This document shows, one piece after another, positions 1-64,000 of a stretch of DNA of 64,000 bases. The notes below the pieces were generated by a model that was given only the letters and a program-made list of their open reading frames with translations, had not been told where the DNA came from and did not search any database. The position numbers were made by a program, and so were the translations under genes. Position 1 is the stretch's first letter, and each line of letters opens with the position of its first letter. The stretch lies in assembly GCA_003211695.1 (NCBI GenBank), contig QCSA01000004.1, positions 1 through 64,000 of the forward strand, read 5' to 3'. Source of the stretch: Pelagibacteraceae bacterium AG-464-P07. GTDB taxonomy: Bacteria > Pseudomonadota > Alphaproteobacteria > Pelagibacterales > Pelagibacteraceae.

Positions 1-752
1 TTTTTTGCATTTCTTTTTTGATGTAAATGGTGAAATACTACAGAAGCGCTGTTTGAAATATTGAGGCTTTCAACATTTTTATTTATATCTATTCTGAGTA
101 AGAAATCAGATTTTTTTTTTGTTTGAAATTTTAACCCGTAGCCTTCTGAACCAAAGAGTAAGACATTGTTTCCGTTCCAATCATGTTTTGTAAAATCTTT
201 ACTCCCTTCAACATCAAAACCACTTACCCAAAAGTTTTTCGATTGTAAATATTTTAAAGTTGTATTAATATTAGATACTTTAAATATATTTAATAATTCA
301 ATGCATCCACTAGCACTTTTGTAAAGAAGTTTACTCTTACTAGGAAAGAATCTTTCTGCAACGATTATTCCATCAATATTAAATGAAGCAGCGCTTCTTA
401 TTATAGATCCGATATTTCTGGGATCAGTTACTCCTTCAAGAGCAACAATAGTGATATTTTTTTTCTCTGAATTTTGTATTAAATATTCTTTTATATTTGA
501 TTCTTCCAAAGGTTCGATTTCAGCAATTAATCCTTGATGAGAAATTTGATCTTTTGAGCAAAATCTATCCAATTCTTTCTTAGTTTTATAAAAAACCCTT
601 ATATCTTTTAATAAGTATTTATCTTGATTTTCCCTATTTAAGTTTTTTTTTGATTCTTCAGTAAGAAACACCCTAAGGACTTTTCTTTTTGGGTTTTTTA
701 AAGCTTCGGTGACCGCATGTTTTCCAGCAATTAAAAAAGCTGATTTTTGCAT
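1..752 (-). CDS. rlmB: TrmH/SpoU-family RNA 2'-O-methyltransferase, 3'-truncated by window edge
   Basis: About 250 residues are visible; the C-terminus runs off the window. The protein begins MQKSAFLIAGKHAVTEAL, as TrmH-family N-terminal substrate-binding domains do. The three SPOUT knot motifs follow: EGVTDPRNIGSIIRSAASF (S-adenosylmethionine fold and catalytic Asn/Arg region), LLFGSEGYGLK, and VESLNISNSASV. Family members methylate a ribose in 23S rRNA or tRNA. The RlmB-like N-terminus favours the 23S G2251 enzyme, but TrmH relatives cannot be excluded. It is divergent from the tRNA-Tyr/tuf unit with 131 bp between them. Confidence 0.85.
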   Translation of the reverse strand, partial: MQKSAFLIAGKHAVTEALKNPKRKVLRVFLTEESKKNLNRENQDKYLLKDIRVFYKTKKELDRFCSKDQISHQGLIAEIEPLEESNIKEYLIQNSEKKNITIVALEGVTDPRNIGSIIRSAASFNIDGIIVAERFFPSKSKLLYKSASGCIELLNIFKVSNINTTLKYLQSKNFWVSGFDVEGSKDFTKHDWNGNNVLLFGSEGYGLKFQTKKKSDFLLRIDINKNVESLNISNSASVVFHHLHQKRNAK

Positions 753-806
753 GATATTTCAATTATTTTTCCACTAATATCATACTTTTTTGAATAAAAT
801 CACATA

Positions 807-835
807 TTGCATTTATTTAAGAACATGCATATAAA
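807..835 (+). promoter_or_regulatory. Promoter candidate for tRNA-Tyr and the tuf/rif cluster
   Basis: TTGCAT at 807-812 and TATAAA at 830-835 are separated by exactly 17 nt, a good sigma-70 arrangement. It lies 48 bp upstream of tRNA-Tyr. No equally good promoter is seen again before tuf, so it may drive the whole tRNA-tuf-secE-nusG series. The assignment is by pattern only. Confidence 0.6.
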
Positions 836-883
836 ACCTTGTTGTCGATAGCTTTATTGAAAAGGGGGTTACCCCTACGAATT

Positions 884-969
884 GGAGGGGTACCAAAGTG
901 GTCAAATGGGGCGGGCTGTAAACCCGTTGACTTCGGTCTTCGAAGGTTCGAATCCTTCTCCCTCCACCA
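884..969 (+). tRNA. tRNA-Tyr (GTA)
   Basis: The acceptor stem GGAGGGG pairs with TCCCTCC (one G-U). The anticodon GTA is at 918-920, there is a long class II variable arm, the T-loop is GGTTCGAATCC, and CCA is encoded at 967-969. It is the first gene of the classic tRNA-Tyr / tRNA-Gly / tuf / tRNA-Trp order. Confidence 0.95.
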
Positions 970-1028
970 TTCAAGAGAGTTTGAAACAATATATTGATAT
1001 TTAGAGTGTGTGATACGTTTGGAATGAT

Positions 1029-1102
1029 GCGGGTGTAGTTCAATGGTAGAACACCAGCCTTCCAAGCTGGTTGTGAGGGTTCGATTCCCTTCACCCGCTC
1101 CA
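1029..1102 (+). tRNA. tRNA-Gly (TCC)
   Basis: The acceptor stem GCGGGTG pairs perfectly with CACCCGC. The anticodon TCC is at 1061-1063, the T-arm is GGGTTCGATTCCC, and CCA is encoded at 1100-1102. It sits between tRNA-Tyr and tuf and is probably cotranscribed with them. Confidence 0.96.
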
Positions 1103-1141
1103 GGTTATTATAAAGAAAGCAAGTATTATTGAGGTATTGAA

Positions 1142-2335
1142 ATGGCAGAGAAAAAAAAATTTGAGAGAAATAAACCACATGCTAACGTAGGCACAATTGG
1201 TCATGTGGATCACGGGAAAACTACATTAACAGCTGCAATAACAAAGGTTTTGTCTGAAAAAGGTGGTGCAGAGTTTGTTGCTTATGATCAGATTGACAAT
1301 GCTCCTGAGGAAAAGGAACGAGGAATAACTATAGCGACTGCTCACGTAGAATATGAAACCGATAAAAGACATTATGCACATGTAGACTGTCCAGGACATG
1401 CAGACTATGTAAAAAATATGATTACAGGAGCTGCACAAATGGATGGAGCAATATTAGTTGTTAGTGCAGCAGATGGACCAATGCCACAAACTAGAGAACA
1501 TATTCTATTAGCGAATCAAGTTGGTGTTAAAGCTATAGTCGTTTACTTAAATAAAATAGATCAAGTTAAAGATAAAGAATTAGTTGGTTTGGTCGAAGAA
1601 GAAATCAGAGAATTATTAACATCTTATAAATTTCCTGGTAAAAAAATTCCAATTATTAAAGGTTCTGCATTAGCTGCAGTTGACGGCACAGATGAAACAA
1701 CTGGAAAAAATTCAATTCTTGAATTAATGAAAGCAATTGATGAACATATACCACAACCTGATAGACCAAAAGATAAACCTTTCTTAATGCCGGTTGAAGA
1801 TATCTTTACTATTTCAGGTCGAGGAACTGTTGCGACAGGCCGTGTAGAACAAGGGGTTGTTAAAACTGGTGGAGAACTCGAAATTGTCGGAATCAGAGAA
1901 ACAAAAAAAACCGTTTGTACTGGCGTAGAAATGTTTAGAAAAATTTTAGATACCGGTGAAGCTGGAGACAACATTGGAGTATTATTAAGAGGTGTGGAAA
2001 GAGCGGATGTAGAAAGAGGACAAGTATTAGCTAAACCCGGCTCTGTAACACCGCACACCAAATTCGAGGCACAAGCTTATATATTAAAAAAAGAAGAAGG
2101 CGGAAGACATACTCCTTTCTTTACAAAATATAGACCGCAGTTTTATTTCAGAACAACTGATGTAACAGGAGAAGTTGAGCTTGCAAAAGGTACTGAAATG
2201 GTAATGCCAGGAGATGATGCAAAATTTACTGTTAAATTGATTACTCCAATAGCAATGAATGATAAATTAAACTTTGCAATCCGTGAAGGTGGTAAAACTG
2301 TTGGAGCTGGTGTGGTAACAAAAATTTTAGAGTAA
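1142..2335 (+). CDS. tuf: Elongation factor Tu
   Basis: This 397-residue GTPase delivers aminoacyl-tRNA to the ribosomal A site. The P-loop GHVDHGKT is at residues 20-27, switch II DCPGH at 82-86 and NKID at 137-140. The length matches bacterial EF-Tu (about 394-397) and domains 2 and 3 are complete. The start is supported by the [21 protein letters not shown]-terminus and a GAGG about 8 nt upstream, one of the clearer Shine-Dalgarno sequences in the cluster. It lies between tRNA-Gly and tRNA-Trp. No second tuf follows fusA in this window, so the usual str-operon copy is missing. Confidence 0.98.
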
Positions 2336-2343
2336 AACTCTTT

Positions 2344-2419
2344 AGGAGTGTAGCTCAATTGGTAGAGCACCGGTCTCCAAAACCGGAGGTTGTGGGTTCG
2401 ATCCCCTCCGCTCCTGCCA
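2344..2419 (+). tRNA. tRNA-Trp (CCA)
   Basis: The acceptor stem AGGAGTG pairs with CGCTCCT (one G-U). The anticodon CCA is at 2377-2379 in a CTCCAAA loop, the T-arm is GGGTTCGATCCC, and a 3' CCA is encoded at 2417-2419. It starts 9 nt after the tuf stop codon and ends 15 nt before secE, so it must be processed out of a mixed tRNA/mRNA transcript. Confidence 0.96.
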
Positions 2420-2434
2420 AATTAGAGAAATAGT

Positions 2435-2626
2435 ATGATCAGTCCATTTAAATTTATACAAGAAGTTAAGAATGAAGCTTTTAAAGTTTCTTGGCCTACA
2501 GGAAAGGAAACACTAACAGGAGCAGTAATGGTTGTCTTGTTGGCTATAGTTGCTGCTATATTTTTTTTAATTTTAGATCAAATACTCAAATTTTTTTTGA
2601 ATTTTGCATTAACTATAAATTTTTAA
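2435..2626 (+). CDS. secE: Preprotein translocase subunit SecE
   Basis: A 63-residue single-span SecE, the short form common in alphaproteobacteria. A basic amphipathic N-terminal helix with the conserved FIQEVKNEAFKVSWPTGKET segment is followed by one membrane helix at about residues 28-55. It clamps SecY in the inner-membrane translocon. It is immediately upstream of nusG (3-nt gap), the universal secE-nusG pairing. Its partner secY is at 25.4 kb. Confidence 0.95.
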   Translation: MISPFKFIQEVKNEAFKVSWPTGKETLTGAVMVVLLAIVAAIFFLILDQILKFFLNFALTINF

Positions 2627-2629
2627 ATT

Positions 2630-3160
2630 ATGAAAAATTGGTATATAGTTCAGTCCTATTCAAGCTTTGAAAAGAAGGTTGCAAAAACAATTCAAGAGGA
2701 AGCTAAAAAAGCAAATTTAGAAGATAAGATTGAAGAAGTGCTTGTACCCACTCAAGAAGTAACTGAAGTTAGAAGGGGTAAGCGATTCCAAAGGAAAAAA
2801 AAGTATTTCCCGGGATATGTTTTAGTCAAAATGGACATGGATAATCAGATATATCATTTAATAAAGAATATAAAAAAAGTAAGTGGTTTTTTAGGTCAAA
2901 AAGGAAATCCATTTCCTGTTTCTGAAAAAGAAATACAAAAAATTAAGGGGCAAATAAAAGATGGAGTAGTTCAATCAAAATCTTTTATAAGTTACAATAC
3001 TGGCGAAAATGTTCAGGTCATTGATGGACCGTTTGCGTCATTTCATGGTCTCGTTGAAGAGGTTGACGAAGAAAAATCAAGACTTAAAGTTTCGGTTATG
3101 ATTTTTGGAAGGCCAACTCCGGTAGAACTAGAATTTAATCAGGTTGAAAAAGTACAATAA
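2630..3160 (+). CDS. nusG: Transcription termination/antitermination factor NusG
   Basis: 176 residues, a normal NusG length. The N-terminal NGN domain starts [19 protein letters not shown] and contains the conserved FPGYVLVKM segment. The C-terminal KOW domain carries [16 protein letters not shown]. NusG binds RNA polymerase beta prime and couples it to Rho or to ribosomal S10. The stop codon shares one base with the rplK start (TAATG), suggesting translational coupling. There is no clear Shine-Dalgarno before its ATG, which follows the secE stop by 3 nt. Confidence 0.97.
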
Positions 3161-3588
3161 TGGCAAAAAAAGAAATTAAAGAATATGTAAAACTGCAGAT
3201 CAAAGGTGGCCAAGCCAATCCAGCTCCACCTGTTGGTCCTGCTCTTGGACAAAGAGGAATTAATATTATGGAATTTTGCAAGGCATTTAATGAAAGAACA
3301 AAAAATTTTATGGGCAATCCAGTGCCAGTTGTTATAACAGTTTACAAAGATAAAAAATTTGACTTTGTTATCAAATCACCTCCAGCCTCTCACTTCATTA
3401 AACAAGCTGCAAAATTAAAAAGTGGATCTAAAGAGCCGGGAAGAGTTATTACAGGCTCAATAACGATGAAGCAAGCAGAACAAATAGCCAAAGAAAAAAT
3501 GAAAGATCTTAATGCCTTTGATTTAAAAGAAGCTACTAAAATTATATGTGGTTCCGCACGTTCAATGGGTATTGAGGTTAAGGATTAA
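3160..3588 (+). CDS. rplK: 50S ribosomal protein L11
   Basis: 142 residues, identical in length to E. coli L11. The proline-rich [11 protein letters not shown] segment at 21-31 is the hallmark of the N-terminal thiopeptide-binding domain in the GTPase-associated centre. The C-terminal 23S-binding domain ends with the CGSARSMGI motif. Its start overlaps the nusG stop by one base, so no separate L1/L11 autoregulatory leader can lie in an intergenic gap here; any such site would have to be inside nusG. Confidence 0.97.
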
Positions 3589-3593
3589 ATTTA

Positions 3594-4280
3594 ATGATTT
3601 CTAAAAGATATAAGGCTTTACCTCAAGAAAATAGAAAGTTAAAGAATGATACGATAGAGAATTTGTTAAAAACTGTTAAAAAAAATTGCACGACAAAGTT
3701 TGATGAGTCAATTGACGTTAATTTTAAACTAAATTTAAAACAAAAAAAAAGTGAAATAAATATAAGAACTGTACTTAATTTACCTGTAGGAAAAAATAAA
3801 AAAATTAAAGTAGCGGTTATTTGTGAAGAGGAAAGATTAAAAGAAGCCAAAATAAGTGGAGCTGATATTATTGGCTCAGATGATTTAATTAATAATATTT
3901 CTGCAGGAAAAATTAATTTTGAAAAACTTATATCAACTCCAAAAATGATGGTTAAATTAGGTAAGCTTGGAAAAATTTTAGGTCCAAAAGGATTGATGCC
4001 AAATCCTAAACTTGGAACTGTTACAAATGAAATTATGAAAACAGTGAAAGATATAAAATCTGGTCAAGTTGAAATCAAAAATGATAAAGATGGTAATATT
4101 GGTTTATCAATTGGAAAAAAAAGTTTTTCGAATGAAAATTTAATCAAAAATTTTAACTCAGTTGTTGATACTATTATAAAAGAGAAGCCCGTAGGAGTTA
4201 AAGGCAATCTTGTTACGAGTGTATTCGTTACCTCAACAATGGGAGTATCTTACAAACTAAAACTGAACAAGAATATTTAA
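3594..4280 (+). CDS. rplA: 50S ribosomal protein L1
   Basis: 228 residues against about 230 in the family. The signature LGKILGPKGLMPNPKLGTV is near residue 122. The two-domain L1 binds the mobile 23S L1 stalk that releases E-site tRNA, and in many bacteria represses its own operon. The sequence is unusually lysine-rich in the first 60 residues, in keeping with this AT-rich genome. It follows rplK by 5 nt. Confidence 0.97.
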   Translation: MISKRYKALPQENRKLKNDTIENLLKTVKKNCTTKFDESIDVNFKLNLKQKKSEINIRTVLNLPVGKNKKIKVAVICEEERLKEAKISGADIIGSDDLINNISAGKINFEKLISTPKMMVKLGKLGKILGPKGLMPNPKLGTVTNEIMKTVKDIKSGQVEIKNDKDGNIGLSIGKKSFSNENLIKNFNSVVDTIIKEKPVGVKGNLVTSVFVTSTMGVSYKLKLNKNI

Positions 4281-4284
4281 TTTT

Positions 4285-4800
4285 ATGATAAACAAAGAAC
4301 AAAAAAAAAAATATATTAGCGAAATGAAAAAATTTTTTGAAGCCAATGATTCAATATTAGTAACTCACTATCAGGGTTTAACTGTTAATCAATTAGATGA
4401 GTTACGAGCTGAAATGAGAAAACATGGTATAATGTTCAAAATTACAAAAAATAGAATTACAAAGTTAGCCCTAAAAGATACCAAATGTGAAGATATTGAA
4501 GATTTGTTTTCAGGACCTACTGCTGTTGCGTTTTCAAAAGATGCAATTTTTTCAGCAAAAATTTTGGCTAAATTTTCAAAAGATAATCAAAATTTAAAGA
4601 TTCTTGGCGGACTAATGGGTAAAGAGGTTCTTAAACTTGAAGATGTGCTGAAAATTGCCACACTACCAACATTAAATGAAGCTAGAGCTAAAATTACTAG
4701 TATTTTACAATCTCCAGCAAAAAAATTAGTAAGTATTTTACTTGCTCCTGGTTCAAAAATTGCTATTTTGGCGCTCGAAAAGAGTAAACAATCAACATAG
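4285..4800 (+). CDS. rplJ: 50S ribosomal protein L10
   Basis: 171 residues. The N-terminal 23S-binding half shows [16 protein letters not shown] and [11 protein letters not shown]; the C-terminal helix that carries L7/L12 dimers is present. It starts 4 nt after the rplA stop. The classical L10 leader, which lies in the long rplA-rplJ gap of E. coli, therefore has no room here and autoregulation, if any, must differ. Confidence 0.96.
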
Positions 4801-4807
4801 AAAATTT

Positions 4808-5173
4808 ATGGCCGATTTAAATAAAATCATCGAAGTTTTGTCAAAATTAACAGTAGTAGAATCAGCTGAACTTTCAAAACGATTAGAGGAAAAATGGGGA
4901 GTGTCTGCAGCAACAGCTGTTGCTGTATCACCAGTTGCTGCATCGGCACCAGTAGAAGAAAAAAGTGAATTTACAATTATGCTTACTTCAGCTGGGGATA
5001 AAAAAATTAATGTAATAAAAGAAATTAGAACATTTACAACATTAGGTTTGAAAGAAGCTAAAGATTTGGTTGAAGGAGCACCTAATGAAATAAAATCAGG
5101 TGTTAATAAAAAAGAAGCAGAAGAAATTAAGAAAAAATTAGAGGCTGCTGGGGCCAAAGTAGAATTAAAATAA
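4808..5173 (+). CDS. rplL: 50S ribosomal protein L7/L12
   Basis: 121 residues beginning [19 protein letters not shown]. The N-terminal dimerization domain is followed by an Ala/Val/Pro hinge at about residues 33-48 and the C-terminal factor-binding domain ([20 protein letters not shown], the EF-G/EF-Tu contact). The reading frame is open further upstream to 4742, but that would add 22 residues overlapping rplJ; the MADL start matches the family. It lies 7 nt after rplJ and is followed by a strong stem-loop before rpoB. Confidence 0.96.
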
Positions 5174-5184
5174 CAAAATTTTTA

Positions 5185-5208
5185 AATCTGGTTTATAAAA
5201 ATCAGATT
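5185..5208 (+). promoter_or_regulatory. Stem-loop in the rplL-rpoB intercistronic gap
   Basis: Positions 5185-5194 pair with 5199-5208 over 10 base pairs (one G-U) around an ATAA loop. It fills most of the 41-bp gap and ends 6 nt before the rpoB ATG. There is no following U-tract, so it looks like a processing or attenuation element rather than a terminator. E. coli has an RNase III site at the same place; functional equivalence is inference. Confidence 0.6.
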
Positions 5209-5214
5209 CAATAA

Positions 5215-8200
5215 ATGCAATTATCGCTTACTGAGAAAAGAAGTATCAGAAAAAATTTTGGAAAGTTAAAGGAAACTTTAAAAATTCCAAATTTGATAGA
5301 AGTGCAAAAAAATTCATATAATGAATTTCTAAACATAGATGATCAAAATAAAAAAGACTCTCTAATAAAAGGTTTAACCAGAGTTTTCAACAACATATTT
5401 CCTATAGAAGATTTAGGAGAAAAAGCGACATTAGAATATGTTTCTTATCGATTAGAAAAACCGAAATATGGTGTAGAAGAATGTATTTCGAGAGATTTAA
5501 CTTATTCATCAGCTCTAAAACCAATTTTAAGACTAGTAGTTTACGAAATTAATCATGAAAATAATACGAAAGAAATATTGTCTGCTAAAGAACAAGAAGT
5601 TTACATGGGAGAAATTCCGATGATGACACCTAGTGGAACATTTATAGTTAATGGTGTTCAAAGGGTTGTTGTCAACCAAATGCATAGAAGTCCCGGTGTT
5701 TTCTTTGATCATGATAAAGGAAAAACTCACGCTAGTGGCAAATTATTATTTAACTGTAGAGTAATTCCAAACAGAGGATCCTGGATGGATTTTGAATATG
5801 ACATAAAGGATTTATTGTATTTTAGAATTGATAGAAAGAGGAAATTACTTGTGTCAACTCTTTTACAAGCATTGAAATATAATAAAAAGGAAATAGCTGA
5901 TTTATTTTATGAAAGTCAAAAGTTTGAATATAATTCAAAATTAAATAAATGGAAAACAATATTTAATCCAGAAAATTATAAATTTAAAAAAATTTCAGAA
6001 GAAATAATTGATGCAAAGACTAATAAGGTAGTTGTTAAATCGGGATCTAGAACTAATTTGTCACAAGCACAAAAACTTTACGACAATGGATTAAAAGATA
6101 TTTATGTTTCAAATGACGCAATTTATGGAAGATTTTTACATAATGATATAAGTTTACCCTCGGAAGAAAGTATTTCTATAGGAACAGAAATCACTGATGA
6201 AATTTTAACCAAGGTCATAGAAAATAATATAAAAAGTATTTTAATTTCCACTACTAACTCCATTAACAAAGGACCTTATTTGCTCAAAACTATGTTGGCA
6301 GATAAAAATAATACTAAAGAAGAAGCAATTACTGACATATACAAAATTTTAAGACCAGGAGAACCTCCTACATTAGAAATTGCGAATCAAATTTTTCAAA
6401 ATTTATTTTTCGGCTCAGATCGCTATGATTTATCAGATATAGGAAGAGTAAAAATGAATTCAAGATTAAATTTAGATTGTTCTGACAAAATAACGATACT
6501 TAGAAATGAAGATATTATTGCAATTATTAAACTCATGTTAGATCTTCGCGATGGTAAAAACGAAGTTGACGATATTGATCATCTAGGTAATAGACGAGTT
6601 AGATCTGTAGGTGAGTTAGTTGAAAACCAGACACGTATTGGCATATATAGAATGGAAAGAGCAATTAAAGAAAAAATGTCTACCTTAGAGATTGAGTCTG
6701 CAATGCCGCAAGACCTCATTAATGCAAAACCATTAACATTAGCTTTAAAAGATTTTTTTGGAACTTCTCAACTCTCTCAATTTATGGATCAAACCAATCC
6801 ATTATCTGAAATAACTCATAAGAGACGGGTTTCAGCCCTTGGTCCAGGGGGTTTAACAAGAGAAAGAGCAGGATTCGAAGTAAGAGATGTCCATCCAACA
6901 CACTATGGAAGAATTTGTCCTATCGAAACACCCGAAGGACCAAATATTGGATTGATCAGTAGTTTGGCAACATATTCAAGAATTAATAAATATGGTTTTA
7001 TAGAAAGTCCTTATAAAAAAGTTGTTGATGGTAAAGTTTTTGACAAAATAAATTATTTATCAGCTATGGAAGAATCAAATTTTACCATAGCACAAGCAAA
7101 CTCCCCAATTGACAATAATGGAAATTTTTTAGAAGATTTAGTGTCCTGTAGAAAATCTCTAAACTTTATTTTGTCTAAACCAGAAAATATTGACTATATA
7201 GATGTATCACCAAAACAACTTGTGTCCGTTGCTGCTTCTTTAATTCCTTTTTTAGAAAATGACGATGCAAACAGAGCCTTAATGGGTTCAAACATGATGA
7301 GACAAGCGGTGCCTTTAATCAAGCCGGAGGCTCCGTTGGTTGGCACAGGCATCGAAAGAGATGTTGCCCTCGATTCAGGTGTAACGATTGTTACAAAAAG
7401 AAGTGGTGTGGTTGATAAAATTGATGGAAAAAGAATAGTTGTAAAAGTTACATCTGAAAAAGATCTAAGTAAATCAGGTGTTGATATTTATAATTTACTA
7501 AAATTTCAAAGATCAAACCAAAATACTTGCATTAATCAAAGACCATTAGTTAGAGTTGGCGATATGGTTTCTGAAGGAGATATTATTGCAGACGGCCCAT
7601 CTACAAAATTAGGTGAACTTGCATTGGGAAAAAATGTTACTGTAGCATTCATGCCCTGGCTTGGGTATAATTTTGAAGATTCAATTTTAATTTCTGAAAG
7701 ATGTGTAACTGACGATGTATTTACATCAATTCATATTGAAGAATATGAATTAATGGCAAGAGATACAAAATTAGGAACTGAAGAAATAACTAGAGATATT
7801 CCAAATGTAAGTGAGGAAGCATTAAGAAATTTAGATGAGTCTGGAGTTGTTTATATTGGAGCAGAAGTTAAACCTCATGATATTTTAGCAGGAAAGGTTA
7901 CGCCAAAAGGTGACACTCCATCAGGACCAGAAGAAAAACTTTTAAGATCTATTTTTGGTGAAAAAGCAATAGATGTTATTGATACATCTTTACGTTTACC
8001 ACCGGGAAGCGATGGGATTGTTGTGGATGTCAAGGTGTTTAATAGGCACGGTGTAGAAAAAGATGAAAGATCTATAGCAATTGAAAGATCTGAAATAGAA
8101 GTGATTCAAGAAGATAAATTAGTAGAAGAGGAGATTTTAGAAAGAAATACTACACAAAGAGCTATTCACATAATTAAAAATTCAGCACTAAATGAGAAAT

Positions 8201-9303
8201 TTAAAAACATTAAACCAGATGAAAAAATTGAAGAAAACAAAATAGAACTAATGAGTTTAAGCGATTTATTTAAAGTATCACTGAAGGATAATTCCAAAAA
8301 CGAGAGTCTTTTAACGTTAATAGAACAATATAAAAAAGTTAAATTGGATATTAAAGAAAGATTTGAAGATAAGGTTGAAAAAATTAGACAAGGAGATGAA
8401 TTATTACCAAGCGTTATGAAAATGGTAAAAGTTTTTGTTGCAGTAAAGAGACGTCTAAGACCGGGAGATAAGATGTCCGGAAGACATGGAAACAAAGGAG
8501 TTATTAGTAAGATTGTTCCAGTTGAAGATATGCCATATATGGAAAACGGCAAACCTGTGGATATAGTTCTAAATCCCCTAGGGGTTCCAAGCCGAATGAA
8601 TGTTGGACAAATTTTAGAAACTCACCTTGGCTGGAGTTGTTCTGAACTAGGAGAAAATCTGAAAAAATTAATTAACGAAAATCAAAATAAAATAAACCGT
8701 AGTGAAAGCGTTGTTTCATTGTTGAAATCAATTTACGGAAAAGATTTTTACGATAAGGCTATTAAAAATTTATCATCAATTGAGTTTAATGACCTATGTG
8801 AAAATTTAATCAAAGGAGTTCCAATATCTACTCCTGTATTTGATGGCGCAAAGGAAAAAAATGTAACTGATATGCTGAAGTTAGCAAATTTACCTACCTC
8901 TGGACAAACAATATTATGGGATGGAAGAACAGGTGAAAAATTCGATAGACTTGTGACAGTGGGCACTATTTATATGTTAAAATTACATCATCTAGTAGAA
9001 GATAAAATACATGCTCGATCAACGGGACCTTATAGTTTAGTAACCCAACAACCTTTAGGAGGGAAAGCTCAACTTGGAGGTCAAAGATTTGGTGAAATGG
9101 AAGTTTGGGCACTCGAAGCATATGGAGCATCCTATACTTTACAAGAAATACTAACGGTCAAATCTGATGATGTAGCTGGAAGAGTAAAAATATATGAAAC
9201 GATAGTTAAAGGTGAAGAAAATTTTCAATCAGGTGTACCTGAATCTTTCAATGTACTAGTTAAAGAAATCAAGTCTTTAGGGCTAAATATTGAATTAAAA
9301 TAA
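5215..9303 (+). CDS. rpoB: DNA-directed RNA polymerase subunit beta
   Basis: A full-length 1362-residue beta subunit (E. coli 1342). The rifampicin-region motif [19 protein letters not shown] is intact with the sensitive-type residues, followed by [19 protein letters not shown]. Further conserved blocks are [26 protein letters not shown] and [15 protein letters not shown], and the C-terminal [20 protein letters not shown] clamp segment. It forms the catalytic cleft with beta prime. It follows rplL after a 41-bp gap with a stem-loop and is 3 nt upstream of rpoC. Confidence 0.98.
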
Positions 9304-9306
9304 ATT

Positions 9307-12300
9307 ATGAGAAATGAGTTAACAGATTTATTTAAGAATAAACCAGCAGTAGACGACAATTTTAATAGCATTAGAATTAGTTTGGCTAGTCCTGAAAAAA
9401 TTAAATCATGGTCTTTTGGTGAAATTAAAAAACCTGAAACAATTAATTACAGAACTTTTAAACCTGAAAAAGATGGATTATTTTGTTGCAGAATATTTGG
9501 ACCAATTAAAGATTATGAATGTTTGTGTGGAAAATATAAAAGAATGAAATTTAGAGGAATCATTTGTGAAAAGTGTGGAGTGGAAGTCACAAAGTCTAAC
9601 GTAAGACGTGAAAGAATGGGCCACATTAATCTAGCTACACCAGTTGCTCACATTTGGTTTCTAAAATCTTTACCAAGCAGAATTTCCTTAGCCGTTGATA
9701 TGAAATTAAAAGAAGTAGAAAAAATATTATATTTTGAAAGTTTCATTGTTATTGAGCCAGGATTAACAACACTTAAAAAAAATCAATTATTAACCGATAA
9801 AGAACTGGTTGATTTTCAGAATGAATTTGGTGAAGATGCTTTTACATATGGCATTGGAGCTGAAGCAATAATAGAAATACTTAGGTCTTTAAATTTAAAA
9901 GAAGAAAAAGAAAAACTTTCAGAACAAGTCAAATTATTAAAATCAAAAGTTGCTGAAGAACGAGCAATTAAAAGATTAAAATTAATAGACAATTTTATGG
10001 AATCAGGCGGTAAGCCAGAATGGATGATATTAACAACTATACCTGTAATTCCTCCAGAATTAAGACCTTTGGTTCCATTGGATGGAGGAAGATTTGCTAC
10101 ATCGGATTTAAATGATTTATACCGAAGAGTTATAAATAGAAATAACAGATTAAAACGACTTATTGATCTAAAATCTCCAGATATTATTGTAAGAAACGAA
10201 AAAAGAATGTTGCAAGAAGCAGTTGATGCATTATTTGACAACGGTCGAAGAGGTAGAGTTATAACGGGAACAGGAAAGAGACCATTAAAATCTTTATCAG
10301 AAATGTTAAAAGGTAAACATGGTCGATTTAGACAAAATTTGTTAGGAAAAAGGGTAGATTATTCAGGGAGGTCAGTAATTGTAGTGGGTCCTGATTTAAA
10401 ACTTCATCAATGTGGCTTACCAAAAAAAATGGCGTTAGAACTATTTAAGCCATTTTTGTATGCAAGATTAGATAAATTAGGTTTAGCTACAACAATAAAA
10501 CAAGCCAAAAAAATAGTTGAAAAAGAAAAAGACGAAGTGTGGGATGCATTAGAACATATCGTTAGAGAACATCCTGTTTTATTAAACAGAGCCCCAACGT
10601 TACATAGGTTAGGAATTCAAGCTTTTGAGGCAATATTGATTGAAGGAAATGCTATTGAATTGCATCCACTTGTCTGTTCAGCATTCAACGCAGATTTTGA
10701 TGGTGATCAGATGGCTGTTCATATTCCATTAAGCATAGAAGCTCAACTTGAATCAAGGATTCTAATGATGTCTACCAATAATATTCTAAGCCCCTCTAAT
10801 GGAAAACCAATTATTGTGCCGAGTCAGGATATGATTTTGGGGATATATTATTTATCACAAACACCAATTAACACAGATAAAACAGAGGGCTATTTTGTAG
10901 GTGCATCTGAAATTGAACAAGCTTTAGAATGTAATGCAATAAATGTTCATTCCAGAATAATCTCGAGATTCGAGACGATTGATGAAAAAGGAAACATTGT
11001 ATTTGAAAAATATACAAGTACAGCTGGAAGGTTTTTATTAGCTAATATTTTACCAAAAAAACAAAATATTAAATTTTCTTTAGTTGATAGAAAATTATCG
11101 AAAAAAAATGTCTCTGAAATTATTGATCTAATTTTCAGATTTTGTGGACAAAAAAGTACAGTAATTTTTTGTGATAGAATAAAGGATCTTGGTTTTAAAT
11201 ATGCATTTAAATCCGGTATATCATTTGGAAAAGATGATTTAATTATTCCTGAAAAAAAACAAACTTTAGTAAATGATACTAAAAAAATGATTGAAGAATA
11301 TGAAAACCAATATGCTGAAGGATTAATTACTAGAGGAGAAAAATATAATAAGGTAGTTGATGCTTGGTCAAAATGTACCGATTTAGTCGCAGCAGAGATG
11401 ATGAAGAAAATTTCCTCTAGTACTAAAAATAAGTTAGACAATAAAACTAACAATTTAAACTCGGTATTTATGATGGCAGACTCCGGCGCAAGAGGCTCAG
11501 CTGCTCAAATGAAACAATTGGCTGGTATGCGAGGTTTAATTGCAAAACCTTCAGGAGAAATTATCGAAACACCAATTATTTCAAATTTTAAAGAAGGATT
11601 AACTGCCCTTGAATACTTTAATTCTACTCATGGCGCTAGAAAAGGTTTGGCTGATACTGCACTCAAAACCGCAAATTCAGGTTATTTAACAAGAAGACTC
11701 TGTGATGTGGCGCAAGATATTTCAATAACGAAGCATTTTTGTGGAACTAATAAAAGTATTGCTCTGTCAGAAATTATTGAAGGAGGCAATATTTTAGTTA
11801 GTTTATCTGAGCGTGCATTAGGTAGAATGTCCGCAGAGGATATCAAAAATCCAATCAGTGGTGAAATCTTGATTAAGATAAAAGAAATGATAAATGAGGA
11901 GGCTTGTGAAAAAATTGATTCAGCTGGAGTAAAATCGATTAAAGTATTTTCAGTAGTTACATGTGAGTCTAAAAATGGAGTATGTGCTATTTGTTATGGA
12001 AGAGATCTTTCAAGAGGCAAATTAGTAACCTTGGGAGAAGCAGTTGGAATGATTGCCGCTCAATCAATTGGTGAACCCGGTACTCAGTTAACTATGAGAA
12101 CATTTCACGTAGGAGGAACAGCTCAAATTAAACAAGAGTCTCAAGTTATTTCAAAAACAGACGGTATTTTAAAAATAATTAATAAAAATTTGTTAGAAGA
12201 TTCTAAGAGAAACTTGGTTGTTATGGGAAGAAATACTCAATTGGCAATAGAAGATGATAAAGGACAACAAATAGCTCTTTACAAAGTTCCTTATGGTGCA

Positions 12301-12345
12301 AAACTTTTCTATCAAAATGATGAAATAATCAAAAAAAGGAATTAA
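9307..12345 (+). CDS. rpoC: RNA polymerase subunit beta prime, 5' portion (frame interrupted)
   Basis: 1012 residues covering the clamp, zinc-ribbon ([20 protein letters not shown]), active site ([12 protein letters not shown] near residue 460, whose three Asp bind catalytic Mg), trigger-loop region and second zinc site ([13 protein letters not shown]). The protein is collinear with the family up to [15 protein letters not shown], then a run of seven A at 12331-12337 shifts the frame and gives RN-stop. The next frame continues with [20 protein letters not shown], exactly what beta prime should read. Removing one A would give an intact protein of about 1390 residues, the expected size. Because rpoC is essential, an assembly or sequencing error, or slippage on the A-run, is more likely than real loss. 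Confidence 0.95.
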
Positions 12346-12370
12346 AATTTGTGAATGGGATCCATATACA

Positions 12371-13480
12371 ATGCCGGTAATAGCTGAAAAAAGTGGTATA
12401 GCGAACTATGTTGACTTAATAGATGGAATATCATTAGCCGAAACAGTTGATGATGCAACTGGAATTTCTTCAAAATCAGTTGTTGATTGGAGATCACAAT
12501 CTAAGAATACTGATTTGAAACCTAGGATCACTTTAAGAGATGAAAAGGGTAACGTAATTAAAAAAGCAGATGATAATGAAGCTAGATATTATTTAGTTCC
12601 AGATTCAATTTTATCAGTTAAAGATGGTCAACAAGTGTTAGCTGGAGACGTAATCGCAAGATTGCCAAAAGAAACTTCAAAAACAAAAGATATAACCGGA
12701 GGTTTACCAAGAGTAGCTGAATTATTCGAAGCAAGAAAGCCGAAAGAAAGTGCAATTATTGCTGAAAATGATGGTTTTGTAATGTTTGGTAAAGAAGTCA
12801 GAGGTAAATTAAAAATAACAATTAAAGCAACAAATGAACAAGCTTCAAATTATTTAATTCCAAAAGGAAAACACATTAATTTTAACGAAGGAGAGAAAAT
12901 TAAAAAGGGTGAATATTTATTGGATGGCAGTCCAGCTCCACATGATATATTGAGAATATTAGGCGTAGAGCAATTAACAGATTATTATGTAAATGAAGTT
13001 CAAGAAGTTTACCGATTACAAGGTGTAGTAATTAATGATAAACACATTGAAGTAATTGTAAGACAAATGTTAAAAAAGGTAGAAATTAAAGATCCAAGGG
13101 ATTCAAAATATTTATCTGGAGAGATAATTGATAAAATTGAATTAGATGAAGAGAACGAAAGTTTAATTAAAAATAAAAAAAAACCTGCAATTGGAGAAAG
13201 ATTCCTTTTGGGTATAACCAAAGCATCTTTACAGACAAACTCTTTTATTTCTGCAGCATCATTCCAAGAAACTACTAGAGTTTTAACTGATGCAGCAATA
13301 AAAGGAAAATTAGATAAATTAAAAGGGTTAAAAGAAAATGTGATAGTTGGTCGATTGGTACCAGCTGGCACAGGTATAGTTAAGAAAAAATGGAATTATT
13401 TAGCTAAAGAAAAAGACGAAAAATATCTTTTAGAAAAAGAAACAAAAAAAGATGCTGCACAGCCAATAACAACAGAATAA
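12371..13480 (+). CDS. rpoC: RNA polymerase subunit beta prime, 3' portion
   Basis: A 369-residue open frame holding the C-terminal part of beta prime ([17 protein letters not shown], then [20 protein letters not shown] and [11 protein letters not shown]). Its first ATG at 12371 is an internal Met of rpoC, not a true start: homology continues upstream in the same frame to 12338, right after the seven-A run. There is no ribosome-binding site. Read together with the 5' portion it completes rpoC. The C-terminal tail [15 protein letters not shown] is not conserved. It is followed by a 156-bp gap with the rpsL promoter. Confidence 0.95.
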
Positions 13481-13506
13481 TAGTTTACTTTTCACAATAT
13501 TAATTA

Positions 13507-13535
13507 TTGACAATTTACCATTCAATTAGTAATTT
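13507..13535 (+). promoter_or_regulatory. Promoter candidate for rpsL-rpsG-fusA
   Basis: A perfect TTGACA at 13507-13512 and TAATTT at 13530-13535 are spaced 17 nt apart. This is in the largest gap of the ribosomal cluster and predicts an untranslated leader of about 95 nt before rpsL. Confidence 0.65.
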
Positions 13536-13558
13536 AGCCGAAATTTCATGGTTGGAAG

Positions 13559-13576
13559 TAAGGTTGATTAACCTTA
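13559..13576 (+). promoter_or_regulatory. Hairpin in the rpsL leader
   Basis: 13559-13565 and 13570-13576 form a 7-bp stem (core AAGGTT/AACCTT) with a GATT loop. It lies downstream of the predicted start site, about 60 nt before the rpsL ATG. It has no U-tract. It could be part of a ribosomal-protein feedback leader, but that is inference. Confidence 0.4.
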
Positions 13577-13636
13577 AACGCTGCCACAAAGTGTTGATCT
13601 TTTCATACTTTTTTCATCCAAAAATTTTATTAAATT

Positions 13637-14008
13637 ATGCCAACAATTAGCCAATTGATAAAAAAATCAAGGGTAAAGCCAAAATACAGGAACAAAGTTC
13701 CTGCATTAGAACGTTCGCCACAAAAAAAAGGTGTGTGTGTTAAAGTTTATACAACAACACCAAAAAAACCTAATTCAGCATTAAGAAAAGTTGCAAGGGT
13801 AAGATTGTCAAACGGACATGAAGTGACTTGTTATATTCCAGGGGAAGGTCATAATTTACAAGAACATTCTGTTGTACTAATCAGAGGAGGACGAGTCAAG
13901 GATCTGCCTGGAGTTAGATATCATATATTGAGAGGAAATCTAGACACACAGGGAGTTACAAATCGCAAGCAACAAAGATCAAAGTATGGAGCAAAGAAAC
14001 CAAAATAA
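13637..14008 (+). CDS. rpsL: 30S ribosomal protein S12
   Basis: 123 residues, the standard length. The decoding-centre loops are intact: [20 protein letters not shown] carries the Lys that determines streptomycin response, and [14 protein letters not shown] the second loop. No resistance substitution is evident in the Pro-Lys-Lys-Pro segment. It is the first gene of the str operon, behind its own promoter candidate. There is no clear Shine-Dalgarno before ATG. Confidence 0.98.
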
Positions 14009-14017
14009 TTAAGGTTT

Positions 14018-14488
14018 ATGTCTAGAAAAAGAAAAGCACAAAAGAAAATTTTATTAACAGATACAAAGTATAAATCTGACCTAATTTTAAAATTAATGAA
14101 TTCAATAATGTACGATGGAAAAAAAACAATTGCTGAAAAAATTGTTTATAAAGCCTTAGATAAATTGCAATCAAAATCAAAAGAAGAACCGATTAAAATT
14201 TTTAATACTGCAATAAACAATATTAAACCTACTATAGAAGTGAGGGCGAGAAGAGTTGGTGGAGCAACCTATCAAGTTCCAGTTGAAGTTAGGCAAAAAA
14301 GATCTCAGGCCCTAGCAATTCGATGGTTGATTGCAGCTTCCAGAAAAAGAAAAGATAAAATTATGTCTGATAAAATTTGTTTTGAACTCTTTGATGCATA
14401 TCAAGGTAAAGGTTTAGCAATAAAGAAAAAAGAAGATACGCATAGAATGGCTGAGTCAAATAAAGCTTTTGCACATTTTAGATGGTAA
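14018..14488 (+). CDS. rpsG: 30S ribosomal protein S7
   Basis: 156 residues, normal length. The conserved core VRARRVGGATYQVPVEVR is followed by the C-terminal helices ending in NKAFAHFRW. S7 nucleates the 30S head and in E. coli represses the str operon. It lies 9 nt after rpsL and 6 nt before fusA. Confidence 0.98.
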   Translation: MSRKRKAQKKILLTDTKYKSDLILKLMNSIMYDGKKTIAEKIVYKALDKLQSKSKEEPIKIFNTAINNIKPTIEVRARRVGGATYQVPVEVRQKRSQALAIRWLIAASRKRKDKIMSDKICFELFDAYQGKGLAIKKKEDTHRMAESNKAFAHFRW

Positions 14489-14494
14489 TTAATC

Positions 14495-16570
14495 ATGACT
14501 AGGACACACACTTTAGATAAGTACAGAAATATTGGAATTATGGCTCACATTGATGCCGGGAAGACTACCACAACTGAAAGAATTCTATACTATACAGGTA
14601 AGAGTCACAAAATTGGAGAAGTTCATGATGGCGCCGCAACCATGGACTGGATGGAACAAGAACAAGAAAGAGGTATTACTATCACTTCAGCAGCAACAAC
14701 TTGTTATTGGAGAGAACACAGAATTAATATTATCGATACACCAGGTCATATTGATTTTACCATTGAAGTAGAAAGATCTTTAAAGGTATTAGATGGTGCC
14801 GTTGCCGTATTTGATGGTGTTGCTGGAGTAGAACCTCAATCGGAACAAGTTTGGAGGCAAGCTGATAAATATAAGGTTCCACGAATTTGTTTTGTAAATA
14901 AACTTGATAGAACTGGAGCAGATTTTTTTAGATGCGTTGAAATGATAAAAGATCGCCTTGGATCTAAACCTTTAGTAATGCAAATACCAGTTGGAATAGA
15001 GTCTTCTTTCAAAGGTGTAGTTGACTTAGTTAAAATGAAAGCAGTTTTGTGGAAAGAAGAAAAGTTAGGTGCTGAATTTGAATATGTAGAAATACCAAAT
15101 GAATTACAAGAACAAGCAAAAAAATATAGAAAAGAATTAATGGAAACAGCAGTAGAACAAGATGAAAAATTGATGGAAGATTATCTAAATGGAAAAGAAA
15201 TATCAGAGTCTGATTTAATATTCTGTATTAGAAAAGGTGGTTTAAAATTCGATTTTGTGCCAGTACTAACTGGATCAGCATTTAAAAATAAGGGCGTACA
15301 ACCTTTGTTGGATGCTGTGGTAGATTTTCTACCTAGCCCAAAAGATATAGGATCAATTAAAGGTACAAAACCTAATTCTGAAGATGAAATAGAAAGAAAA
15401 TTTGAAGACAAGGAACCTTTATCGGCTCTGGCATTTAAGGTAGCAACCGATCCTTTTGTAGGAACTTTAACTTTTATAAGAATATATTCAGGTACTTTAA
15501 AATCAGGTACAGGAATTTACAACACTACCAAAGATAAAGAAGAGAGAGTTGGTAGAATGTTATTAATGCATGCTAATAATAGGGAAGATGTAAAGGAAGC
15601 AAATACAGGTGATATTGTGGCTTTGGCAGGACTAAAATATACGATAACTGGTCACACTTTATCTGATGAAGATAACCCTGTTGTTTTAGAACCTATGGAA
15701 TTTCCTGATCCAGTTCTTGAAATTGCGGTTGAACCAAAGACCAAAGCAGACCAAGAAAAAATGGGTGAAGCTTTAGGAAGATTAGCGAGAGAAGATCCGT
15801 CTTTTAGAGTGACATCCGACGATGAATCTGGTCAAACAATCATAAAAGGAATGGGTGAATTACATTTAGATATTATAGTTGATCGAATGAAAAGAGAATT
15901 TAAGGTTGAAGCAAATATTGGTGCGCCCCAAGTAGCTTATAGAGAAACAATTTTGCAAAACGCTGAATTTGATTATATTCACAAAAAACAAAGTGGAGGT
16001 GCAGGACAATTTGCAAGAGTAAAGCTTGCAGTAGAACCTTTAGAACCAGGTAAAGGTAGAGAAGTTGAAAACAAGATTAAGGGTGGAGCTATTCCAAAAG
16101 AATTTATTCCGGGAGTTGAAAAAGGAATAGAGAGCGTTTCTGATTCTGGAATTTTAGCTGGTTTTCCAATTATTGATTACAAAGTAACTATAGTTGATGG
16201 TTTACACCATGATGTTGATTCAAGTGTTTTAGCTTTTGAAATTGCATCAAGACATTGCTTTAAAGAAGTATGTACAAGAGCCTCTTTAAAACTGCTTGAA
16301 CCGATTATGAGGGTGGAAGTTGTTACACCAGAAGATTATATGGGAGATGTTATTGGTGATTTAAATAGTCGAAGAGGCCATGTTGAAGGAACTGAAACCA
16401 GAGGCAATGCTACAGTAATAACAGCTATGGTCCCTCTTGCTAATATGTTTGGTTATGTAAATAATTTAAGATCAATGTCACAGGGAAGAGCACAGTATTC
16501 AATGTTTTTTGATCATTATGAAAAAGTACCTCAAAATGTGCAAGAAGAAGTTACAAAAAAAATGGCTTAA
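14495..16570 (+). CDS. fusA: Elongation factor G
   Basis: A 691-residue translocase GTPase with the expected five-domain length. The P-loop [13 protein letters not shown] is near residue 20, switch [10 protein letters not shown] and [12 protein letters not shown] follow, and domain IV/V signatures include [14 protein letters not shown] and [12 protein letters not shown]. It drives tRNA-mRNA translocation and, with RRF, ribosome recycling. A tuf gene usually follows in the str operon; here rpsJ follows 2 nt later. Confidence 0.98.
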
Positions 16571-16572
16571 AA

Positions 16573-16881
16573 ATGGATAAACAAAATATTAGAATTAAAC
16601 TTAGAGCTTACGACAATAAAATTTTAGACCAATCAACTCAGGAGATAGTAAATACAGTAAAAAGAACAGGCGCCAACATTAAAGGTCCTATTCCACTACC
16701 AACAAAAATAGAAAGATACACCGTTCTAAGATCTCCACATATTGATAAAAAAAGTAGAGAACAATTCGAAACTAGAACACATAAAAGATTAATTGATATT
16801 GAAGAACCAACACCTCAAACAATTGAAGCGTTAATGAAATTGGATTTAGCTTCAGGGGTGGATGTTGAAATAAAGATATAG
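16573..16881 (+). CDS. rpsJ: 30S ribosomal protein S10
   Basis: 102 residues, as expected. Conserved blocks are [36 protein letters not shown] and [16 protein letters not shown]10 is a 30S head protein and also NusE, the partner of NusB and of the NusG KOW domain. It starts 2 nt after fusA, so the str and S10 operons are fused and there is no S10 leader for L4 control at this junction. Confidence 0.97.
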
Positions 16882-16889
16882 GGTAATAA

Positions 16890-17678
16890 ATGTCAAATAT
16901 TGGTTTAATTGGAAAAAAAATTGGAATGAGCAGAGAGTTTTTTCCTATGGGATTATCTGTTCCAGTCACAGTTATAAAAATAGAAAAAGGAAGAGTATTA
17001 GACCTAATAACTAAAGAAAAAAGAGGTTATGATGCTATACGAGTTGGTTTTGGTAAAATTAAATCATCTAAACTAACTAAATCCATGAAAGGTTTTTATA
17101 GCAAAAAAACCACCGAACCTAAGAAATACTTAAAAGAATATAGGGTAGAAAACGTATTAAATTATAAAGAAGGAAATGAAATTGGTTTAGAAATTTTTAA
17201 AGATGTGAAATTTGTTGATGTTACATCAAAAACTATTGGAAAAGGGTTTGCCGGAGTTATGAAAAGATATAATTTTTCAGGTTTAAGAGCATCCCATGGT
17301 GTATCTGTATCACACCGATCCGGAGGTTCTACTGGACAGAGACAGGATCCAGGAAAAGTATTTAAAGGAAAAAAAATGCCTGGTCACATGGGAGATAAAT
17401 TTAGAACAATGTTAAATTTAGAGGTAATTAAATCAGATTTAAACAATGATTTAATTTATTTAAAAGGTTCGATTCCAGGTTCAAAAAATACATTAGTTTT
17501 TATAAAAAATTCGGTAAAAAAAATTAATAAAAAAACAATATTGGAAAAAAGTAAAACTGCAAAAGATCAAAAACCATCAAAAATAATTGTTACGAAAAAT
17601 GAAATAACTTCAAAAGCAGAAGAAAACAAAAAGTCAACTAAAAGAGAAGAAGTGAAAAAAGATAAAAAAAATAAATAA
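16890..17678 (+). CDS. rplC: 50S ribosomal protein L3 with lysine-rich C-terminal tail
   Basis: 262 residues against about 210 in E. coli. The L3 core includes the peptidyl-transferase-reaching loop SHRSGGSTGQRQDPGKVFKG and KMPGHMGDK, and ends near residue 210. The remaining 52 residues (about 18 Lys) form a low-complexity, probably disordered, basic tail. Alphaproteobacterial L3 proteins are often extended, but function of this tail is unknown. It follows rpsJ by 8 nt. Confidence 0.96.
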   Translation: MSNIGLIGKKIGMSREFFPMGLSVPVTVIKIEKGRVLDLITKEKRGYDAIRVGFGKIKSSKLTKSMKGFYSKKTTEPKKYLKEYRVENVLNYKEGNEIGLEIFKDVKFVDVTSKTIGKGFAGVMKRYNFSGLRASHGVSVSHRSGGSTGQRQDPGKVFKGKKMPGHMGDKFRTMLNLEVIKSDLNNDLIYLKGSIPGSKNTLVFIKNSVKKINKKTILEKSKTAKDQKPSKIIVTKNEITSKAEENKKSTKREEVKKDKKNK

Positions 17679-17680
17679 TA

Positions 17681-18310
17681 ATGAAAATAGATAGTATTAG
17701 CATAAATGGGAAAGTAACAGAATTTGAAATATCAAAAAAAATATTTCATTCTGATATAAATAATAAATTAATTGCTCATGTGCTTTATTCTCAAATCGCA
17801 AATTCAAAACAAAAAGTTGCAAAAACAAAACAAAGAAACGAAATAATAGGTTCTACTGCAAAAATTTATGCTCAGAAAGGCACTGGTAATGCGAGACATG
17901 CAAGTAAAAAAGCACCTATATTTGTTGGTGGCGGAGTAGCTCACGGACCTAAGGGAAATGCTTATAAAAATAGAAAGATAAATAAAAAAGAAAAAAAAAA
18001 AATCTTAATTAATGCAATATCTCAAAAAACTAAAGATAAAAATTTAATAATATTTGAAGATGTTAAAAATAAAATTAATAAAACAAAAGAATTTAGTAAA
18101 TTTTTAAAGAGAAATAGAATAAATAATGTTTTGATTGTTTTAGATTCTACATCTAAAAAAAATATAGAATTATCAGCAAGAAATATTGCTAATATAAAAT
18201 TAATTGATACTTCGTACATAACCACTTACGATATTTTAAAATATAAACAAATTATGTTTACCAAATCCTCAACTAAAGAATTAGAAAAAAAGCTTTTAAA
18301 TTATGAATAA
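17681..18310 (+). CDS. rplD: 50S ribosomal protein L4
   Basis: 209 residues. The exit-tunnel loop shows KTKQRNEIIGSTAKIYAQKG followed by GTGNARHASKKAPIFVGGG, a recognised L4 signature. The protein is very lysine- and isoleucine-rich. In enterobacteria L4 represses the S10 operon; no leader for this is present. Its 3' end overlaps the rplW start by 8 nt. Confidence 0.96.
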   Translation: MKIDSISINGKVTEFEISKKIFHSDINNKLIAHVLYSQIANSKQKVAKTKQRNEIIGSTAKIYAQKGTGNARHASKKAPIFVGGGVAHGPKGNAYKNRKINKKEKKKILINAISQKTKDKNLIIFEDVKNKINKTKEFSKFLKRNRINNVLIVLDSTSKKNIELSARNIANIKLIDTSYITTYDILKYKQIMFTKSSTKELEKKLLNYE

Positions 18311-18596
18311 AATAAATTTATATGACAAAATATTAAGTCCTTTGGTAACAGAAAAATCTACTAACCTGTCTGAAATGAATAAAGTTGTATTTAAAGTTAA
18401 TCGCTTATTAAATAAAAGATCTGTTAAAAGAAGTATTGAAAAAATTTTTAAAGTAAATGTTGTTAAAGTAAATATAATTAATAAACAAAGTAGACTAAAA
18501 ATAGTAAAGGGTAAAAAGGTTAGAGTTCAAGGATACAAGAAAGCAATTGTTACACTAAAAAAAGGCCAAAATATTGATTTAACTACAGGTATATAA
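18303..18596 (+). CDS. rplW: 50S ribosomal protein L23
   Basis: 97 residues. The typical N-terminus YDKILSPLVTEKSTNLSE is followed by the beta-hairpin reaching into the tunnel and VRVQGYKKAIVTLKKGQNI at the end. It is located at the tunnel exit, the docking site for trigger factor and SRP. It overlaps rplD by 8 nt and is followed 2 nt later by rplB. Confidence 0.97.
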   Translation: MNKINLYDKILSPLVTEKSTNLSEMNKVVFKVNRLLNKRSVKRSIEKIFKVNVVKVNIINKQSRLKIVKGKKVRVQGYKKAIVTLKKGQNIDLTTGI

Positions 18597-18598
18597 AA

Positions 18599-19429
18599 AT
18601 GGCATTAAAAACATTTAAACCTTACACAAAATCTACTCGTGGTACAGTCATTGCTACGAAACACGGTCTTTGGAAAGGTAAACCCATTAAATTGCTTACG
18701 ATAGGAAAAAAATCTTCATCGGGAAGAAATAATTTAGGAAGAATTACTTCAAGAAGAAAAGGGTCAGGACATAAACAAAAATATAGAGAAATAGATTTTT
18801 ATAGAAACAAACATGATATGGAAGCAGTGGTTGAAAGAATTGAGTATGATCCTAATAGAACCTCCCATATCATGTTAGTAAAATATGAAGATGGGAAAAG
18901 ATCCTATATGTTGCTTCCTCAAAATATTAAAATTGGACACAAAATTATTTCTGGAAATAAAAAAGAGATAAAGATAGGAAATTGTATGCCCTTACATGAT
19001 ATTCCTGTGGGAACAGCAATACATAATGTTGAAATGAAACCTGGGGGTGGAGCTAAAATTGCAAGGGCAGCAGGTTCGTCCGTTCAAATTACTGGATCGG
19101 TTGGTGAATACTCAATAATAAAATTAGCTTCAGGAGAAATTAGAAAAATAATTAGTAGAGCAAAAGCTACCATTGGAGTTTTATCTAATCCTGATCAAAA
19201 AAATATCAAAATTGGTAAAGCTGGAAGAAGCAGATGGTTAGGAATTAGGCCAAGCGTAAGAGGGGTAGTAATGAATCCTGTGGATCACCCACATGGAGGT
19301 GGTGAAGGAAAAACTTCTGGTGGTAGAAACCCTGTTTCTCCATGGGGTCAATCTGCAAAGGGGTTAAAAACAAGAAATAACAAAAGAACTAACAAATATA
19401 TTATTTCAAGAAGGAAAAAAAGAGTTTAA
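18599..19429 (+). CDS. rplB: 50S ribosomal protein L2
   Basis: 276 residues, standard. The conserved C-terminal block VMNPVDHPHGGGEGKTSGGR contains the His implicated near the peptidyl-transferase centre. The KPGGGAKIARAAGSSVQITG segment is also typical. It bridges the subunits through 23S domain IV. Gaps to its neighbours are 2-3 nt. Confidence 0.98.
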   Translation: MALKTFKPYTKSTRGTVIATKHGLWKGKPIKLLTIGKKSSSGRNNLGRITSRRKGSGHKQKYREIDFYRNKHDMEAVVERIEYDPNRTSHIMLVKYEDGKRSYMLLPQNIKIGHKIISGNKKEIKIGNCMPLHDIPVGTAIHNVEMKPGGGAKIARAAGSSVQITGSVGEYSIIKLASGEIRKIISRAKATIGVLSNPDQKNIKIGKAGRSRWLGIRPSVRGVVMNPVDHPHGGGEGKTSGGRNPVSPWGQSAKGLKTRNNKRTNKYIISRRKKRV

Positions 19430-19432
19430 ATT

Positions 19433-19756
19433 ATGTCTAGATCTGTGTGGAAAGGACCTTTTGTAGATCCAAGTTTATTAAAAAAGGTTGAAAAACAAAA
19501 AAATGAAATTAGTAGAAAACCAATTAAAACTTGGTCTAGAAAGTCTACAATTATTCCTGATTTTGTAGGATCAAGTTTTTTGATTTATAATGGAAAAAAA
19601 TTTATCCCAATAACTATTTCTGAAGATATGGTTGGACATAAACTTGGTGAGTTTTCACCAACTAGAAAATTTACTTCTCATACTCCAGCTGATAAAAAAG
19701 CTAAGCAAGTAGCAGAGCAATCTGCACTTAAGAAAGATTTAAATGAAAAAAAATAA
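19433..19756 (+). CDS. rpsS: 30S ribosomal protein S19
   Basis: 107 residues, about 15 longer than E. coli S19, owing to a charged C-terminal tail after the [13 protein letters not shown] region. The core [15 protein letters not shown] and [15 protein letters not shown] is canonical. It forms a head complex with S13. It overlaps the start of rplV by 14 nt. Confidence 0.97.
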
Positions 19757-20141
19757 ACAAGTAATAAATAAAGAAAATTTAGTTAAATCTGTTAACAAAA
19801 ATGTTAGGAGTAGCACAAGAAAGATTGGGTTAATTTTAAGAGGTATAGTTGGAAAAAAAGTTGAATATGCCTTGCGCGACCTAACTTTTGCTAATCAAAG
19901 AATATGTAAAGAAATAAAAAAAACTATACATTCAGCCGTAGCTAATGCAGAAAATAATTTTCAATATGATATTGATAACCTATTTATAAAAGAAGCTTAT
20001 TGTGGGAAATCAATTGTAATGAAAAGATTTAGACCAAGAGCAAAAGGAAGAGCAAGTCCTATAAAAAAACCTTATAGTAATGTGACAATTATATTATCAG
20101 ATGAACATAAAAAATTGAAGGATCATGGGGCAAAAAGTTAA
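19743..20141 (+). CDS. rplV: 50S ribosomal protein L22
   Basis: 132 residues, about 20 longer than E. coli at the N-terminus (Lys/Asn-rich). The core begins [22 protein letters not shown]. The tunnel hairpin is [21 protein letters not shown], where macrolide-resistance changes occur in other bacteria; it looks wild-type. I kept the first ATG, inside rpsS, because no later Met precedes the core. The 3' end overlaps rpsC by 17 nt. Confidence 0.94.
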
Positions 20142-20784
20142 TCCTGTCGGATTTAGATTGGGCGTGAATAGGGGATGGGACTCCGTTTGGTTTGCAAAAA
20201 AAAATCAATTTGGAAAAAATCTAATTGAAGACTTCAATATTAGAAAATATATCAAAAAGAATGTAGTAAACTCAGGAATTTCTAAAGTTATGATCGAAAG
20301 ATCTACAAAAAAATGTTTTATAACTATTCATACTTCAAGACCAGGCTTTGTTATTGGAAAAAAAGGAAGTGATATAGAAAAAATCAAAAATAAATTATCT
20401 AAATTAAGTAATCATGAAGTTATCTTAAACATTAAGGAAGTAAAAAAACCTGAATTAAATAGTTATTTGGTTGCTGAAAATATAGCTCAACAACTTGTAA
20501 AAAGAATTTCTTACAGAAGAGCTATGAAAAGAGCAATAATGTCAGCTCTAAGACTGGGTGCCAAAGGAATAAAGGTTTGTGTAAGTGGAAGATTAGCTGG
20601 TAATGAAATTGCCCGAACCGAATGGTTGAGTGAGGGAAGTATTCCTTTACATACATTAAGAGCGGATGTCGATTATGCTGAATCGAAAGCTTTGACCACC
20701 TACGGAATGATAGGAGTTAAAGTTTGGATATATAAAGGAAAAATATTTAGGAAGGAATTTAGTCAAGAGACTAATAAAATTTAA
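20125..20784 (+). CDS. rpsC: 30S ribosomal protein S3
   Basis: 219 residues starting [20 protein letters not shown], the universal S3 N-terminus, which fixes the start inside rplV. The KH domain shows [17 protein letters not shown], and [20 protein letters not shown] marks the C-terminal domain. S3 lines the mRNA entry tunnel and contributes helicase activity. It is followed 2 nt later by rplP. Confidence 0.98.
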
Positions 20785-20786
20785 TT

Positions 20787-21191
20787 ATGCTGCAACCAGC
20801 AAGAACAAAATATAGAAAAGCTCACAAAGGCCGGATTCACGGTAGAGCTTTTAGATGCGATATTCTTAATTATGGATCATATGGTTTAAAAGCTCTAGAA
20901 CCAGAAAGAATTATTTCAAAACAAATTGAAGCAGCGAGAGTGGCATTAACTAGACATATGAAAAGAACTGGCAAAGTATGGACAAGAGTATTTCCAAATA
21001 TACCTGTTTCCAAAAAGCCTACAGAAGTGCGAATGGGCAAAGGAAAAGGAACTCCCGAATTTTGGGTTTGTAGAGTAAAGCCAGGTAGAATTTTGTTTGA
21101 AGTTGATGGAGTGAATGAAATAGTTGCAAGAGAAGCTCTATATAAAGCATCAGCAAAACTTCCAATTAAAACAAAATTTATAAAAAGATAA
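20787..21191 (+). CDS. rplP: 50S ribosomal protein L16
   Basis: 134 residues, close to E. coli's 136. Conserved features are [34 protein letters not shown] and the [19 protein letters not shown] block, which includes the Arg that YcfD-type oxygenases hydroxylate in other species. It binds at the base of the central protuberance near the A-site tRNA. Confidence 0.98.
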
Positions 21192-21194
21192 TTT

Positions 21195-21377
21195 ATGAAA
21201 CTTAAAGAAATAAAAAAACTTACAAAAGATCAATTGCATCAAAATCTTGAAAAATTTAAAAAAGATTTATTTAACTTAAGATTTAAAAAAATTAATGGAC
21301 AGTTAACAAACCCATCAAAATTTAAAGAAACAAAAAAAACAATAGCTAGGGTTAGTACATTAATTAAAAAAAAATAA
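21195..21377 (+). CDS. rpmC: 50S ribosomal protein L29
   Basis: 60 residues. It is a two-helix hairpin: [20 protein letters not shown] then [20 protein letters not shown] and an Arg/Lys-rich second helix. It sits beside L23 at the tunnel exit. Spacing is 3 nt from rplP and 1 nt to rpsQ. Confidence 0.95.
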
Positions 21378-21378
21378 T

Positions 21379-21615
21379 ATGCCAAAAAAAATATTAAAAG
21401 GAAAAGTAATTAGTGATAAAAATGAGAAGACCATTGTTGTATTGGTGGAAAGAAAATATCAACATCCATTATTTAAAAAAATTGTTAAAAATAAAAAAAA
21501 ATACCATGCTCATGATGAAAAAAAAATGTTTAAAATTGGTGACACTGTACAAATTGTAGAATCAAAACCTTATTCCAAATATAAACGATTTAAAGTATTA
21601 GAGGAAAGTAAATGA
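21379..21615 (+). CDS. rpsQ: 30S ribosomal protein S17
   Basis: 78 residues. OB-fold S17 with [20 protein letters not shown], then [19 protein letters not shown] and the signature [19 protein letters not shown]. It is a primary 16S-binding protein. It overlaps rplN by 4 nt (ATGA). Confidence 0.97.
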
Positions 21616-21980
21616 TCCAAGTTCAAACAGAATTATTTGTAGCAGATAATACTGGTGCAAAAAAAATTGAATGCATCAAGGTTTTAGGTGGCTCAAAGAG
21701 AAGATATGCTTCAATTGGAGATGTAATTGTAGTTAGCGTTAAGGAAGCTATTCCAAGAGGAAAAGTAAAAAAAGGTTCAGTATACAAAGCCGTAATAGTC
21801 AGAACCAAAAAAGGTATTTCCAGAAATGATGGTTCCAAAGTAAAATTTGATAATAATGCAGCTGTGCTAACTGATGAAAAAGGGGAACCATTAGGAACAA
21901 GAATTTTTGGTCCAGTAACTAGAGAACTGAGATCCAAAGGTCAAATGAAAATAATTTCACTAGCACCCGAGGTTTTATAA
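21612..21980 (+). CDS. rplN: 50S ribosomal protein L14
   Basis: 122 residues, identical in length to most bacteria. [20 protein letters not shown] and the block [20 protein letters not shown] are diagnostic, with [12 protein letters not shown] at the C-terminus. It contacts 16S helix 14 in an intersubunit bridge and is the target of RsfS silencing. Translationally coupled to rpsQ by the ATGA overlap. Confidence 0.98.
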
Positions 21981-21983
21981 TTT

Positions 21984-22244
21984 ATGAATTTAAAAAAGGG
22001 AAATTTGGTAAAAGTATTAACAGGTAAAGATAAAAATAAGTCAGGAGAAATTATTGAAATAATCAATAGATTAAATAAAGCAAAAGTTAAAGGTATAAAT
22101 ATAGTTAAGAAACATTTGAAAGCTACAAAAGAAAAAAAAGGAGGAATTATTTCTAAAGAAAATTTTATTCATTTATCGAATTTAATGTTAGTAAAAAATA
22201 ATAAAGATAAAACTAAAATAAAAAAAGAAATTAATAAAAAATGA
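21984..22244 (+). CDS. rplX: 50S ribosomal protein L24 (short)
   Basis: 86 residues against about 104 in E. coli. The KOW motif [20 protein letters not shown] is intact, followed by the [20 protein letters not shown] strand. The C-terminal half is shortened and becomes a lysine-rich tail. L24 starts 50S assembly at the 5' end of 23S rRNA. It overlaps rplE by 4 nt (ATGA). Confidence 0.95.
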
Positions 22245-22795
22245 ATCCAAGATTAAAAGAGCTGTATTATTCTAAAATACAAGTTGATTTAGCAAAAAAA
22301 CTTTCATTAAAGAATAAATTGATGTGTCCAAAATTTGTAAAAGTTGTTATTAATATGGGTTTGGGCACAGATGGAAATGATAAAAAATATTTGAAATCAT
22401 ATTCAGATGATATTGCTATGATAACTGGACAAAAACCAGTAGTTACAAAATTTAGAAAATCTATATCAAATTTTAAAACAAGAAAAAACACTAATGCCGG
22501 TTTGAAAGTAACTTTAAGAAAAAATAAAATGTACGAATTTATTGATAGACTTGTTAATATTGCACTTCCAAGAATAAAGGATTTCAGAGGTTTAAGTCCA
22601 CAAAGTTTTGATAAATTTGGTAATTATACTTTTGGAATTAAAGAACACGTTGTTTTTCCAGAAGTAAACTTTGATAAAGTTGAAAAAATTCGAGGTCTGG
22701 ATATTACAATTGTAACTTATGGAACAAATAAGAATCATACTTTAGCTTTATTAGAGGAGTTTAATTTTCCTTTTAACAAAGAAAAACAAAATTGA
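22241..22795 (+). CDS. rplE: 50S ribosomal protein L5
   Basis: 184 residues, near the usual 179. Signatures include [37 protein letters not shown] and [20 protein letters not shown]. It binds 5S rRNA and contacts P-site tRNA. The start is fixed by the ATGA overlap with rplX. Confidence 0.98.
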
Positions 22796-22808
22796 GTTTA
22801 AAAAATAT

Positions 22809-23114
22809 ATGTCAAAAAAAAGTGTAGTTAATAGAAATAAAAAAAGAATTGCATTGAATTTAAAATTTGCAAATAAAAGAGCAAAATTAAAAAAAATGGT
22901 TATGGATAAGAAACTAAGCTTAGAAGAAAGATTTAAAGCCCAAATGAAATTGTCAAAATTACCTAGGAATTCATCTAAAATTAGAGTTAAAAATAGATGT
23001 GAAATTACCGGAAGATCTCGTGGAGTTTATAGAAAATTAAAAATTTCAAGAATAATGTTGAGACAACTAAGTTTAGAAGGAAAAGTACCCGGAATGGTAA
23101 AATCAAGTTGGTAA
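22809..23114 (+). CDS. rpsN: 30S ribosomal protein S14 (long, zinc-independent form)
   Basis: 101 residues, the proteobacterial long form. It lacks the paired CxxC zinc motifs of the short form; the core reads [20 protein letters not shown] and ends with [15 protein letters not shown]. It belongs to the 30S head. It follows rplE by 13 nt. Confidence 0.97.
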
Positions 23115-23129
23115 GAAAGAAAGGAATAT

Positions 23130-23528
23130 ATGAGTTTTACAGATCCTATAGGTGATATGTTAGCAAGAATTCGAAATGGTCAAATGAGATCTCATGTTAA
23201 AGTTGAAATGCCCGCTTCATCATTTAAAGGTAAAATTTTAGAAGTGCTTAAAAGAGAAGGTTTTATTTTAAATTACACTTTAAATCAAACTGATGAAAAG
23301 AAAATAAAATTTTCAATTGATTTAAAATATAATTCGGGTTTACCAGTGATAAATAATATAGAAAGAATTTCTAAACCTGGAAGAAGGTTTTATTCTAGTG
23401 CCCAAAGTATTCCAAAAATAAAAAATGGCTTAGGTATAGCTATTGTTTCTACTTCCAAAGGAGTTATGACCGATGCAGAAGCAAGAAAAGCTAAAGTTGG
23501 TGGTGAAATTATTTGTAAGGTATTTTAA
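23130..23528 (+). CDS. rpsH: 30S ribosomal protein S8
   Basis: 132 residues. FTDPIGDMLARIRNGQMRSH at the N-terminus and GIAIVSTSKGVMTDAEARKA at the C-terminus are canonical. It has one of the few good Shine-Dalgarno sequences here (AAGAAAGGAA about 5 nt upstream). In E. coli S8 represses the spc operon. It shares one base with the rplF start. Confidence 0.98.
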   Translation: MSFTDPIGDMLARIRNGQMRSHVKVEMPASSFKGKILEVLKREGFILNYTLNQTDEKKIKFSIDLKYNSGLPVINNIERISKPGRRFYSSAQSIPKIKNGLGIAIVSTSKGVMTDAEARKAKVGGEIICKVF

Positions 23529-24067
23529 TGTCAAAAAAAGGCAAAAAAAAAATTATAATTCCAAAAGAAGTCAGTGTATCAATTAATGAAGATAATCTTG
23601 ATATTAAAGGACCTTATGGAACCAAGAAAATTAATCTAGATACAAAACTTTTTGAAGTAAATATAAATAAAAACAGAGAATTATCTATTAAACCAAAAAA
23701 TAAAAATGATGATATTAAAAAAGTGTGGGGCATGAAACAGAGTCTTTTAAATAATACGGTTATTGGAGTTAATAAGGGTTATGAGAAAACTTTAGAAATG
23801 ACTGGCGTTGGTTACAGAGCGGCTATTAAAGGTAATAGTTTGAACCTACAACTAGGTTATAGCCATGATATAGATTTTGAAATTCCAAAAGATGTAAAAA
23901 TTATCGTAGAAAAACAAACAACAATCAAAATAAATGGCTTTGATAAGCAACAAGTTGGTATGGTTGTATCAAAAATAAAATCATTTAGACCTTCAGAACC
24001 ATATAAAGGTAAAGGAATTAAGGAAAAAGGTGAGTATGTACTACGTAAAGAAGGAAAAAAGAAATAA
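23528..24067 (+). CDS. rplF: 50S ribosomal protein L6
   Basis: 179 residues. The two repeated L6 domains are visible. The second contains the hallmark LEMTGVGYRAAIKGNSLNLQ and the C-terminal SFRPSEPYKGKGIKEKGEY. It binds near the sarcin-ricin loop. TAATG overlap with rpsH. Confidence 0.97.
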   Translation: MSKKGKKKIIIPKEVSVSINEDNLDIKGPYGTKKINLDTKLFEVNINKNRELSIKPKNKNDDIKKVWGMKQSLLNNTVIGVNKGYEKTLEMTGVGYRAAIKGNSLNLQLGYSHDIDFEIPKDVKIIVEKQTTIKINGFDKQQVGMVVSKIKSFRPSEPYKGKGIKEKGEYVLRKEGKKK

Positions 24068-24070
24068 AAA

Positions 24071-24427
24071 ATGAAATTAGATAAAATAATTAAAAAAAAA
24101 TTAAGAATAAGAAATAAATTAAAAAGGTCTAATATAAATAATAGATTAAGATTAACTGTGAACAGATCTTACAAAAATATTTCTGCTCAAATAATAGATG
24201 ATACAAATAATAAAACACTAGTTGCTGCATCTTCAGTAGAAAAAGATATTAAGAAAATTAATAAAACAAAAAAATCGGATTTGTCATTATTTGTTGGTGA
24301 AATGCTTGCAAAAAGGGCAAATAAAAAAAATATTAGCAAGGTATATTTTGATAGAGGTAACTATAAGTATCATGGAAGAATTAAATTATTAACTGATGCT
24401 TTAAGAAAAAATGGTTTGGAGTTTTAA
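24071..24427 (+). CDS. rplR: 50S ribosomal protein L18
   Basis: 118 residues. LRLTVNRSYKNISAQIIDDT begins the RNA-binding fold and the C-terminus KVYFDRGNYKYHGRIKLLTD is diagnostic. The N-terminal 25 residues are almost all Lys/Arg/Ile/Asn. Binds 5S rRNA in the central protuberance. 3-nt gaps on both sides. Confidence 0.97.
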   Translation: MKLDKIIKKKLRIRNKLKRSNINNRLRLTVNRSYKNISAQIIDDTNNKTLVAASSVEKDIKKINKTKKSDLSLFVGEMLAKRANKKNISKVYFDRGNYKYHGRIKLLTDALRKNGLEF

Positions 24428-24430
24428 TAA

Positions 24431-24928
24431 ATGGAAAATAATGAATTAAAAGAAAAACTAATTTATATAAATCGTATTACAAAAGTAGTTAAAGGAGGAA
24501 GAAGATTTGCTTTTTCAGCTCTTGTAGTAGCTGGAAACCAATCTGGAAAACTGGGGATTGCTCATGCTAAAGCTAAACAGGTTTCGGATGCAATTAAAAA
24601 AGCCACAGAGTTAGCTAAGAGAAAACTAATTCAAATTCCACTTAAAGAAGGAAGAACGTTACATCATGACGTTGTGGGGAAAAAGGGATCAGGAAAAGTG
24701 ATTTTAAGATCGGCTCCGAAAGGAACAGGTATTATTGCAAGTGGAGCTATAAGAGCTGTATGTGAAGTTGTGGGTATAAAAGACATTGTGGCTAAATCAT
24801 TAGGGTCATCAAATTCTCATAATGTAGTTAGAGCTTGTATGGAAGGATTGTTGAATCAACTTACACCAAAACATATTTCTAATTTACGTGGTAAAAAAAT
24901 TTCAGAAATAATTGAAAAAAGAGGATAG
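24431..24928 (+). CDS. rpsE: 30S ribosomal protein S5
   Basis: 165 residues, standard. It has the N-terminal dsRBD-like fold (VVKGGRRFAFSALVVAGNQS, the region of spectinomycin resistance) and the C-terminal GTGIIASGAIRAVCEVVGI. It acts in decoding fidelity and mRNA entry. It abuts rplO with no intervening base, so rpmD (L30), which normally lies here, is absent. Confidence 0.98.
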   Translation: MENNELKEKLIYINRITKVVKGGRRFAFSALVVAGNQSGKLGIAHAKAKQVSDAIKKATELAKRKLIQIPLKEGRTLHHDVVGKKGSGKVILRSAPKGTGIIASGAIRAVCEVVGIKDIVAKSLGSSNSHNVVRACMEGLLNQLTPKHISNLRGKKISEIIEKRG

Positions 24929-25384
24929 ATGAATTTAAATTCATTAAATTATAAAGTTAAGCGTAAAAAAATTAGACCTGGTAGAGGAATAGGTTCTGGT
25001 AAGGGTAAAACATCTGGTCGAGGACACAAAGGTCAGAAAGCTCGTTCTGGTGTAGCAATAAAAAGCTTTGAAGGAGGGCAAATGCCTTTATATAGAAGAC
25101 TACCTAAGAGAGGGTTTAACTCGATTAAAAAAAAAAATATTGCAATATTAAATCTTCAACAATTACAAAAATATATTTCTAAAGGACAATTAAATAGTAA
25201 AAACCTTATTTGTTTAAGTGAACTTAAAAAAAATAAGATTTTGAAGGATAAAATTGACAAAATAAAATTGTTAGGCAATGGAGATATTAAAGATAAAATA
25301 AATATTGAAGTTGATTTTATTTCAAAATCTGCAAAAGAAAAAATTGCCAACAACGGCAGTTCAATAAAATTAACAACAAAATAA
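24929..25384 (+). CDS. rplO: 50S ribosomal protein L15
   Basis: 151 residues. The extended basic N-terminus [20 protein letters not shown] followed by [20 protein letters not shown] is unmistakable. The C-terminal globular half is much less conserved and AT-driven in composition (Lys/Ile/Asn). It is a late 50S assembly protein. secY follows 21 nt downstream. Confidence 0.97.
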
Positions 25385-25405
25385 ATTTAAAAAAAGATAT
25401 TATTA

Positions 25406-26689
25406 ATGGTCGATGCTCTTTCTCAAACTAAAGACTTAAAGAATCGTATCCTTTTTACTATTATAATTTTATCAATTTATAGACTAGGTACATTTATACC
25501 AATACCTGGTATAGACCCACAATCGTTACAAGAACTTATGAGCTCTAATCAAAGGGGTCTACTAGGGATGTTCAACGTATTTGCTGGAGGAGCTATCGCA
25601 CGGATGGCAATTTTTGCGTTGGGAATTATGCCATATATTTCATCTTCAATTATTGTACAACTATTAACCGGTGTCTCTGATTATTTCAAAAATCTTAAAA
25701 ACCAAGGTGAAATAGGAAGAAAAAAAATTACTCAAATTACCAGATATGGAACAGTTTTATTAGCTACCCTTCAAGGTTATGGGTTGTCTGTTGGATTAGA
25801 ATCAGCAGAAAATTTAGTAATTAATCCTGGATTGTCTTTTAGAATTAGCACAGTAATAACGATAGTAGCTAGCACTATGTTTTTAATGTGGTTAGGTGAA
25901 CAAATTACTCAAAGAGGAATTGGTAATGGGATTTCTCTAATTATATTTTCTGGTATTGTAGCAGAGATTCCAAGGGCACTAGTAACAACTTTTGAATTAG
26001 GTAGAACTGGTGCGATTTCATCAATAATGATAATTTCTCTATTTCTATTATTGATTATAACAATTATTTTTATTGTTTTTATGGAGAGAGCTTTAAGAAA
26101 AATATTAATTAATTATCCAAGAAAACAAACGGGAAACAAAATATATGGAGGTGAATCGTCTCATTTACCTTTAAAAATTAATTCTGCTGGAGTAATACCT
26201 GCAATTTTTGCTTCTGCTTTATTGTTGTTACCAATTACATTTTCAAATTTTACCTTTTCTCAAAATGAAATATTTTTAAATATATCTGCTCTTTTTTCAC
26301 AAGGAAAACCTCTCTATATGATTTTGTATGGATCTGGGATTATCTTTTTTACCTTTTTTTATACTTCGATAGTTTTTAATCCATATGAAACTGCTGAAAA
26401 TTTAAGAAAATATGGTGGCTACATACCAGGAATCAGACCGGGAGAAAGTACAGCTTTATATATAGATAATATTCTAACTAAACTAACAACAATTGGTGCA
26501 TCATATTTAGCACTTGTTTGTTTAATGCCTGAATTCCTAATAGCTAAATATCCAATTCCATTTTATTTAGGTGGTACATCAATATTGATTGTTGTAATTG
26601 TTGCAATGGATACGGTAACTCAAGTTCAAACGAGACTAATGAGTGTTCATTATCAATCTTTGATTAAAAAAGCAAAATTTGGTAATTAA
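25406..26689 (+). CDS. secY: Preprotein translocase channel SecY
   Basis: 427 residues with ten predicted membrane helices. Signatures include YRLGTFIPIPGIDPQ at the first helix, LGIMPYISSSIIVQLLTG, TQRGIGNGISLIIFSGI, and the cytoplasmic C5 loop KYGGYIPGIRPGESTALYI, which contacts SecA and the ribosome. It makes the SecYEG pore with SecE encoded at 2.4 kb. The secY-adk pairing is typical of spc operons. Confidence 0.98.
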   Translation: MVDALSQTKDLKNRILFTIIILSIYRLGTFIPIPGIDPQSLQELMSSNQRGLLGMFNVFAGGAIARMAIFALGIMPYISSSIIVQLLTGVSDYFKNLKNQGEIGRKKITQITRYGTVLLATLQGYGLSVGLESAENLVINPGLSFRISTVITIVASTMFLMWLGEQITQRGIGNGISLIIFSGIVAEIPRALVTTFELGRTGAISSIMIISLFLLLIITIIFIVFMERALRKILINYPRKQTGNKIYGGESSHLPLKINSAGVIPAIFASALLLLPITFSNFTFSQNEIFLNISALFSQGKPLYMILYGSGIIFFTFFYTSIVFNPYETAENLRKYGGYIPGIRPGESTALYIDNILTKLTTIGASYLALVCLMPEFLIAKYPIPFYLGGTSILIVVIVAMDTVTQVQTRLMSVHYQSLIKKAKFGN

Positions 26690-26692
26690 TTA

Positions 26693-27343
26693 ATGAATCT
26701 AATAATATTCGGTCCTCCAGGAGGTGGAAAGGGTACCCAGTCGAATAATATAGTTAATGATTTTGATTTAAAACAAATATCTACTGGTGATTTATTAAGA
26801 AATGAAATTAATCTTCAAACAGATCTAGGTAAAAAAATTGAATCAATAATTAATAACGGTGAACTGGCATCTGATGATGTAGTCAACACATTAATTGAAA
26901 AGATTATTTTAGATCCTGATAATTTTAATAGATTAATCTTTGATGGATATCCAAGGACTATATTACAAACTTATAGTTTAGAAAAATTATTAAAAAAATT
27001 TAACCAAAAAATTTCAATAGTCCTTAGCTTAAATGTTGACAAAGATATTATTTTAAAAAGAATTAACGGCAGAGTTATTTGTGATAATTGCTTTAAAATA
27101 TTTAATGTTTACTTTAATCCACCAAATTCAAAAAATCATAATTGTAATAAAAAATATTTAATAAAAAGGCATGACGATAATCCTAAAACTATTTTAAATA
27201 GATTTGAAACTTATGTTACTAAAACAAACCCTATTTTAGATTATTACAAAAAAACGAGTTCTCTGTATGAAATTGATGGCAATCAAGAAATTGATGAAAT
27301 TTACAATAAAATCAAGGCTATTTTGGAGAATATAAGAGATTGA
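26693..27343 (+). CDS. adk: Adenylate kinase
   Basis: 216 residues, long-lid type. It interconverts ATP + AMP and 2 ADP. The P-loop GPPGGGKGT is at residues 7-15, the AMP site STGDLLR at 30-36 and FDGYPRT at 83-89. The lid has Cys130, Cys133 and Cys151 but no Cys or Asp at the fourth zinc position (Lys154), so the zinc site looks incomplete. Its stop codon is embedded in the -35 box of the rpsM promoter candidate. Confidence 0.97.
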   Translation: MNLIIFGPPGGGKGTQSNNIVNDFDLKQISTGDLLRNEINLQTDLGKKIESIINNGELASDDVVNTLIEKIILDPDNFNRLIFDGYPRTILQTYSLEKLLKKFNQKISIVLSLNVDKDIILKRINGRVICDNCFKIFNVYFNPPNSKNHNCNKKYLIKRHDDNPKTILNRFETYVTKTNPILDYYKKTSSLYEIDGNQEIDEIYNKIKAILENIRD

Positions 27344-27367
27344 CATTATGCTTACTTTTTATATAAG
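27340..27367 (+). promoter_or_regulatory. Internal promoter candidate for rpsM-rpsK-rpoA-rplQ
   Basis: A perfect TTGACA at 27340-27345 and TATAAG at 27362-27367 are 16 nt apart. The -35 box contains the adk stop codon TGA. The predicted start site leaves an untranslated leader of about 25 nt before rpsM. This is the only sizeable gap between rpsL and rplQ. Confidence 0.6.
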
Positions 27368-27398
27368 TTTCCTTGAAAAAATCTTACATCACTAATTT

Positions 27399-27782
27399 AT
27401 GGCTCGTATAGCAGGTATCAATATTCCTCAAAATAAGGTAGTTCGCGTTGGTTTAACTTATATTTATGGAATTGGAGATAAACACTCTTATGATATTTGT
27501 AAAAACTTAAATATTCCATCTAGCAAAAGAGTAAATCAACTTACAGATGATGAAATTTTAAAAATCAGGGAATATATTGATAAAAACTTTGATGTGGAGG
27601 GTGAATTAAGAAGAGAAACTTCACTAAACATAAAAAGATTGATTGATCTAGCTACATATAGAGGATCAAGACATAAAAAGAAACTTCCTGTTAGGGGTCA
27701 ACGTACGCGCTGTAATGCTAGAACCAGAAAAGGTAAAGCGATTGCTATAGCTGGAAAAAAAATAACACCATTGAAAAAATAA
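27399..27782 (+). CDS. rpsM: 30S ribosomal protein S13
   Basis: 127 residues. [20 protein letters not shown] at the N-terminus and the basic C-terminus [15 protein letters not shown], which reaches toward P-site tRNA, are conserved. It forms head bridge B1a with 23S rRNA. It follows a 55-bp gap with its own promoter candidate; rpmJ and infA, found here in some bacteria, are absent. Confidence 0.98.
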
Positions 27783-27785
27783 TAT

Positions 27786-28238
27786 ATGGAAGATAAAAAA
27801 AAGATTGATAAAAAAAAGATTGATACAAAAGAGTCTAGCTCTACAGAAAAGAAAAAATCAACCTTTTCAAAAAAAAAAAAAATTAAAAAATATGTTTCAA
27901 CCGGAATTGCTTATGTAAAATCTACTTTTAACAATACTATTATTTCAATTGCAGACGCTCATGGCAATGTGATTGCATGGTCTTCTGCTGGAAAAAAAGG
28001 ATTTAAAGGATCTAGAAAATCGACTCCTTATGCTGCTCAAATGGCTGCAGATGAAGTAGGAACAAAGGCTTTAGAATGTGGAATGAAAATATTGTCTGTT
28101 GAAGTTAAAGGCCCAGGATCCGGTAGGGAAACAGCGTTGAGGTCATTGCAAGCTAAAGGTTTCAAAATTACCTCAATAAAAGATACAACGCCAATGCCAC
28201 ATAATGGATCAAGACCACCAAAACGAAGGAGAGTATAA
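27786..28238 (+). CDS. rpsK: 30S ribosomal protein S11 with lysine-rich N-terminal extension
   Basis: 150 residues; the core from about residue 35 ([19 protein letters not shown]) to [15 protein letters not shown] is normal. The first 34 residues are an extra Lys/Ser/Thr-rich extension that includes a near-tandem KKKID repeat encoded by poly-A-rich repeats. No alternative Met lies near the core, so the extension seems real. S11 belongs to the 30S platform. rpoA follows directly. Confidence 0.96.
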
Positions 28239-29273
28239 ATGGAAAAAATGCAAAATGTAGCAAATGACAAAAATTGGAAAGCATTGATTAAACCGTCAAA
28301 AATAAATGTTAAAATTCATAACAATAAATCAATAGCTACTATAACAGCCGAGCCTTTGGAAAAAGGTTATGGAATGACAATTGGAAATACCCTAAGAAGA
28401 ATGATGCTTTCATCTATTAGAGGTTCAGCAGTAACCGCAATACAAATAGACGGAGTATTGCATGAATTTTCATCAATTAAAGGTGTTAGAGAAGATGTAA
28501 CTGATATTGTTTTAAACGTTAAATTATTAGCATTAAAATCTAATTCTGATGGACCAAAAAAATTAATTTTAGATGCTTCTGGACCAGGTGAAATTAAGGC
28601 TAGTAAAATAATAGAGAATCCTGATATTGAAATTTTGAACCCAGAATGCACAATTTGTAATCTTGATGAGGGTACTAAATTTCATATGGAATTAACTGTC
28701 AATTCTGGGAAAGGATATGTTCCAGCAAATTTAAATAAAATAGAAGATCCACCATTAGGATTAATTGCAATAGACTCTTTGTTCAGTCCTGTAAAAAAAG
28801 TATCCTATTCAGTAAGTACAGCTCGTGAAGGAAAGGCTTTAGACTATGATAAATTAACACTACATATTGAAACTAACGGATCTATAGCTGCTGATGATGC
28901 AGTAGCTTATGCTGCAAGAATTTTTCAAGATCAACTTTCAATGTTTATTAATTTCGAAGAACCAAAAGTACATGTACCTAAAGAAATACCAGTTGAACCA
29001 GAATTTAATAAAAATTTACTCAAAAAAGTTGATGAACTAGAGTTATCAGTTCGATCTATGAATTGTTTAAAAAACGATAATATAATTTATATTGGAGATT
29101 TGGTTCAAAAAACAGAAGGTGAAATGTTAAGGACTCCTAATTTTGGAAGAAAATCACTTAATGAAATAAAAGAAGTACTAAGTAGTATGTCTCTATATCT
29201 TGGTATGGAAGTTCCCAAGTGGCCACCTGAAAATATTGCTGAATTATCAAAAAAATTAGAAGAAAGTATTTAA
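28239..29273 (+). CDS. rpoA: DNA-directed RNA polymerase subunit alpha
   Basis: 344 residues. The N-terminal assembly domain has [20 protein letters not shown] and the C-terminal domain has [20 protein letters not shown] and [17 protein letters not shown], the UP-element and activator contact surface. The alpha dimer scaffolds beta and beta prime. The first ATG directly abuts the rpsK stop; a slightly later Met ([11 protein letters not shown]) is a possible alternative. rplQ follows 6 nt downstream. Confidence 0.98.
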
Positions 29274-29279
29274 ATTAAA

Positions 29280-29726
29280 ATGAGACATGGGTTGTATCAT
29301 AAGAAATTAAATAGAACTTCAGAGCATAGAAAAAGTTTAATTAAGAATATGCTAAATTCTTTAATAAAATATGAACAAATTACTACAACATTACCCAAGG
29401 CAAAGATAATAAAACCTCAAATAGATAAAGTGATTACATTGGGTAAAAAAGATAACTTAACTAATAAAAGAACTTTATTTTCTAAACTACAAGATAAAGT
29501 AAATGCTAAAAAAGTTATAAGCATATTATCAAAAAGGTATTCAAATAGAAATGGTGGTTATTCAAGAATAATTAAAGCTGGATTTAGATATGGTGATAAG
29601 GCACCTTTGGCGATTATAGAATTAGTTGATCGGGATATAAATGCTAAAAAAGTTGATATAAAGAAAAAAGCTAAAGAAAGCAAATCAGAAACTACTCCTG
29701 AAAAAACTAAAGAAACAAAAAAATAA
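29280..29726 (+). CDS. rplQ: 50S ribosomal protein L17 with basic C-terminal tail
   Basis: 148 residues; MRHGLYHKKLNRTSEHRKSL is the L17 signature and the core ends near residue 118 (APLAIIELVDRD). About 28 extra residues rich in Lys, Glu, Ser and Thr follow. It is the last gene of the cluster. The stop codon lies in an A7-TAA-T6 context, the only faintly terminator-like sequence after it. Confidence 0.97.
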   Translation: MRHGLYHKKLNRTSEHRKSLIKNMLNSLIKYEQITTTLPKAKIIKPQIDKVITLGKKDNLTNKRTLFSKLQDKVNAKKVISILSKRYSNRNGGYSRIIKAGFRYGDKAPLAIIELVDRDINAKKVDIKKKAKESKSETTPEKTKETKK

Positions 29727-29769
29727 TTTTTTATTATTTAAAATATAACATCCTATTAAAATTATTTAA

Positions 29770-30687
29770 ATGGATAAGATTGTTTTAGTCAAAAAAGATT
29801 TTATCAATTCAAGAATTGATAGATGGATTAAAAGAAATATTTGTCAAGTTCCTCAAGGTCTTATAGAAAAAACTTTAAGAAATAAAAATGTTACAGTTAA
29901 TAAACTAAAAGTAAAAAGTTCATATAAACTTAAAATAAATGATAAAATTTACTTAAATAATTTTAATCCCCGTAGTGTAAATTTAAGTAAAAGAAAAAAA
30001 TATATACCCAGCAAAAGAGATATTAAAGCTAGTGATGCTTTTATAGTAGAGGATAATGAAAACTTTTGTGTAATTAATAAACCTTATGGTTTAGCTGTTC
30101 AAGGTGGTAGCAAAATTAAAAAAAATTTAGTTGATTTAATTAAAAAAAATACAATTTTTTTAAATTCTAAACCTTTTATTGTTCATAGAATAGATAAAGA
30201 AACATCTGGCATACTTATTATTGCTAAAAATAGACAGTATGCTCAGCTACTTACTTCATTATTTAGAATTAGAAAAATTCATAAATCTTATTTATCTATT
30301 TGTTATGGAGAAATGGAAAAAACCAAAGGTATATTTGATGGTGATTTAATTCGTTATGATAAAGATAAAAAAATATCTGAACGCGCTATCACTAATTATA
30401 AAGTTTTAGATAAAAATACTAATGCTACTTTGCTTATTTTAAATCCTATAACAGGCAGGAAACATCAGATTAGAAAACAATTATTTTCGATTAAATTTCC
30501 AGTGATCGGTGATTCAAAATATAATTTTCCAGAAAATAAAATTAATCAAAATAAATATCTCATGTTACATGCTTATTCTATAAAATTTATGATTAACGAA
30601 AAAAAATATGAATATACTGTAAATGTTCCAGATTATTTTAAAAAAATGTTATTAACAAAAAGATTAACTTTATTTAAAAATGCTTAA
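29770..30687 (+). CDS. rluC: Ribosomal large subunit pseudouridine synthase, RluC/RluD family
   Basis: 305 residues. An N-terminal S4 RNA-binding domain (residues about 10-60, with IDRWIKRNICQVPQGLIEKT) precedes the catalytic domain. The catalytic motif is VHRIDKETSGILIIAKN, with the active-site Asp. TGRKHQIRKQL is the second family motif. It isomerizes uridines in 23S rRNA. RluC is preferred over RluD by overall form, but site specificity cannot be read from sequence. Its 3' end overlaps lipB on the opposite strand by 18 bp. Confidence 0.85.
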   Translation: MDKIVLVKKDFINSRIDRWIKRNICQVPQGLIEKTLRNKNVTVNKLKVKSSYKLKINDKIYLNNFNPRSVNLSKRKKYIPSKRDIKASDAFIVEDNENFCVINKPYGLAVQGGSKIKKNLVDLIKKNTIFLNSKPFIVHRIDKETSGILIIAKNRQYAQLLTSLFRIRKIHKSYLSICYGEMEKTKGIFDGDLIRYDKDKKISERAITNYKVLDKNTNATLLILNPITGRKHQIRKQLFSIKFPVIGDSKYNFPENKINQNKYLMLHAYSIKFMINEKKYEYTVNVPDYFKKMLLTKRLTLFKNA

Positions 30688-31287
30688 AAAATTATTTATT
30701 ATTTTTTGATTTATATATTTATAGTTATTTTTTTTTATTGAACAGAGATTAGTAATTTCCTTATTATATATACCGCAAGGAACTATATTTTTATAAACTT
30801 CAAGGTTATTTGAAATGTTTATAGAAAACCCATGAAATGCAATCCATCTTTTAACTCTAATTCCAATAGCAGCTACTTTTTTTGCTTCATTATTTACATT
30901 TACCCAAATACCAATATTCTTATGATCATTATATGATTCTATTTTAAAATCTTTTAAAGTAAGTATTATGCATTTTTCAATATTTCTTATAAATTTTCTA
31001 ATATCTTTTTGACGTTTATTAAGATTCAATACAAAATATACTATTAACTGGCCTGGTCCATGATAGGTAATTTTTCCACCCCTAGATGTTTTTATCACTT
31101 TAATCTTCTTATTTAGTATTTCATTTTCCCTAGAGTTATTACCAGCTGTAAATACTGCTTTATGTTCTAAAATCCATAGTAGTTCAGGTTTTTTTCCGTT
31201 TATTACGTCTTTTACTCTTCCTTCTAAAAATTTAATAGCAGTGTTGTAATCTACCAATTTTGTGCTTTTTCTAACTTCGATTTCCAT
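30670..31287 (-). CDS. lipB: Octanoyl-(acyl carrier protein):protein N-octanoyltransferase
   Basis: 205 residues. The motif RGGKITYHGPGQLIVYF is the LipB signature, and KVAAIGIRVKRWIAFHGFS carries the catalytic Lys; the partner Cys is in NIVPCGIYN. It transfers octanoate from ACP to lipoyl domains before LipA inserts sulfur, which supports PDH, OGDH and the glycine cleavage system. It converges on rluC with an 18-bp coding overlap and diverges from mgtE with 63 bp between starts. Confidence 0.95.
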   Translation of the reverse strand: MEIEVRKSTKLVDYNTAIKFLEGRVKDVINGKKPELLWILEHKAVFTAGNNSRENEILNKKIKVIKTSRGGKITYHGPGQLIVYFVLNLNKRQKDIRKFIRNIEKCIILTLKDFKIESYNDHKNIGIWVNVNNEAKKVAAIGIRVKRWIAFHGFSINISNNLEVYKNIVPCGIYNKEITNLCSIKKNNYKYINQKIINNFLSIFK

Positions 31288-31294
31288 TTTAAAA

Positions 31295-31323
31295 TTGTAA
31301 TTATTAAATATATAAATTAATAG
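31295..31323 (+). promoter_or_regulatory. Promoter candidate for mgtE
   Basis: TTGTAA at 31295-31300 and TAATAG at 31318-31323 with a 17-nt spacer, in the 63-bp lipB/mgtE divergent gap. The match is moderate. There is no room for an M-box magnesium riboswitch. Confidence 0.4.
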
Positions 31324-31350
31324 TTCAGCAGATTATTTAACACTAATATT

Positions 31351-32730
31351 ATGGTTTTAGTTAAAAAAATAAAAGATAGAAAAGTTAATATAGAATTTAA
31401 TAAAGAATTTATTAAAGTCATTAACGAAAAAATAAAAAACAAAGATACTGACTTTTTAGATAAATCATTAAAAGAATTACTCCCCGCGGATTCTGCCGAT
31501 ATTATAGAAAATTTAACCCCTGAAAATAGATCAAAATTAATTGAACTTGAAGGATTTAATATAGATCCCGAAATATTTGTTGAACTAAACGAATCTATTC
31601 AGACTGAAATTTTTTTACTTTTATCAATAGAGTCTATTGCTGGCTTAGTGAAAAAATTAGAATCTGATGATGCAATTAAAATTCTTGAAAATTTAGATAA
31701 ATCTAAAAAAGAGACTGTCTTAAATAAATTACCTCCAAAGGACAGATTCTTATTAGAAGAGGGCTTAAGTTATCCTGCGGACACTGCCGCAAGAATTATG
31801 CAAAGAGAATTTACTGCAATTCCAAGCAATTGGTCAGTTGGTCATACAATAGATTATTTACGAGAAAATAAAGATTTACCAGATGAGTTTTTAGAAATAT
31901 TTATTATTGATAGTGATTTTAAACCTATTGGAACTGTTCCATCATCAAAAGTTTTAAGAACTGCAAGAGAAACTAAAATGGATTCAATTATGAGAGAAAT
32001 GCAAGTTTTGATTCCAGTTAATATGGACCAAGAAGAAGTAGGGCATACATTTGAAAATTATAATCTTACATCTGCTGGAGTTGTAGATAAAAATAATAAG
32101 TTAGTCGGCATGATTACTAGTGATGATATTTTAACAGTTGTAAAGGAAGAAGCAGAAGAAGACGCTCTTAGACTCGCTGGAGTAGGTGATGAGGAGATTA
32201 CAGATAGTATTCTAAAAAAAACGAAAAGAAGATTTAATTGGTTGCTATTAAATTTGTTTACAGCTTTATTGGCGACTTGGGTGATAAGCAAGTTTGGAGC
32301 TACAATAGAACAAATGGTTGCTTTAGCTTTTTTAATGCCGATTGTTGCTTCTATGGGCGGTAATGCTGGAATGCAAACTTTAGCTGTGACCATTAGAGCT
32401 ATAGCTACAAAAGAACTTTCTTCAGAAAATTTTATCAAAGTAGTATCTAAAGAATTTGTAATTGGAATTTTAAATGGGTTAATATTTGCATTAATTACTG
32501 GAATTATAGTTCAATTATGGTTTAAAGAAATTAATTTATCAATTTTAATAGCTATTTCTATGATACTAAATATGATCGTTGCTGGACTATTTGGAATTTT
32601 GGTTCCTGTCTCACTTAAAAAATTTAATATCGATCCTGCAATCGCCTCCAGTGTATTTGTAACAACCATTACAGATGTAATAGGATTTTTATCATTTTTA
32701 GGTATTGGGGCTTATTTCTTTTACACCTAA
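31351..32730 (+). CDS. mgtE: Magnesium channel/transporter MgtE
   Basis: 459 residues. The cytosolic MgtE N-domain (about 40-140, with LPADSADIIENL) is followed by a CBS pair (about 145-270) and five membrane helices from about residue 290. The pore helix motif PIVASMGGNAGMQTLAVTIR is diagnostic, and acidic residues of the N/CBS domains are plentiful as expected for Mg-sensing gating. Imports Mg2+ (or Co2+) at the inner membrane. Its end overlaps panC by 4 bp, convergently. Confidence 0.95.
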   Translation: MVLVKKIKDRKVNIEFNKEFIKVINEKIKNKDTDFLDKSLKELLPADSADIIENLTPENRSKLIELEGFNIDPEIFVELNESIQTEIFLLLSIESIAGLVKKLESDDAIKILENLDKSKKETVLNKLPPKDRFLLEEGLSYPADTAARIMQREFTAIPSNWSVGHTIDYLRENKDLPDEFLEIFIIDSDFKPIGTVPSSKVLRTARETKMDSIMREMQVLIPVNMDQEEVGHTFENYNLTSAGVVDKNNKLVGMITSDDILTVVKEEAEEDALRLAGVGDEEITDSILKKTKRRFNWLLLNLFTALLATWVISKFGATIEQMVALAFLMPIVASMGGNAGMQTLAVTIRAIATKELSSENFIKVVSKEFVIGILNGLIFALITGIIVQLWFKEINLSILIAISMILNMIVAGLFGILVPVSLKKFNIDPAIASSVFVTTITDVIGFLSFLGIGAYFFYT

Positions 32731-33536
32731 ATATTATCTATTAGTCTTGTTGAATCAAGATAGTAAGCAATAAATAATTTATATTTTTTATTTTTTTTAA
32801 ATGGTTTGACCTGTTTGTTAATGTCAATAAGTTTAATATAATCAATTTTTTTAACACCTAATCGAAATATTTTATTTTTAATTTTTTTTAAAATATTTTT
32901 TTTCTTAATCAATAACTTTTTGCTTTTAAAAAGTAATTTATAAATCTTTGAAGCTATATTAATATCATACGGTGAAAGCAAAAAATTTCTGGAAGAACAA
33001 GCTATACCATTTTTTTCTCTGACAGTTTTACAACCAACAACTTTTGTCTTAATTTGATTTTTATTTATGAATTCTTCAATAATTTTTAACTGTTGCATAT
33101 CTTTTTCTCCTAAGAAAATTTTATTTGGTTTAATTATTCTTATAAATCTATCGATTACATCTACCACTGCTTGAAAGTGGCCAGGTCTAAACTTTCCGCA
33201 TAATTTTTTACTAAAAGAGCTTATCTTAATTTTTTTATTAGAGCCAAAAGGATATATTTGTTTCGTAGATGGCAAGTAAAGATAATCGACTTTACATTTT
33301 CTAAGTATTGATATGTCTCTTTTAAGATTTTTAGGATATTTTTTGTAGTCGGCAATGTTATTAAATTGAGGCTTATTAACAAATATAGTAACAATTATTT
33401 TGTTACATAAAGAGATACTTTTTTTCAAAATATATATGTGTCCTTTATGTATTGAACCCATAGTTGGAACAAAACCTAATTTCTTTTCATGTTGAATAAC
33501 TTTTATTAATTTTTTTTTATTTAAAAAAATTTTCAT
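32727..33536 (-). CDS. panC: Pantothenate synthetase
   Basis: 269 residues (family about 280). Condenses pantoate and beta-alanine with ATP. The nucleotidyl-transferase motif FVPTMGSIHKGHIYILKKS keeps the HxGH pair, with FRPGHFQAVVDVIDRF, GEKDMQQL and the CSSRNFLLSP block (KMSKS equivalent). The C-terminal half is very lysine-rich. No panB is adjacent. The promoter overlaps the galU start region. Confidence 0.94.
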   Translation of the reverse strand: MKIFLNKKKLIKVIQHEKKLGFVPTMGSIHKGHIYILKKSISLCNKIIVTIFVNKPQFNNIADYKKYPKNLKRDISILRKCKVDYLYLPSTKQIYPFGSNKKIKISSFSKKLCGKFRPGHFQAVVDVIDRFIRIIKPNKIFLGEKDMQQLKIIEEFINKNQIKTKVVGCKTVREKNGIACSSRNFLLSPYDINIASKIYKLLFKSKKLLIKKKNILKKIKNKIFRLGVKKIDYIKLIDINKQVKPFKKNKKYKLFIAYYLDSTRLIDNI

Positions 33537-33551
33537 TTGTAAATTTTAAAT

Positions 33552-33579
33552 ATTATATGTAAAAGATACCAATGATCAA
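33552..33579 (-). promoter_or_regulatory. Promoter candidate for panC, overlapping galU start
   Basis: On the minus strand TTGATC (33579-33574) and a perfect TATAAT (33557-33552) are 16 nt apart. The -35 box falls on codons 1-3 of galU. The same AT-rich core read rightward gives TATTAT, so the two divergent units may share one melting region. Confidence 0.5.
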
Positions 33580-34387
33580 ACAGGCGATTATTCCTTTAGC
33601 TGGATTAGGTACACGATTACTACCCTTGACAAGTGTATTACCAAAAGAACTTTTACCAATCAATGGTAAACCGGGATTAGAATATATTTTGGAGGAAGGA
33701 ATAAACGCAGGTATTAAGGAATTTATTTTTATTATTTCAAACAAAAAACGAGAAATTAAAAAATATTTTTACAATGATTCCTTTTATAAAAAAATAATTA
33801 AAAAAAAAAGTAAAGACAAAAGACTTAAGCTAGAATTTTCAAAAATAAGAAAATATAAAAAAATAATTAAGTTTGTCTATCAAAACGTACCTCGTGGTAC
33901 AGGAGATGCGGTTTTAAAATGTCAAAATTATGTTAAGTCGAATTATTTTTTATTGTTTTTTCCAGACGATTTAATAATAAAAAATAACTGTTCACTATCT
34001 ATGATTAAATTACACAAAAAGTATAAGTCATCCGTTATTGCATCTAAAAAAGTCAAAAAAAAAGATGTTTCCAGATGGGGTATTTTTAATTTAAAAAAAT
34101 TAAATAAAAATAACTTTTTAATTAAAGATGTCATAGAAAAACCTAGTTTGAAAAAAGCTCCATCAAACCACGCTGTAATTGGTCGATATATTTTACCAAA
34201 AAAAATATTTAAAATACTTCAAAACCAAAAACCCGGTCAAAATGGTGAAATTCACATAACTGATGCAATTAAAACTTTGATAGACAAAAAAGAAAAATTC
34301 ATCGGCCATATTTTTTCTGGAAAATATTTAGATTGTGGTACCATGGAAGGTTATATCAATTCATCAATAGAAATTTCTAAATTATAA
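33572..34387 (+). CDS. galU: UTP-glucose-1-phosphate uridylyltransferase
   Basis: 271 residues, somewhat short for the family (about 280-300). The nucleotide-binding N-terminus IPLAGLGTRLLPLTSVLPKE is followed by PINGKPGLEYILEEGINAG, the nucleotide site NVPRGTGDAV, and VIEKPS. It makes UDP-glucose from glucose-1-phosphate and UTP. It is 3 nt upstream of ugd, so the pair would yield UDP-glucuronate for envelope sugars. Confidence 0.94.
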   Translation: MIKQAIIPLAGLGTRLLPLTSVLPKELLPINGKPGLEYILEEGINAGIKEFIFIISNKKREIKKYFYNDSFYKKIIKKKSKDKRLKLEFSKIRKYKKIIKFVYQNVPRGTGDAVLKCQNYVKSNYFLLFFPDDLIIKNNCSLSMIKLHKKYKSSVIASKKVKKKDVSRWGIFNLKKLNKNNFLIKDVIEKPSLKKAPSNHAVIGRYILPKKIFKILQNQKPGQNGEIHITDAIKTLIDKKEKFIGHIFSGKYLDCGTMEGYINSSIEISKL

Positions 34388-34390
34388 TTA

Positions 34391-35689
34391 ATGAAAATTT
34401 GTGTTATAGGAGCGGGTTATGTTGGGCTTGTTAGTGGCGTTTGTTTCGCTGATCTTGGAAATATTGTTCATTGTGTTGATCAAGATATTGGAAAAATAAA
34501 TATGTTAAACCATGGTTTTATGCCTATTTTTGAACCTGGTTTAGAAGAAATGGTTAAAAAAAATTGCAAAGATAAAAGATTGATTTTTACTACAGATTTA
34601 AAAAAAGCAGTTACATATTCAGATATTATATTTATTTGCGTGGGTACTCCTATAGTTAAAAACAATAACTCAGTAAATTTAAAAAATGTTTTTAAAGTAG
34701 TTAAAGATATTAGAAAATACATAAAAAAATTTAAGATTATAATAACTAAATCGACTATCCCGTTAGCCACTGGAGATAAAATTGAAAAAATTATTAATTC
34801 TAAAGTAAGGAGGAAATTATTCGAAGTCGTATCAAATCCTGAATTCTTAAGAGAGGGTGAGGCTATTCGTGACTTTAAATATCCTGATAGAATTGTAATA
34901 GGCACAGATAATAAAAAAGTAATCAAAATTTTAGCTAATCTTTACGACCCAATTATTAAAAAAGGTTCAATATATTTCACAACTTCGCGCAAAAGCGCTG
35001 AGTTAATTAAATATGTATCAAATGCTTTTTTAGCTACAAAAATTTCTTACATAAATGAAATAGCAAACCTATGTGAAAAAGTTGGTATTAATACAGAAGA
35101 TATATCAATAGGAATAGGACTTGATAAAAGAATTGGTAGTAGATTTCTAAGAACAGGACCAGCATATGGTGGATCTTGTTTTCCTAAGGATACGAAAGCT
35201 TTAGTTGCTATTGGTGAAAAATTTAAAATAAATCTGACAATAATTAAGTCCGTTATTAAGTCAAATGAGAACAGAAGTTCTTTATTATTAAAAAGAATTT
35301 ATAAAATTATGTCTAATAAATTGAAAAATAAAATAATCACTTTTTTAGGAGTAACATTCAAACCAAATACAGATGATATGCGTATGTCATCCAGTCTTTC
35401 AATGATACCAAATCTTCTAAAAAAAGGTGCTATTGTTCGCTATTGCGATCCTTCAGGAAAAAAAAAGGAATTTAATAAATATGCTAAAGTTAGTTTTCAT
35501 TCAAATACAAATAAAGCTTGTTTGAAAAGTGATTTAATTGTTATTCATACAGAATGGAATGAATTTAAATTACTTGAATTTAAAAAAATTGCTAAAAAAA
35601 GTAATTTTAAGATATTTGATATGAGAAATTTATACTCTAGCAAATTAATGAAAAAAAATAAAATTAACTACTTCGGTATTGGCAAGTAA
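34391..35689 (+). CDS. ugd: UDP-glucose 6-dehydrogenase
   Basis: 432 residues. The Rossmann N-terminus is MKICVIGAGYVGLVSGVCFA. The catalytic Cys lies in GPAYGGSCFPKDTKALV, and the C-terminal UDP-binding domain contains GVTFKPNTDDMRMSSSL. Performs the two-step NAD-dependent oxidation of UDP-glucose to UDP-glucuronate. In operon with galU. It ends 1 bp from the convergent ridA stop. Confidence 0.96.
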   Translation: MKICVIGAGYVGLVSGVCFADLGNIVHCVDQDIGKINMLNHGFMPIFEPGLEEMVKKNCKDKRLIFTTDLKKAVTYSDIIFICVGTPIVKNNNSVNLKNVFKVVKDIRKYIKKFKIIITKSTIPLATGDKIEKIINSKVRRKLFEVVSNPEFLREGEAIRDFKYPDRIVIGTDNKKVIKILANLYDPIIKKGSIYFTTSRKSAELIKYVSNAFLATKISYINEIANLCEKVGINTEDISIGIGLDKRIGSRFLRTGPAYGGSCFPKDTKALVAIGEKFKINLTIIKSVIKSNENRSSLLLKRIYKIMSNKLKNKIITFLGVTFKPNTDDMRMSSSLSMIPNLLKKGAIVRYCDPSGKKKEFNKYAKVSFHSNTNKACLKSDLIVIHTEWNEFKLLEFKKIAKKSNFKIFDMRNLYSSKLMKKNKINYFGIGK

Positions 35690-35690
35690 T

Positions 35691-36152
35691 CTATTTTACT
35701 TCAAATATTGCATCGACTTCAACTGCAGCACCAAGAGGTAGTGAGTTTGTACTAATTGCTACTCTTGCGTGTTTACCATTATCTCCAAAAACTGCAGAAA
35801 TAATCTCGGAAGCAGCATTAATAACTTTGGGTTGATCAGTAAATTCATTTGTTGAATTTACATACCCAGTCAATTTAATACAATTTGTGATGTTTTCTAA
35901 ATTTTCGTAGCAAGCTTTTTTAGCTTGAGCAATTATATTAATTGCACATAGCTTTGCTGCAGCTTGACCTTGCTCAATAGATAATTCTTTTCCCAATTTT
36001 CCCTTTGTTATTTTTTCATTAGCATCAATTGATATTTGGCCGGATATAAACAATAAATTTGTAGTTTTCTTGTATGCCACATATGCGCCCACTGGATTTG
36101 GTGCTTTTGGAATTTCTATATTTAACTTTATTAAATTTTCTTCTACCGACAT
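35691..36152 (-). CDS. RidA/YjgF-family protein (reactive enamine/imine deaminase)
   Basis: 153 residues, longer than archetypal RidA (about 128). Conserved features are VGAYVAYKKTTNLLFISGQI, the central AKLCAINIIAQAKKACYENL helix and the C-terminal KHARVAISTNSLPLGAAVEV. The Arg in this last block aligns with the substrate-carboxylate Arg of active RidA. The length and the GK...KGKLGKEL segment suggest the longer RidA subfamily rather than RidA proper. It probably hydrolyses reactive 2-aminoacrylate-type intermediates. Confidence 0.85.
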   Translation of the reverse strand: MSVEENLIKLNIEIPKAPNPVGAYVAYKKTTNLLFISGQISIDANEKITKGKLGKELSIEQGQAAAKLCAINIIAQAKKACYENLENITNCIKLTGYVNSTNEFTDQPKVINAASEIISAVFGDNGKHARVAISTNSLPLGAAVEVDAIFEVK

Positions 36153-36181
36153 GCAATATTTATTAAAAAGATTAAAAATTT

Positions 36182-36415
36182 CTACTTCTTCAAATCAACA
36201 AGTGATTCTGCATTATAAAATTTTCCTAAGGCATTAGGAGTTCCATCTTTTTTTTTAAATAATTTTTTAATACCACACCCAAGAGCAGCGGGGGATATTT
36301 TATGTTTGTCAATGCAATCATGACCTATAAGATCTGCCAAGGTTTCTTTTTCTTCTGCGTTACTTACATTAGCAAGAAGTAACATTGTAGTTATTACTAA
36401 AATTATACTTTTCAT
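36182..36415 (-). CDS. Small secreted protein with C-X12-C, tandem copy 2
   Basis: 77 residues. A signal peptide (about residues 1-20, MKSIILVITTMLLLANVSNA) is followed by a short charged mature part. DC-X12-C and an IKK segment follow, with a C-terminal ESLVDLKK. The neighbouring gene at 36429 has the same length, the same C-X12-C spacing, a shared Ala-Ala before the second Cys, and a similar hydrophobic-x-DLK ending. I infer paralogues. Probably periplasmic with one disulfide; function unknown. 13 nt separate the two genes. Confidence 0.75.
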   Translation of the reverse strand: MKSIILVITTMLLLANVSNAEEKETLADLIGHDCIDKHKISPAALGCGIKKLFKKKDGTPNALGKFYNAESLVDLKK

Positions 36416-36428
36416 AAGTTATATTCCT

Positions 36429-36662
36429 TTATTTTAATTCACTTAATGTTTTTACTTCTCCAAGTTTTATCAGAAATGATTTTTTACCAGATTTTTTATC
36501 TCCTTTAATTTTTTTGTCAGCAACTTTACCAACAGATTTAATTTTACACATTGCTGCTTGCATTGAAAACTTTCTTACGTTTTCGCAGTCAATTACCTCT
36601 TTAGAGTAAGCATTAGTTATAGTAAAAAATATTAATGTTAAGAATATTATAAATGTTCTCAT
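36429..36662 (-). CDS. Small secreted protein with C-X12-C, tandem copy 1
   Basis: 77 residues. The signal peptide is about residues 1-20 (MRTFIIFLTLIFFTITNAYS), followed by IDC-X12-C-KIKSVGK, a Lys/Gly-rich stretch and a VKTLSELK ending. Similar in architecture to the gene directly downstream. It starts 8 nt after topA and is likely cotranscribed with it. Not recognised as a known family. The two cysteines suggest a periplasmic disulfide. Confidence 0.75.
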   Translation of the reverse strand: MRTFIIFLTLIFFTITNAYSKEVIDCENVRKFSMQAAMCKIKSVGKVADKKIKGDKKSGKKSFLIKLGEVKTLSELK

Positions 36663-36670
36663 ATATATAG

Positions 36671-39238
36671 TTACCTTTTTTTTCTTTTGTTTTTATCATA
36701 TTCTTTTCTTTTCTCAATCAATATTAACGCTTCTTCCATTGTAATTTCCATAGGGTCTTTTTCTTCAGGAATAGTCGCATTAAGGGATTTGTGTTTTATA
36801 TAAGGGCCAAATTTACCCTTCATGACTTTTACAAGCTTTTTATCATCAGGATGTTCACCTAAATGTTTTATTTCAGAAGAAGATATTCGTCCTGGTTTAG
36901 CTTCAGCAATCATTGTAACAGCTCTATTCAATCCAATTGTAAAAATATCTTCAGATGTTTCTATTCTTGCTGACTTATTTTCACATTTTAAATAAGGACC
37001 GAATCTTCCAGAGTTTAGAGTAATGTCTTTACCCATATCTGGATGTTGTCCAATTACTTTTGGTAAAGAGCATAAAAAATTTGCTCTTTGCAAGTCTATT
37101 GAGTCAATTGAAATACCTTTTGGAATTGAAACATTTTTGAAATTAGTATTATCTTTTTCTTTTCTTTTCTTACTTTTTTTTGTTTTTTTAACTTCTTCAT
37201 CAACAATTTCAGGTATTTTTTCATATTGAATGTATGGACCAAATCTTCCTACTTTTAAGTACATATCATTACCATTTTCATGTTTTCCAATTAATTTTGG
37301 TTCTGCCAATTGTGATTGTTGAGCAGCCTTTGCTTTTGATAAAGGTCTGGTAAATTTACATTCTGGATAATTAGAACAACCAATAAAAGCACCTCCACGG
37401 AAACTGTTTTTCAAGCTTAATTGTCCATTCGCGCAAAGCTTGCATTTTCTATCAATATTACCAACATTATCCCTTTCAAATATTAATGTACCCAGACTAT
37501 CATTTAACAGATCTAAAACTTCTCTTGTTCTTTTTTCCTTAACCTCAGTAACATTTTGATTAAAGTCCTTCCAAAACATCTCTAGAACTTTAATCCATCC
37601 TTCTTTTCCTGAAGTGATTTCGTCTAATTGATTTTCCAATTCAGCAGTAAAATTGTAGTCTACATATTTAGAAAATAGTTTTTCCAAAAAAGCTGTTATT
37701 AATTTTCCTCTATCTGTAGGATGAAATCTTTTATTTAAGGTTTCAACATAACCTCTAGTAGATATAACAGAAATAATGCTTGCATATGTAGAAGGTCTTC
37801 CAATACCTAATTCTTCAAGTTTTTTTACTAAACTCGCTTCCGAATATCTAGGTGGTGGTTGTGTAAAATGCTGCTCATCTATAAGACTCTCGATATTAAC
37901 AGGTCCATTTGACATTTTAGGCAAAACGCTTTCGCCGTCCTCTTTTTTAGCATCTTTATAAACTTTTAAATAACCATCAAATTTAATTACCGATCCAGTA
38001 GTTTTTAAAATAGTTTCTTTGTTATCAGATGTAATTGTAATTGTGTTTCTATCAAATTGCGCTGATTGTATTTGAGAGGATAAAGCTCTACTCCAAATTA
38101 GATCATACAATTTATGTTGTTCTGGACTTAAATATTTTTTTACTTTGTCAGGAGATTTATCAATATCAGTAGGTCGTATTGCTTCGTGAGCTTCCTGAGC
38201 ATTCTTTGCTTTTTTACCAGAATAATTTAAAGGGTCTTTAGGAAGGTATTCATTTCCATATGTATTTTTAATAAAATTTCTAAAATTAGATACAGCTTCT
38301 TCTGATATGTTTGTTCCGTCAGTTCTCATATATGTGATTAAGCCTATAGTTTCTCCATCAATTTCAATTCCTTGATAAAGTTTTTGAGCAATTTGCATTG
38401 TTCTCGATGCACCTAAACCTAGTCTTCCAGAGGAAACTTGCTGAAGTGTTGACGTAGTAAAAGGACCTGCAGGGTTTCTACTTACAATTTTTGACGATAT
38501 ATCAGAAATACTAAATTTCATTTTTTTAATTCGTTCAGCAGCATCATTAATATCCTCTTTATTTTTGAAAGAGAATTTTTCAACTTTTTTTCCCTCTAGT
38601 TGTGAAATATTAGATGTTACTATGTTATTGCTATTGTCTTTAAAGTTTACTTTTAAAGACCAAAACTCCTTAGGGTTAAATAATTCAATCTCATGCTCTC
38701 TTTCAGTAATTAATTTCAAAGCAACAGATTGGACACGTCCAGCAGATTTGGATCCAGGTAGCTTAGTCCACAAAATAGGAGAAATATTGAATCCAACTAA
38801 ATAGTCTAATGCTCTTCTAGCCATGTAAGCATCGACTAGAAGTGGTTCAATATCTCTAGGGTTTTCTATACCTTTTGTAACAGCTTTTTTTGTAATTTCA
38901 TTGAAAACAACTCTTTCTATCTTCCTATCCTTTAATAATTTTTTTTGATCTAATACTTCTTTAACATGCCAGGCAATAGCCTCACCTTCACGATCAGGGT
39001 CCGTGGCTAAAATGATTTTATTTGAATCAGCGGCGGTATCTGTGATTTCTTTTAAATATTTTTTTGAGAAAGCATCAATTTCCCACAACATTTGAAAGTT
39101 ATTTTCAGGATCAACAGAACCATTTTTTGATGGTAGATCCCGAATATGTCCATAGCTAGCTAAAACTTTATATTCCTTGCCTAGATATTTATTTATAGTC
39201 TTTGCTTTAGCTGGACTTTCTACAATTACTAGGTTCAT
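36671..39238 (-). CDS. topA: DNA topoisomerase I
   Basis: 855 residues. The TOPRIM domain starts NLVIVESPAKAKTINKYLG, with DPDREGEAIAWH carrying the acidic metal site. The catalytic Tyr is in GLITYMRTDGTNIS. One classical four-Cys zinc ribbon follows (CKLCANGQL...GCSNYPEC), then three C-terminal FGPY repeats (GPYIQYEK, GPYLKCEN, GPYIKHKS) that replace extra zinc ribbons as in other alphaproteobacteria. Relaxes negative supercoils. In alphaproteobacteria dprA often precedes it; here plsY does, 85 bp away. Confidence 0.97.
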   Translation of the reverse strand: MNLVIVESPAKAKTINKYLGKEYKVLASYGHIRDLPSKNGSVDPENNFQMLWEIDAFSKKYLKEITDTAADSNKIILATDPDREGEAIAWHVKEVLDQKKLLKDRKIERVVFNEITKKAVTKGIENPRDIEPLLVDAYMARRALDYLVGFNISPILWTKLPGSKSAGRVQSVALKLITEREHEIELFNPKEFWSLKVNFKDNSNNIVTSNISQLEGKKVEKFSFKNKEDINDAAERIKKMKFSISDISSKIVSRNPAGPFTTSTLQQVSSGRLGLGASRTMQIAQKLYQGIEIDGETIGLITYMRTDGTNISEEAVSNFRNFIKNTYGNEYLPKDPLNYSGKKAKNAQEAHEAIRPTDIDKSPDKVKKYLSPEQHKLYDLIWSRALSSQIQSAQFDRNTITITSDNKETILKTTGSVIKFDGYLKVYKDAKKEDGESVLPKMSNGPVNIESLIDEQHFTQPPPRYSEASLVKKLEELGIGRPSTYASIISVISTRGYVETLNKRFHPTDRGKLITAFLEKLFSKYVDYNFTAELENQLDEITSGKEGWIKVLEMFWKDFNQNVTEVKEKRTREVLDLLNDSLGTLIFERDNVGNIDRKCKLCANGQLSLKNSFRGGAFIGCSNYPECKFTRPLSKAKAAQQSQLAEPKLIGKHENGNDMYLKVGRFGPYIQYEKIPEIVDEEVKKTKKSKKRKEKDNTNFKNVSIPKGISIDSIDLQRANFLCSLPKVIGQHPDMGKDITLNSGRFGPYLKCENKSARIETSEDIFTIGLNRAVTMIAEAKPGRISSSEIKHLGEHPDDKKLVKVMKGKFGPYIKHKSLNATIPEEKDPMEITMEEALILIEKRKEYDKNKRKKR

Positions 39239-39323
39239 TTATTGTTCCTAGCAAACTTTACTGTCAAATATAATTTGTTTTGTCAAACTGAAGATTCAAT
39301 TTGATAAATAAATGGCTTATAGC

Positions 39324-39935
39324 TTAGAGTTTTATTTTCTGCTCAGTTCCATTTATAAGATTAGAAATATTTTTTTTGTGTGTAAACATTATTAAAATGA
39401 AAAAAGTAAACAGTATAAATTTAATATTATAATCAAAAATAAAATTTGGATCTAATGCTGTAACAGCTTTCTCTCTAAATAAAGTTACCGCTAACACAGT
39501 CAAAGATGAAAACATTGATGACAAAGAAGAGTATTTAAATATTAAAGAAACAACTACCCACGTAAAGATAAATAAAACACTTAACCCATATGATAAAGCA
39601 AATAAGATACCAAGGTAAGTTGCAACTCCTTTTCCACCTTTAAATTTTAACCAAATTGGGAAAATATGTCCTAAAAAAGCCATTAAAGCTGAAAGTTGTA
39701 GAAATTCTAGAAAAAATTGTTGTGTAATCACAACAGGAGCATAACCTTTAATAATATCCAATACTAAAGTCGTTACTGCTAAAAGTTTGTTACCAGTTCT
39801 AAGAACATTTGTTGCTCCAATATTGCCAGAACCTATTTTTCTAACATCTTGGCCACTAAATAATTTAGTTAAAATTAATCCAAAAGGTATAGAACCACTT
39901 AAATATGAAAAAAGAACAACAGTTATAATTTCCAT
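39324..39935 (-). CDS. plsY: Glycerol-3-phosphate acyltransferase PlsY
   Basis: 203 residues with five membrane helices. The conserved loops are SGSIPFGLILTKLFSGQDVR followed by IGSGNIGATNVLR, and LKFKGGKGVATYLG. It transfers acyl groups from acyl-phosphate to glycerol-3-phosphate, the first step of phospholipid synthesis with PlsX. It starts 3 nt after pyrC in the leftward operon. Confidence 0.95.
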   Translation of the reverse strand: MEIITVVLFSYLSGSIPFGLILTKLFSGQDVRKIGSGNIGATNVLRTGNKLLAVTTLVLDIIKGYAPVVITQQFFLEFLQLSALMAFLGHIFPIWLKFKGGKGVATYLGILFALSYGLSVLFIFTWVVVSLIFKYSSLSSMFSSLTVLAVTLFREKAVTALDPNFIFDYNIKFILFTFFILIMFTHKKNISNLINGTEQKIKL

Positions 39936-39938
39936 TAC

Positions 39939-41234
39939 TTATAAGATTCTCTCGTAAGCAATTTCACCCTTTATGAAAGTTTTTAATACCTGACCTTGTA
40001 ACTTTCTATTTTCTATAGGAGTGTTTTTGGATTTTGATTTTAGTTCACTTTGTTTAACAACCCAAGGTTTGTTGATATCAAGAACACATAAATCAGCATC
40101 ATTTCCAACTTTAAGACTTCCTTTATTTATACCAAGAATTTTAGCTGGGTTTGATGTTACTGAAGCTAGCAATTTATCAAGTTTTATTGATTTATTGTGA
40201 AAATGTTCTAAGGCAAGAGATAGTAAAGTTTCTACACCAATTGCTCCAGTAGCAGACTGAGAAAAAGTAAGTCTTTTTGACTCTTCGTCTTGTGGTTTGT
40301 GATCAGAAACTATGACATCTATGATGCCATTATTAACACTTTCTACTAGAGACAGTCGATCATTTTCAGTTCTAAGAGGAGGGGAGAGTTTTAAAAAAGT
40401 TTTAAAGTCACCAATATCATTTTCATTTAGTGATAAATTATTGATTGAAACTCCTGCGGTAAAAATTTTTCCTTCTTCTTTAGCTTTTTTAATTACAGAA
40501 ACCGTTTTTGCTGAAGATATTTGTGAAATATGATATCTACAAAAATATTCTTCTAAAAATGATAAATCTCTTTCAACTATAATTTTTTCAGCTAAAGAAG
40601 GAATTCCTTTTAAGCCTAGTCTAGTTGATATTTCTCCATCATTAATTAAACCACCCTCAGATAGGATGTTATCTTCTGCATGTTGAATAATTAAAGATTG
40701 TGACTGACTGGCAAAATTCATTATTCTTGCCATAACTTGTGGATTTTGAACAGTTTTAATTCCATCAGTGAAAGCAATTATTCCTTTTCTTTTAAGAAGA
40801 CCAAATTCTGTCATCTGTTTGCCATCGGTATTTTTAGTCAAACTTGCAGACGGGAAAATATTAATTTTTGATTTGTCTCTGCCTCTCCTTTTCAGAAAAT
40901 CCACCATAGAAACACTATCGATTACTGGTGATGTATTAGGCATTGAAACAACGGATGTAACACCACCAGATAGTGCAGCATTACTTAAAGTTCTAAAACT
41001 TTCCTTATATTCGTAACCTGGCTCTCCAACAAAAACTCTCATATCAACTAAACCGGGTATTAAGACTTGTTTCTTTAAATCTATTTTTTCTGCTGTTGTG
41101 GGTAAATTTCCATTTACTACCTTTTTTCCCACGGCTTTAATCAAACCTTTTGTGTCTATAATCAAGCCACCCATTTCATCAATTTGATTTTGGGGGTCAA
41201 TGATTCTTGCGTTTATTAAATATTTTTCTTTCAT
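39939..41234 (-). CDS. pyrC: Dihydroorotase-like protein with degenerate metal-binding motifs
   Basis: 431 residues, amidohydrolase family, class I dihydroorotase type. It sits directly behind pyrB, sharing one base, which argues for the pyrimidine pathway (carbamoyl-aspartate to dihydroorotate). However, the expected HxH of the metal site reads DMRVFVGEPG at 64-73 (Arg66 and Phe68 instead of His). The HxxH-type motif reads YHISQIS, and the usual DHAPH reads SDHKPQ. HAED and the final Asp/His of SDH remain. Comparable alphaproteobacterial PyrC and Pseudomonas PyrC-prime proteins next to ATCase exist, the latter being non-catalytic partners. So it may be a structural ATCase partner rather than an enzyme. 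Confidence 0.85.
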   Translation of the reverse strand: MKEKYLINARIIDPQNQIDEMGGLIIDTKGLIKAVGKKVVNGNLPTTAEKIDLKKQVLIPGLVDMRVFVGEPGYEYKESFRTLSNAALSGGVTSVVSMPNTSPVIDSVSMVDFLKRRGRDKSKINIFPSASLTKNTDGKQMTEFGLLKRKGIIAFTDGIKTVQNPQVMARIMNFASQSQSLIIQHAEDNILSEGGLINDGEISTRLGLKGIPSLAEKIIVERDLSFLEEYFCRYHISQISSAKTVSVIKKAKEEGKIFTAGVSINNLSLNENDIGDFKTFLKLSPPLRTENDRLSLVESVNNGIIDVIVSDHKPQDEESKRLTFSQSATGAIGVETLLSLALEHFHNKSIKLDKLLASVTSNPAKILGINKGSLKVGNDADLCVLDINKPWVVKQSELKSKSKNTPIENRKLQGQVLKTFIKGEIAYERIL

Positions 41235-42184
41235 TATATTTTTTTACAATAAATTTTTAGACAAGCCATTCTTACAGCAACACCCAGTTCTACTTGTTCT
41301 CTTATTACACTTTTATTAATATCATCTGCTAGGTTAGTATCAATTTCAACACCTCTATTCATCGGACCTGGATGCATTATCAAAGCTTCTTTTTTTGCCT
41401 TTGCCATTTTGTCAGGAGTTAAACCAAAGTATTCATAATATTCTCTAGCTGAGGGTAAAAAAGAACCTTGCATTCTTTCATTTTGTAGTCTTAACATCAT
41501 TACAATATCGCAATTATCTAAGCCTTTTTTCATATCTGTAAAAACATTTACTCCTAGACGTTCAATAGAATGTGGTAGTAAAGTTTTAGGCGCCACAACG
41601 TTAATCTCAGCACCCAACATACTCATCAAATAAATGTTTGATCTAGCTACTCTTGAATGTAAAATATCTCCACAGATAGCTATTTTTAATCCTTCAACTT
41701 TACCTCTTCTGTTGATTATAGTTAAAGCATCAAGCAAAGCTTGCGTTGGATGTTCTCTTCTACCATCTCCAGCGTTAATTACAGAACAGTTTACTTTTTG
41801 AGATAATAAATTAGGTGCACCGGAGTCCTGATGTCTTACAACAATAATATCAGGATGCATGGCATTTAATGTCATTGCGGTGTCAATTAAAGTTTCTCCT
41901 TTTTTAATAGCAGAGTTAACAATATTCATTGACATAACATCTGCCCCAAGTCTTTTTCCGGCTAACTCAAAAGAACTTTGAGTTCTTGTTGAAGGTTCAA
42001 AAAATAAGTTAATTTGAGTTTTTCCTCTTAAAACATCCGTTTTTTTTGAGGTACTTTTGTTTAATTTTATAAAATCTTTTGCTTCATCTAATATGTATGA
42101 AACTTCGGAAAAAGAGAGATCCTGAATACCTAAAAGGTGATTTTGACTAATTTTAACAGCTTTAAATTTTTTAATTACAGCCAT
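41234..42184 (-). CDS. pyrB: Aspartate carbamoyltransferase catalytic subunit
   Basis: 316 residues starting [20 protein letters not shown]. The frame stays open 13 codons further up, but the extra residues are not family-like. Carbamoyl-phosphate site [28 protein letters not shown], the HPTQALLD block and [12 protein letters not shown] are all present. Catalyses carbamoyl phosphate + aspartate to carbamoyl aspartate. No pyrI is visible. The neighbouring PyrC-like protein could be its holoenzyme partner. Confidence 0.96.
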
Positions 42185-42231
42185 TAAAATCAACTCTATA
42201 GAGCTTTTTAGTAGCTCATGCAAGTAATTTA

Positions 42232-42702
42232 TTAATTACTCAAATAATCAATGGCTCCCTGAAGTATAAATGCAGCTGAATTTTTGTCTAACTTTTTGAT
42301 CTTGTTTGAAACATTAGTATTTAAATTTTTGGCCATTTTAAAAGCAGCCTCACTTGAAAGCCTTTCATCCCAAAATGTGATTGGAATTGTAACATTTTTT
42401 GATAATTTTTTTGCAAAATCCATAGATGATTGAGCTGATCTACCTAAAGAACCATTCATATTAATTGCTTTTCCTATAACGATTCCCTTTATTTCATTTT
42501 CAAGGATAATTTTGTCAATTTCCCTTAATAAAAATTCAAACTTGTTTTTTATAAGTGTTTTGAATGGAGTGGCAACTGCTTTGTTTTCATCACAAATAGC
42601 TATTCCAATATTTTTTTTTCCAGGATCAATTCCTAGTAGTCTAGATTTAATCCCTATATTCTTTTTAAATTCATCTATACTCAGTATATTGTATGTTTTC
42701 AT
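42232..42702 (-). CDS. ruvX: Putative pre-16S rRNA nuclease RuvX/YqgF
   Basis: 156 residues, RNase H-like fold. [19 protein letters not shown] contains the first catalytic Asp; [30 protein letters not shown] and a final [17 protein letters not shown] follow. Matures the 16S 5' end. It heads the leftward ruvX-pyrB-pyrC-plsY run and diverges from gatC with only 39 bp between the two start codons. Confidence 0.93.
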
Positions 42703-42741
42703 CTTAAATGATAATTTCTACTTATTTGTTAATAATCATAA

Positions 42742-43029
42742 ATGTCAATAGATAAAGATACAGTAAAACATATATCAAAATTAGCTAGAATTTCATTAGA
42801 TGATAAGAAGATTGCAAATCTATCTAAAGATCTTTCATCAATAATGAAATTTATTGAAAAATTAAATGAACTAAATACTGACAAAACTAGTCCTCTTACA
42901 TCGATAATAAATGCTTCGCTTAAATCAAGAAGTGATGAAATTAGAGATGGAAAAATAAGGGATCAAATTTTGAAAAATTCACCAGAAACAAATAAAGAAT
43001 TTTTCGTAGTGCCAAAGGTTATCGAATAA
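42742..43029 (+). CDS. gatC: Asp/Glu-tRNA amidotransferase subunit C
   Basis: 95 residues, typical. [19 protein letters not shown] at the N-terminus and the C-terminal [28 protein letters not shown] are the family pattern. GatC wraps around GatA/GatB and stabilizes them. It is followed by gatA after 1 nt. Confidence 0.95.
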
Positions 43030-43030
43030 T

Positions 43031-44485
43031 ATGTCAAATATTTCAGAATTTTCTCTCACAAGGATAGTTTCTGGAATAAAAAAAAAGGATTTTACATCAG
43101 AAGAAGTAACTAGATCATTTATAAATAATTCAAAAAAATCTAAGAAATTAAACACATACATTACAGAATGTTTTGATCAAGCTATTCAATCTGCAAAAAA
43201 TTTTGATAAAAAAAAGGATTACAAGGGTTTATTATCTGGAGTACCAATAGCTGTAAAAGATTTATTCTGCACAAGAAATGTTAAAACGACTGCTGGAAGT
43301 AAGATTTTACACAATTTTGTTCCTACATACGAATCTACAATTACGAGCAATTTATGGTCTCAAGGTTCTTTTTTATTAGGGAAACTAAATTGTGATGAAT
43401 TTGCTATGGGCTCATCAAATGAAACTAGTTTTTTTGGAAATGTTATAAATCCTTTCGGACAAAAATTAGTTCCTGGTGGATCATCAGGAGGTTCAGCTTC
43501 TGCATTGGCAGCAAATCTTACCCCAGCTACTATCGGAACCGATACTGGCGGGTCTATCAGACAACCAGCATCCTTTACAGGAACAGTAGGATTAAAACCT
43601 ACGTACGGAAGATGTTCAAGATGGGGAATAGTTGCTTTTGCTTCCTCATTAGATCAAGCGGGACCTATGACGAAAAATGTAAAAGATTGTGCTTTGTTGT
43701 TACAAGCTATGTCTGGTTATGATCCTAAAGATTCTACGTCGGTAGATATTAAAGTTGATAATTATACTTCTAAATTAACTGAAAAAATAAAAGGTTTAAA
43801 AATTGGAATACCTAAAGAATACACAGTTGATAATATGCCAAATGAAATAGATAATATTTGGAAACAAGGAGTGGATTATCTAATAGATGCTGGAGCCACT
43901 ATAAAAAATATTTCTTTGCCTCACACAATATATGCTCTTCCCGCATATTATATTGTTGCACCTGCTGAAGCGTCTTCAAATTTAGCGAGATACGATGGTG
44001 TAAAATATGGACATAGAGCTAAAGGAAATAATTTAGTTGAAATGTACGAAAATACTAGATCCGAAGGTTTTGGGGATGAAGTAAAAAGAAGAATTTTAAT
44101 TGGCACTTATGTTTTGTCATCTGGCTATTACGATGCTTATTATTTAAAAGCACAAAAGGTTAGGCAATTAATTAAAAATGATTTTGACAAAGCATTTACT
44201 GACGTGGATGCAATATTAACACCATCAACTCCTAGTTCGGCATTTAAAATAGGAGATAAAAAAGATGATCCAGTTTCAATGTATTTAAACGATATTTTTA
44301 CAGTACCAGTTAATTTATCTGGTTTGCCTGCTATTTCTGTCCCAACAGGTTATGACAAAAATAATTTACCTTTAGGATTACAACTAATTGGAAAAGCTTT
44401 TGATGAACAGACAATTTTAAATCTTTCGTTAGCCATAGAAAAGAGGGCAAATTTTAATAAAAAAATTAAAGTTTGGTGGAATTAA
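43031..44485 (+). CDS. gatA: Asp/Glu-tRNA amidotransferase subunit A (amidase)
   Basis: 484 residues. The amidase-signature Ser-cisSer-Lys triad is visible: Lys in PIAVKDLF, the Ser-rich block [14 protein letters not shown], and [15 protein letters not shown] with the nucleophilic Ser. Releases ammonia from Gln and passes it to GatB. Its stop shares a base with the gatB ATG. Confidence 0.97.
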
Positions 44486-45951
44486 TGACTGCAAAAAAAT
44501 TCGATTATTTAATAAATGGAGATAAGAGCAAATGGGAAGTTATTATAGGCTTAGAAGTTCATGCTCAAGTTTTATCAAAATCTAAACTTTTTTCTCCATC
44601 TCCAACAAAATTTGGTGCCGAACCTAATACACAAGTTAGTTTAGTTGATACTGCATTTCCTGGAATGCTTCCAGTTATAAATCAATTTTGTATAGAACAA
44701 AGTATCAAAACTGGATTGGGTCTAAAAGCTAAAATAAATTTGAATTCAGTTTTTGACAGAAAAAACTATTTTTATGCTGATCTTCCTCAAGGGTATCAAA
44801 TTTCACAATACAAAAATCCAATAGTAGGAGAAGGTGAAATTGTACTTGATATGCCATACGGAACTAAAAAAGTTGGAATCGAAAGACTTCATCTTGAACA
44901 AGATGCTGGTAAAAGTATTCACGATATAGATCCAGACAATTCCTATGTTGATCTCAATAGATCTGGAGTTGCTTTAATGGAAATTGTTAGTAAGCCAGAT
45001 TTGAGATCTCCTGAAGAAGTAAATGTTTATGTTAAAAAATTGAGATCAATCATGAGATATTTAGGTACTTGTGACGGAAACATGCAGGAAGGTTCGTTAA
45101 GAGCTGACGTTAATGTTTCCGTAAGAAAAGTTGGAGATAAAAAATTTGGAACAAGGTGCGAAATTAAAAATGTAAATTCAATTAGATTCATGCAACTGGC
45201 TATAGAATATGAAGCAAGAAGACAAGTTGAGCTGTTAGAATCTGATAAGAAAGTAAATCAAGAAACAAGATTATTTGATACAAAAAAAAATGCTACTAGA
45301 TCGATGCGTTCAAAAGAAGAAGCTCATGACTATAGATATTTTCCAGATCCAGATTTGTTACCACTTAAATTGGAACAGAGTCTAGTTGATAAGTTAAAAA
45401 AAGAATTACCCGAATTGCCTGACGAAAAGAAAGAAAGATTTATAAAAGAACATAATTTATCCCCATATGAAGCAAATATCTTAGTATCTGAAAAAGAAAT
45501 TTCAGATTATTATGAAGAAGTTATAAAAAAATGTGATAAAAAATTAGCAACAAATTGGATTACCGTAGAATTATTTGCCTTATTGAATAAAAAGAATCTC
45601 TCCATTTTACAATCACCAGTTAGTGCAAGAAATTTATCCAAGTTAATTAAAATGATTACTTCAGGAAAGATTTCAGGAAAAATTGCAAAAGATGTTTTTG
45701 TAAAAATGCAAGTTGATGATAAGGATGCGGAACAAATTGTTGAAAAAGAAGGTTTAATACAACAAAGTGACCCTAAGGAATTGGAAAAAATAATTACAAA
45801 AGTAATTTCTAATAATAAAGATAAGGTAGAACAATATAAATCTGGAAAAGAAAAACTTTTTGGTTTCTTTGTTGGGCAGATTATGAAAGCTTCTGAAGGT
45901 AAGGCCAATCCTCAACTTGTTAATGAAATTTTAAGAAACAAGTTAAAATAG
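44485..45951 (+). CDS. gatB: Asp/Glu-tRNA amidotransferase subunit B
   Basis: 488 residues from the ATG ([13 protein letters not shown]) that overlaps the gatA stop as TAATG; an upstream TTG in frame is less likely. The kinase/transamidase core [35 protein letters not shown] and the C-terminal YqeY-like tRNA-binding domain (VNEILRNKL end) are complete. With GatA/GatC it amidates misacylated Glu-tRNA(Gln) and possibly Asp-tRNA(Asn), implying no GlnRS-only route. Confidence 0.97.
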
Positions 45952-45952
45952 A

Positions 45953-46609
45953 ATGTTTAAAAATATTGAGGTAACACAGGAACTCTTGGACTATATTTAC
46001 GATCATAGCTCCTCCTTACACCCAATTCAAAAAGAGATCATGAAATATAACAAAACACTTGGAGATATACAAAGGATGCAAATTTCTGAAACACAGGCAC
46101 TTTTTTTACAATTTTTAATAAAAATAAATAATGTAAATAGCTGTTTAGAAATTGGTACTTTTACTGGTTTCAGTGCTTTGTCTATGGCTTTAGCATTACC
46201 TATTGATGGAAAGTTAGTTGCTATTGATAAAGACAAAAAAATTATAGATATGGCAAAATCTTTTTTTAAAAAAGCAGAAATGGAGAACAAAATTTCAACT
46301 ATTATTGATGATGCAAAACAGTCTTTAAAATCACTTTTAAAGTCTAATTCGGTTTTTGATTTGATATTTATTGATGCTGATAAAAGCAATTATATAAATT
46401 ATTTTGAATTTGCAATTAAACTTGTTAAAAGAAACGGCATTATAATTTTTGATAATGTTTTATGGCAAGGTGACGTAGCAAAAAAGGAAATTGTTGATAA
46501 TCAAACTGAAGAAATGAGAAAGTTTAATAGTCACATTAAAAATGATAAGAAAACAGAAAAAACGATTTTACCTTTAGGTGATGGCCTAACAATTTGTAGA
46601 AAGTTATAG
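45953..46609 (+). CDS. SAM-dependent O-methyltransferase (caffeoyl-CoA OMT-like family)
   Basis: 218 residues. SAM motif I is CLEIGTFTGFSALSMALALP, followed by VAIDKDKKI (acidic loop), FDLIFIDADKSNYINYFE (motif with catalytic/metal Asp) and GIIIFDNVLWQGDV. This matches bacterial class-I O-methyltransferases that act on catechol-like small molecules; the substrate is not predictable. It begins 1 nt after gatB and abuts trhO. Confidence 0.88.
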   Translation: MFKNIEVTQELLDYIYDHSSSLHPIQKEIMKYNKTLGDIQRMQISETQALFLQFLIKINNVNSCLEIGTFTGFSALSMALALPIDGKLVAIDKDKKIIDMAKSFFKKAEMENKISTIIDDAKQSLKSLLKSNSVFDLIFIDADKSNYINYFEFAIKLVKRNGIIIFDNVLWQGDVAKKEIVDNQTEEMRKFNSHIKNDKKTEKTILPLGDGLTICRKL

Positions 46610-47515
46610 ATGTTTTACGTTCAGGGTTTTTACAAAATTAAGAGAATAGCTAATTTCTATCAGTATAAGGATTTACTAAAAAAATATCTTTTATCTAAAT
46701 TCGTTAAAGGTACTATAATTTTATCACCAGAAGGTATTAATGGTACTATTGCTGGCAAGAAAAAAGATGTTAAAAATTGTATAGATTATATTAAGGATAA
46801 ATTTTCTATAGTTTCCTTCGATAGTCACAATACTTCAATTTGTGAGTTCTTACCTTTTTATAGGGCAAAAGTTAAAGTTAAAAAAGAAGTTGTTCCTATA
46901 GGATTAAAATTAAAATTCAACGAAAAAAACAAAAATTGTTACGTAGATCCTAATCATTGGAACAAATTAATCAGTGATGAAAATGTTACATTAATAGACG
47001 TTAGAAAATCTTTCGAACATAAAGTTGGAACTTTTAAAAGCGCTGTAAATCCGAAAATTAATAGTTTTAGAGAGTTTCCAAAATATTTTAATAAACTTAA
47101 AAAGAATAATAAGATAGCTATGTTCTGTACGGGAGGAATACGCTGCGAAAAAGCTTCTAACTTTTTAATGCAAAAAGGATTTAAAAATGTATTCCAACTT
47201 AAAGGAGGTATTTTTAACTATTTAAATAAAATAAATATCAAAAAATCCTTATGGCAAGGTGAGTGCTTCGTTTTTGATAATAGAGTTTCAGTAAAACATA
47301 AATTATCGTTAGGTTCTTATTCTATGTGTAGAGGATGTCGAATGCCTATTTCAGTACAAGAAAAAAAATCTAGTAAATATAAGGAAGGTATTTCATGTCC
47401 TTACTGTTATAATAAGTTAACTAAATCACAAAAAGATAGATTTTCAATGAGACAAAAACAAATTTTAATAGCAAGAAAATTAAATAAAGCTCACATCTAT
47501 CAAAAAGAATATTAA
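46610..47515 (+). CDS. trhO: tRNA uridine 5-oxyacetic-pathway hydroxylase TrhO (rhodanese-like, UPF0176)
   Basis: 301 residues. The N-terminal acylphosphatase-like half contains FVKGTIILSPEGINGTIAG, and the rhodanese domain reads VTLIDVRKSFEHKVGTFK with the active-site Cys in MFCTGGIRCEKA. A C-terminal CxxC pair (CRGCRMPISV, CPYC) is typical of the family. E. coli TrhO hydroxylates U34 of tRNA in an oxygen-dependent way. It abuts the methyltransferase with no gap. Confidence 0.92.
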   Translation: MFYVQGFYKIKRIANFYQYKDLLKKYLLSKFVKGTIILSPEGINGTIAGKKKDVKNCIDYIKDKFSIVSFDSHNTSICEFLPFYRAKVKVKKEVVPIGLKLKFNEKNKNCYVDPNHWNKLISDENVTLIDVRKSFEHKVGTFKSAVNPKINSFREFPKYFNKLKKNNKIAMFCTGGIRCEKASNFLMQKGFKNVFQLKGGIFNYLNKINIKKSLWQGECFVFDNRVSVKHKLSLGSYSMCRGCRMPISVQEKKSSKYKEGISCPYCYNKLTKSQKDRFSMRQKQILIARKLNKAHIYQKEY

Positions 47516-47526
47516 TTCTTTTTTTC

Positions 47527-48870
47527 ATGAATTCAAATTTAAGTCTAACCAAAGATCCAATTCCTAGTTTGATCAAAAAAATAGCGATACCTGCTAGCGT
47601 AGGTACTTTTTTTCAAACAATGTTTAATATTGTTGACACTTTTTTTGCAGGTAAAATTTCTCCTGAAGCATTATCAGCTCTTGCTAAATCTTTTCCAATT
47701 TACTTTATTATAATAGCTGCTTGCGTCGGTGTTACAGTAGGTGGAACATCTTTAGTTGCAAATAGCATTGGTGAAAATAACAAAGAAAATATTTTAAGGT
47801 ATTTTGCTCATACCATTATTTATGCTGTCTTAGTTTCAATATTAATTACTATAATTGGCCTGGTCTTTTCTCCGAGTCTGTTTGCTTTAATGGGTTCTGC
47901 GGATGAAGTAATTGTATTAAGTCTTAAATATACAAATGTAATATTTGTTGGGTCGACTATTTTTATCATGTTAGTAGCTTTAAACTCTTTGCTTCATGCT
48001 GATGGTGATACCAAAACGTACAGAAATGTACTTATTTTAAGTTTTTTTCTGAATATAGGTTTAAATCCACTATTCATTTTTGGGTATGGCTTTGTACCAG
48101 CGATGGGAATTACTGGAATAGGTGTAGCAACAATTCTTGCTCAGTTTATTGGATTGCTTATTATTTTTAATAAAATTATTAAATCGAGTAGGATTAAAGA
48201 AATATCTACAAGATATTTTTACCCAAAAGTTTATTTATTAAGAAATCTGTTTTATCAATCAGCACCAATTTCGGCCGCCTTACTATTAATCTCCGTAGGT
48301 AATTTCATAATACTAACTTACATCGGAGTTTTCGGTGAATATGCAACAGCAGGATATGGATCAGCAGCTCGGTTTGAACAAATACTTTTATTACCAGTTT
48401 TAGGACTGAATACCGCCATTATATCGATCATTGGACAAAATTTTGGAGCAAAAAATTTTTTAAGGGTGAAAGAATCTTATTTTAAGGCTGTGATTTACGG
48501 TTTTACTCTTATGATAATAGCAGGATTAATAATTTTTATATCTGCAGATAAAATTGTTAGTATTTTTTCAGATAATCCTAGTGTAATTAGTTTCGGAACA
48601 ACCTACCTAAAAATATCAGCTTTAATTTTTCCAGCTTATCCAATTTTTTTTATAAGCAATGGTTTCTTTATGGCTATAAAAAAATCATCCTATTCAATGT
48701 ATTTAAATATAATAAGAAATGTTATTTTACCTATACCAACGATAATAGTTGCTATAATGTTTGATGGTAGTTTTGAAACCTTTTTCTGGAGTTATTGCTT
48801 TTTCAATTGGCTTTATGTGTTATGTTTATTTACCTTTGTAAGTGCATATATAAAAAGAAACTTAAATTAA
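47527..48870 (+). CDS. MATE-family multidrug/metabolite efflux protein
   Basis: 447 residues with about 12 membrane helices in two MatE repeats (residues about 15-175 and 235-395). MATE-like sequences include PASVGTFFQTMFNIVDTFFA at the first helix and ALNSLLHADGDTKTYRNVLI near the middle. It exports organic cations using Na+ or H+. Last gene of the gatCAB-OMT-trhO run; its end overlaps soxG by 9 bp convergently. Confidence 0.9.
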   Translation: MNSNLSLTKDPIPSLIKKIAIPASVGTFFQTMFNIVDTFFAGKISPEALSALAKSFPIYFIIIAACVGVTVGGTSLVANSIGENNKENILRYFAHTIIYAVLVSILITIIGLVFSPSLFALMGSADEVIVLSLKYTNVIFVGSTIFIMLVALNSLLHADGDTKTYRNVLILSFFLNIGLNPLFIFGYGFVPAMGITGIGVATILAQFIGLLIIFNKIIKSSRIKEISTRYFYPKVYLLRNLFYQSAPISAALLLISVGNFIILTYIGVFGEYATAGYGSAARFEQILLLPVLGLNTAIISIIGQNFGAKNFLRVKESYFKAVIYGFTLMIIAGLIIFISADKIVSIFSDNPSVISFGTTYLKISALIFPAYPIFFISNGFFMAIKKSSYSMYLNIIRNVILPIPTIIVAIMFDGSFETFFWSYCFFNWLYVLCLFTFVSAYIKRNLN

Positions 48871-49431
48871 TTTAGCCGAGTCTTTTAACCAATCCCATAA
48901 ATAACCAGCAAAGGATCTTCTAACATATAAATCAACGTCATTTTCACTTCTACGATGAATAGTGACATCGACATGATTTAGTATGGTTTGAACAACCTTG
49001 TTGTCTCCAAAATCATCCGAGCTAAAATCAAAAGGGCATCCTTTGGAAAGAACTTCAAATATATTTGAGCCTGATAATTTAAAAATTGTGAAGTGATCGG
49101 TAACATTTGTTATTGCTCCTAGGTTATTTTTACTAATATTATCAAACAGTACTTGTTCAAGTTCGTAGATATTAGTTTCTTTTGGTATTTCGTTATTTGA
49201 AACTAAGAGCCATTCATTAGGTCCTAGCCATAATGAAGTAATTTTTTCTTTGCTAGACGTGTTACAGGCTTTATTAGGTAGTATCATTCCAATAATTTTC
49301 CCTACTTTGCTTACAAATTCTTTATTTTCTAGATTGCCCCGCAAATTAATTTTGGCTACGGGAGTTTTTTCTTTCATAGAAAAATTATTGTAAGATTGAC
49401 TTTCGTTAACTGGTGTAAAGAAATCAAGCAT
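48862..49431 (-). CDS. soxG: Sarcosine oxidase gamma subunit
   Basis: 189 residues. GcvT-like gamma subunit of the heterotetrameric enzyme: SLWLGPNEWLLVSNNE and DHFTIFKLSGSNIFEVLSKG, then TIHRRSENDVDLYVRRSFAG at the C-terminus. Begins 8 nt inside the soxA 3' end. The gamma subunit is structural, packing against alpha. Its own 3' end overlaps the MATE gene. Confidence 0.93.
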   Translation of the reverse strand: MLDFFTPVNESQSYNNFSMKEKTPVAKINLRGNLENKEFVSKVGKIIGMILPNKACNTSSKEKITSLWLGPNEWLLVSNNEIPKETNIYELEQVLFDNISKNNLGAITNVTDHFTIFKLSGSNIFEVLSKGCPFDFSSDDFGDNKVVQTILNHVDVTIHRRSENDVDLYVRRSFAGYLWDWLKDSAKLI

Positions 49432-52426
49432 TTAATCTATCTCCCTCCTTATCTAAAAAAACTGTATCTGAAACAGTAACCTCAATAGTTTTATCTGACA
49501 TAGGTACAAAAAGTTTCTTTCCTTTCAATTTTTTTCCATTTTTTACAACAGCCAGAGCAATTGATTTGTTTAAATTTGGACTGTAGTAGCTAGAAGTTAC
49601 GTGACCTATCATATCCATTGGAGGCTTACTTTTTACCTCTTCAACAATTTGTGCTCCTTCCTCTAGAATTTCTTTAGGGTCATTTGTAAGAAGTCCAACA
49701 AGCTGCTTTCGATTTTCTCTCATCGTATCAGATCGGTACAATGATCTTTTTCCTATAAAATCATATTTTTTCTTACTTATGATCCAATCCATTTGTAAAT
49801 CAACTGGAGTGATTGTGCCGTCCGTTTCTTGTCCTGCAATTATAAAACCTTTTTCAGCTCGTAATAAGTGCATAGCTTCAGTACCATAAGGAGTTATTTT
49901 GAACTCTTTCCCTGCTTCCATACATTTTTCCCACACAACCTGTCCATAATTAGACTGTACGTTTATTTCGTAACTTAATTCACCTGTGAAACTTATTCTC
50001 ATTACACGACACTTTATTTTATCAACTAGACCTTCTTTAAAACTCATATGGGGAAAATTTTGATTAGAAAAATTTATGTTTTTAACAACTTTTTCTAATA
50101 TTTTTTTGCTATGAGAACCACAAACACTTACAGTAGCAAAATGATCTGTAACGGAAGTTAAATACACATTGAGCTCAGGCCATTCTGTTTGTAAAAAATC
50201 TTCTAACTTGCTCATTACCGAAGCTGCACCTCCAGTAGTTGTTGTCATTATGTAATGGTTATCACCTAATCTTGTGGTAACACCATCATCGTAAACCATA
50301 CCGTCATCATTAAGCATTAGACCATATCTACATTTCCCAATTGCTAATTTACTCCAGGCATTGGTGTAAACACGATTTAAAAATTCCGATGCATCGCTAC
50401 CCTGAATATCAATTTTACCTAATGTTGAAGCATCTAAAATTCCAGCACCATTTCTTGCTGCTTTTGATTCTCTTTGAACGGCTTCATACATAGTTTCGTT
50501 TTTATTTGGGTAATACCAAGCTCTTTTCCATTGCCCGACATCTTCAAATTTTGCTCCATTTTTTTCATGCCATTCGTGAATAGGTGTTTTTCTCACGATA
50601 TCAAAAAATTGTTTTACGTTTCTTCCAACAACAGCTCCAAAAGTTAATGGGGTATATGGTGGACGAAAAGTCGTAGTTCCTAATTCACCCATTTTTGTAT
50701 TAGTAATTTCAGATACGATTCCTAAAGCGTGCATATTTCCAATTTTGCCTTGGTCAGTAGCCATTCCTGTTGTCGTATACCGTTTAACATGTTCTATAGA
50801 TTTATAACCTTCTCTTAAAGCAAGCTTTATATCATTTGCCGTTGTGTCATTTTGATAGTCTACAAATGGTTTAGTTTTTCCTGAAACTTTATCAGAAGGT
50901 AACAGCCATATGTTTTCAAAATTACCACTCTTGGATTCAGTAATATTACTTTGGTCATTGTGATTTAAATTTAAAAATTCATTTGTTTTTGTTTGAGTTT
51001 CTTCAATAATTTTTTTTAGACCAAATGTTCCATTACAAGATCCTACAGAAATTTGATTAGGTGATGTTGTTTTTGGTTGGAAATAATATTTTCCTTCGTT
51101 AAAAGTTAGTTTGCCACCAGATTGAGTAAATAGATGAACAGCAGGAGTATAACCACCGGAAACACATAATAGATCACAATTAATTTTAAATTTATTTCCA
51201 ATTATACAGCTGTTATTGTTTGATAGTTTCATTACATGAACATTATTAATTTTTTTATAACCCTCTGTATAAATAATAGTATTTTTCCATAATATTTTTA
51301 TTCCTAGTTCATTACATTTTTTAGGTAAATCTCCGCTTGACTGTTCTCTGATGTCGACAATTGCTTCTATTTTAACACCTTTATTATGTAAGCTTATTGC
51401 CGTTTCATATGCATCATCGTTACTTGTAAAAATAACGACATTATTTCCGCATTTTACACCATAATAATTGATGTATTTTCTTACAGCAGATGACAACATA
51501 ATACCTGGCCTATCGTTGCAATCGAAAACCATTGGTCTTTCAATTGATCCAGTAGCTAAAATCACTTTTTTTGCTCTAACTTTCCACAAACGTTGTCTTA
51601 TTTTTCCTTTTTTTTCTTTTTCTGATAAATGGTCAGATAAATTTTGCATCATAATTAAATAATTATAATTATGATAAGCGGCTACACTTGTTCTATTTAG
51701 AATCTTAATGTTTTTATTATTTTGTAATTCAGTGCAAGTTTCTTCGATCCATTCTGAAGGTTTGAGATCATTTATTTTTGAAAGTTCTTCGTCAGCAAAT
51801 GCAAGGTTACCACCAAAAGAAGGTCTTTCATCAACTAAAAGAATTTTTTTTCCTGTTTTTACAGCAACTTTTGCCGCAGATAATCCTGCTGGTCCTGAAC
51901 CTACAATTAGAACGTCACAATGATAGTATTTGTGATCATAAATATCAGGGTCATTTTCTGTAGGAGATTTACCCAAGCCTGCAGCTTTTCTTATAAAATG
52001 TTCATATCCTCCCCAAAGATTTGCAGGCCACATAAATGTTTTATAATAAAATCCTGCAGGAATAATAGGGGAGAACAAATTATTAATCGCCCCTAGATCA
52101 AAATTTACTGTTGGCCAACAGTTTTGGCTTTCAGCATTAAATCCTTCAAAAATTTCAATTTGTGTTGCTCTTATATTCGGATCAGTTTTACCTTTATCTT
52201 TAATTACTTGAACTAGTGCATTTGTCTCTTCGGCTCCTGAACTAAATATTCCTCTTGGTCTATGATATTTGAAACTTCTACCAATTAAATGAACTCCATT
52301 TGCTAAAAGTGCAGAAGCCAAAGTATCACCTTTAAAACCATAAAAAGTTTTTCCGTTAAATTTAAAAGAAATTCTTTCAGTTCTATTTATTTGCCCTCCG
52401 GACGATAATCTAAATTTATTTGACAT
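49424..52426 (-). CDS. soxA: Sarcosine oxidase alpha subunit
   Basis: 1000 residues from MSNKFRLSSGGQINRTERIS; an in-frame Met 37 codons upstream lies inside soxD and gives a non-homologous leader. The N-terminal ferredoxin-like segment is FKYHRPRGIFSSGAEE. The NAD-binding Rossmann domain is CDVLIVGSGPAGLSAAKVAV, and the C-terminal half is a GcvT-type tetrahydrofolate domain (GILDASTLGKIDIQG, ending before DKEGDRLNA). It takes formaldehyde equivalents to 5,10-methylene-THF. Overlaps soxD by 11 nt and soxG by 8. Confidence 0.95.
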   Translation of the reverse strand: MSNKFRLSSGGQINRTERISFKFNGKTFYGFKGDTLASALLANGVHLIGRSFKYHRPRGIFSSGAEETNALVQVIKDKGKTDPNIRATQIEIFEGFNAESQNCWPTVNFDLGAINNLFSPIIPAGFYYKTFMWPANLWGGYEHFIRKAAGLGKSPTENDPDIYDHKYYHCDVLIVGSGPAGLSAAKVAVKTGKKILLVDERPSFGGNLAFADEELSKINDLKPSEWIEETCTELQNNKNIKILNRTSVAAYHNYNYLIMMQNLSDHLSEKEKKGKIRQRLWKVRAKKVILATGSIERPMVFDCNDRPGIMLSSAVRKYINYYGVKCGNNVVIFTSNDDAYETAISLHNKGVKIEAIVDIREQSSGDLPKKCNELGIKILWKNTIIYTEGYKKINNVHVMKLSNNNSCIIGNKFKINCDLLCVSGGYTPAVHLFTQSGGKLTFNEGKYYFQPKTTSPNQISVGSCNGTFGLKKIIEETQTKTNEFLNLNHNDQSNITESKSGNFENIWLLPSDKVSGKTKPFVDYQNDTTANDIKLALREGYKSIEHVKRYTTTGMATDQGKIGNMHALGIVSEITNTKMGELGTTTFRPPYTPLTFGAVVGRNVKQFFDIVRKTPIHEWHEKNGAKFEDVGQWKRAWYYPNKNETMYEAVQRESKAARNGAGILDASTLGKIDIQGSDASEFLNRVYTNAWSKLAIGKCRYGLMLNDDGMVYDDGVTTRLGDNHYIMTTTTGGAASVMSKLEDFLQTEWPELNVYLTSVTDHFATVSVCGSHSKKILEKVVKNINFSNQNFPHMSFKEGLVDKIKCRVMRISFTGELSYEINVQSNYGQVVWEKCMEAGKEFKITPYGTEAMHLLRAEKGFIIAGQETDGTITPVDLQMDWIISKKKYDFIGKRSLYRSDTMRENRKQLVGLLTNDPKEILEEGAQIVEEVKSKPPMDMIGHVTSSYYSPNLNKSIALAVVKNGKKLKGKKLFVPMSDKTIEVTVSDTVFLDKEGDRLNA

Positions 52427-52697
52427 TATTTTTTGGCTTTTCTCCCATTTTATAGACGAAGTGAATTTTATCATTTGATGTGTCTCTAGCCATATTAAAC
52501 CAACGTCTACATCCATGGACATGGTTCCATCTTTCATATTGAAGACCTTTTATATTTTTTCTCATAAATAAATATTCAGCCCATTGATCATCACTTAATT
52601 CAGTAGGTTGTTTTGGTCTAACTATATGAGCTTCGCCACCATAGCCAAATTCACTATGATCTCTGTTACCACAATAAGGACATTTAATTATAAACAT
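52416..52697 (-). CDS. soxD: Sarcosine oxidase delta subunit
   Basis: 93 residues. The zinc-binding N-terminus MFIIKCPYCGNRDHSEFGYG has the CPYCG pair, and the family C-terminus HVHGCRRWFNMARDT supplies further ligands. It bridges alpha and the rest of the tetramer. It starts 1 nt after soxB and overlaps soxA, the invariant B-D-A-G order. Confidence 0.96.
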   Translation of the reverse strand: MFIIKCPYCGNRDHSEFGYGGEAHIVRPKQPTELSDDQWAEYLFMRKNIKGLQYERWNHVHGCRRWFNMARDTSNDKIHFVYKMGEKPKNNVK

Positions 52698-52698
52698 A

Positions 52699-53952
52699 TT
52701 AATGAGCTACCGCAGCAGCGCCATGTTCATCAACAAGATCACCGCTAACAAATCTATTGATGTTAAATGCAGCATTTAAACCATGAGGCTCATTTTTTGC
52801 TATTGTGTGAGCAAATAGATGGCCTGATCCTGGAGTAGCTTTAAAACCTCCAGTTCCCCAACCACAATTAAAATAAAGTCCTTTTATAGAAGTTTTGCTG
52901 ATTATTGGACTTGCGTCAGGACAAATATCAACAACACCTCCCCATTGTCTAAGCATTCTAAGTCTACTAAAAATTGGATAGAGTTCTAAAATTGCATTAA
53001 GAGTTCCCTCAACAATCTCATGAGTACCTTTTTGAGTGTATGAAATATATGCGTCTGTTCCAGCTCCTATGACGAGTTCGCCTTTGTCAGATTGACTTAC
53101 ATAAGCATGAACAGCATTAGACATAACAACTGTATCGATTATTGGTTTAATTGGTTCAGAGACTAGAGCTTGAAGAGGTTTACTTTCAATGGGAAGTTTT
53201 AAACCTGCCATATTAGCAATAACGCTCGAGTGACCAGCTGCAGCAACACCAATTTTTGATGTTTTAATAAAACCTTTTGTTGTTTCTAAACCTTCAATAC
53301 TATCTCCTTTTCTTTTAATTCCTTTTACTTCACAATTTTGAATAATATCAACCCCCATAGAATCAGCTGCTCTAGCGTAACCCCATGCAACAGCGTCGTG
53401 TCTGGCAGTACCAGCTCTTTTTTGCAATGTGCTACCCATTACTGGATAGCGAATATTTGGTGAACAATTAATTATAGGACAAAATTCTTTTACTTGCTTT
53501 GTATCTAGCCATAAGCAATCTATTCCATTTAATCTATTAGCATGTGTTCTTCTTTTTAATTCCCTTACATCATGTTGATTGTGAGCTAAATTCATAACTC
53601 CTCTTTGACTAAACATAACGTTGTAATTTAATTCTTGTGATAAGTTTTCCCAAATTTTTAAAGCGTGGTCATAAAGACCAGCACTAGCATCCCACAAATA
53701 ATTTGATCTTATAATAGTGGTATTCCTTCCAGTATTTCCTCCACCAATCCATCCTTTTTCAACAACAGCTATATTTATTAAATTATGTTCTTTTGCTAGA
53801 TAATATGCTGTAGCTAAACCATGACCTCCACCACCAACTATTACAACATCATAAAAAGATTTAGGTTCAGGATCTTTCCAAGCTCTTTGCCAATTTTCAT
53901 GGTAAGTAAAAGAGTTTTTTATTAGAGAAAAAATTGAATATTTGTTTCTCAT
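52699..53952 (-). CDS. soxB: Sarcosine oxidase beta subunit
   Basis: 417 residues. The FAD-binding dinucleotide fold [20 protein letters not shown] is followed by [19 protein letters not shown] (region of the covalent flavin attachment in known enzymes) and a C-terminal [17 protein letters not shown] block. It oxidizes sarcosine to glycine using oxygen. In SAR11 bacteria sarcosine/betaine breakdown can supply glycine, which fits this operon. It has its own promoter candidate. Confidence 0.96.
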
Positions 53953-53972
53953 TTTATTTTTGATGAAACTAC

Positions 53973-54001
53973 TTTATAAAATGCAATTATTCAATAATCA
54001 A
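53973..54001 (-). promoter_or_regulatory. Promoter candidate for soxBDAG
   Basis: On the minus strand TTGATT (54001-53996) and TATAAA (53978-53973) are exactly 17 nt apart, placing a start site about 15-20 nt before soxB. The rest of the 148-bp gap (54002-54100) shows only AT-rich sequence with a TATAAA at 54076-54081 that could serve the rightward gene. I saw no riboswitch-like structure. Confidence 0.55.
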
Positions 54002-54100
54002 AAAATAAGGTATAAAGTTAGAATAAAAAAATATATTTGTTTTTTTTTAATACATAAAATGAAATATTAGTGGATTATAAAAGATCAAGAAAATATTAAA

Positions 54101-54403
54101 ATGAAGCCACAAAACAATTACAAGTCTTTTTTTATAAAGCTAGCCTCTATATCATTTGCAATAGTAATTGTAATAAATCTACTGTTCAATTTAATATTTG
54201 CTGAGAGATTAGAAAAAATTGATAAAGTTTTGTCTCTCAATAAAAGTAAAACGAGAATTGAATTTAAAGAAAAAATAAGAAATGAATTATCTAAAGGTCT
54301 AAATAAAGAAAATATGATTGATGAAAGTGATAAAATACTTTTATATAAATTATATTTGAAGATTAAAAAAGAATTTGAAAACCTGGATAAAAGCAATCTT
54401 TAG
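54101..54403 (+). CDS. Small membrane-anchored protein, unknown
   Basis: 100 residues. One hydrophobic helix at about 11-33 (FFIKLASISFAIVIVINLLF) precedes a highly charged, helical C-terminal part (Lys/Glu/Leu, for example LSKGLNKENMIDESDKILL). The topology is likely N-in, with the charged part periplasmic, or the reverse. No family recognised. It is 30 nt upstream of the glycosyltransferase gene, so a related role in envelope glycosylation is possible but unproven. Confidence 0.7.
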   Translation: MKPQNNYKSFFIKLASISFAIVIVINLLFNLIFAERLEKIDKVLSLNKSKTRIEFKEKIRNELSKGLNKENMIDESDKILLYKLYLKIKKEFENLDKSNL

Positions 54404-54433
54404 ATTTATTAGCTATCTAGTTTCATTAATTAA

Positions 54434-56035
54434 ATGGAAAAAAAATCTGAAAATCTAATAATTTTCTTCTTAGTTGTTTTTTCGCTTTATTGCTCTCTTA
54501 TTCTTGGCATGTCTTGGGATGAGCCTTATCATTATGATTTAGGTAAAAACAGATTAAAATATTTATTTTCATTAGGAAGATATGAATATATTTCTCCTTT
54601 TGTATGGACGATTAACTCATCACATTTTCCAGGTTTTTACGATACTTTAACAGCATTTATATCTCAAATGATTCCCATAAAGTATGAAATACAAATGCAT
54701 CATTTGATTAACTTACTTTTTTCTTTTTACACAATTGTTGGGATTGCAAAAATATCAAAGACTATTTTTAATAAAAAAGTTTCCAAAATTATATTTGTAA
54801 TTTCTTTTTTTAATCCAATTTTTTTTGGTCATATGTCTATAAATCCTAAAGATACAATTGTTGCCTTTTCAAATGTTTGGGCAACTTATTTTATAATCAG
54901 ATATTTACAAACACAACATCTGGAAATAAAAAGAAAATATTTTTCGACTTTAATTGGCATTGTGATAGGTTTTGGTGTCGGAGTGCGTATAATTTTTATA
55001 GGTACACTTTTACCAATCTTCATATTATTTTTTTTAGATGCTTTTTTTATAAAAGTTTTTAGGAGCAAAAAATTCTCAATTATTAATTTTTTTAAAGATT
55101 TAATAAAAATATTTATAATAGTTTATTTTATGATGGTTGTTTTTTGGCCTGAAGTTCATTCAAACATATTTGTTCTACCATTTAAATTTATTTTTGAATC
55201 ATTAAATGAAACTACTTTTGGGAGTTTCTGGGGGTTGCTGAATGGAGAATTTTATAAAACTACAAATACACCACGGTTATATTTAATTATAAATTTATTT
55301 TATAAACTTCCAGAATATATTTTGTTAACTTATATAATTTTTATTTTTACAATACTTAAAGATCAAATTTTTTTTGAGAATCATTTTAAATTATTTAATA
55401 TAAAAATTTTATATATAATATTTATAATTACTTTTCCGATATTTATTGCTTTTATAACCACTTTAAAAATTCATGATGGTCTTAGATATTTTTTATTTTT
55501 AATACCTTACTTGAGTATAATTCCAGGTATATCAATATATTATTTAATTTATAATTTAAAATCAGTATTAAATAAATTTTTTGTTATTTTAGTTTTTATT
55601 CCTTTTTTGTATTTCTTATTTGTTTTTTTTTCGCTGACCCCATATCAGTATACTTATTTAAATCAGTTTAATGGAAAATTTTCATATTCATCTGAAAAAT
55701 TTGAAAATGACTATTGGGGAATTTCTATAAAAGAACTTGTAAAAAAAATTGAATTAAATAGTGAATTTAAAAAGGATAAAATATATAAAATTGCTTATTG
55801 TGGAATTAACTATGATATTGGTGATTATTATTTAAAACAAATACCAAACTTTAAATTTGTAAAAACTTCAAAAGACGAAAATTATGATTATATTTTAATG
55901 ACTAATAGACATAATGGAAAAAATACTGATAAGTTGGAACAAGTAAAAACATGTTTCCAAGCATATAAAGGAGAAGATGTAATTGTAGTCAAAAAAAAGG
56001 GGTTACTTTTATCTACTTTAAGAAGAAAAATATAA
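54434..56035 (+). CDS. GT-C fold membrane glycosyltransferase (GT39/ArnT-like)
   Basis: 533 residues with about 10-12 membrane helices. The first periplasmic loop has MSWDEPYHYDLGKNRLKYL, with the Asp-Glu expected for the catalytic pair in GT-C enzymes. GHMSINPKDTIVAFSN marks the second loop. The C-terminal soluble part has ENDYWGISIKELVKK, a pattern shared by PMT-like relatives. It probably transfers a lipid-linked sugar to an envelope acceptor in the periplasm. Composition is even more AT-driven (Phe/Ile/Tyr) than its neighbours. It ends 5 bp from fkbM. Confidence 0.82.
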   Translation: MEKKSENLIIFFLVVFSLYCSLILGMSWDEPYHYDLGKNRLKYLFSLGRYEYISPFVWTINSSHFPGFYDTLTAFISQMIPIKYEIQMHHLINLLFSFYTIVGIAKISKTIFNKKVSKIIFVISFFNPIFFGHMSINPKDTIVAFSNVWATYFIIRYLQTQHLEIKRKYFSTLIGIVIGFGVGVRIIFIGTLLPIFILFFLDAFFIKVFRSKKFSIINFFKDLIKIFIIVYFMMVVFWPEVHSNIFVLPFKFIFESLNETTFGSFWGLLNGEFYKTTNTPRLYLIINLFYKLPEYILLTYIIFIFTILKDQIFFENHFKLFNIKILYIIFIITFPIFIAFITTLKIHDGLRYFLFLIPYLSIIPGISIYYLIYNLKSVLNKFFVILVFIPFLYFLFVFFSLTPYQYTYLNQFNGKFSYSSEKFENDYWGISIKELVKKIELNSEFKKDKIYKIAYCGINYDIGDYYLKQIPNFKFVKTSKDENYDYILMTNRHNGKNTDKLEQVKTCFQAYKGEDVIVVKKKGLLLSTLRRKI

Positions 56036-56040
56036 TTTAT

Positions 56041-56817
56041 TTACAAAAAATTTTTATTGATAAAAATATTATCTTTAGCAATTACATTACTAAAAAGAGA
56101 TACATTGCTGATATGATCTTTTTCTAAAAAAAAAAAATTATTTTTTTTTAAAAAATCTATTATTTCTTTTTCTTTTTTGAAATACATATTTTTATTTTCA
56201 ACAATTTCAGTATAGATTATCTTTATTTTTTTTAAGGTTTTTTCTGCTCCTAGCAAAACTCTTTTTTCTGAACCTTCGACATCAATTTTAAGTATATCTA
56301 TCTCATTTATATTATTAATCGAACAATAATTATCTATAGTATCGGTATTAACTATTATTTTTGAGAAATCTTTAATTTTTTTAAACGAAAAAAATCGTAA
56401 AAATAATTTTCGTGATCTTACCCAGCCTTTATCATTTTTATAAATGTTATCAAGTGATGAACCTGAACATTCAAAGAAAGTATTAAAGTTAAATTCTTTA
56501 TCTCCTTTTTCTTCATTAAGAGCTAAATTGTTAAATTTGACATTTCTGTTTTTTAATAAATTTTTTAAATAAATTTCACTTTTTGGATTCACGTCAAATA
56601 GATGAACCAATACTTGTTTGGAAGTTTTCTTTCTTAAATTTTTTAGTAAACTTTTAGTCCAGTCTCCCCTAAAACAGCCAACATCAAATATAATAATAGG
56701 TAAATTATTTTTATTTTCCAAATATTTTTTATTTTTAAACAGTAAATTTGTAATTTTTGATTCATTATGATTAGCAATAAAAATATGTAATAATTTATAA
56801 ATTATATATTGCAACAT
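56041..56817 (-). CDS. FkbM-family methyltransferase
   Basis: 258 residues. SAM motif I is IIIFDVGCFRGDWTKSLL, and the FkbM signature is DILKIDVEGSEKRVLLGAE followed by IYTEI. Such enzymes O-methylate sugars of glycans or polyketides. Convergent with the glycosyltransferase and likely part of a glycan-decoration patch. Its promoter candidate puts the transcript start at about the ATG. Confidence 0.88.
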   Translation of the reverse strand: MLQYIIYKLLHIFIANHNESKITNLLFKNKKYLENKNNLPIIIFDVGCFRGDWTKSLLKNLRKKTSKQVLVHLFDVNPKSEIYLKNLLKNRNVKFNNLALNEEKGDKEFNFNTFFECSGSSLDNIYKNDKGWVRSRKLFLRFFSFKKIKDFSKIIVNTDTIDNYCSINNINEIDILKIDVEGSEKRVLLGAEKTLKKIKIIYTEIVENKNMYFKKEKEIIDFLKKNNFFFLEKDHISNVSLFSNVIAKDNIFINKNFL

Positions 56818-56822
56818 TAAAA

Positions 56823-56851
56823 ACTATAAACATTACAAAACATTTTTACAA
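56823..56851 (-). promoter_or_regulatory. Promoter candidate for fkbM, predicting a leaderless mRNA
   Basis: On the minus strand TTGTAA (56851-56846), a 17-nt spacer, then TATAGT (56828-56823). Only 5 nt separate the -10 box from the ATG at 56817, so the transcript would start at or within the start codon. Confidence 0.45.
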
Positions 56852-56894
56852 CCTGTTAAAAATTTAGTTATATAGAAAATATTAATCCGGTCTA

Positions 56895-56923
56895 TTGAAA
56901 CACACAGTAATTCGGTTTATAAT
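56895..56923 (+). promoter_or_regulatory. Promoter for tRNA-Ser(GCT)
   Basis: TTGAAA at 56895-56900 and a perfect TATAAT at 56918-56923 with a 17-nt spacer. It lies 26 nt before the tRNA and is the best sigma-70 match in the window. Confidence 0.75.
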
Positions 56924-56949
56924 TTTGTTAGCTAAATCTGAAAAAATAT

Positions 56950-57039
56950 GGAAGCGTGGGTGAGAGGCTTAAACCAGAAGTTTGCTAAATTTCCGTTGGC
57001 AATTGCCAACCGTTGGTTCGAATCCAACCGCTTCCGCCA
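56950..57039 (+). tRNA. tRNA-Ser (GCT)
   Basis: The acceptor stem GGAAGCG pairs perfectly with CGCTTCC. The anticodon GCT is at 56984-56986 with a GAAGT/ATTTC stem. The long variable arm is rich in GTTGGC/GCCAAC pairing, the T-arm is TGGTTCGAATCCA, and the CCA is encoded at 57037-57039. Its 3' end is 6 bp from the stop codon of the convergent slt gene. Confidence 0.95.
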
Positions 57040-57045
57040 GTTTTA

Positions 57046-59415
57046 CTAATAGTGAGTCTTGTCAGTATAGAAATTGTATATTTTTATTGGCTCACCTTTC
57101 ATCATATATTTATAGACATTAATATTTTCTAAAACTCTTTGTACATAGTTTCGAGTTTCTCTAAATTTTATTAATTCGATCCAATCTACGTATTCAATTT
57201 TTCCTTTTTGTGGATTGCCATTTATTTTCTTCCAATAAGCAACTCTTTTAGGTCCAGCATTATATGCGGCTATTGAAAAGGGATAAGAGCCTTCATACTG
57301 TTCGAGAAGTTCAGCAAAATAATATGAACCTAATTTAATATTATAGTTAGGGTTTGTAGTTAGTTTTTTTTTGTTATAAGGAAGTTTAGCACGTTTAGCT
57401 ACAATCTTAGCGGTATATGTCATTAATTGCATCATACCTCTAGCACCAACGTAACTGTGTGCTTGTGGATCAAATTCACTTTCCTGTCTAATAATTGCTA
57501 AAATAAGTTCTGGGGAAGGCATTCTTTTGTTATTGATTTTTGAAGGTACGTCAATAATTGGAAAGTTTAAATTATAATGATATCTTTTTTCATAAGAAGC
57601 TTTTTTTGCAATCTGTATTGCGTAGTCGTATCTTCCAATACTTGTTGCTAAATTCCCAGCTAAAATTTCGCTTCCTTCTTCAATATTGATAGATGCTAAA
57701 TGCTTAAGAATAGCTTTGGTAAATTTAGTTTTGTTTAACTCATGAAGCAAAACTACTAATTTTGATAATTCATTGTTCTTGAATTCATGTTCAAATTTTT
57801 TTGAAACCACATTTTCTTTATCTAAATCTAATGAAAACTCTTTGTCAGGAAAGGTTTTCATAAATGCTAGTTGACCGTAGTAAGTGGTTAAATATTTAGC
57901 TGCTTCTTTATACCATTTTTCAGAACTTTCTTTGTCTTTTAATTTTTCATATGATCTGCCAAGCCAATAGGCTCCTCTTGATAAACTTATGGGATAACCC
58001 ACATTTTCATAAAAATTATGGAAATGTTGAGTAGCTAACATAGGGTCATCTAAAAAACTTAAAGCAATCCATCCGGACATCCATTCTGCTTCAGTATATT
58101 CTACACCATCTTTTATTACATGATTGCTTACAACTTTATAAGCAAGAGCATATTTTTTTTTATAAATTAAATCTCTTGATATAATTTCTCTTTCAAGCCA
58201 CCATTTTTCCGGTCTTACTAAGAATTTTGGATCATTTTTAATTTCTAGTAATATCTCTAAAGAAGATTCAACACGACCTCTCTTTCTTCTCCACTTTAGT
58301 CGATCATATAGTAAACCTGAATTATTTTTAAATTTATTAGGCACTTTATTAATAGCGCCATCTACACCATAAGATTTACTCATTAACAATTGTCTTGCTC
58401 TATATAAAGCTTGATAATCTTTTGGTAAATAGCTGAGCATTCTTTGTACATCCCAGAATTTATTTTCCCATGCTAGCCAATCTGCTCTTTTAATATGATC
58501 TTTAGTATTTAAATATTTTTTTAATTTTTTATTAAAGTATTTAAGATCTTTTTTTGATAATTTAGCAGTAGTCCAACCATCCTTTATTAAAGATATTCCT
58601 TTTTCTTTTTCACCTTCCATTAAATAACTTTGACCTAACATTAGTTTTCCATATCCGCTAAGTGGCTCTTTTCCTCCAAACCATTGGATTATTCTTTTTT
58701 CTTTGATTGTTTCGCTAGTAATTTTGTGTTCAGCCAAATAACTAAGCCTGCCAAGTCTTGGAAAATCAGGGTACATTTTAATAAAATTTATGTATTGATA
58801 AAAATTGGCTTTATTATTTCGTTCTAACAAGTACAGCCATTGAACTAATTTATAAATTGATCTATTAGAAACTTTTGTTGCCAAATCTTGTGCACTAGTC
58901 CATCTTTTTTTTTCTATTTCAGAAAATATTTTTTTAGCTAATTTAAAATCATGCTTAGAAAAATAACTTGATTTTGTAGCTACCTTTTTTTTTTGTTCCT
59001 TATAGATAGTTGGTTTTTTTTTTGGAAAAATGTTTTTCTGATCATCAATTTTTGCAACAATTTTTTCCTCATCTTTATCTATAGTTTGTTCCTTAGGTTT
59101 TTTTTTTGGTAACAAAATAATTTTTTTTTTAATCTTCAACTTTAATTGATCACCGATTATTGGTTTAATTTTTGGTAAAAGCTTTTTTTCTTTTATTGTT
59201 TCATCAATGTTTGGCTGCAATTCAACTTCTGAGGTTCCTTCTTTTTGTAATTCATCAACTTTAGACTTAGATTTTGGCAGTATTATTTCTTTTTTTGATA
59301 ATTTTTCTACTTTTGGCTGAGGCATTGGAAGAATTGTTTCTTCCGCTATTAAATTTTTTGATAAAAATAATGCAATTATTAAAATAGTTAAATTTATTAT
59401 AAAAAATTTAGACAT
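57046..59415 (-). CDS. slt: Soluble lytic murein transglycosylase with Pro/Lys repeat linker
   Basis: 789 residues. A signal sequence (about 1-24) precedes an unusual low-complexity region at about 27-145 with at least five copies of an hhP-x-x-KP-like unit (ILPMPQPK, ILPKSKSK, LLPKIKP, LLPKKKP, IFPKKKP). The alpha-helical superhelix of Slt70 follows. The C-terminal transglycosylase domain carries the catalytic Glu in ILAIIRQESEFDPQA, with GARGMMQLM and the FSIAAYNAGPKRV motif. It cleaves peptidoglycan to anhydromuropeptides in the periplasm. Confidence 0.93.
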   Translation of the reverse strand: MSKFFIINLTILIIALFLSKNLIAEETILPMPQPKVEKLSKKEIILPKSKSKVDELQKEGTSEVELQPNIDETIKEKKLLPKIKPIIGDQLKLKIKKKIILLPKKKPKEQTIDKDEEKIVAKIDDQKNIFPKKKPTIYKEQKKKVATKSSYFSKHDFKLAKKIFSEIEKKRWTSAQDLATKVSNRSIYKLVQWLYLLERNNKANFYQYINFIKMYPDFPRLGRLSYLAEHKITSETIKEKRIIQWFGGKEPLSGYGKLMLGQSYLMEGEKEKGISLIKDGWTTAKLSKKDLKYFNKKLKKYLNTKDHIKRADWLAWENKFWDVQRMLSYLPKDYQALYRARQLLMSKSYGVDGAINKVPNKFKNNSGLLYDRLKWRRKRGRVESSLEILLEIKNDPKFLVRPEKWWLEREIISRDLIYKKKYALAYKVVSNHVIKDGVEYTEAEWMSGWIALSFLDDPMLATQHFHNFYENVGYPISLSRGAYWLGRSYEKLKDKESSEKWYKEAAKYLTTYYGQLAFMKTFPDKEFSLDLDKENVVSKKFEHEFKNNELSKLVVLLHELNKTKFTKAILKHLASINIEEGSEILAGNLATSIGRYDYAIQIAKKASYEKRYHYNLNFPIIDVPSKINNKRMPSPELILAIIRQESEFDPQAHSYVGARGMMQLMTYTAKIVAKRAKLPYNKKKLTTNPNYNIKLGSYYFAELLEQYEGSYPFSIAAYNAGPKRVAYWKKINGNPQKGKIEYVDWIELIKFRETRNYVQRVLENINVYKYMMKGEPIKIYNFYTDKTHY

Positions 59416-59460
59416 ATAATTTTAGATGATTTGATTCAGTAAATTATGTTATAAAGATTT

Positions 59461-60345
59461 ATGTTTAAAGGATCAATTGTAGCAATAATCACACCATTCA
59501 AAAATGGTAAATTGGATGAAGATACCTATATATCTTTAATTCATTATCATCTTAAAAATGGCACTTCGGGTATCGTACCAGCTGGTACTACCGGTGAATC
59601 TCCAACTTTAAATCATGAGGAACATAAGAGAGTAATTGAGTTATGCGTAAGAGAATGTAAAGGAAAGATACCTGTGATTGCAGGCACTGGGTCAAATTCA
59701 ACAGAGGAAGCAATATCTTTAACTAAGTATGCTGAGAAAGCAGGAGCAAATGCTGCGCTAGTGGTAACGCCTTATTATAATAAACCTACTCAAGAAGGTT
59801 TATATCAACATTATAAAGCTATAAATGACAAATGTAATATATCTATAATTATATACAACATTCCATCAAGGTCAGTAATCGATATGTCCGTTGATACTAT
59901 GGCAAGACTTTTTGAATTAAAAAATATTATTGGAGTTAAAGATGCAACAGCAAATTTAAATCGTGTTGATGAACAAAAAAGAAAAGTTGGAAATGATTTT
60001 ATTCAACTTTCTGGAGAGGATGGTACAGCATTAGAATTTAATATGAGAGGGGGAAGAGGATGCATTTCAGTAACCGCAAATGTTGCACCTAAACTTTGTT
60101 CAGAATTCCAAGAAGCTTCTTTAGCAAAAAATAATAATAATCTTTTGGCAAGAGCAAAGGAAATTAATGATAAATTAATGCCTCTTCATAAATCTCTTTT
60201 TATCGAGAGTAGTCCTAGCCCTGTTAAATATGCGGCAAATCTATTAAAACTTTGTTCAGATGAAGTCAGACTTCCTCTAGTTAGAGTAACTTCGCTAACA
60301 AAGGAAAAAATTAAATCTGCAATGCAACATGCAAATTTAATTTAA
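59461..60345 (+). CDS. dapA: 4-hydroxy-tetrahydrodipicolinate synthase
   Basis: 294 residues, standard. GTTGESPTLNHEEHKRV, VVTPYYNKPTQEGLYQHYKA (Tyr of the catalytic triad), YNIPSRSVIDMSVD and IIGVKDATANLNR with the Schiff-base Lys are all present. First committed step of lysine/diaminopimelate synthesis from pyruvate and aspartate semialdehyde. A TATAAA at 59450-59455 lies only 5 nt before the ATG, without a properly spaced -35. It heads the dapA-smpB-folK-rel-pyrE-pdxJ run. Confidence 0.97.
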   Translation: MFKGSIVAIITPFKNGKLDEDTYISLIHYHLKNGTSGIVPAGTTGESPTLNHEEHKRVIELCVRECKGKIPVIAGTGSNSTEEAISLTKYAEKAGANAALVVTPYYNKPTQEGLYQHYKAINDKCNISIIIYNIPSRSVIDMSVDTMARLFELKNIIGVKDATANLNRVDEQKRKVGNDFIQLSGEDGTALEFNMRGGRGCISVTANVAPKLCSEFQEASLAKNNNNLLARAKEINDKLMPLHKSLFIESSPSPVKYAANLLKLCSDEVRLPLVRVTSLTKEKIKSAMQHANLI

Positions 60346-60348
60346 TTC

Positions 60349-60819
60349 ATGAAAAGTAAAACCAATAAAGGTTTAAAAATTATTTGTTTAAATAGAAAAG
60401 CAAGTTTTAATTATTTTTTTAATGAGATTTTAGAGGCGGGAATTGTATTAAAAGGGTCTGAGGTTAAATCAATAAGGAAGGGCAAAGTTAATATATCAGA
60501 TTCTTATGCAATTGATAAAGATGGAGAGATTGTTTTAATTAATTCTCATATCTCTTCTTACAAAGAGTCAAGTTACAATGATCATCATCCAACTAATGAT
60601 AGAAAGTTATTATTAAATAAAAGAGAAGTAAATAAACTAATTGGAAAAATTAATAGAGAAGGTTTTACAATTGTCCCCACAAAAATGTATTTTAAAAGGG
60701 GAAAAGTAAAAGTTGAAATTGCAGTTGCTAAAGGTAAAAAGCAATATGATAAAAGACAAGTTAAAAAACAAAGAGATTGGAACAGAGAGAAATCTAGATA
60801 TTTTAGAAAAACAAGCTGA
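60349..60819 (+). CDS. smpB: SsrA-binding protein SmpB
   Basis: 156 residues. [20 protein letters not shown] and [14 protein letters not shown] at the N-terminal OB fold, and the C-terminal [10 protein letters not shown]...[12 protein letters not shown] tail that enters the A site in trans-translation. Works with tmRNA (ssrA, not in this window) to rescue stalled ribosomes. 3-nt spacing from dapA, the usual alphaproteobacterial neighbour. Confidence 0.96.
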
Positions 60820-60825
60820 TTTAAA

Positions 60826-61338
60826 ATGATTTTTCTTGGATTAGGATCAAATTTACCATCTAAATATGGAGATAGATTTACAAATATAAATTTAGCAATT
60901 TCATGTTTTGAAGGATATGGAATTAAAGTAATTAAAAAATCTAGTTTTTACGAAACTCCTTCTTATCCAAACAAAAAAAATCCTAAATTTATTAATATCG
61001 TTATTTTAATTGAAACTATTTTGTCACCAACTGATTTAATGTCAGTTCTAATTTTTATAGAGGAAAAGTTGGAAAGAAAAAGAGGTAAAAAAAATGATCC
61101 ACGGACATGTGATATAGATATCATTGACTATAATAGCAAAATTTTGAATCTAAAATACAATAATTTTGATCTTACGGTGCCACACAAAGATCTTACTTCA
61201 AGAAATTTTATATTATTCCCTTTGCAGGAAATATCACCAACATGGAAACATCCCAAAACAAAAGAGATTATTAGTGATCTACTACAAAAACTTAGTGAAG
61301 AAGATAAGAACGCTATATTAAAGATAGATGAAAATTGA
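60826..61338 (+). CDS. folK: 2-amino-4-hydroxy-6-hydroxymethyldihydropteridine pyrophosphokinase
   Basis: 170 residues. IFLGLGSNLPSKYGDRFTNI at the start, SSFYETPSYPNKKNPKFINI in the middle, and the HPPK signature KNDPRTCDIDIIDYNSKI with the Mg-binding Asp pair. LTVPHKDLTSRNFILFPLQE follows. It pyrophosphorylates the pterin precursor of folate. Folate is the one-carbon acceptor for the sox operon product. 12 bp separate it from the rel gene; rpoZ, often found there, is missing. Confidence 0.95.
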   Translation: MIFLGLGSNLPSKYGDRFTNINLAISCFEGYGIKVIKKSSFYETPSYPNKKNPKFINIVILIETILSPTDLMSVLIFIEEKLERKRGKKNDPRTCDIDIIDYNSKILNLKYNNFDLTVPHKDLTSRNFILFPLQEISPTWKHPKTKEIISDLLQKLSEEDKNAILKIDEN

Positions 61339-61350
61339 TATAATAATAAA

Positions 61351-63090
61351 ATGATTAACCAAGAAGATTTAATTAATAAAGTAAAGACCTATAATAAGTT
61401 TTTAAATCCGGATGTACTATCAAAGGCATATAATTTTGCAATGAAAGCCCATGCACATCAACAAAGAAGTTCGGGTGATCCTTATTCAATACATCCTATT
61501 GCTGTAGCAAATATATTAACTGATCTTAAATTGGATAGTGCAACCATAGCTACTGGACTTTTGCACGATACTATTGAGGATACAAAAGTTACCTACAAAA
61601 CTATTAAAGAGGAATTTGGTAAAGAAGTAGCAGATTTAGTTGAGGGTGTTACTAAAATTTCTGAACTTGAAGATAAAGCTAAACAAAATTCTAAAGCGGA
61701 AAATTTTAGAAAATTAATATTAGCAACATCTAAGGATATTAGGGTTTTACTGGTTAAAATCGCAGATAGATTACATAATATGAGAACTATTGAAGGATTT
61801 AATGATATCGAAAAGAGGAAACTAATTGCAAGAGAAACTATGGAAATTTATGCTCCGTTAACTGACAGAATGGGAATGAATAGAATTAGAGATGAATTGG
61901 AGGATATTTCGTTTAAAGTATTAAATCCAGAAGCAAGAGAATTAATAACTGAAAAACTAAAAGTTAAAAAAGAAAATAGAAAAGATACATTTAAAGAAAT
62001 TTCGGAAGAGTTTATTAGAGTATTAAAAGAAAATTCTATTAATGTAAAAATAACTGGAAGAGAAAAAACGCCATTTTCAATTTGGAGGAAGATTCAAAAA
62101 AAAAGAACTTCTTTAGAACAGATTTCTGACATTATTGGATTTAGAGTGATAGTAAATAGTATTCCCGAATGTTACAAAACTTTAGGAATTTTTCATAGCA
62201 GGTGGCAAACTATCCCTGGTAGATTTAAAGATTATATTTCTACTCCAAAAATAAACAATTATAAATCAATACATACATCAATTATAGGTCCTAAAAAACA
62301 ACGTGTTGAAATTCAAATTAGAACTAAACACATGCACGAATTTGCTCAACGAGGGATAGCATCTCATTGGAAATATAAATCCTCAGAAAAATTTAATTTA
62401 TTAACTTGGAAAGAATATGATTGGTTAGGTGATTTGGTTGAAATTATTGATCAAGGAGCAAGTCCAGAACATTATTACGAATACACAAAACTTCAAATGT
62501 TTCAAGACAATGTATTTTGTTTTACTCCAGAAGGATCAGTAATAAAACTTCCTAAAGACGCAACCCCAATTGATTTTGCTTATGCTGTACATACTCAAAT
62601 TGGAGATTCTGCTATTAGCTGTGAAATAAATGGCAAGGATAGTCCTTTACAAAGTTTATTGCATAATGGAGATATGATAAAAATAATTACTTCAAATAAA
62701 GTGTCCCCATCACTACATTGGCTAAGCTCTGCAAAAACAGGTAAAGCTCGAGCGGCTATAAGAAGATATTGGCAAGATAAAGAACCAAAGGAAGAAAAAA
62801 TTAAAAAATATACCAGTACTCTGTGGATATCATTACCAGATTCTCCTGGTAAATTGGGGGAAGTTACTTCGTTAATTGGCATGAATAAAGGCAATATAAC
62901 TTGTGTAGAAATGACTGAAAAAAAAGAAGATCACATAAACTTTATGTTTGATATACAAATAGATGATTTAAAAAACTTTACAAAACTAATAAGCGAGTTA
63001 AAACAAAAAGAATTTAATTTTAGAATTATAAGGCATAAAAAAAAGCATGCTCTCTTACAAAGATTCTTTAAAAGTTTTAAAAAAAACTAG
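61351..63090 (+). CDS. spoT: Bifunctional (p)ppGpp synthetase/hydrolase, compact Rel/SpoT
   Basis: 579 residues, some 120-150 shorter than typical Rel/SpoT. HD hydrolase domain: HQQRSSGDPYSIHPIAVA, then LLHDTIEDT (His72-Asp73) and RLHNMRTI. Synthetase domain: KTPFSIWRKIQKKR, GRFKDYISTPKINNYKSIHT and VEIQIRTKHMHEFAQRGIAS, all conserved, so both activities are predicted. TGS domain: VFCFTPEGSVIKLPKDATPI. After TGS the sequence goes almost directly to a C-terminal ACT domain (STLWISLPDSPGKLGEV); the helical and Cys-rich zinc-finger domains between them are absent. Its end overlaps pyrE by 44 nt. Confidence 0.94.
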   Translation: MINQEDLINKVKTYNKFLNPDVLSKAYNFAMKAHAHQQRSSGDPYSIHPIAVANILTDLKLDSATIATGLLHDTIEDTKVTYKTIKEEFGKEVADLVEGVTKISELEDKAKQNSKAENFRKLILATSKDIRVLLVKIADRLHNMRTIEGFNDIEKRKLIARETMEIYAPLTDRMGMNRIRDELEDISFKVLNPEARELITEKLKVKKENRKDTFKEISEEFIRVLKENSINVKITGREKTPFSIWRKIQKKRTSLEQISDIIGFRVIVNSIPECYKTLGIFHSRWQTIPGRFKDYISTPKINNYKSIHTSIIGPKKQRVEIQIRTKHMHEFAQRGIASHWKYKSSEKFNLLTWKEYDWLGDLVEIIDQGASPEHYYEYTKLQMFQDNVFCFTPEGSVIKLPKDATPIDFAYAVHTQIGDSAISCEINGKDSPLQSLLHNGDMIKIITSNKVSPSLHWLSSAKTGKARAAIRRYWQDKEPKEEKIKKYTSTLWISLPDSPGKLGEVTSLIGMNKGNITCVEMTEKKEDHINFMFDIQIDDLKNFTKLISELKQKEFNFRIIRHKKKHALLQRFFKSFKKN

Positions 63091-63625
63091 AGCATTATTA
63101 GAAGGTCACTTTGTTCTTTCCTCAGGGTTGCATAGCAATCAATACATACAATGTGCAAAACTATTGAGCAATCCTAAACAAGCTGAGTTAATTTGTTCTT
63201 CATTGTGTGAAAAAATCAAAAAAGTTTATAAGAAAATTGATATTGTTTTATCGCCAGCAATCGGTGGAATTGTTGTGGGTTATGAAATTGGTAGACAATT
63301 ATCAGTACAAACTATTTTTGCTGAAAGATTAAATGGAAAATTGATTTTAAGACGAGGTTTTGAAATTCCCAAAAATAAAAATATCCTTATCATTGAAGAC
63401 GTAATTACTACGGGAAAATCAGCCTTAGAATGTTATGAAATTATAAAGAATCATAATTCAAAATTAGTCGGTTTTGCTTGCATTATAGACAGATCTACTA
63501 GTGAAGTATTAATTAAAGATAAAATTGTATCTCAAATAAGATTAAAAATTGAAACTTACAAAGCAAATCAACTACCAGACCAACTAAAAAAAATTGAACC
63601 AATTAAACCTGGCAGCAGGAATTGA
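63047..63625 (+). CDS. pyrE: Orotate phosphoribosyltransferase
   Basis: 192 residues. GHFVLSSGLHSNQYIQCAKL, VLSPAIGGIVVGYEIGRQL, AERLNGKLILRRGFEIPKNK and the PRPP motif ILIIEDVITTGKSALE. Adds PRPP ribose to orotate to form OMP. The only Met before the family core is at 63047, which places the start 44 nt inside rel; the long overlap implies translational coupling. It complements pyrB/pyrC at 40-42 kb. Confidence 0.95.
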   Translation: MLSYKDSLKVLKKTRALLEGHFVLSSGLHSNQYIQCAKLLSNPKQAELICSSLCEKIKKVYKKIDIVLSPAIGGIVVGYEIGRQLSVQTIFAERLNGKLILRRGFEIPKNKNILIIEDVITTGKSALECYEIIKNHNSKLVGFACIIDRSTSEVLIKDKIVSQIRLKIETYKANQLPDQLKKIEPIKPGSRN

Positions 63626-63630
63626 TCTAA

Positions 63631-64000
63631 ATGAAAAAAACTAGACTTGGTGTTAATATAGATCATGTTGCCACTGTAAGAAATGCTAGAGGAGAAAACT
63701 ATCCTGATCCTCTAAGAGCTGCCTTGCTGTCAGAAAAAAGCGGAGCCGATTCTATCACGATTCACTTAAGAGAAGATAGAAGGCATATCAGAGATTATGA
63801 TTTAAAAACTATTAAAAAAAATCTAACAATTCCTCTTAATTTGGAAATTGCTCCAACAAAAGAAATGTTAAATATTGCTATTAAAAATAAACCTAATTTT
63901 GTTTGTATAGTTCCTGAAAAGAGAAAAGAAATTACTACGGAGGGAGGGTTGAATTTAAAAAAAAACAAAAAATTTTTAAAAAATATGATTTCTGTACTCA
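63631..64000 (+). CDS. pdxJ: Pyridoxine 5'-phosphate synthase, 3'-truncated by window edge
   Basis: 123 residues visible. [38 protein letters not shown] and [18 protein letters not shown] are the PdxJ signature blocks, with phosphate-site and catalytic residues (His in IDH, Glu in LEIAPT). Condenses aminoacetone phosphate and deoxyxylulose phosphate to pyridoxine phosphate. It follows pyrE by 5 nt, the usual alphaproteobacterial order. Confidence 0.96.

Follow-up and report, generated by a model that had tools for sequence, protein, structure and literature searches.

Tandem genes for small exported two-cysteine proteins belong to a variable locus family at the topA-ridA junction of SAR11 bacteria

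Results

A tandem pair of small exported-type proteins between topA and ridA

The window, i.e., the whole 64-kb stretch of DNA analysed here, carries on its minus strand a row of genes in the order topA, ORF B, ORF A, and ridA (Table 1). The start of ORF B lies 9 bp beyond the topA stop codon, a spacer of 13 bp separates B from A, with AAAGGA upstream of the ORF A ATG, and ridA follows ORF A after 29 bp. Two adjacent 77-residue ORFs with signal peptides had been predicted at this place, and both were confirmed there. They are the only ORFs in the window, read in all six frames, to pass a crude filter for ATG-started ORFs of 45 to 140 aa with a basic N-terminus, a hydrophobic stretch, and two or more Cys beyond residue 20. 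The original prediction had placed the pair where other alphaproteobacteria often have rnr or other topA neighbours; topA indeed adjoins, and the neighbour that matters is ridA.

Table 1. Genes of the topA-ridA row in the window.
Feature	Position	Strand	Description
topA, DNA topoisomerase I	36671..39238	-	Upstream gene of the row; named by Pfam
ORF B	36429..36662	-	77 aa, exported-type, C26/C39 (C-X12-C), Lys-rich tail
ORF A	36182..36415	-	77 aa, exported-type, C34/C47 (C-X12-C), tandem paralogue of B
ridA (YjgF/RidA family)	35691..36152	-	Downstream gene; named by Pfam

The N-termini of both proteins combine Lys/Arg with hydrophobic residues in the n-h-c manner of signal peptides (assessed by eye) and lead to a signal-peptidase-I-like cleavage site, SNA in A and AYS in B. 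Neither has the lipobox Cys at the cleavage site that would mark a bacterial lipoprotein; the first Cys lies about 6 residues beyond this site in B and about 14 residues beyond it in A. Both have a Ser at the seventh residue of the Cys spacer; the second Cys is followed by I-K at +2/+3, and the C-terminal end has the form [ST]-L-x-[DE]-L-K, so that the C-X12-C spacing, the IK motif, and the L-x-[DE]-L-K ends named in the prediction are present in A and B alike. The Ala-Ala said to precede the second Cys in both did not survive comparison: its position differs by one residue between the two proteins, and orthologues do not retain it, the B protein of G020 having PKYLIC.

A and B are diverged tandem duplicates, as had been proposed. 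We compared their mature parts alone, because signal peptides are alike by composition, using profiles of four orthologues each from residue 21 on. These aligned with hhalign over 47 columns with a score of 33.8 (probability 90.6, E 1.3e-6), well above background, given that the maximum of 40 column shuffles was 14.6; full-length BLASTP of A against B, signal peptide included, gave E 9e-6. The B profile aligned with the single-copy genes of a related genus (g4) at a score of 33.6 (maximum of 39 shuffles 12.3), and the A profile did so at 19.5 (shuffled maximum 14.3), with a low hhalign probability (1-12%). Since B aligns with the g4 genes better than A does, B is probably the older of the two copies and A the derived one; we infer this order rather than reconstruct it, because proteins this short would not give a trustworthy tree.

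Both are protein genes under purifying selection, with Nei-Gojobori dN/dS of 0.21-0.47 for A (six pairs) and 0.23-0.62 for B (five of six pairs, the sixth being saturated in dS); six close pairs of single-copy relatives gave 0.14-0.26. For ridA, the three comparisons involving the window gave 0.10-0.14, and A and B evolve several times faster than this neighbour. The pair is present in all four genomes of the window's genus (g1) with a readable junction, and orthologues of A and B stand in the same order in G020, G038, and G006. In G029, the fifth genome of the genus (65% complete), neither topA nor the pair was seen.

The topA-ridA junction is variable across the SAR11 family

Beyond what had been predicted, A and B belong to a wider locus family at the topA-ridA junction. 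Among the 147 genomes that make up the window's taxonomic family, 123 yielded a topA tail, with 126 places in all, of which 110 were read. Locus L054 was added outside this set for the count of small ORFs below; L069 and L130, both among the 110, were unreadable, which leaves 108 junctions. More than half of these are empty (58), with topA and ridA overlapping or standing at most 37 bp apart; 42 hold one small exported ORF, four hold two, and four hold pdxA (Table 2). Conservation of the pair across SAR11, which had been proposed as a check, holds within the window's genus, which has all four two-gene junctions, and elsewhere in the SAR11 family gives way to one gene or none.

Table 2. Junctions by genus (genus g7 is outside the count).
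Genus	Two ORFs	One ORF	Empty	pdxA
g1	4	0	0	
g2	0	13	6	
g3	0	9	3	
g4	0	10	16	
g5	0	9	15	4
g14	0	1	0	
g6, g9, g10, g12, g13			all	

The gap ORFs (51 from 47 loci, L054 included) are small signal-peptide ORFs on the strand of topA and ridA and lie between these genes. At 35 of the 47 loci the first of them starts inside the topA stop codon (ATGA, offset -3), which suggests that the small gene is translationally coupled to topA. The same ATGA overlap occurs at four g5 loci (L025, L027, L030, and L031) where a complete pdxA of 335 aa lies between topA and ridA, its identity resting on Pfam (PF04166) for L025, one of the four; the junction therefore accepts other genes too.

On a tree of 107 RidA sequences, presence and absence of the small gene require at least 16 changes, although this tree is weak, with 28 of its 104 inner branches starred. 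Well-supported neighbours on it differ in presence, namely, G003/G096 and G026/G073 (both starred) and G133/G136 (support 93), and the junctions of such differing close pairs are in clean states with no visible remnant. Clean states would be expected if alleles were replaced by way of the conserved flanks, and we infer from them that the gene may be switched on and off between relatives by this route. One genome, G125, has three different topA tails in 110 contigs and is therefore probably a mixed bin.

An invariant cysteine pair in otherwise divergent proteins

Relatives with conserved cysteines, which the original prediction had called for, were found: two Cys columns are invariant in all 50 aligned gap ORFs (the set of 51 minus L078, whose start had been shortened). 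Counted beyond residue 20, the number of Cys is two in 47 ORFs, four in three, and one in L078 with its shortened start. C-X12-C, the spacing of both A and B, is also the commonest among the relatives; it is the mode and not the rule, because the first pair is spaced from X6 to X18 in the 50 ORFs (X12 in 20, X11 in 13, X14 in 5, X16 in 5, X6 in 3, X18 in 2, X10 in 1, and X17 in 1). Little else is conserved, and the mean column identity is 21%. A doubled form with four Cys is confined to three g3 genomes (L010, L012, and L084), whose gap proteins of 102-119 aa repeat the Cys unit as CSQYSTKT..RC and C.EYS.KT..KC.

Sequence links between the genus groups are weaker than those between A, B, and g4. 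None of 40 shuffles scored as high as B against g2 or g4 against g2, but the hhalign probabilities were 1% and 12%; shuffles scored as high in 15 of 40 cases for A against g5, 2 of 40 for B against g5, 1 of 40 for g4 against g5, and 2 of 40 for g4 against the 4-Cys g3 form. Because of these weaker links, the putative membership of g5, g2, and the 4-Cys g3 form rests chiefly on position and the Cys pair.

Distribution of the family and database searches

Searching the window's genome with a profile of 25 members (A1) returned A and B as the sole family matches; the next matches began at E 0.008, the best being a 171-aa protein that by eye is pentapeptide-repeat-like. Of 297 genomes of the order, 88 matched at E<=0.001; a single one of them lies outside the window's family, and it matched via the N-terminus of a 733-aa protein. 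Some of the weakest rows are chance matches of the same kind. At the level of the class, two of 289 genomes matched at E<=1e-4, both from the same SAR11 family, so that among these genomes no relative was found in Alphaproteobacteria outside it.

In line with the prediction of an undescribed exported family, A and B matched no Pfam family at E<=1 and no NCBIfam family, where one chance-level row had E 0.16. Searches of Pfam, NCBIfam, and PHROGs with the pair and 50 relatives gave at most scattered sub-cutoff rows, and a profile search of PDB sequences found no relative (best E 0.51). Viral contigs held no relative of A or B as single-protein queries, which reach close relatives only, and neither did 50,697 phage records searched with B. 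Titles and the openings of abstracts in the literature contained no account of a small-gene locus at topA-ridA.

Away from topA, the sole real-looking match of P0002 is a moved or second-site copy in G082 (L056:1501-1704, minus strand), which lies between miaA-like and ilvB-like genes (named by eye) in a genome whose own topA-ridA junction is empty. In the search of the order, two candidate ORFs of 74-75 aa, in G297 and G331, also look family-like, although a profile built from mature parts gives theirs only 6.3 and 4.6 bits. The remaining matches examined away from topA are to long proteins, chiefly by way of the signal peptide.

In G003, a pair of neighbouring genes (L192:421-2840, minus strand) encodes exported proteins, each about 400 aa long, that share an SxxK-like GKS motif and have no Pfam match at E<=0.01. 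One of them has a two-Cys stretch after its signal peptide with a faint likeness to the family head; such a possible head on a 416-aa SxxK-type hydrolase of this genome scored 10.4 bits (shuffled maximum 9.5). We dropped the idea of a family head fused to a hydrolase, because this stretch is not shared by the other hydrolases with readable N-termini (10 of 22 loci, two of them the same G003 ORF); the L216 hydrolase has a Cys pair with a different spacing.

Structure models, charge, and tails

AlphaFold2 models built from six sequences are of low confidence for both A (pLDDT 60.5, pTM 0.31) and B (pLDDT 54.4, pTM 0.25). The model of A has a break before S41 and a helix at 42-52 carrying C47, and that of B has a helix at 34-46. 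Structure prediction had been suggested as a check for a shared disulfide fold; what can be read from such poor models is a predicted helix running in both proteins from about the conserved Ser through the second Cys, which would fit a disulfide clamp at the beginning of the helix. The window's genome encodes DsbB (G000:C5, E 5e-28), as do 26 of the 31 genomes searched, the window's own included, and a periplasmic disulfide is therefore possible in this host.

The mature parts are strongly basic, with a mean net charge of +10.0 (range +2 to +23, 51 ORFs) and a Lys fraction of 0.26. Of the tails, taken from the last Cys on, the hydrophobic moment exceeds that of shuffles (p<=0.05) in 14 of 48 and lacks significance in the other 34. 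Hydrophobicity is autocorrelated at 11 residues (p<=0.05) in 14 of the 32 tails that are long enough, B of the window among them, several of the 14 being near-copies from genus g2; the signal is missing in the B orthologues L128 and L129 of G020 and G038 (p 0.86 and 0.96).

Discussion

A possible envelope role and its alternatives

The reading that we tentatively prefer, while holding it to be somewhat doubtful, is that A and B are tandem paralogues of SAR11-specific small envelope proteins expressed from the topA-ridA row. They would be exported by Sec and relieved of their signal peptides, after which the two cysteines (C-X12-C here, 6-18 apart in relatives) would be oxidised via DsbA/DsbB. 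The disulfide would hold a short turn against the beginning of a helix, with Ser or Ser-Pro as its cap and the second Cys one to two turns on, and the very basic tail would rest on an anionic envelope surface, either a membrane leaflet or the wall, where the protein may stabilise the envelope or act as a spacer. The tails of several lineages would form amphipathic helices of 11-residue repeats. Against this reading stands the consideration that the high Lys content is partly a product of the AT-rich genome. Furthermore, the small gene is dispensable, since 58 of 108 junctions are empty, and a general structural role would therefore not be essential.

The frequency of empty junctions, together with weak conservation apart from the cysteines (21% mean column identity) and the lack of a fixed partner domain, would also be expected of a nearly neutral exported peptide with a weak and replaceable role, e.g., as a low-level periplasmic thiol or charge buffer, that drifts and is often lost in streamlining. 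We regard this as rather unlikely, because all 50 aligned rows keep both cysteines, every measurable pair is under purifying selection, and the gene has been kept beside topA over six genera of streamlined genomes.

Fast divergence relative to ridA and an on/off pattern at one junction, with at least 16 changes and close pairs that differ (G003/G096, G133/G136, and G026/G073), would be explained if the proteins were phage-exclusion or competition factors that block pelagiphage entry or a competitor toxin under frequency-dependent selection, and the variable tails and the doubled 4-Cys form of three g3 genomes would fit as well. This explanation is unlikely in view of dN/dS values that never exceed 1 in the pairs tested, the lack of relatives of B in the phage records and of A and B in viral contigs, the lack of any visible immunity-like partner, and a setting in a housekeeping row instead of an island or defence-gene neighbourhood.

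The envelope reading has a bolder form, which we consider quite unlikely: a modular class of envelope proteins found in SAR11 only, with a constant disulfide-clamped head and a swappable membrane-docking tail of 11-residue repeats, coupled to topA and switched between relatives by precise allele replacement at topA-ridA. Any likeness of such tails to synuclein or LEA proteins would be one of function and not of descent.

HdeA and HdeB are periplasmic acid chaperones that are small, helical, and exported, have one disulfide, and form a diverged tandem pair; a periplasmic chaperone or inhibitor working like them would agree in size, export, cysteine number, and tandem arrangement but is improbable, given the far shorter Cys spacing of A and B, the lack of a match to the Pfam family even at E<=1 or of a sequence relative among solved structures (best E 0.51), and a marine host that presumably has no acid niche and meets no acid stress.

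Comparison with known systems

Small exported proteins restricted to one lineage are commonplace. Unusual here are the one fixed junction, the repeated on/off states, the variation of the tails, and the single genus with a tandem pair, in a family that is new to the curated libraries, as neither Pfam nor NCBIfam has a name for it. SAR11 bacteria dominate the ocean surface and have streamlined genomes, and a fast-changing exported gene that is kept, lost, or doubled at a fixed junction next to a housekeeping gene is the mark of lineage-specific selection on an envelope trait. Close relatives with and without it at topA-ridA provide a clean natural contrast for phenotypes related to the envelope, phages, or stress.

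The LprI/DUF1311 lysozyme-inhibitor-like secreted proteins have a short helical C-x(about 11)-C motif after the signal peptide; A and B have no match to them in Pfam (E<=1), and they are absent from the 25 families listed for 50 relatives. The Lys-rich, 11-residue-periodic tails of some relatives resemble LEA_4 (PF02987) and Apolipoprotein A1/A4/E (PF01442), two families of which, to our knowledge, neither is exported with a two-Cys head and neither is matched by A or B. The likeness is seen in the g4 relative L106, which has clear 11-residue repeats and matches both families below their curated cut-offs, LEA_4 at E 1.4e-7 (31.7 bits, cut-off 51.1) and Apolipoprotein at E 2.7e-6 (27.6 bits, cut-off 90).
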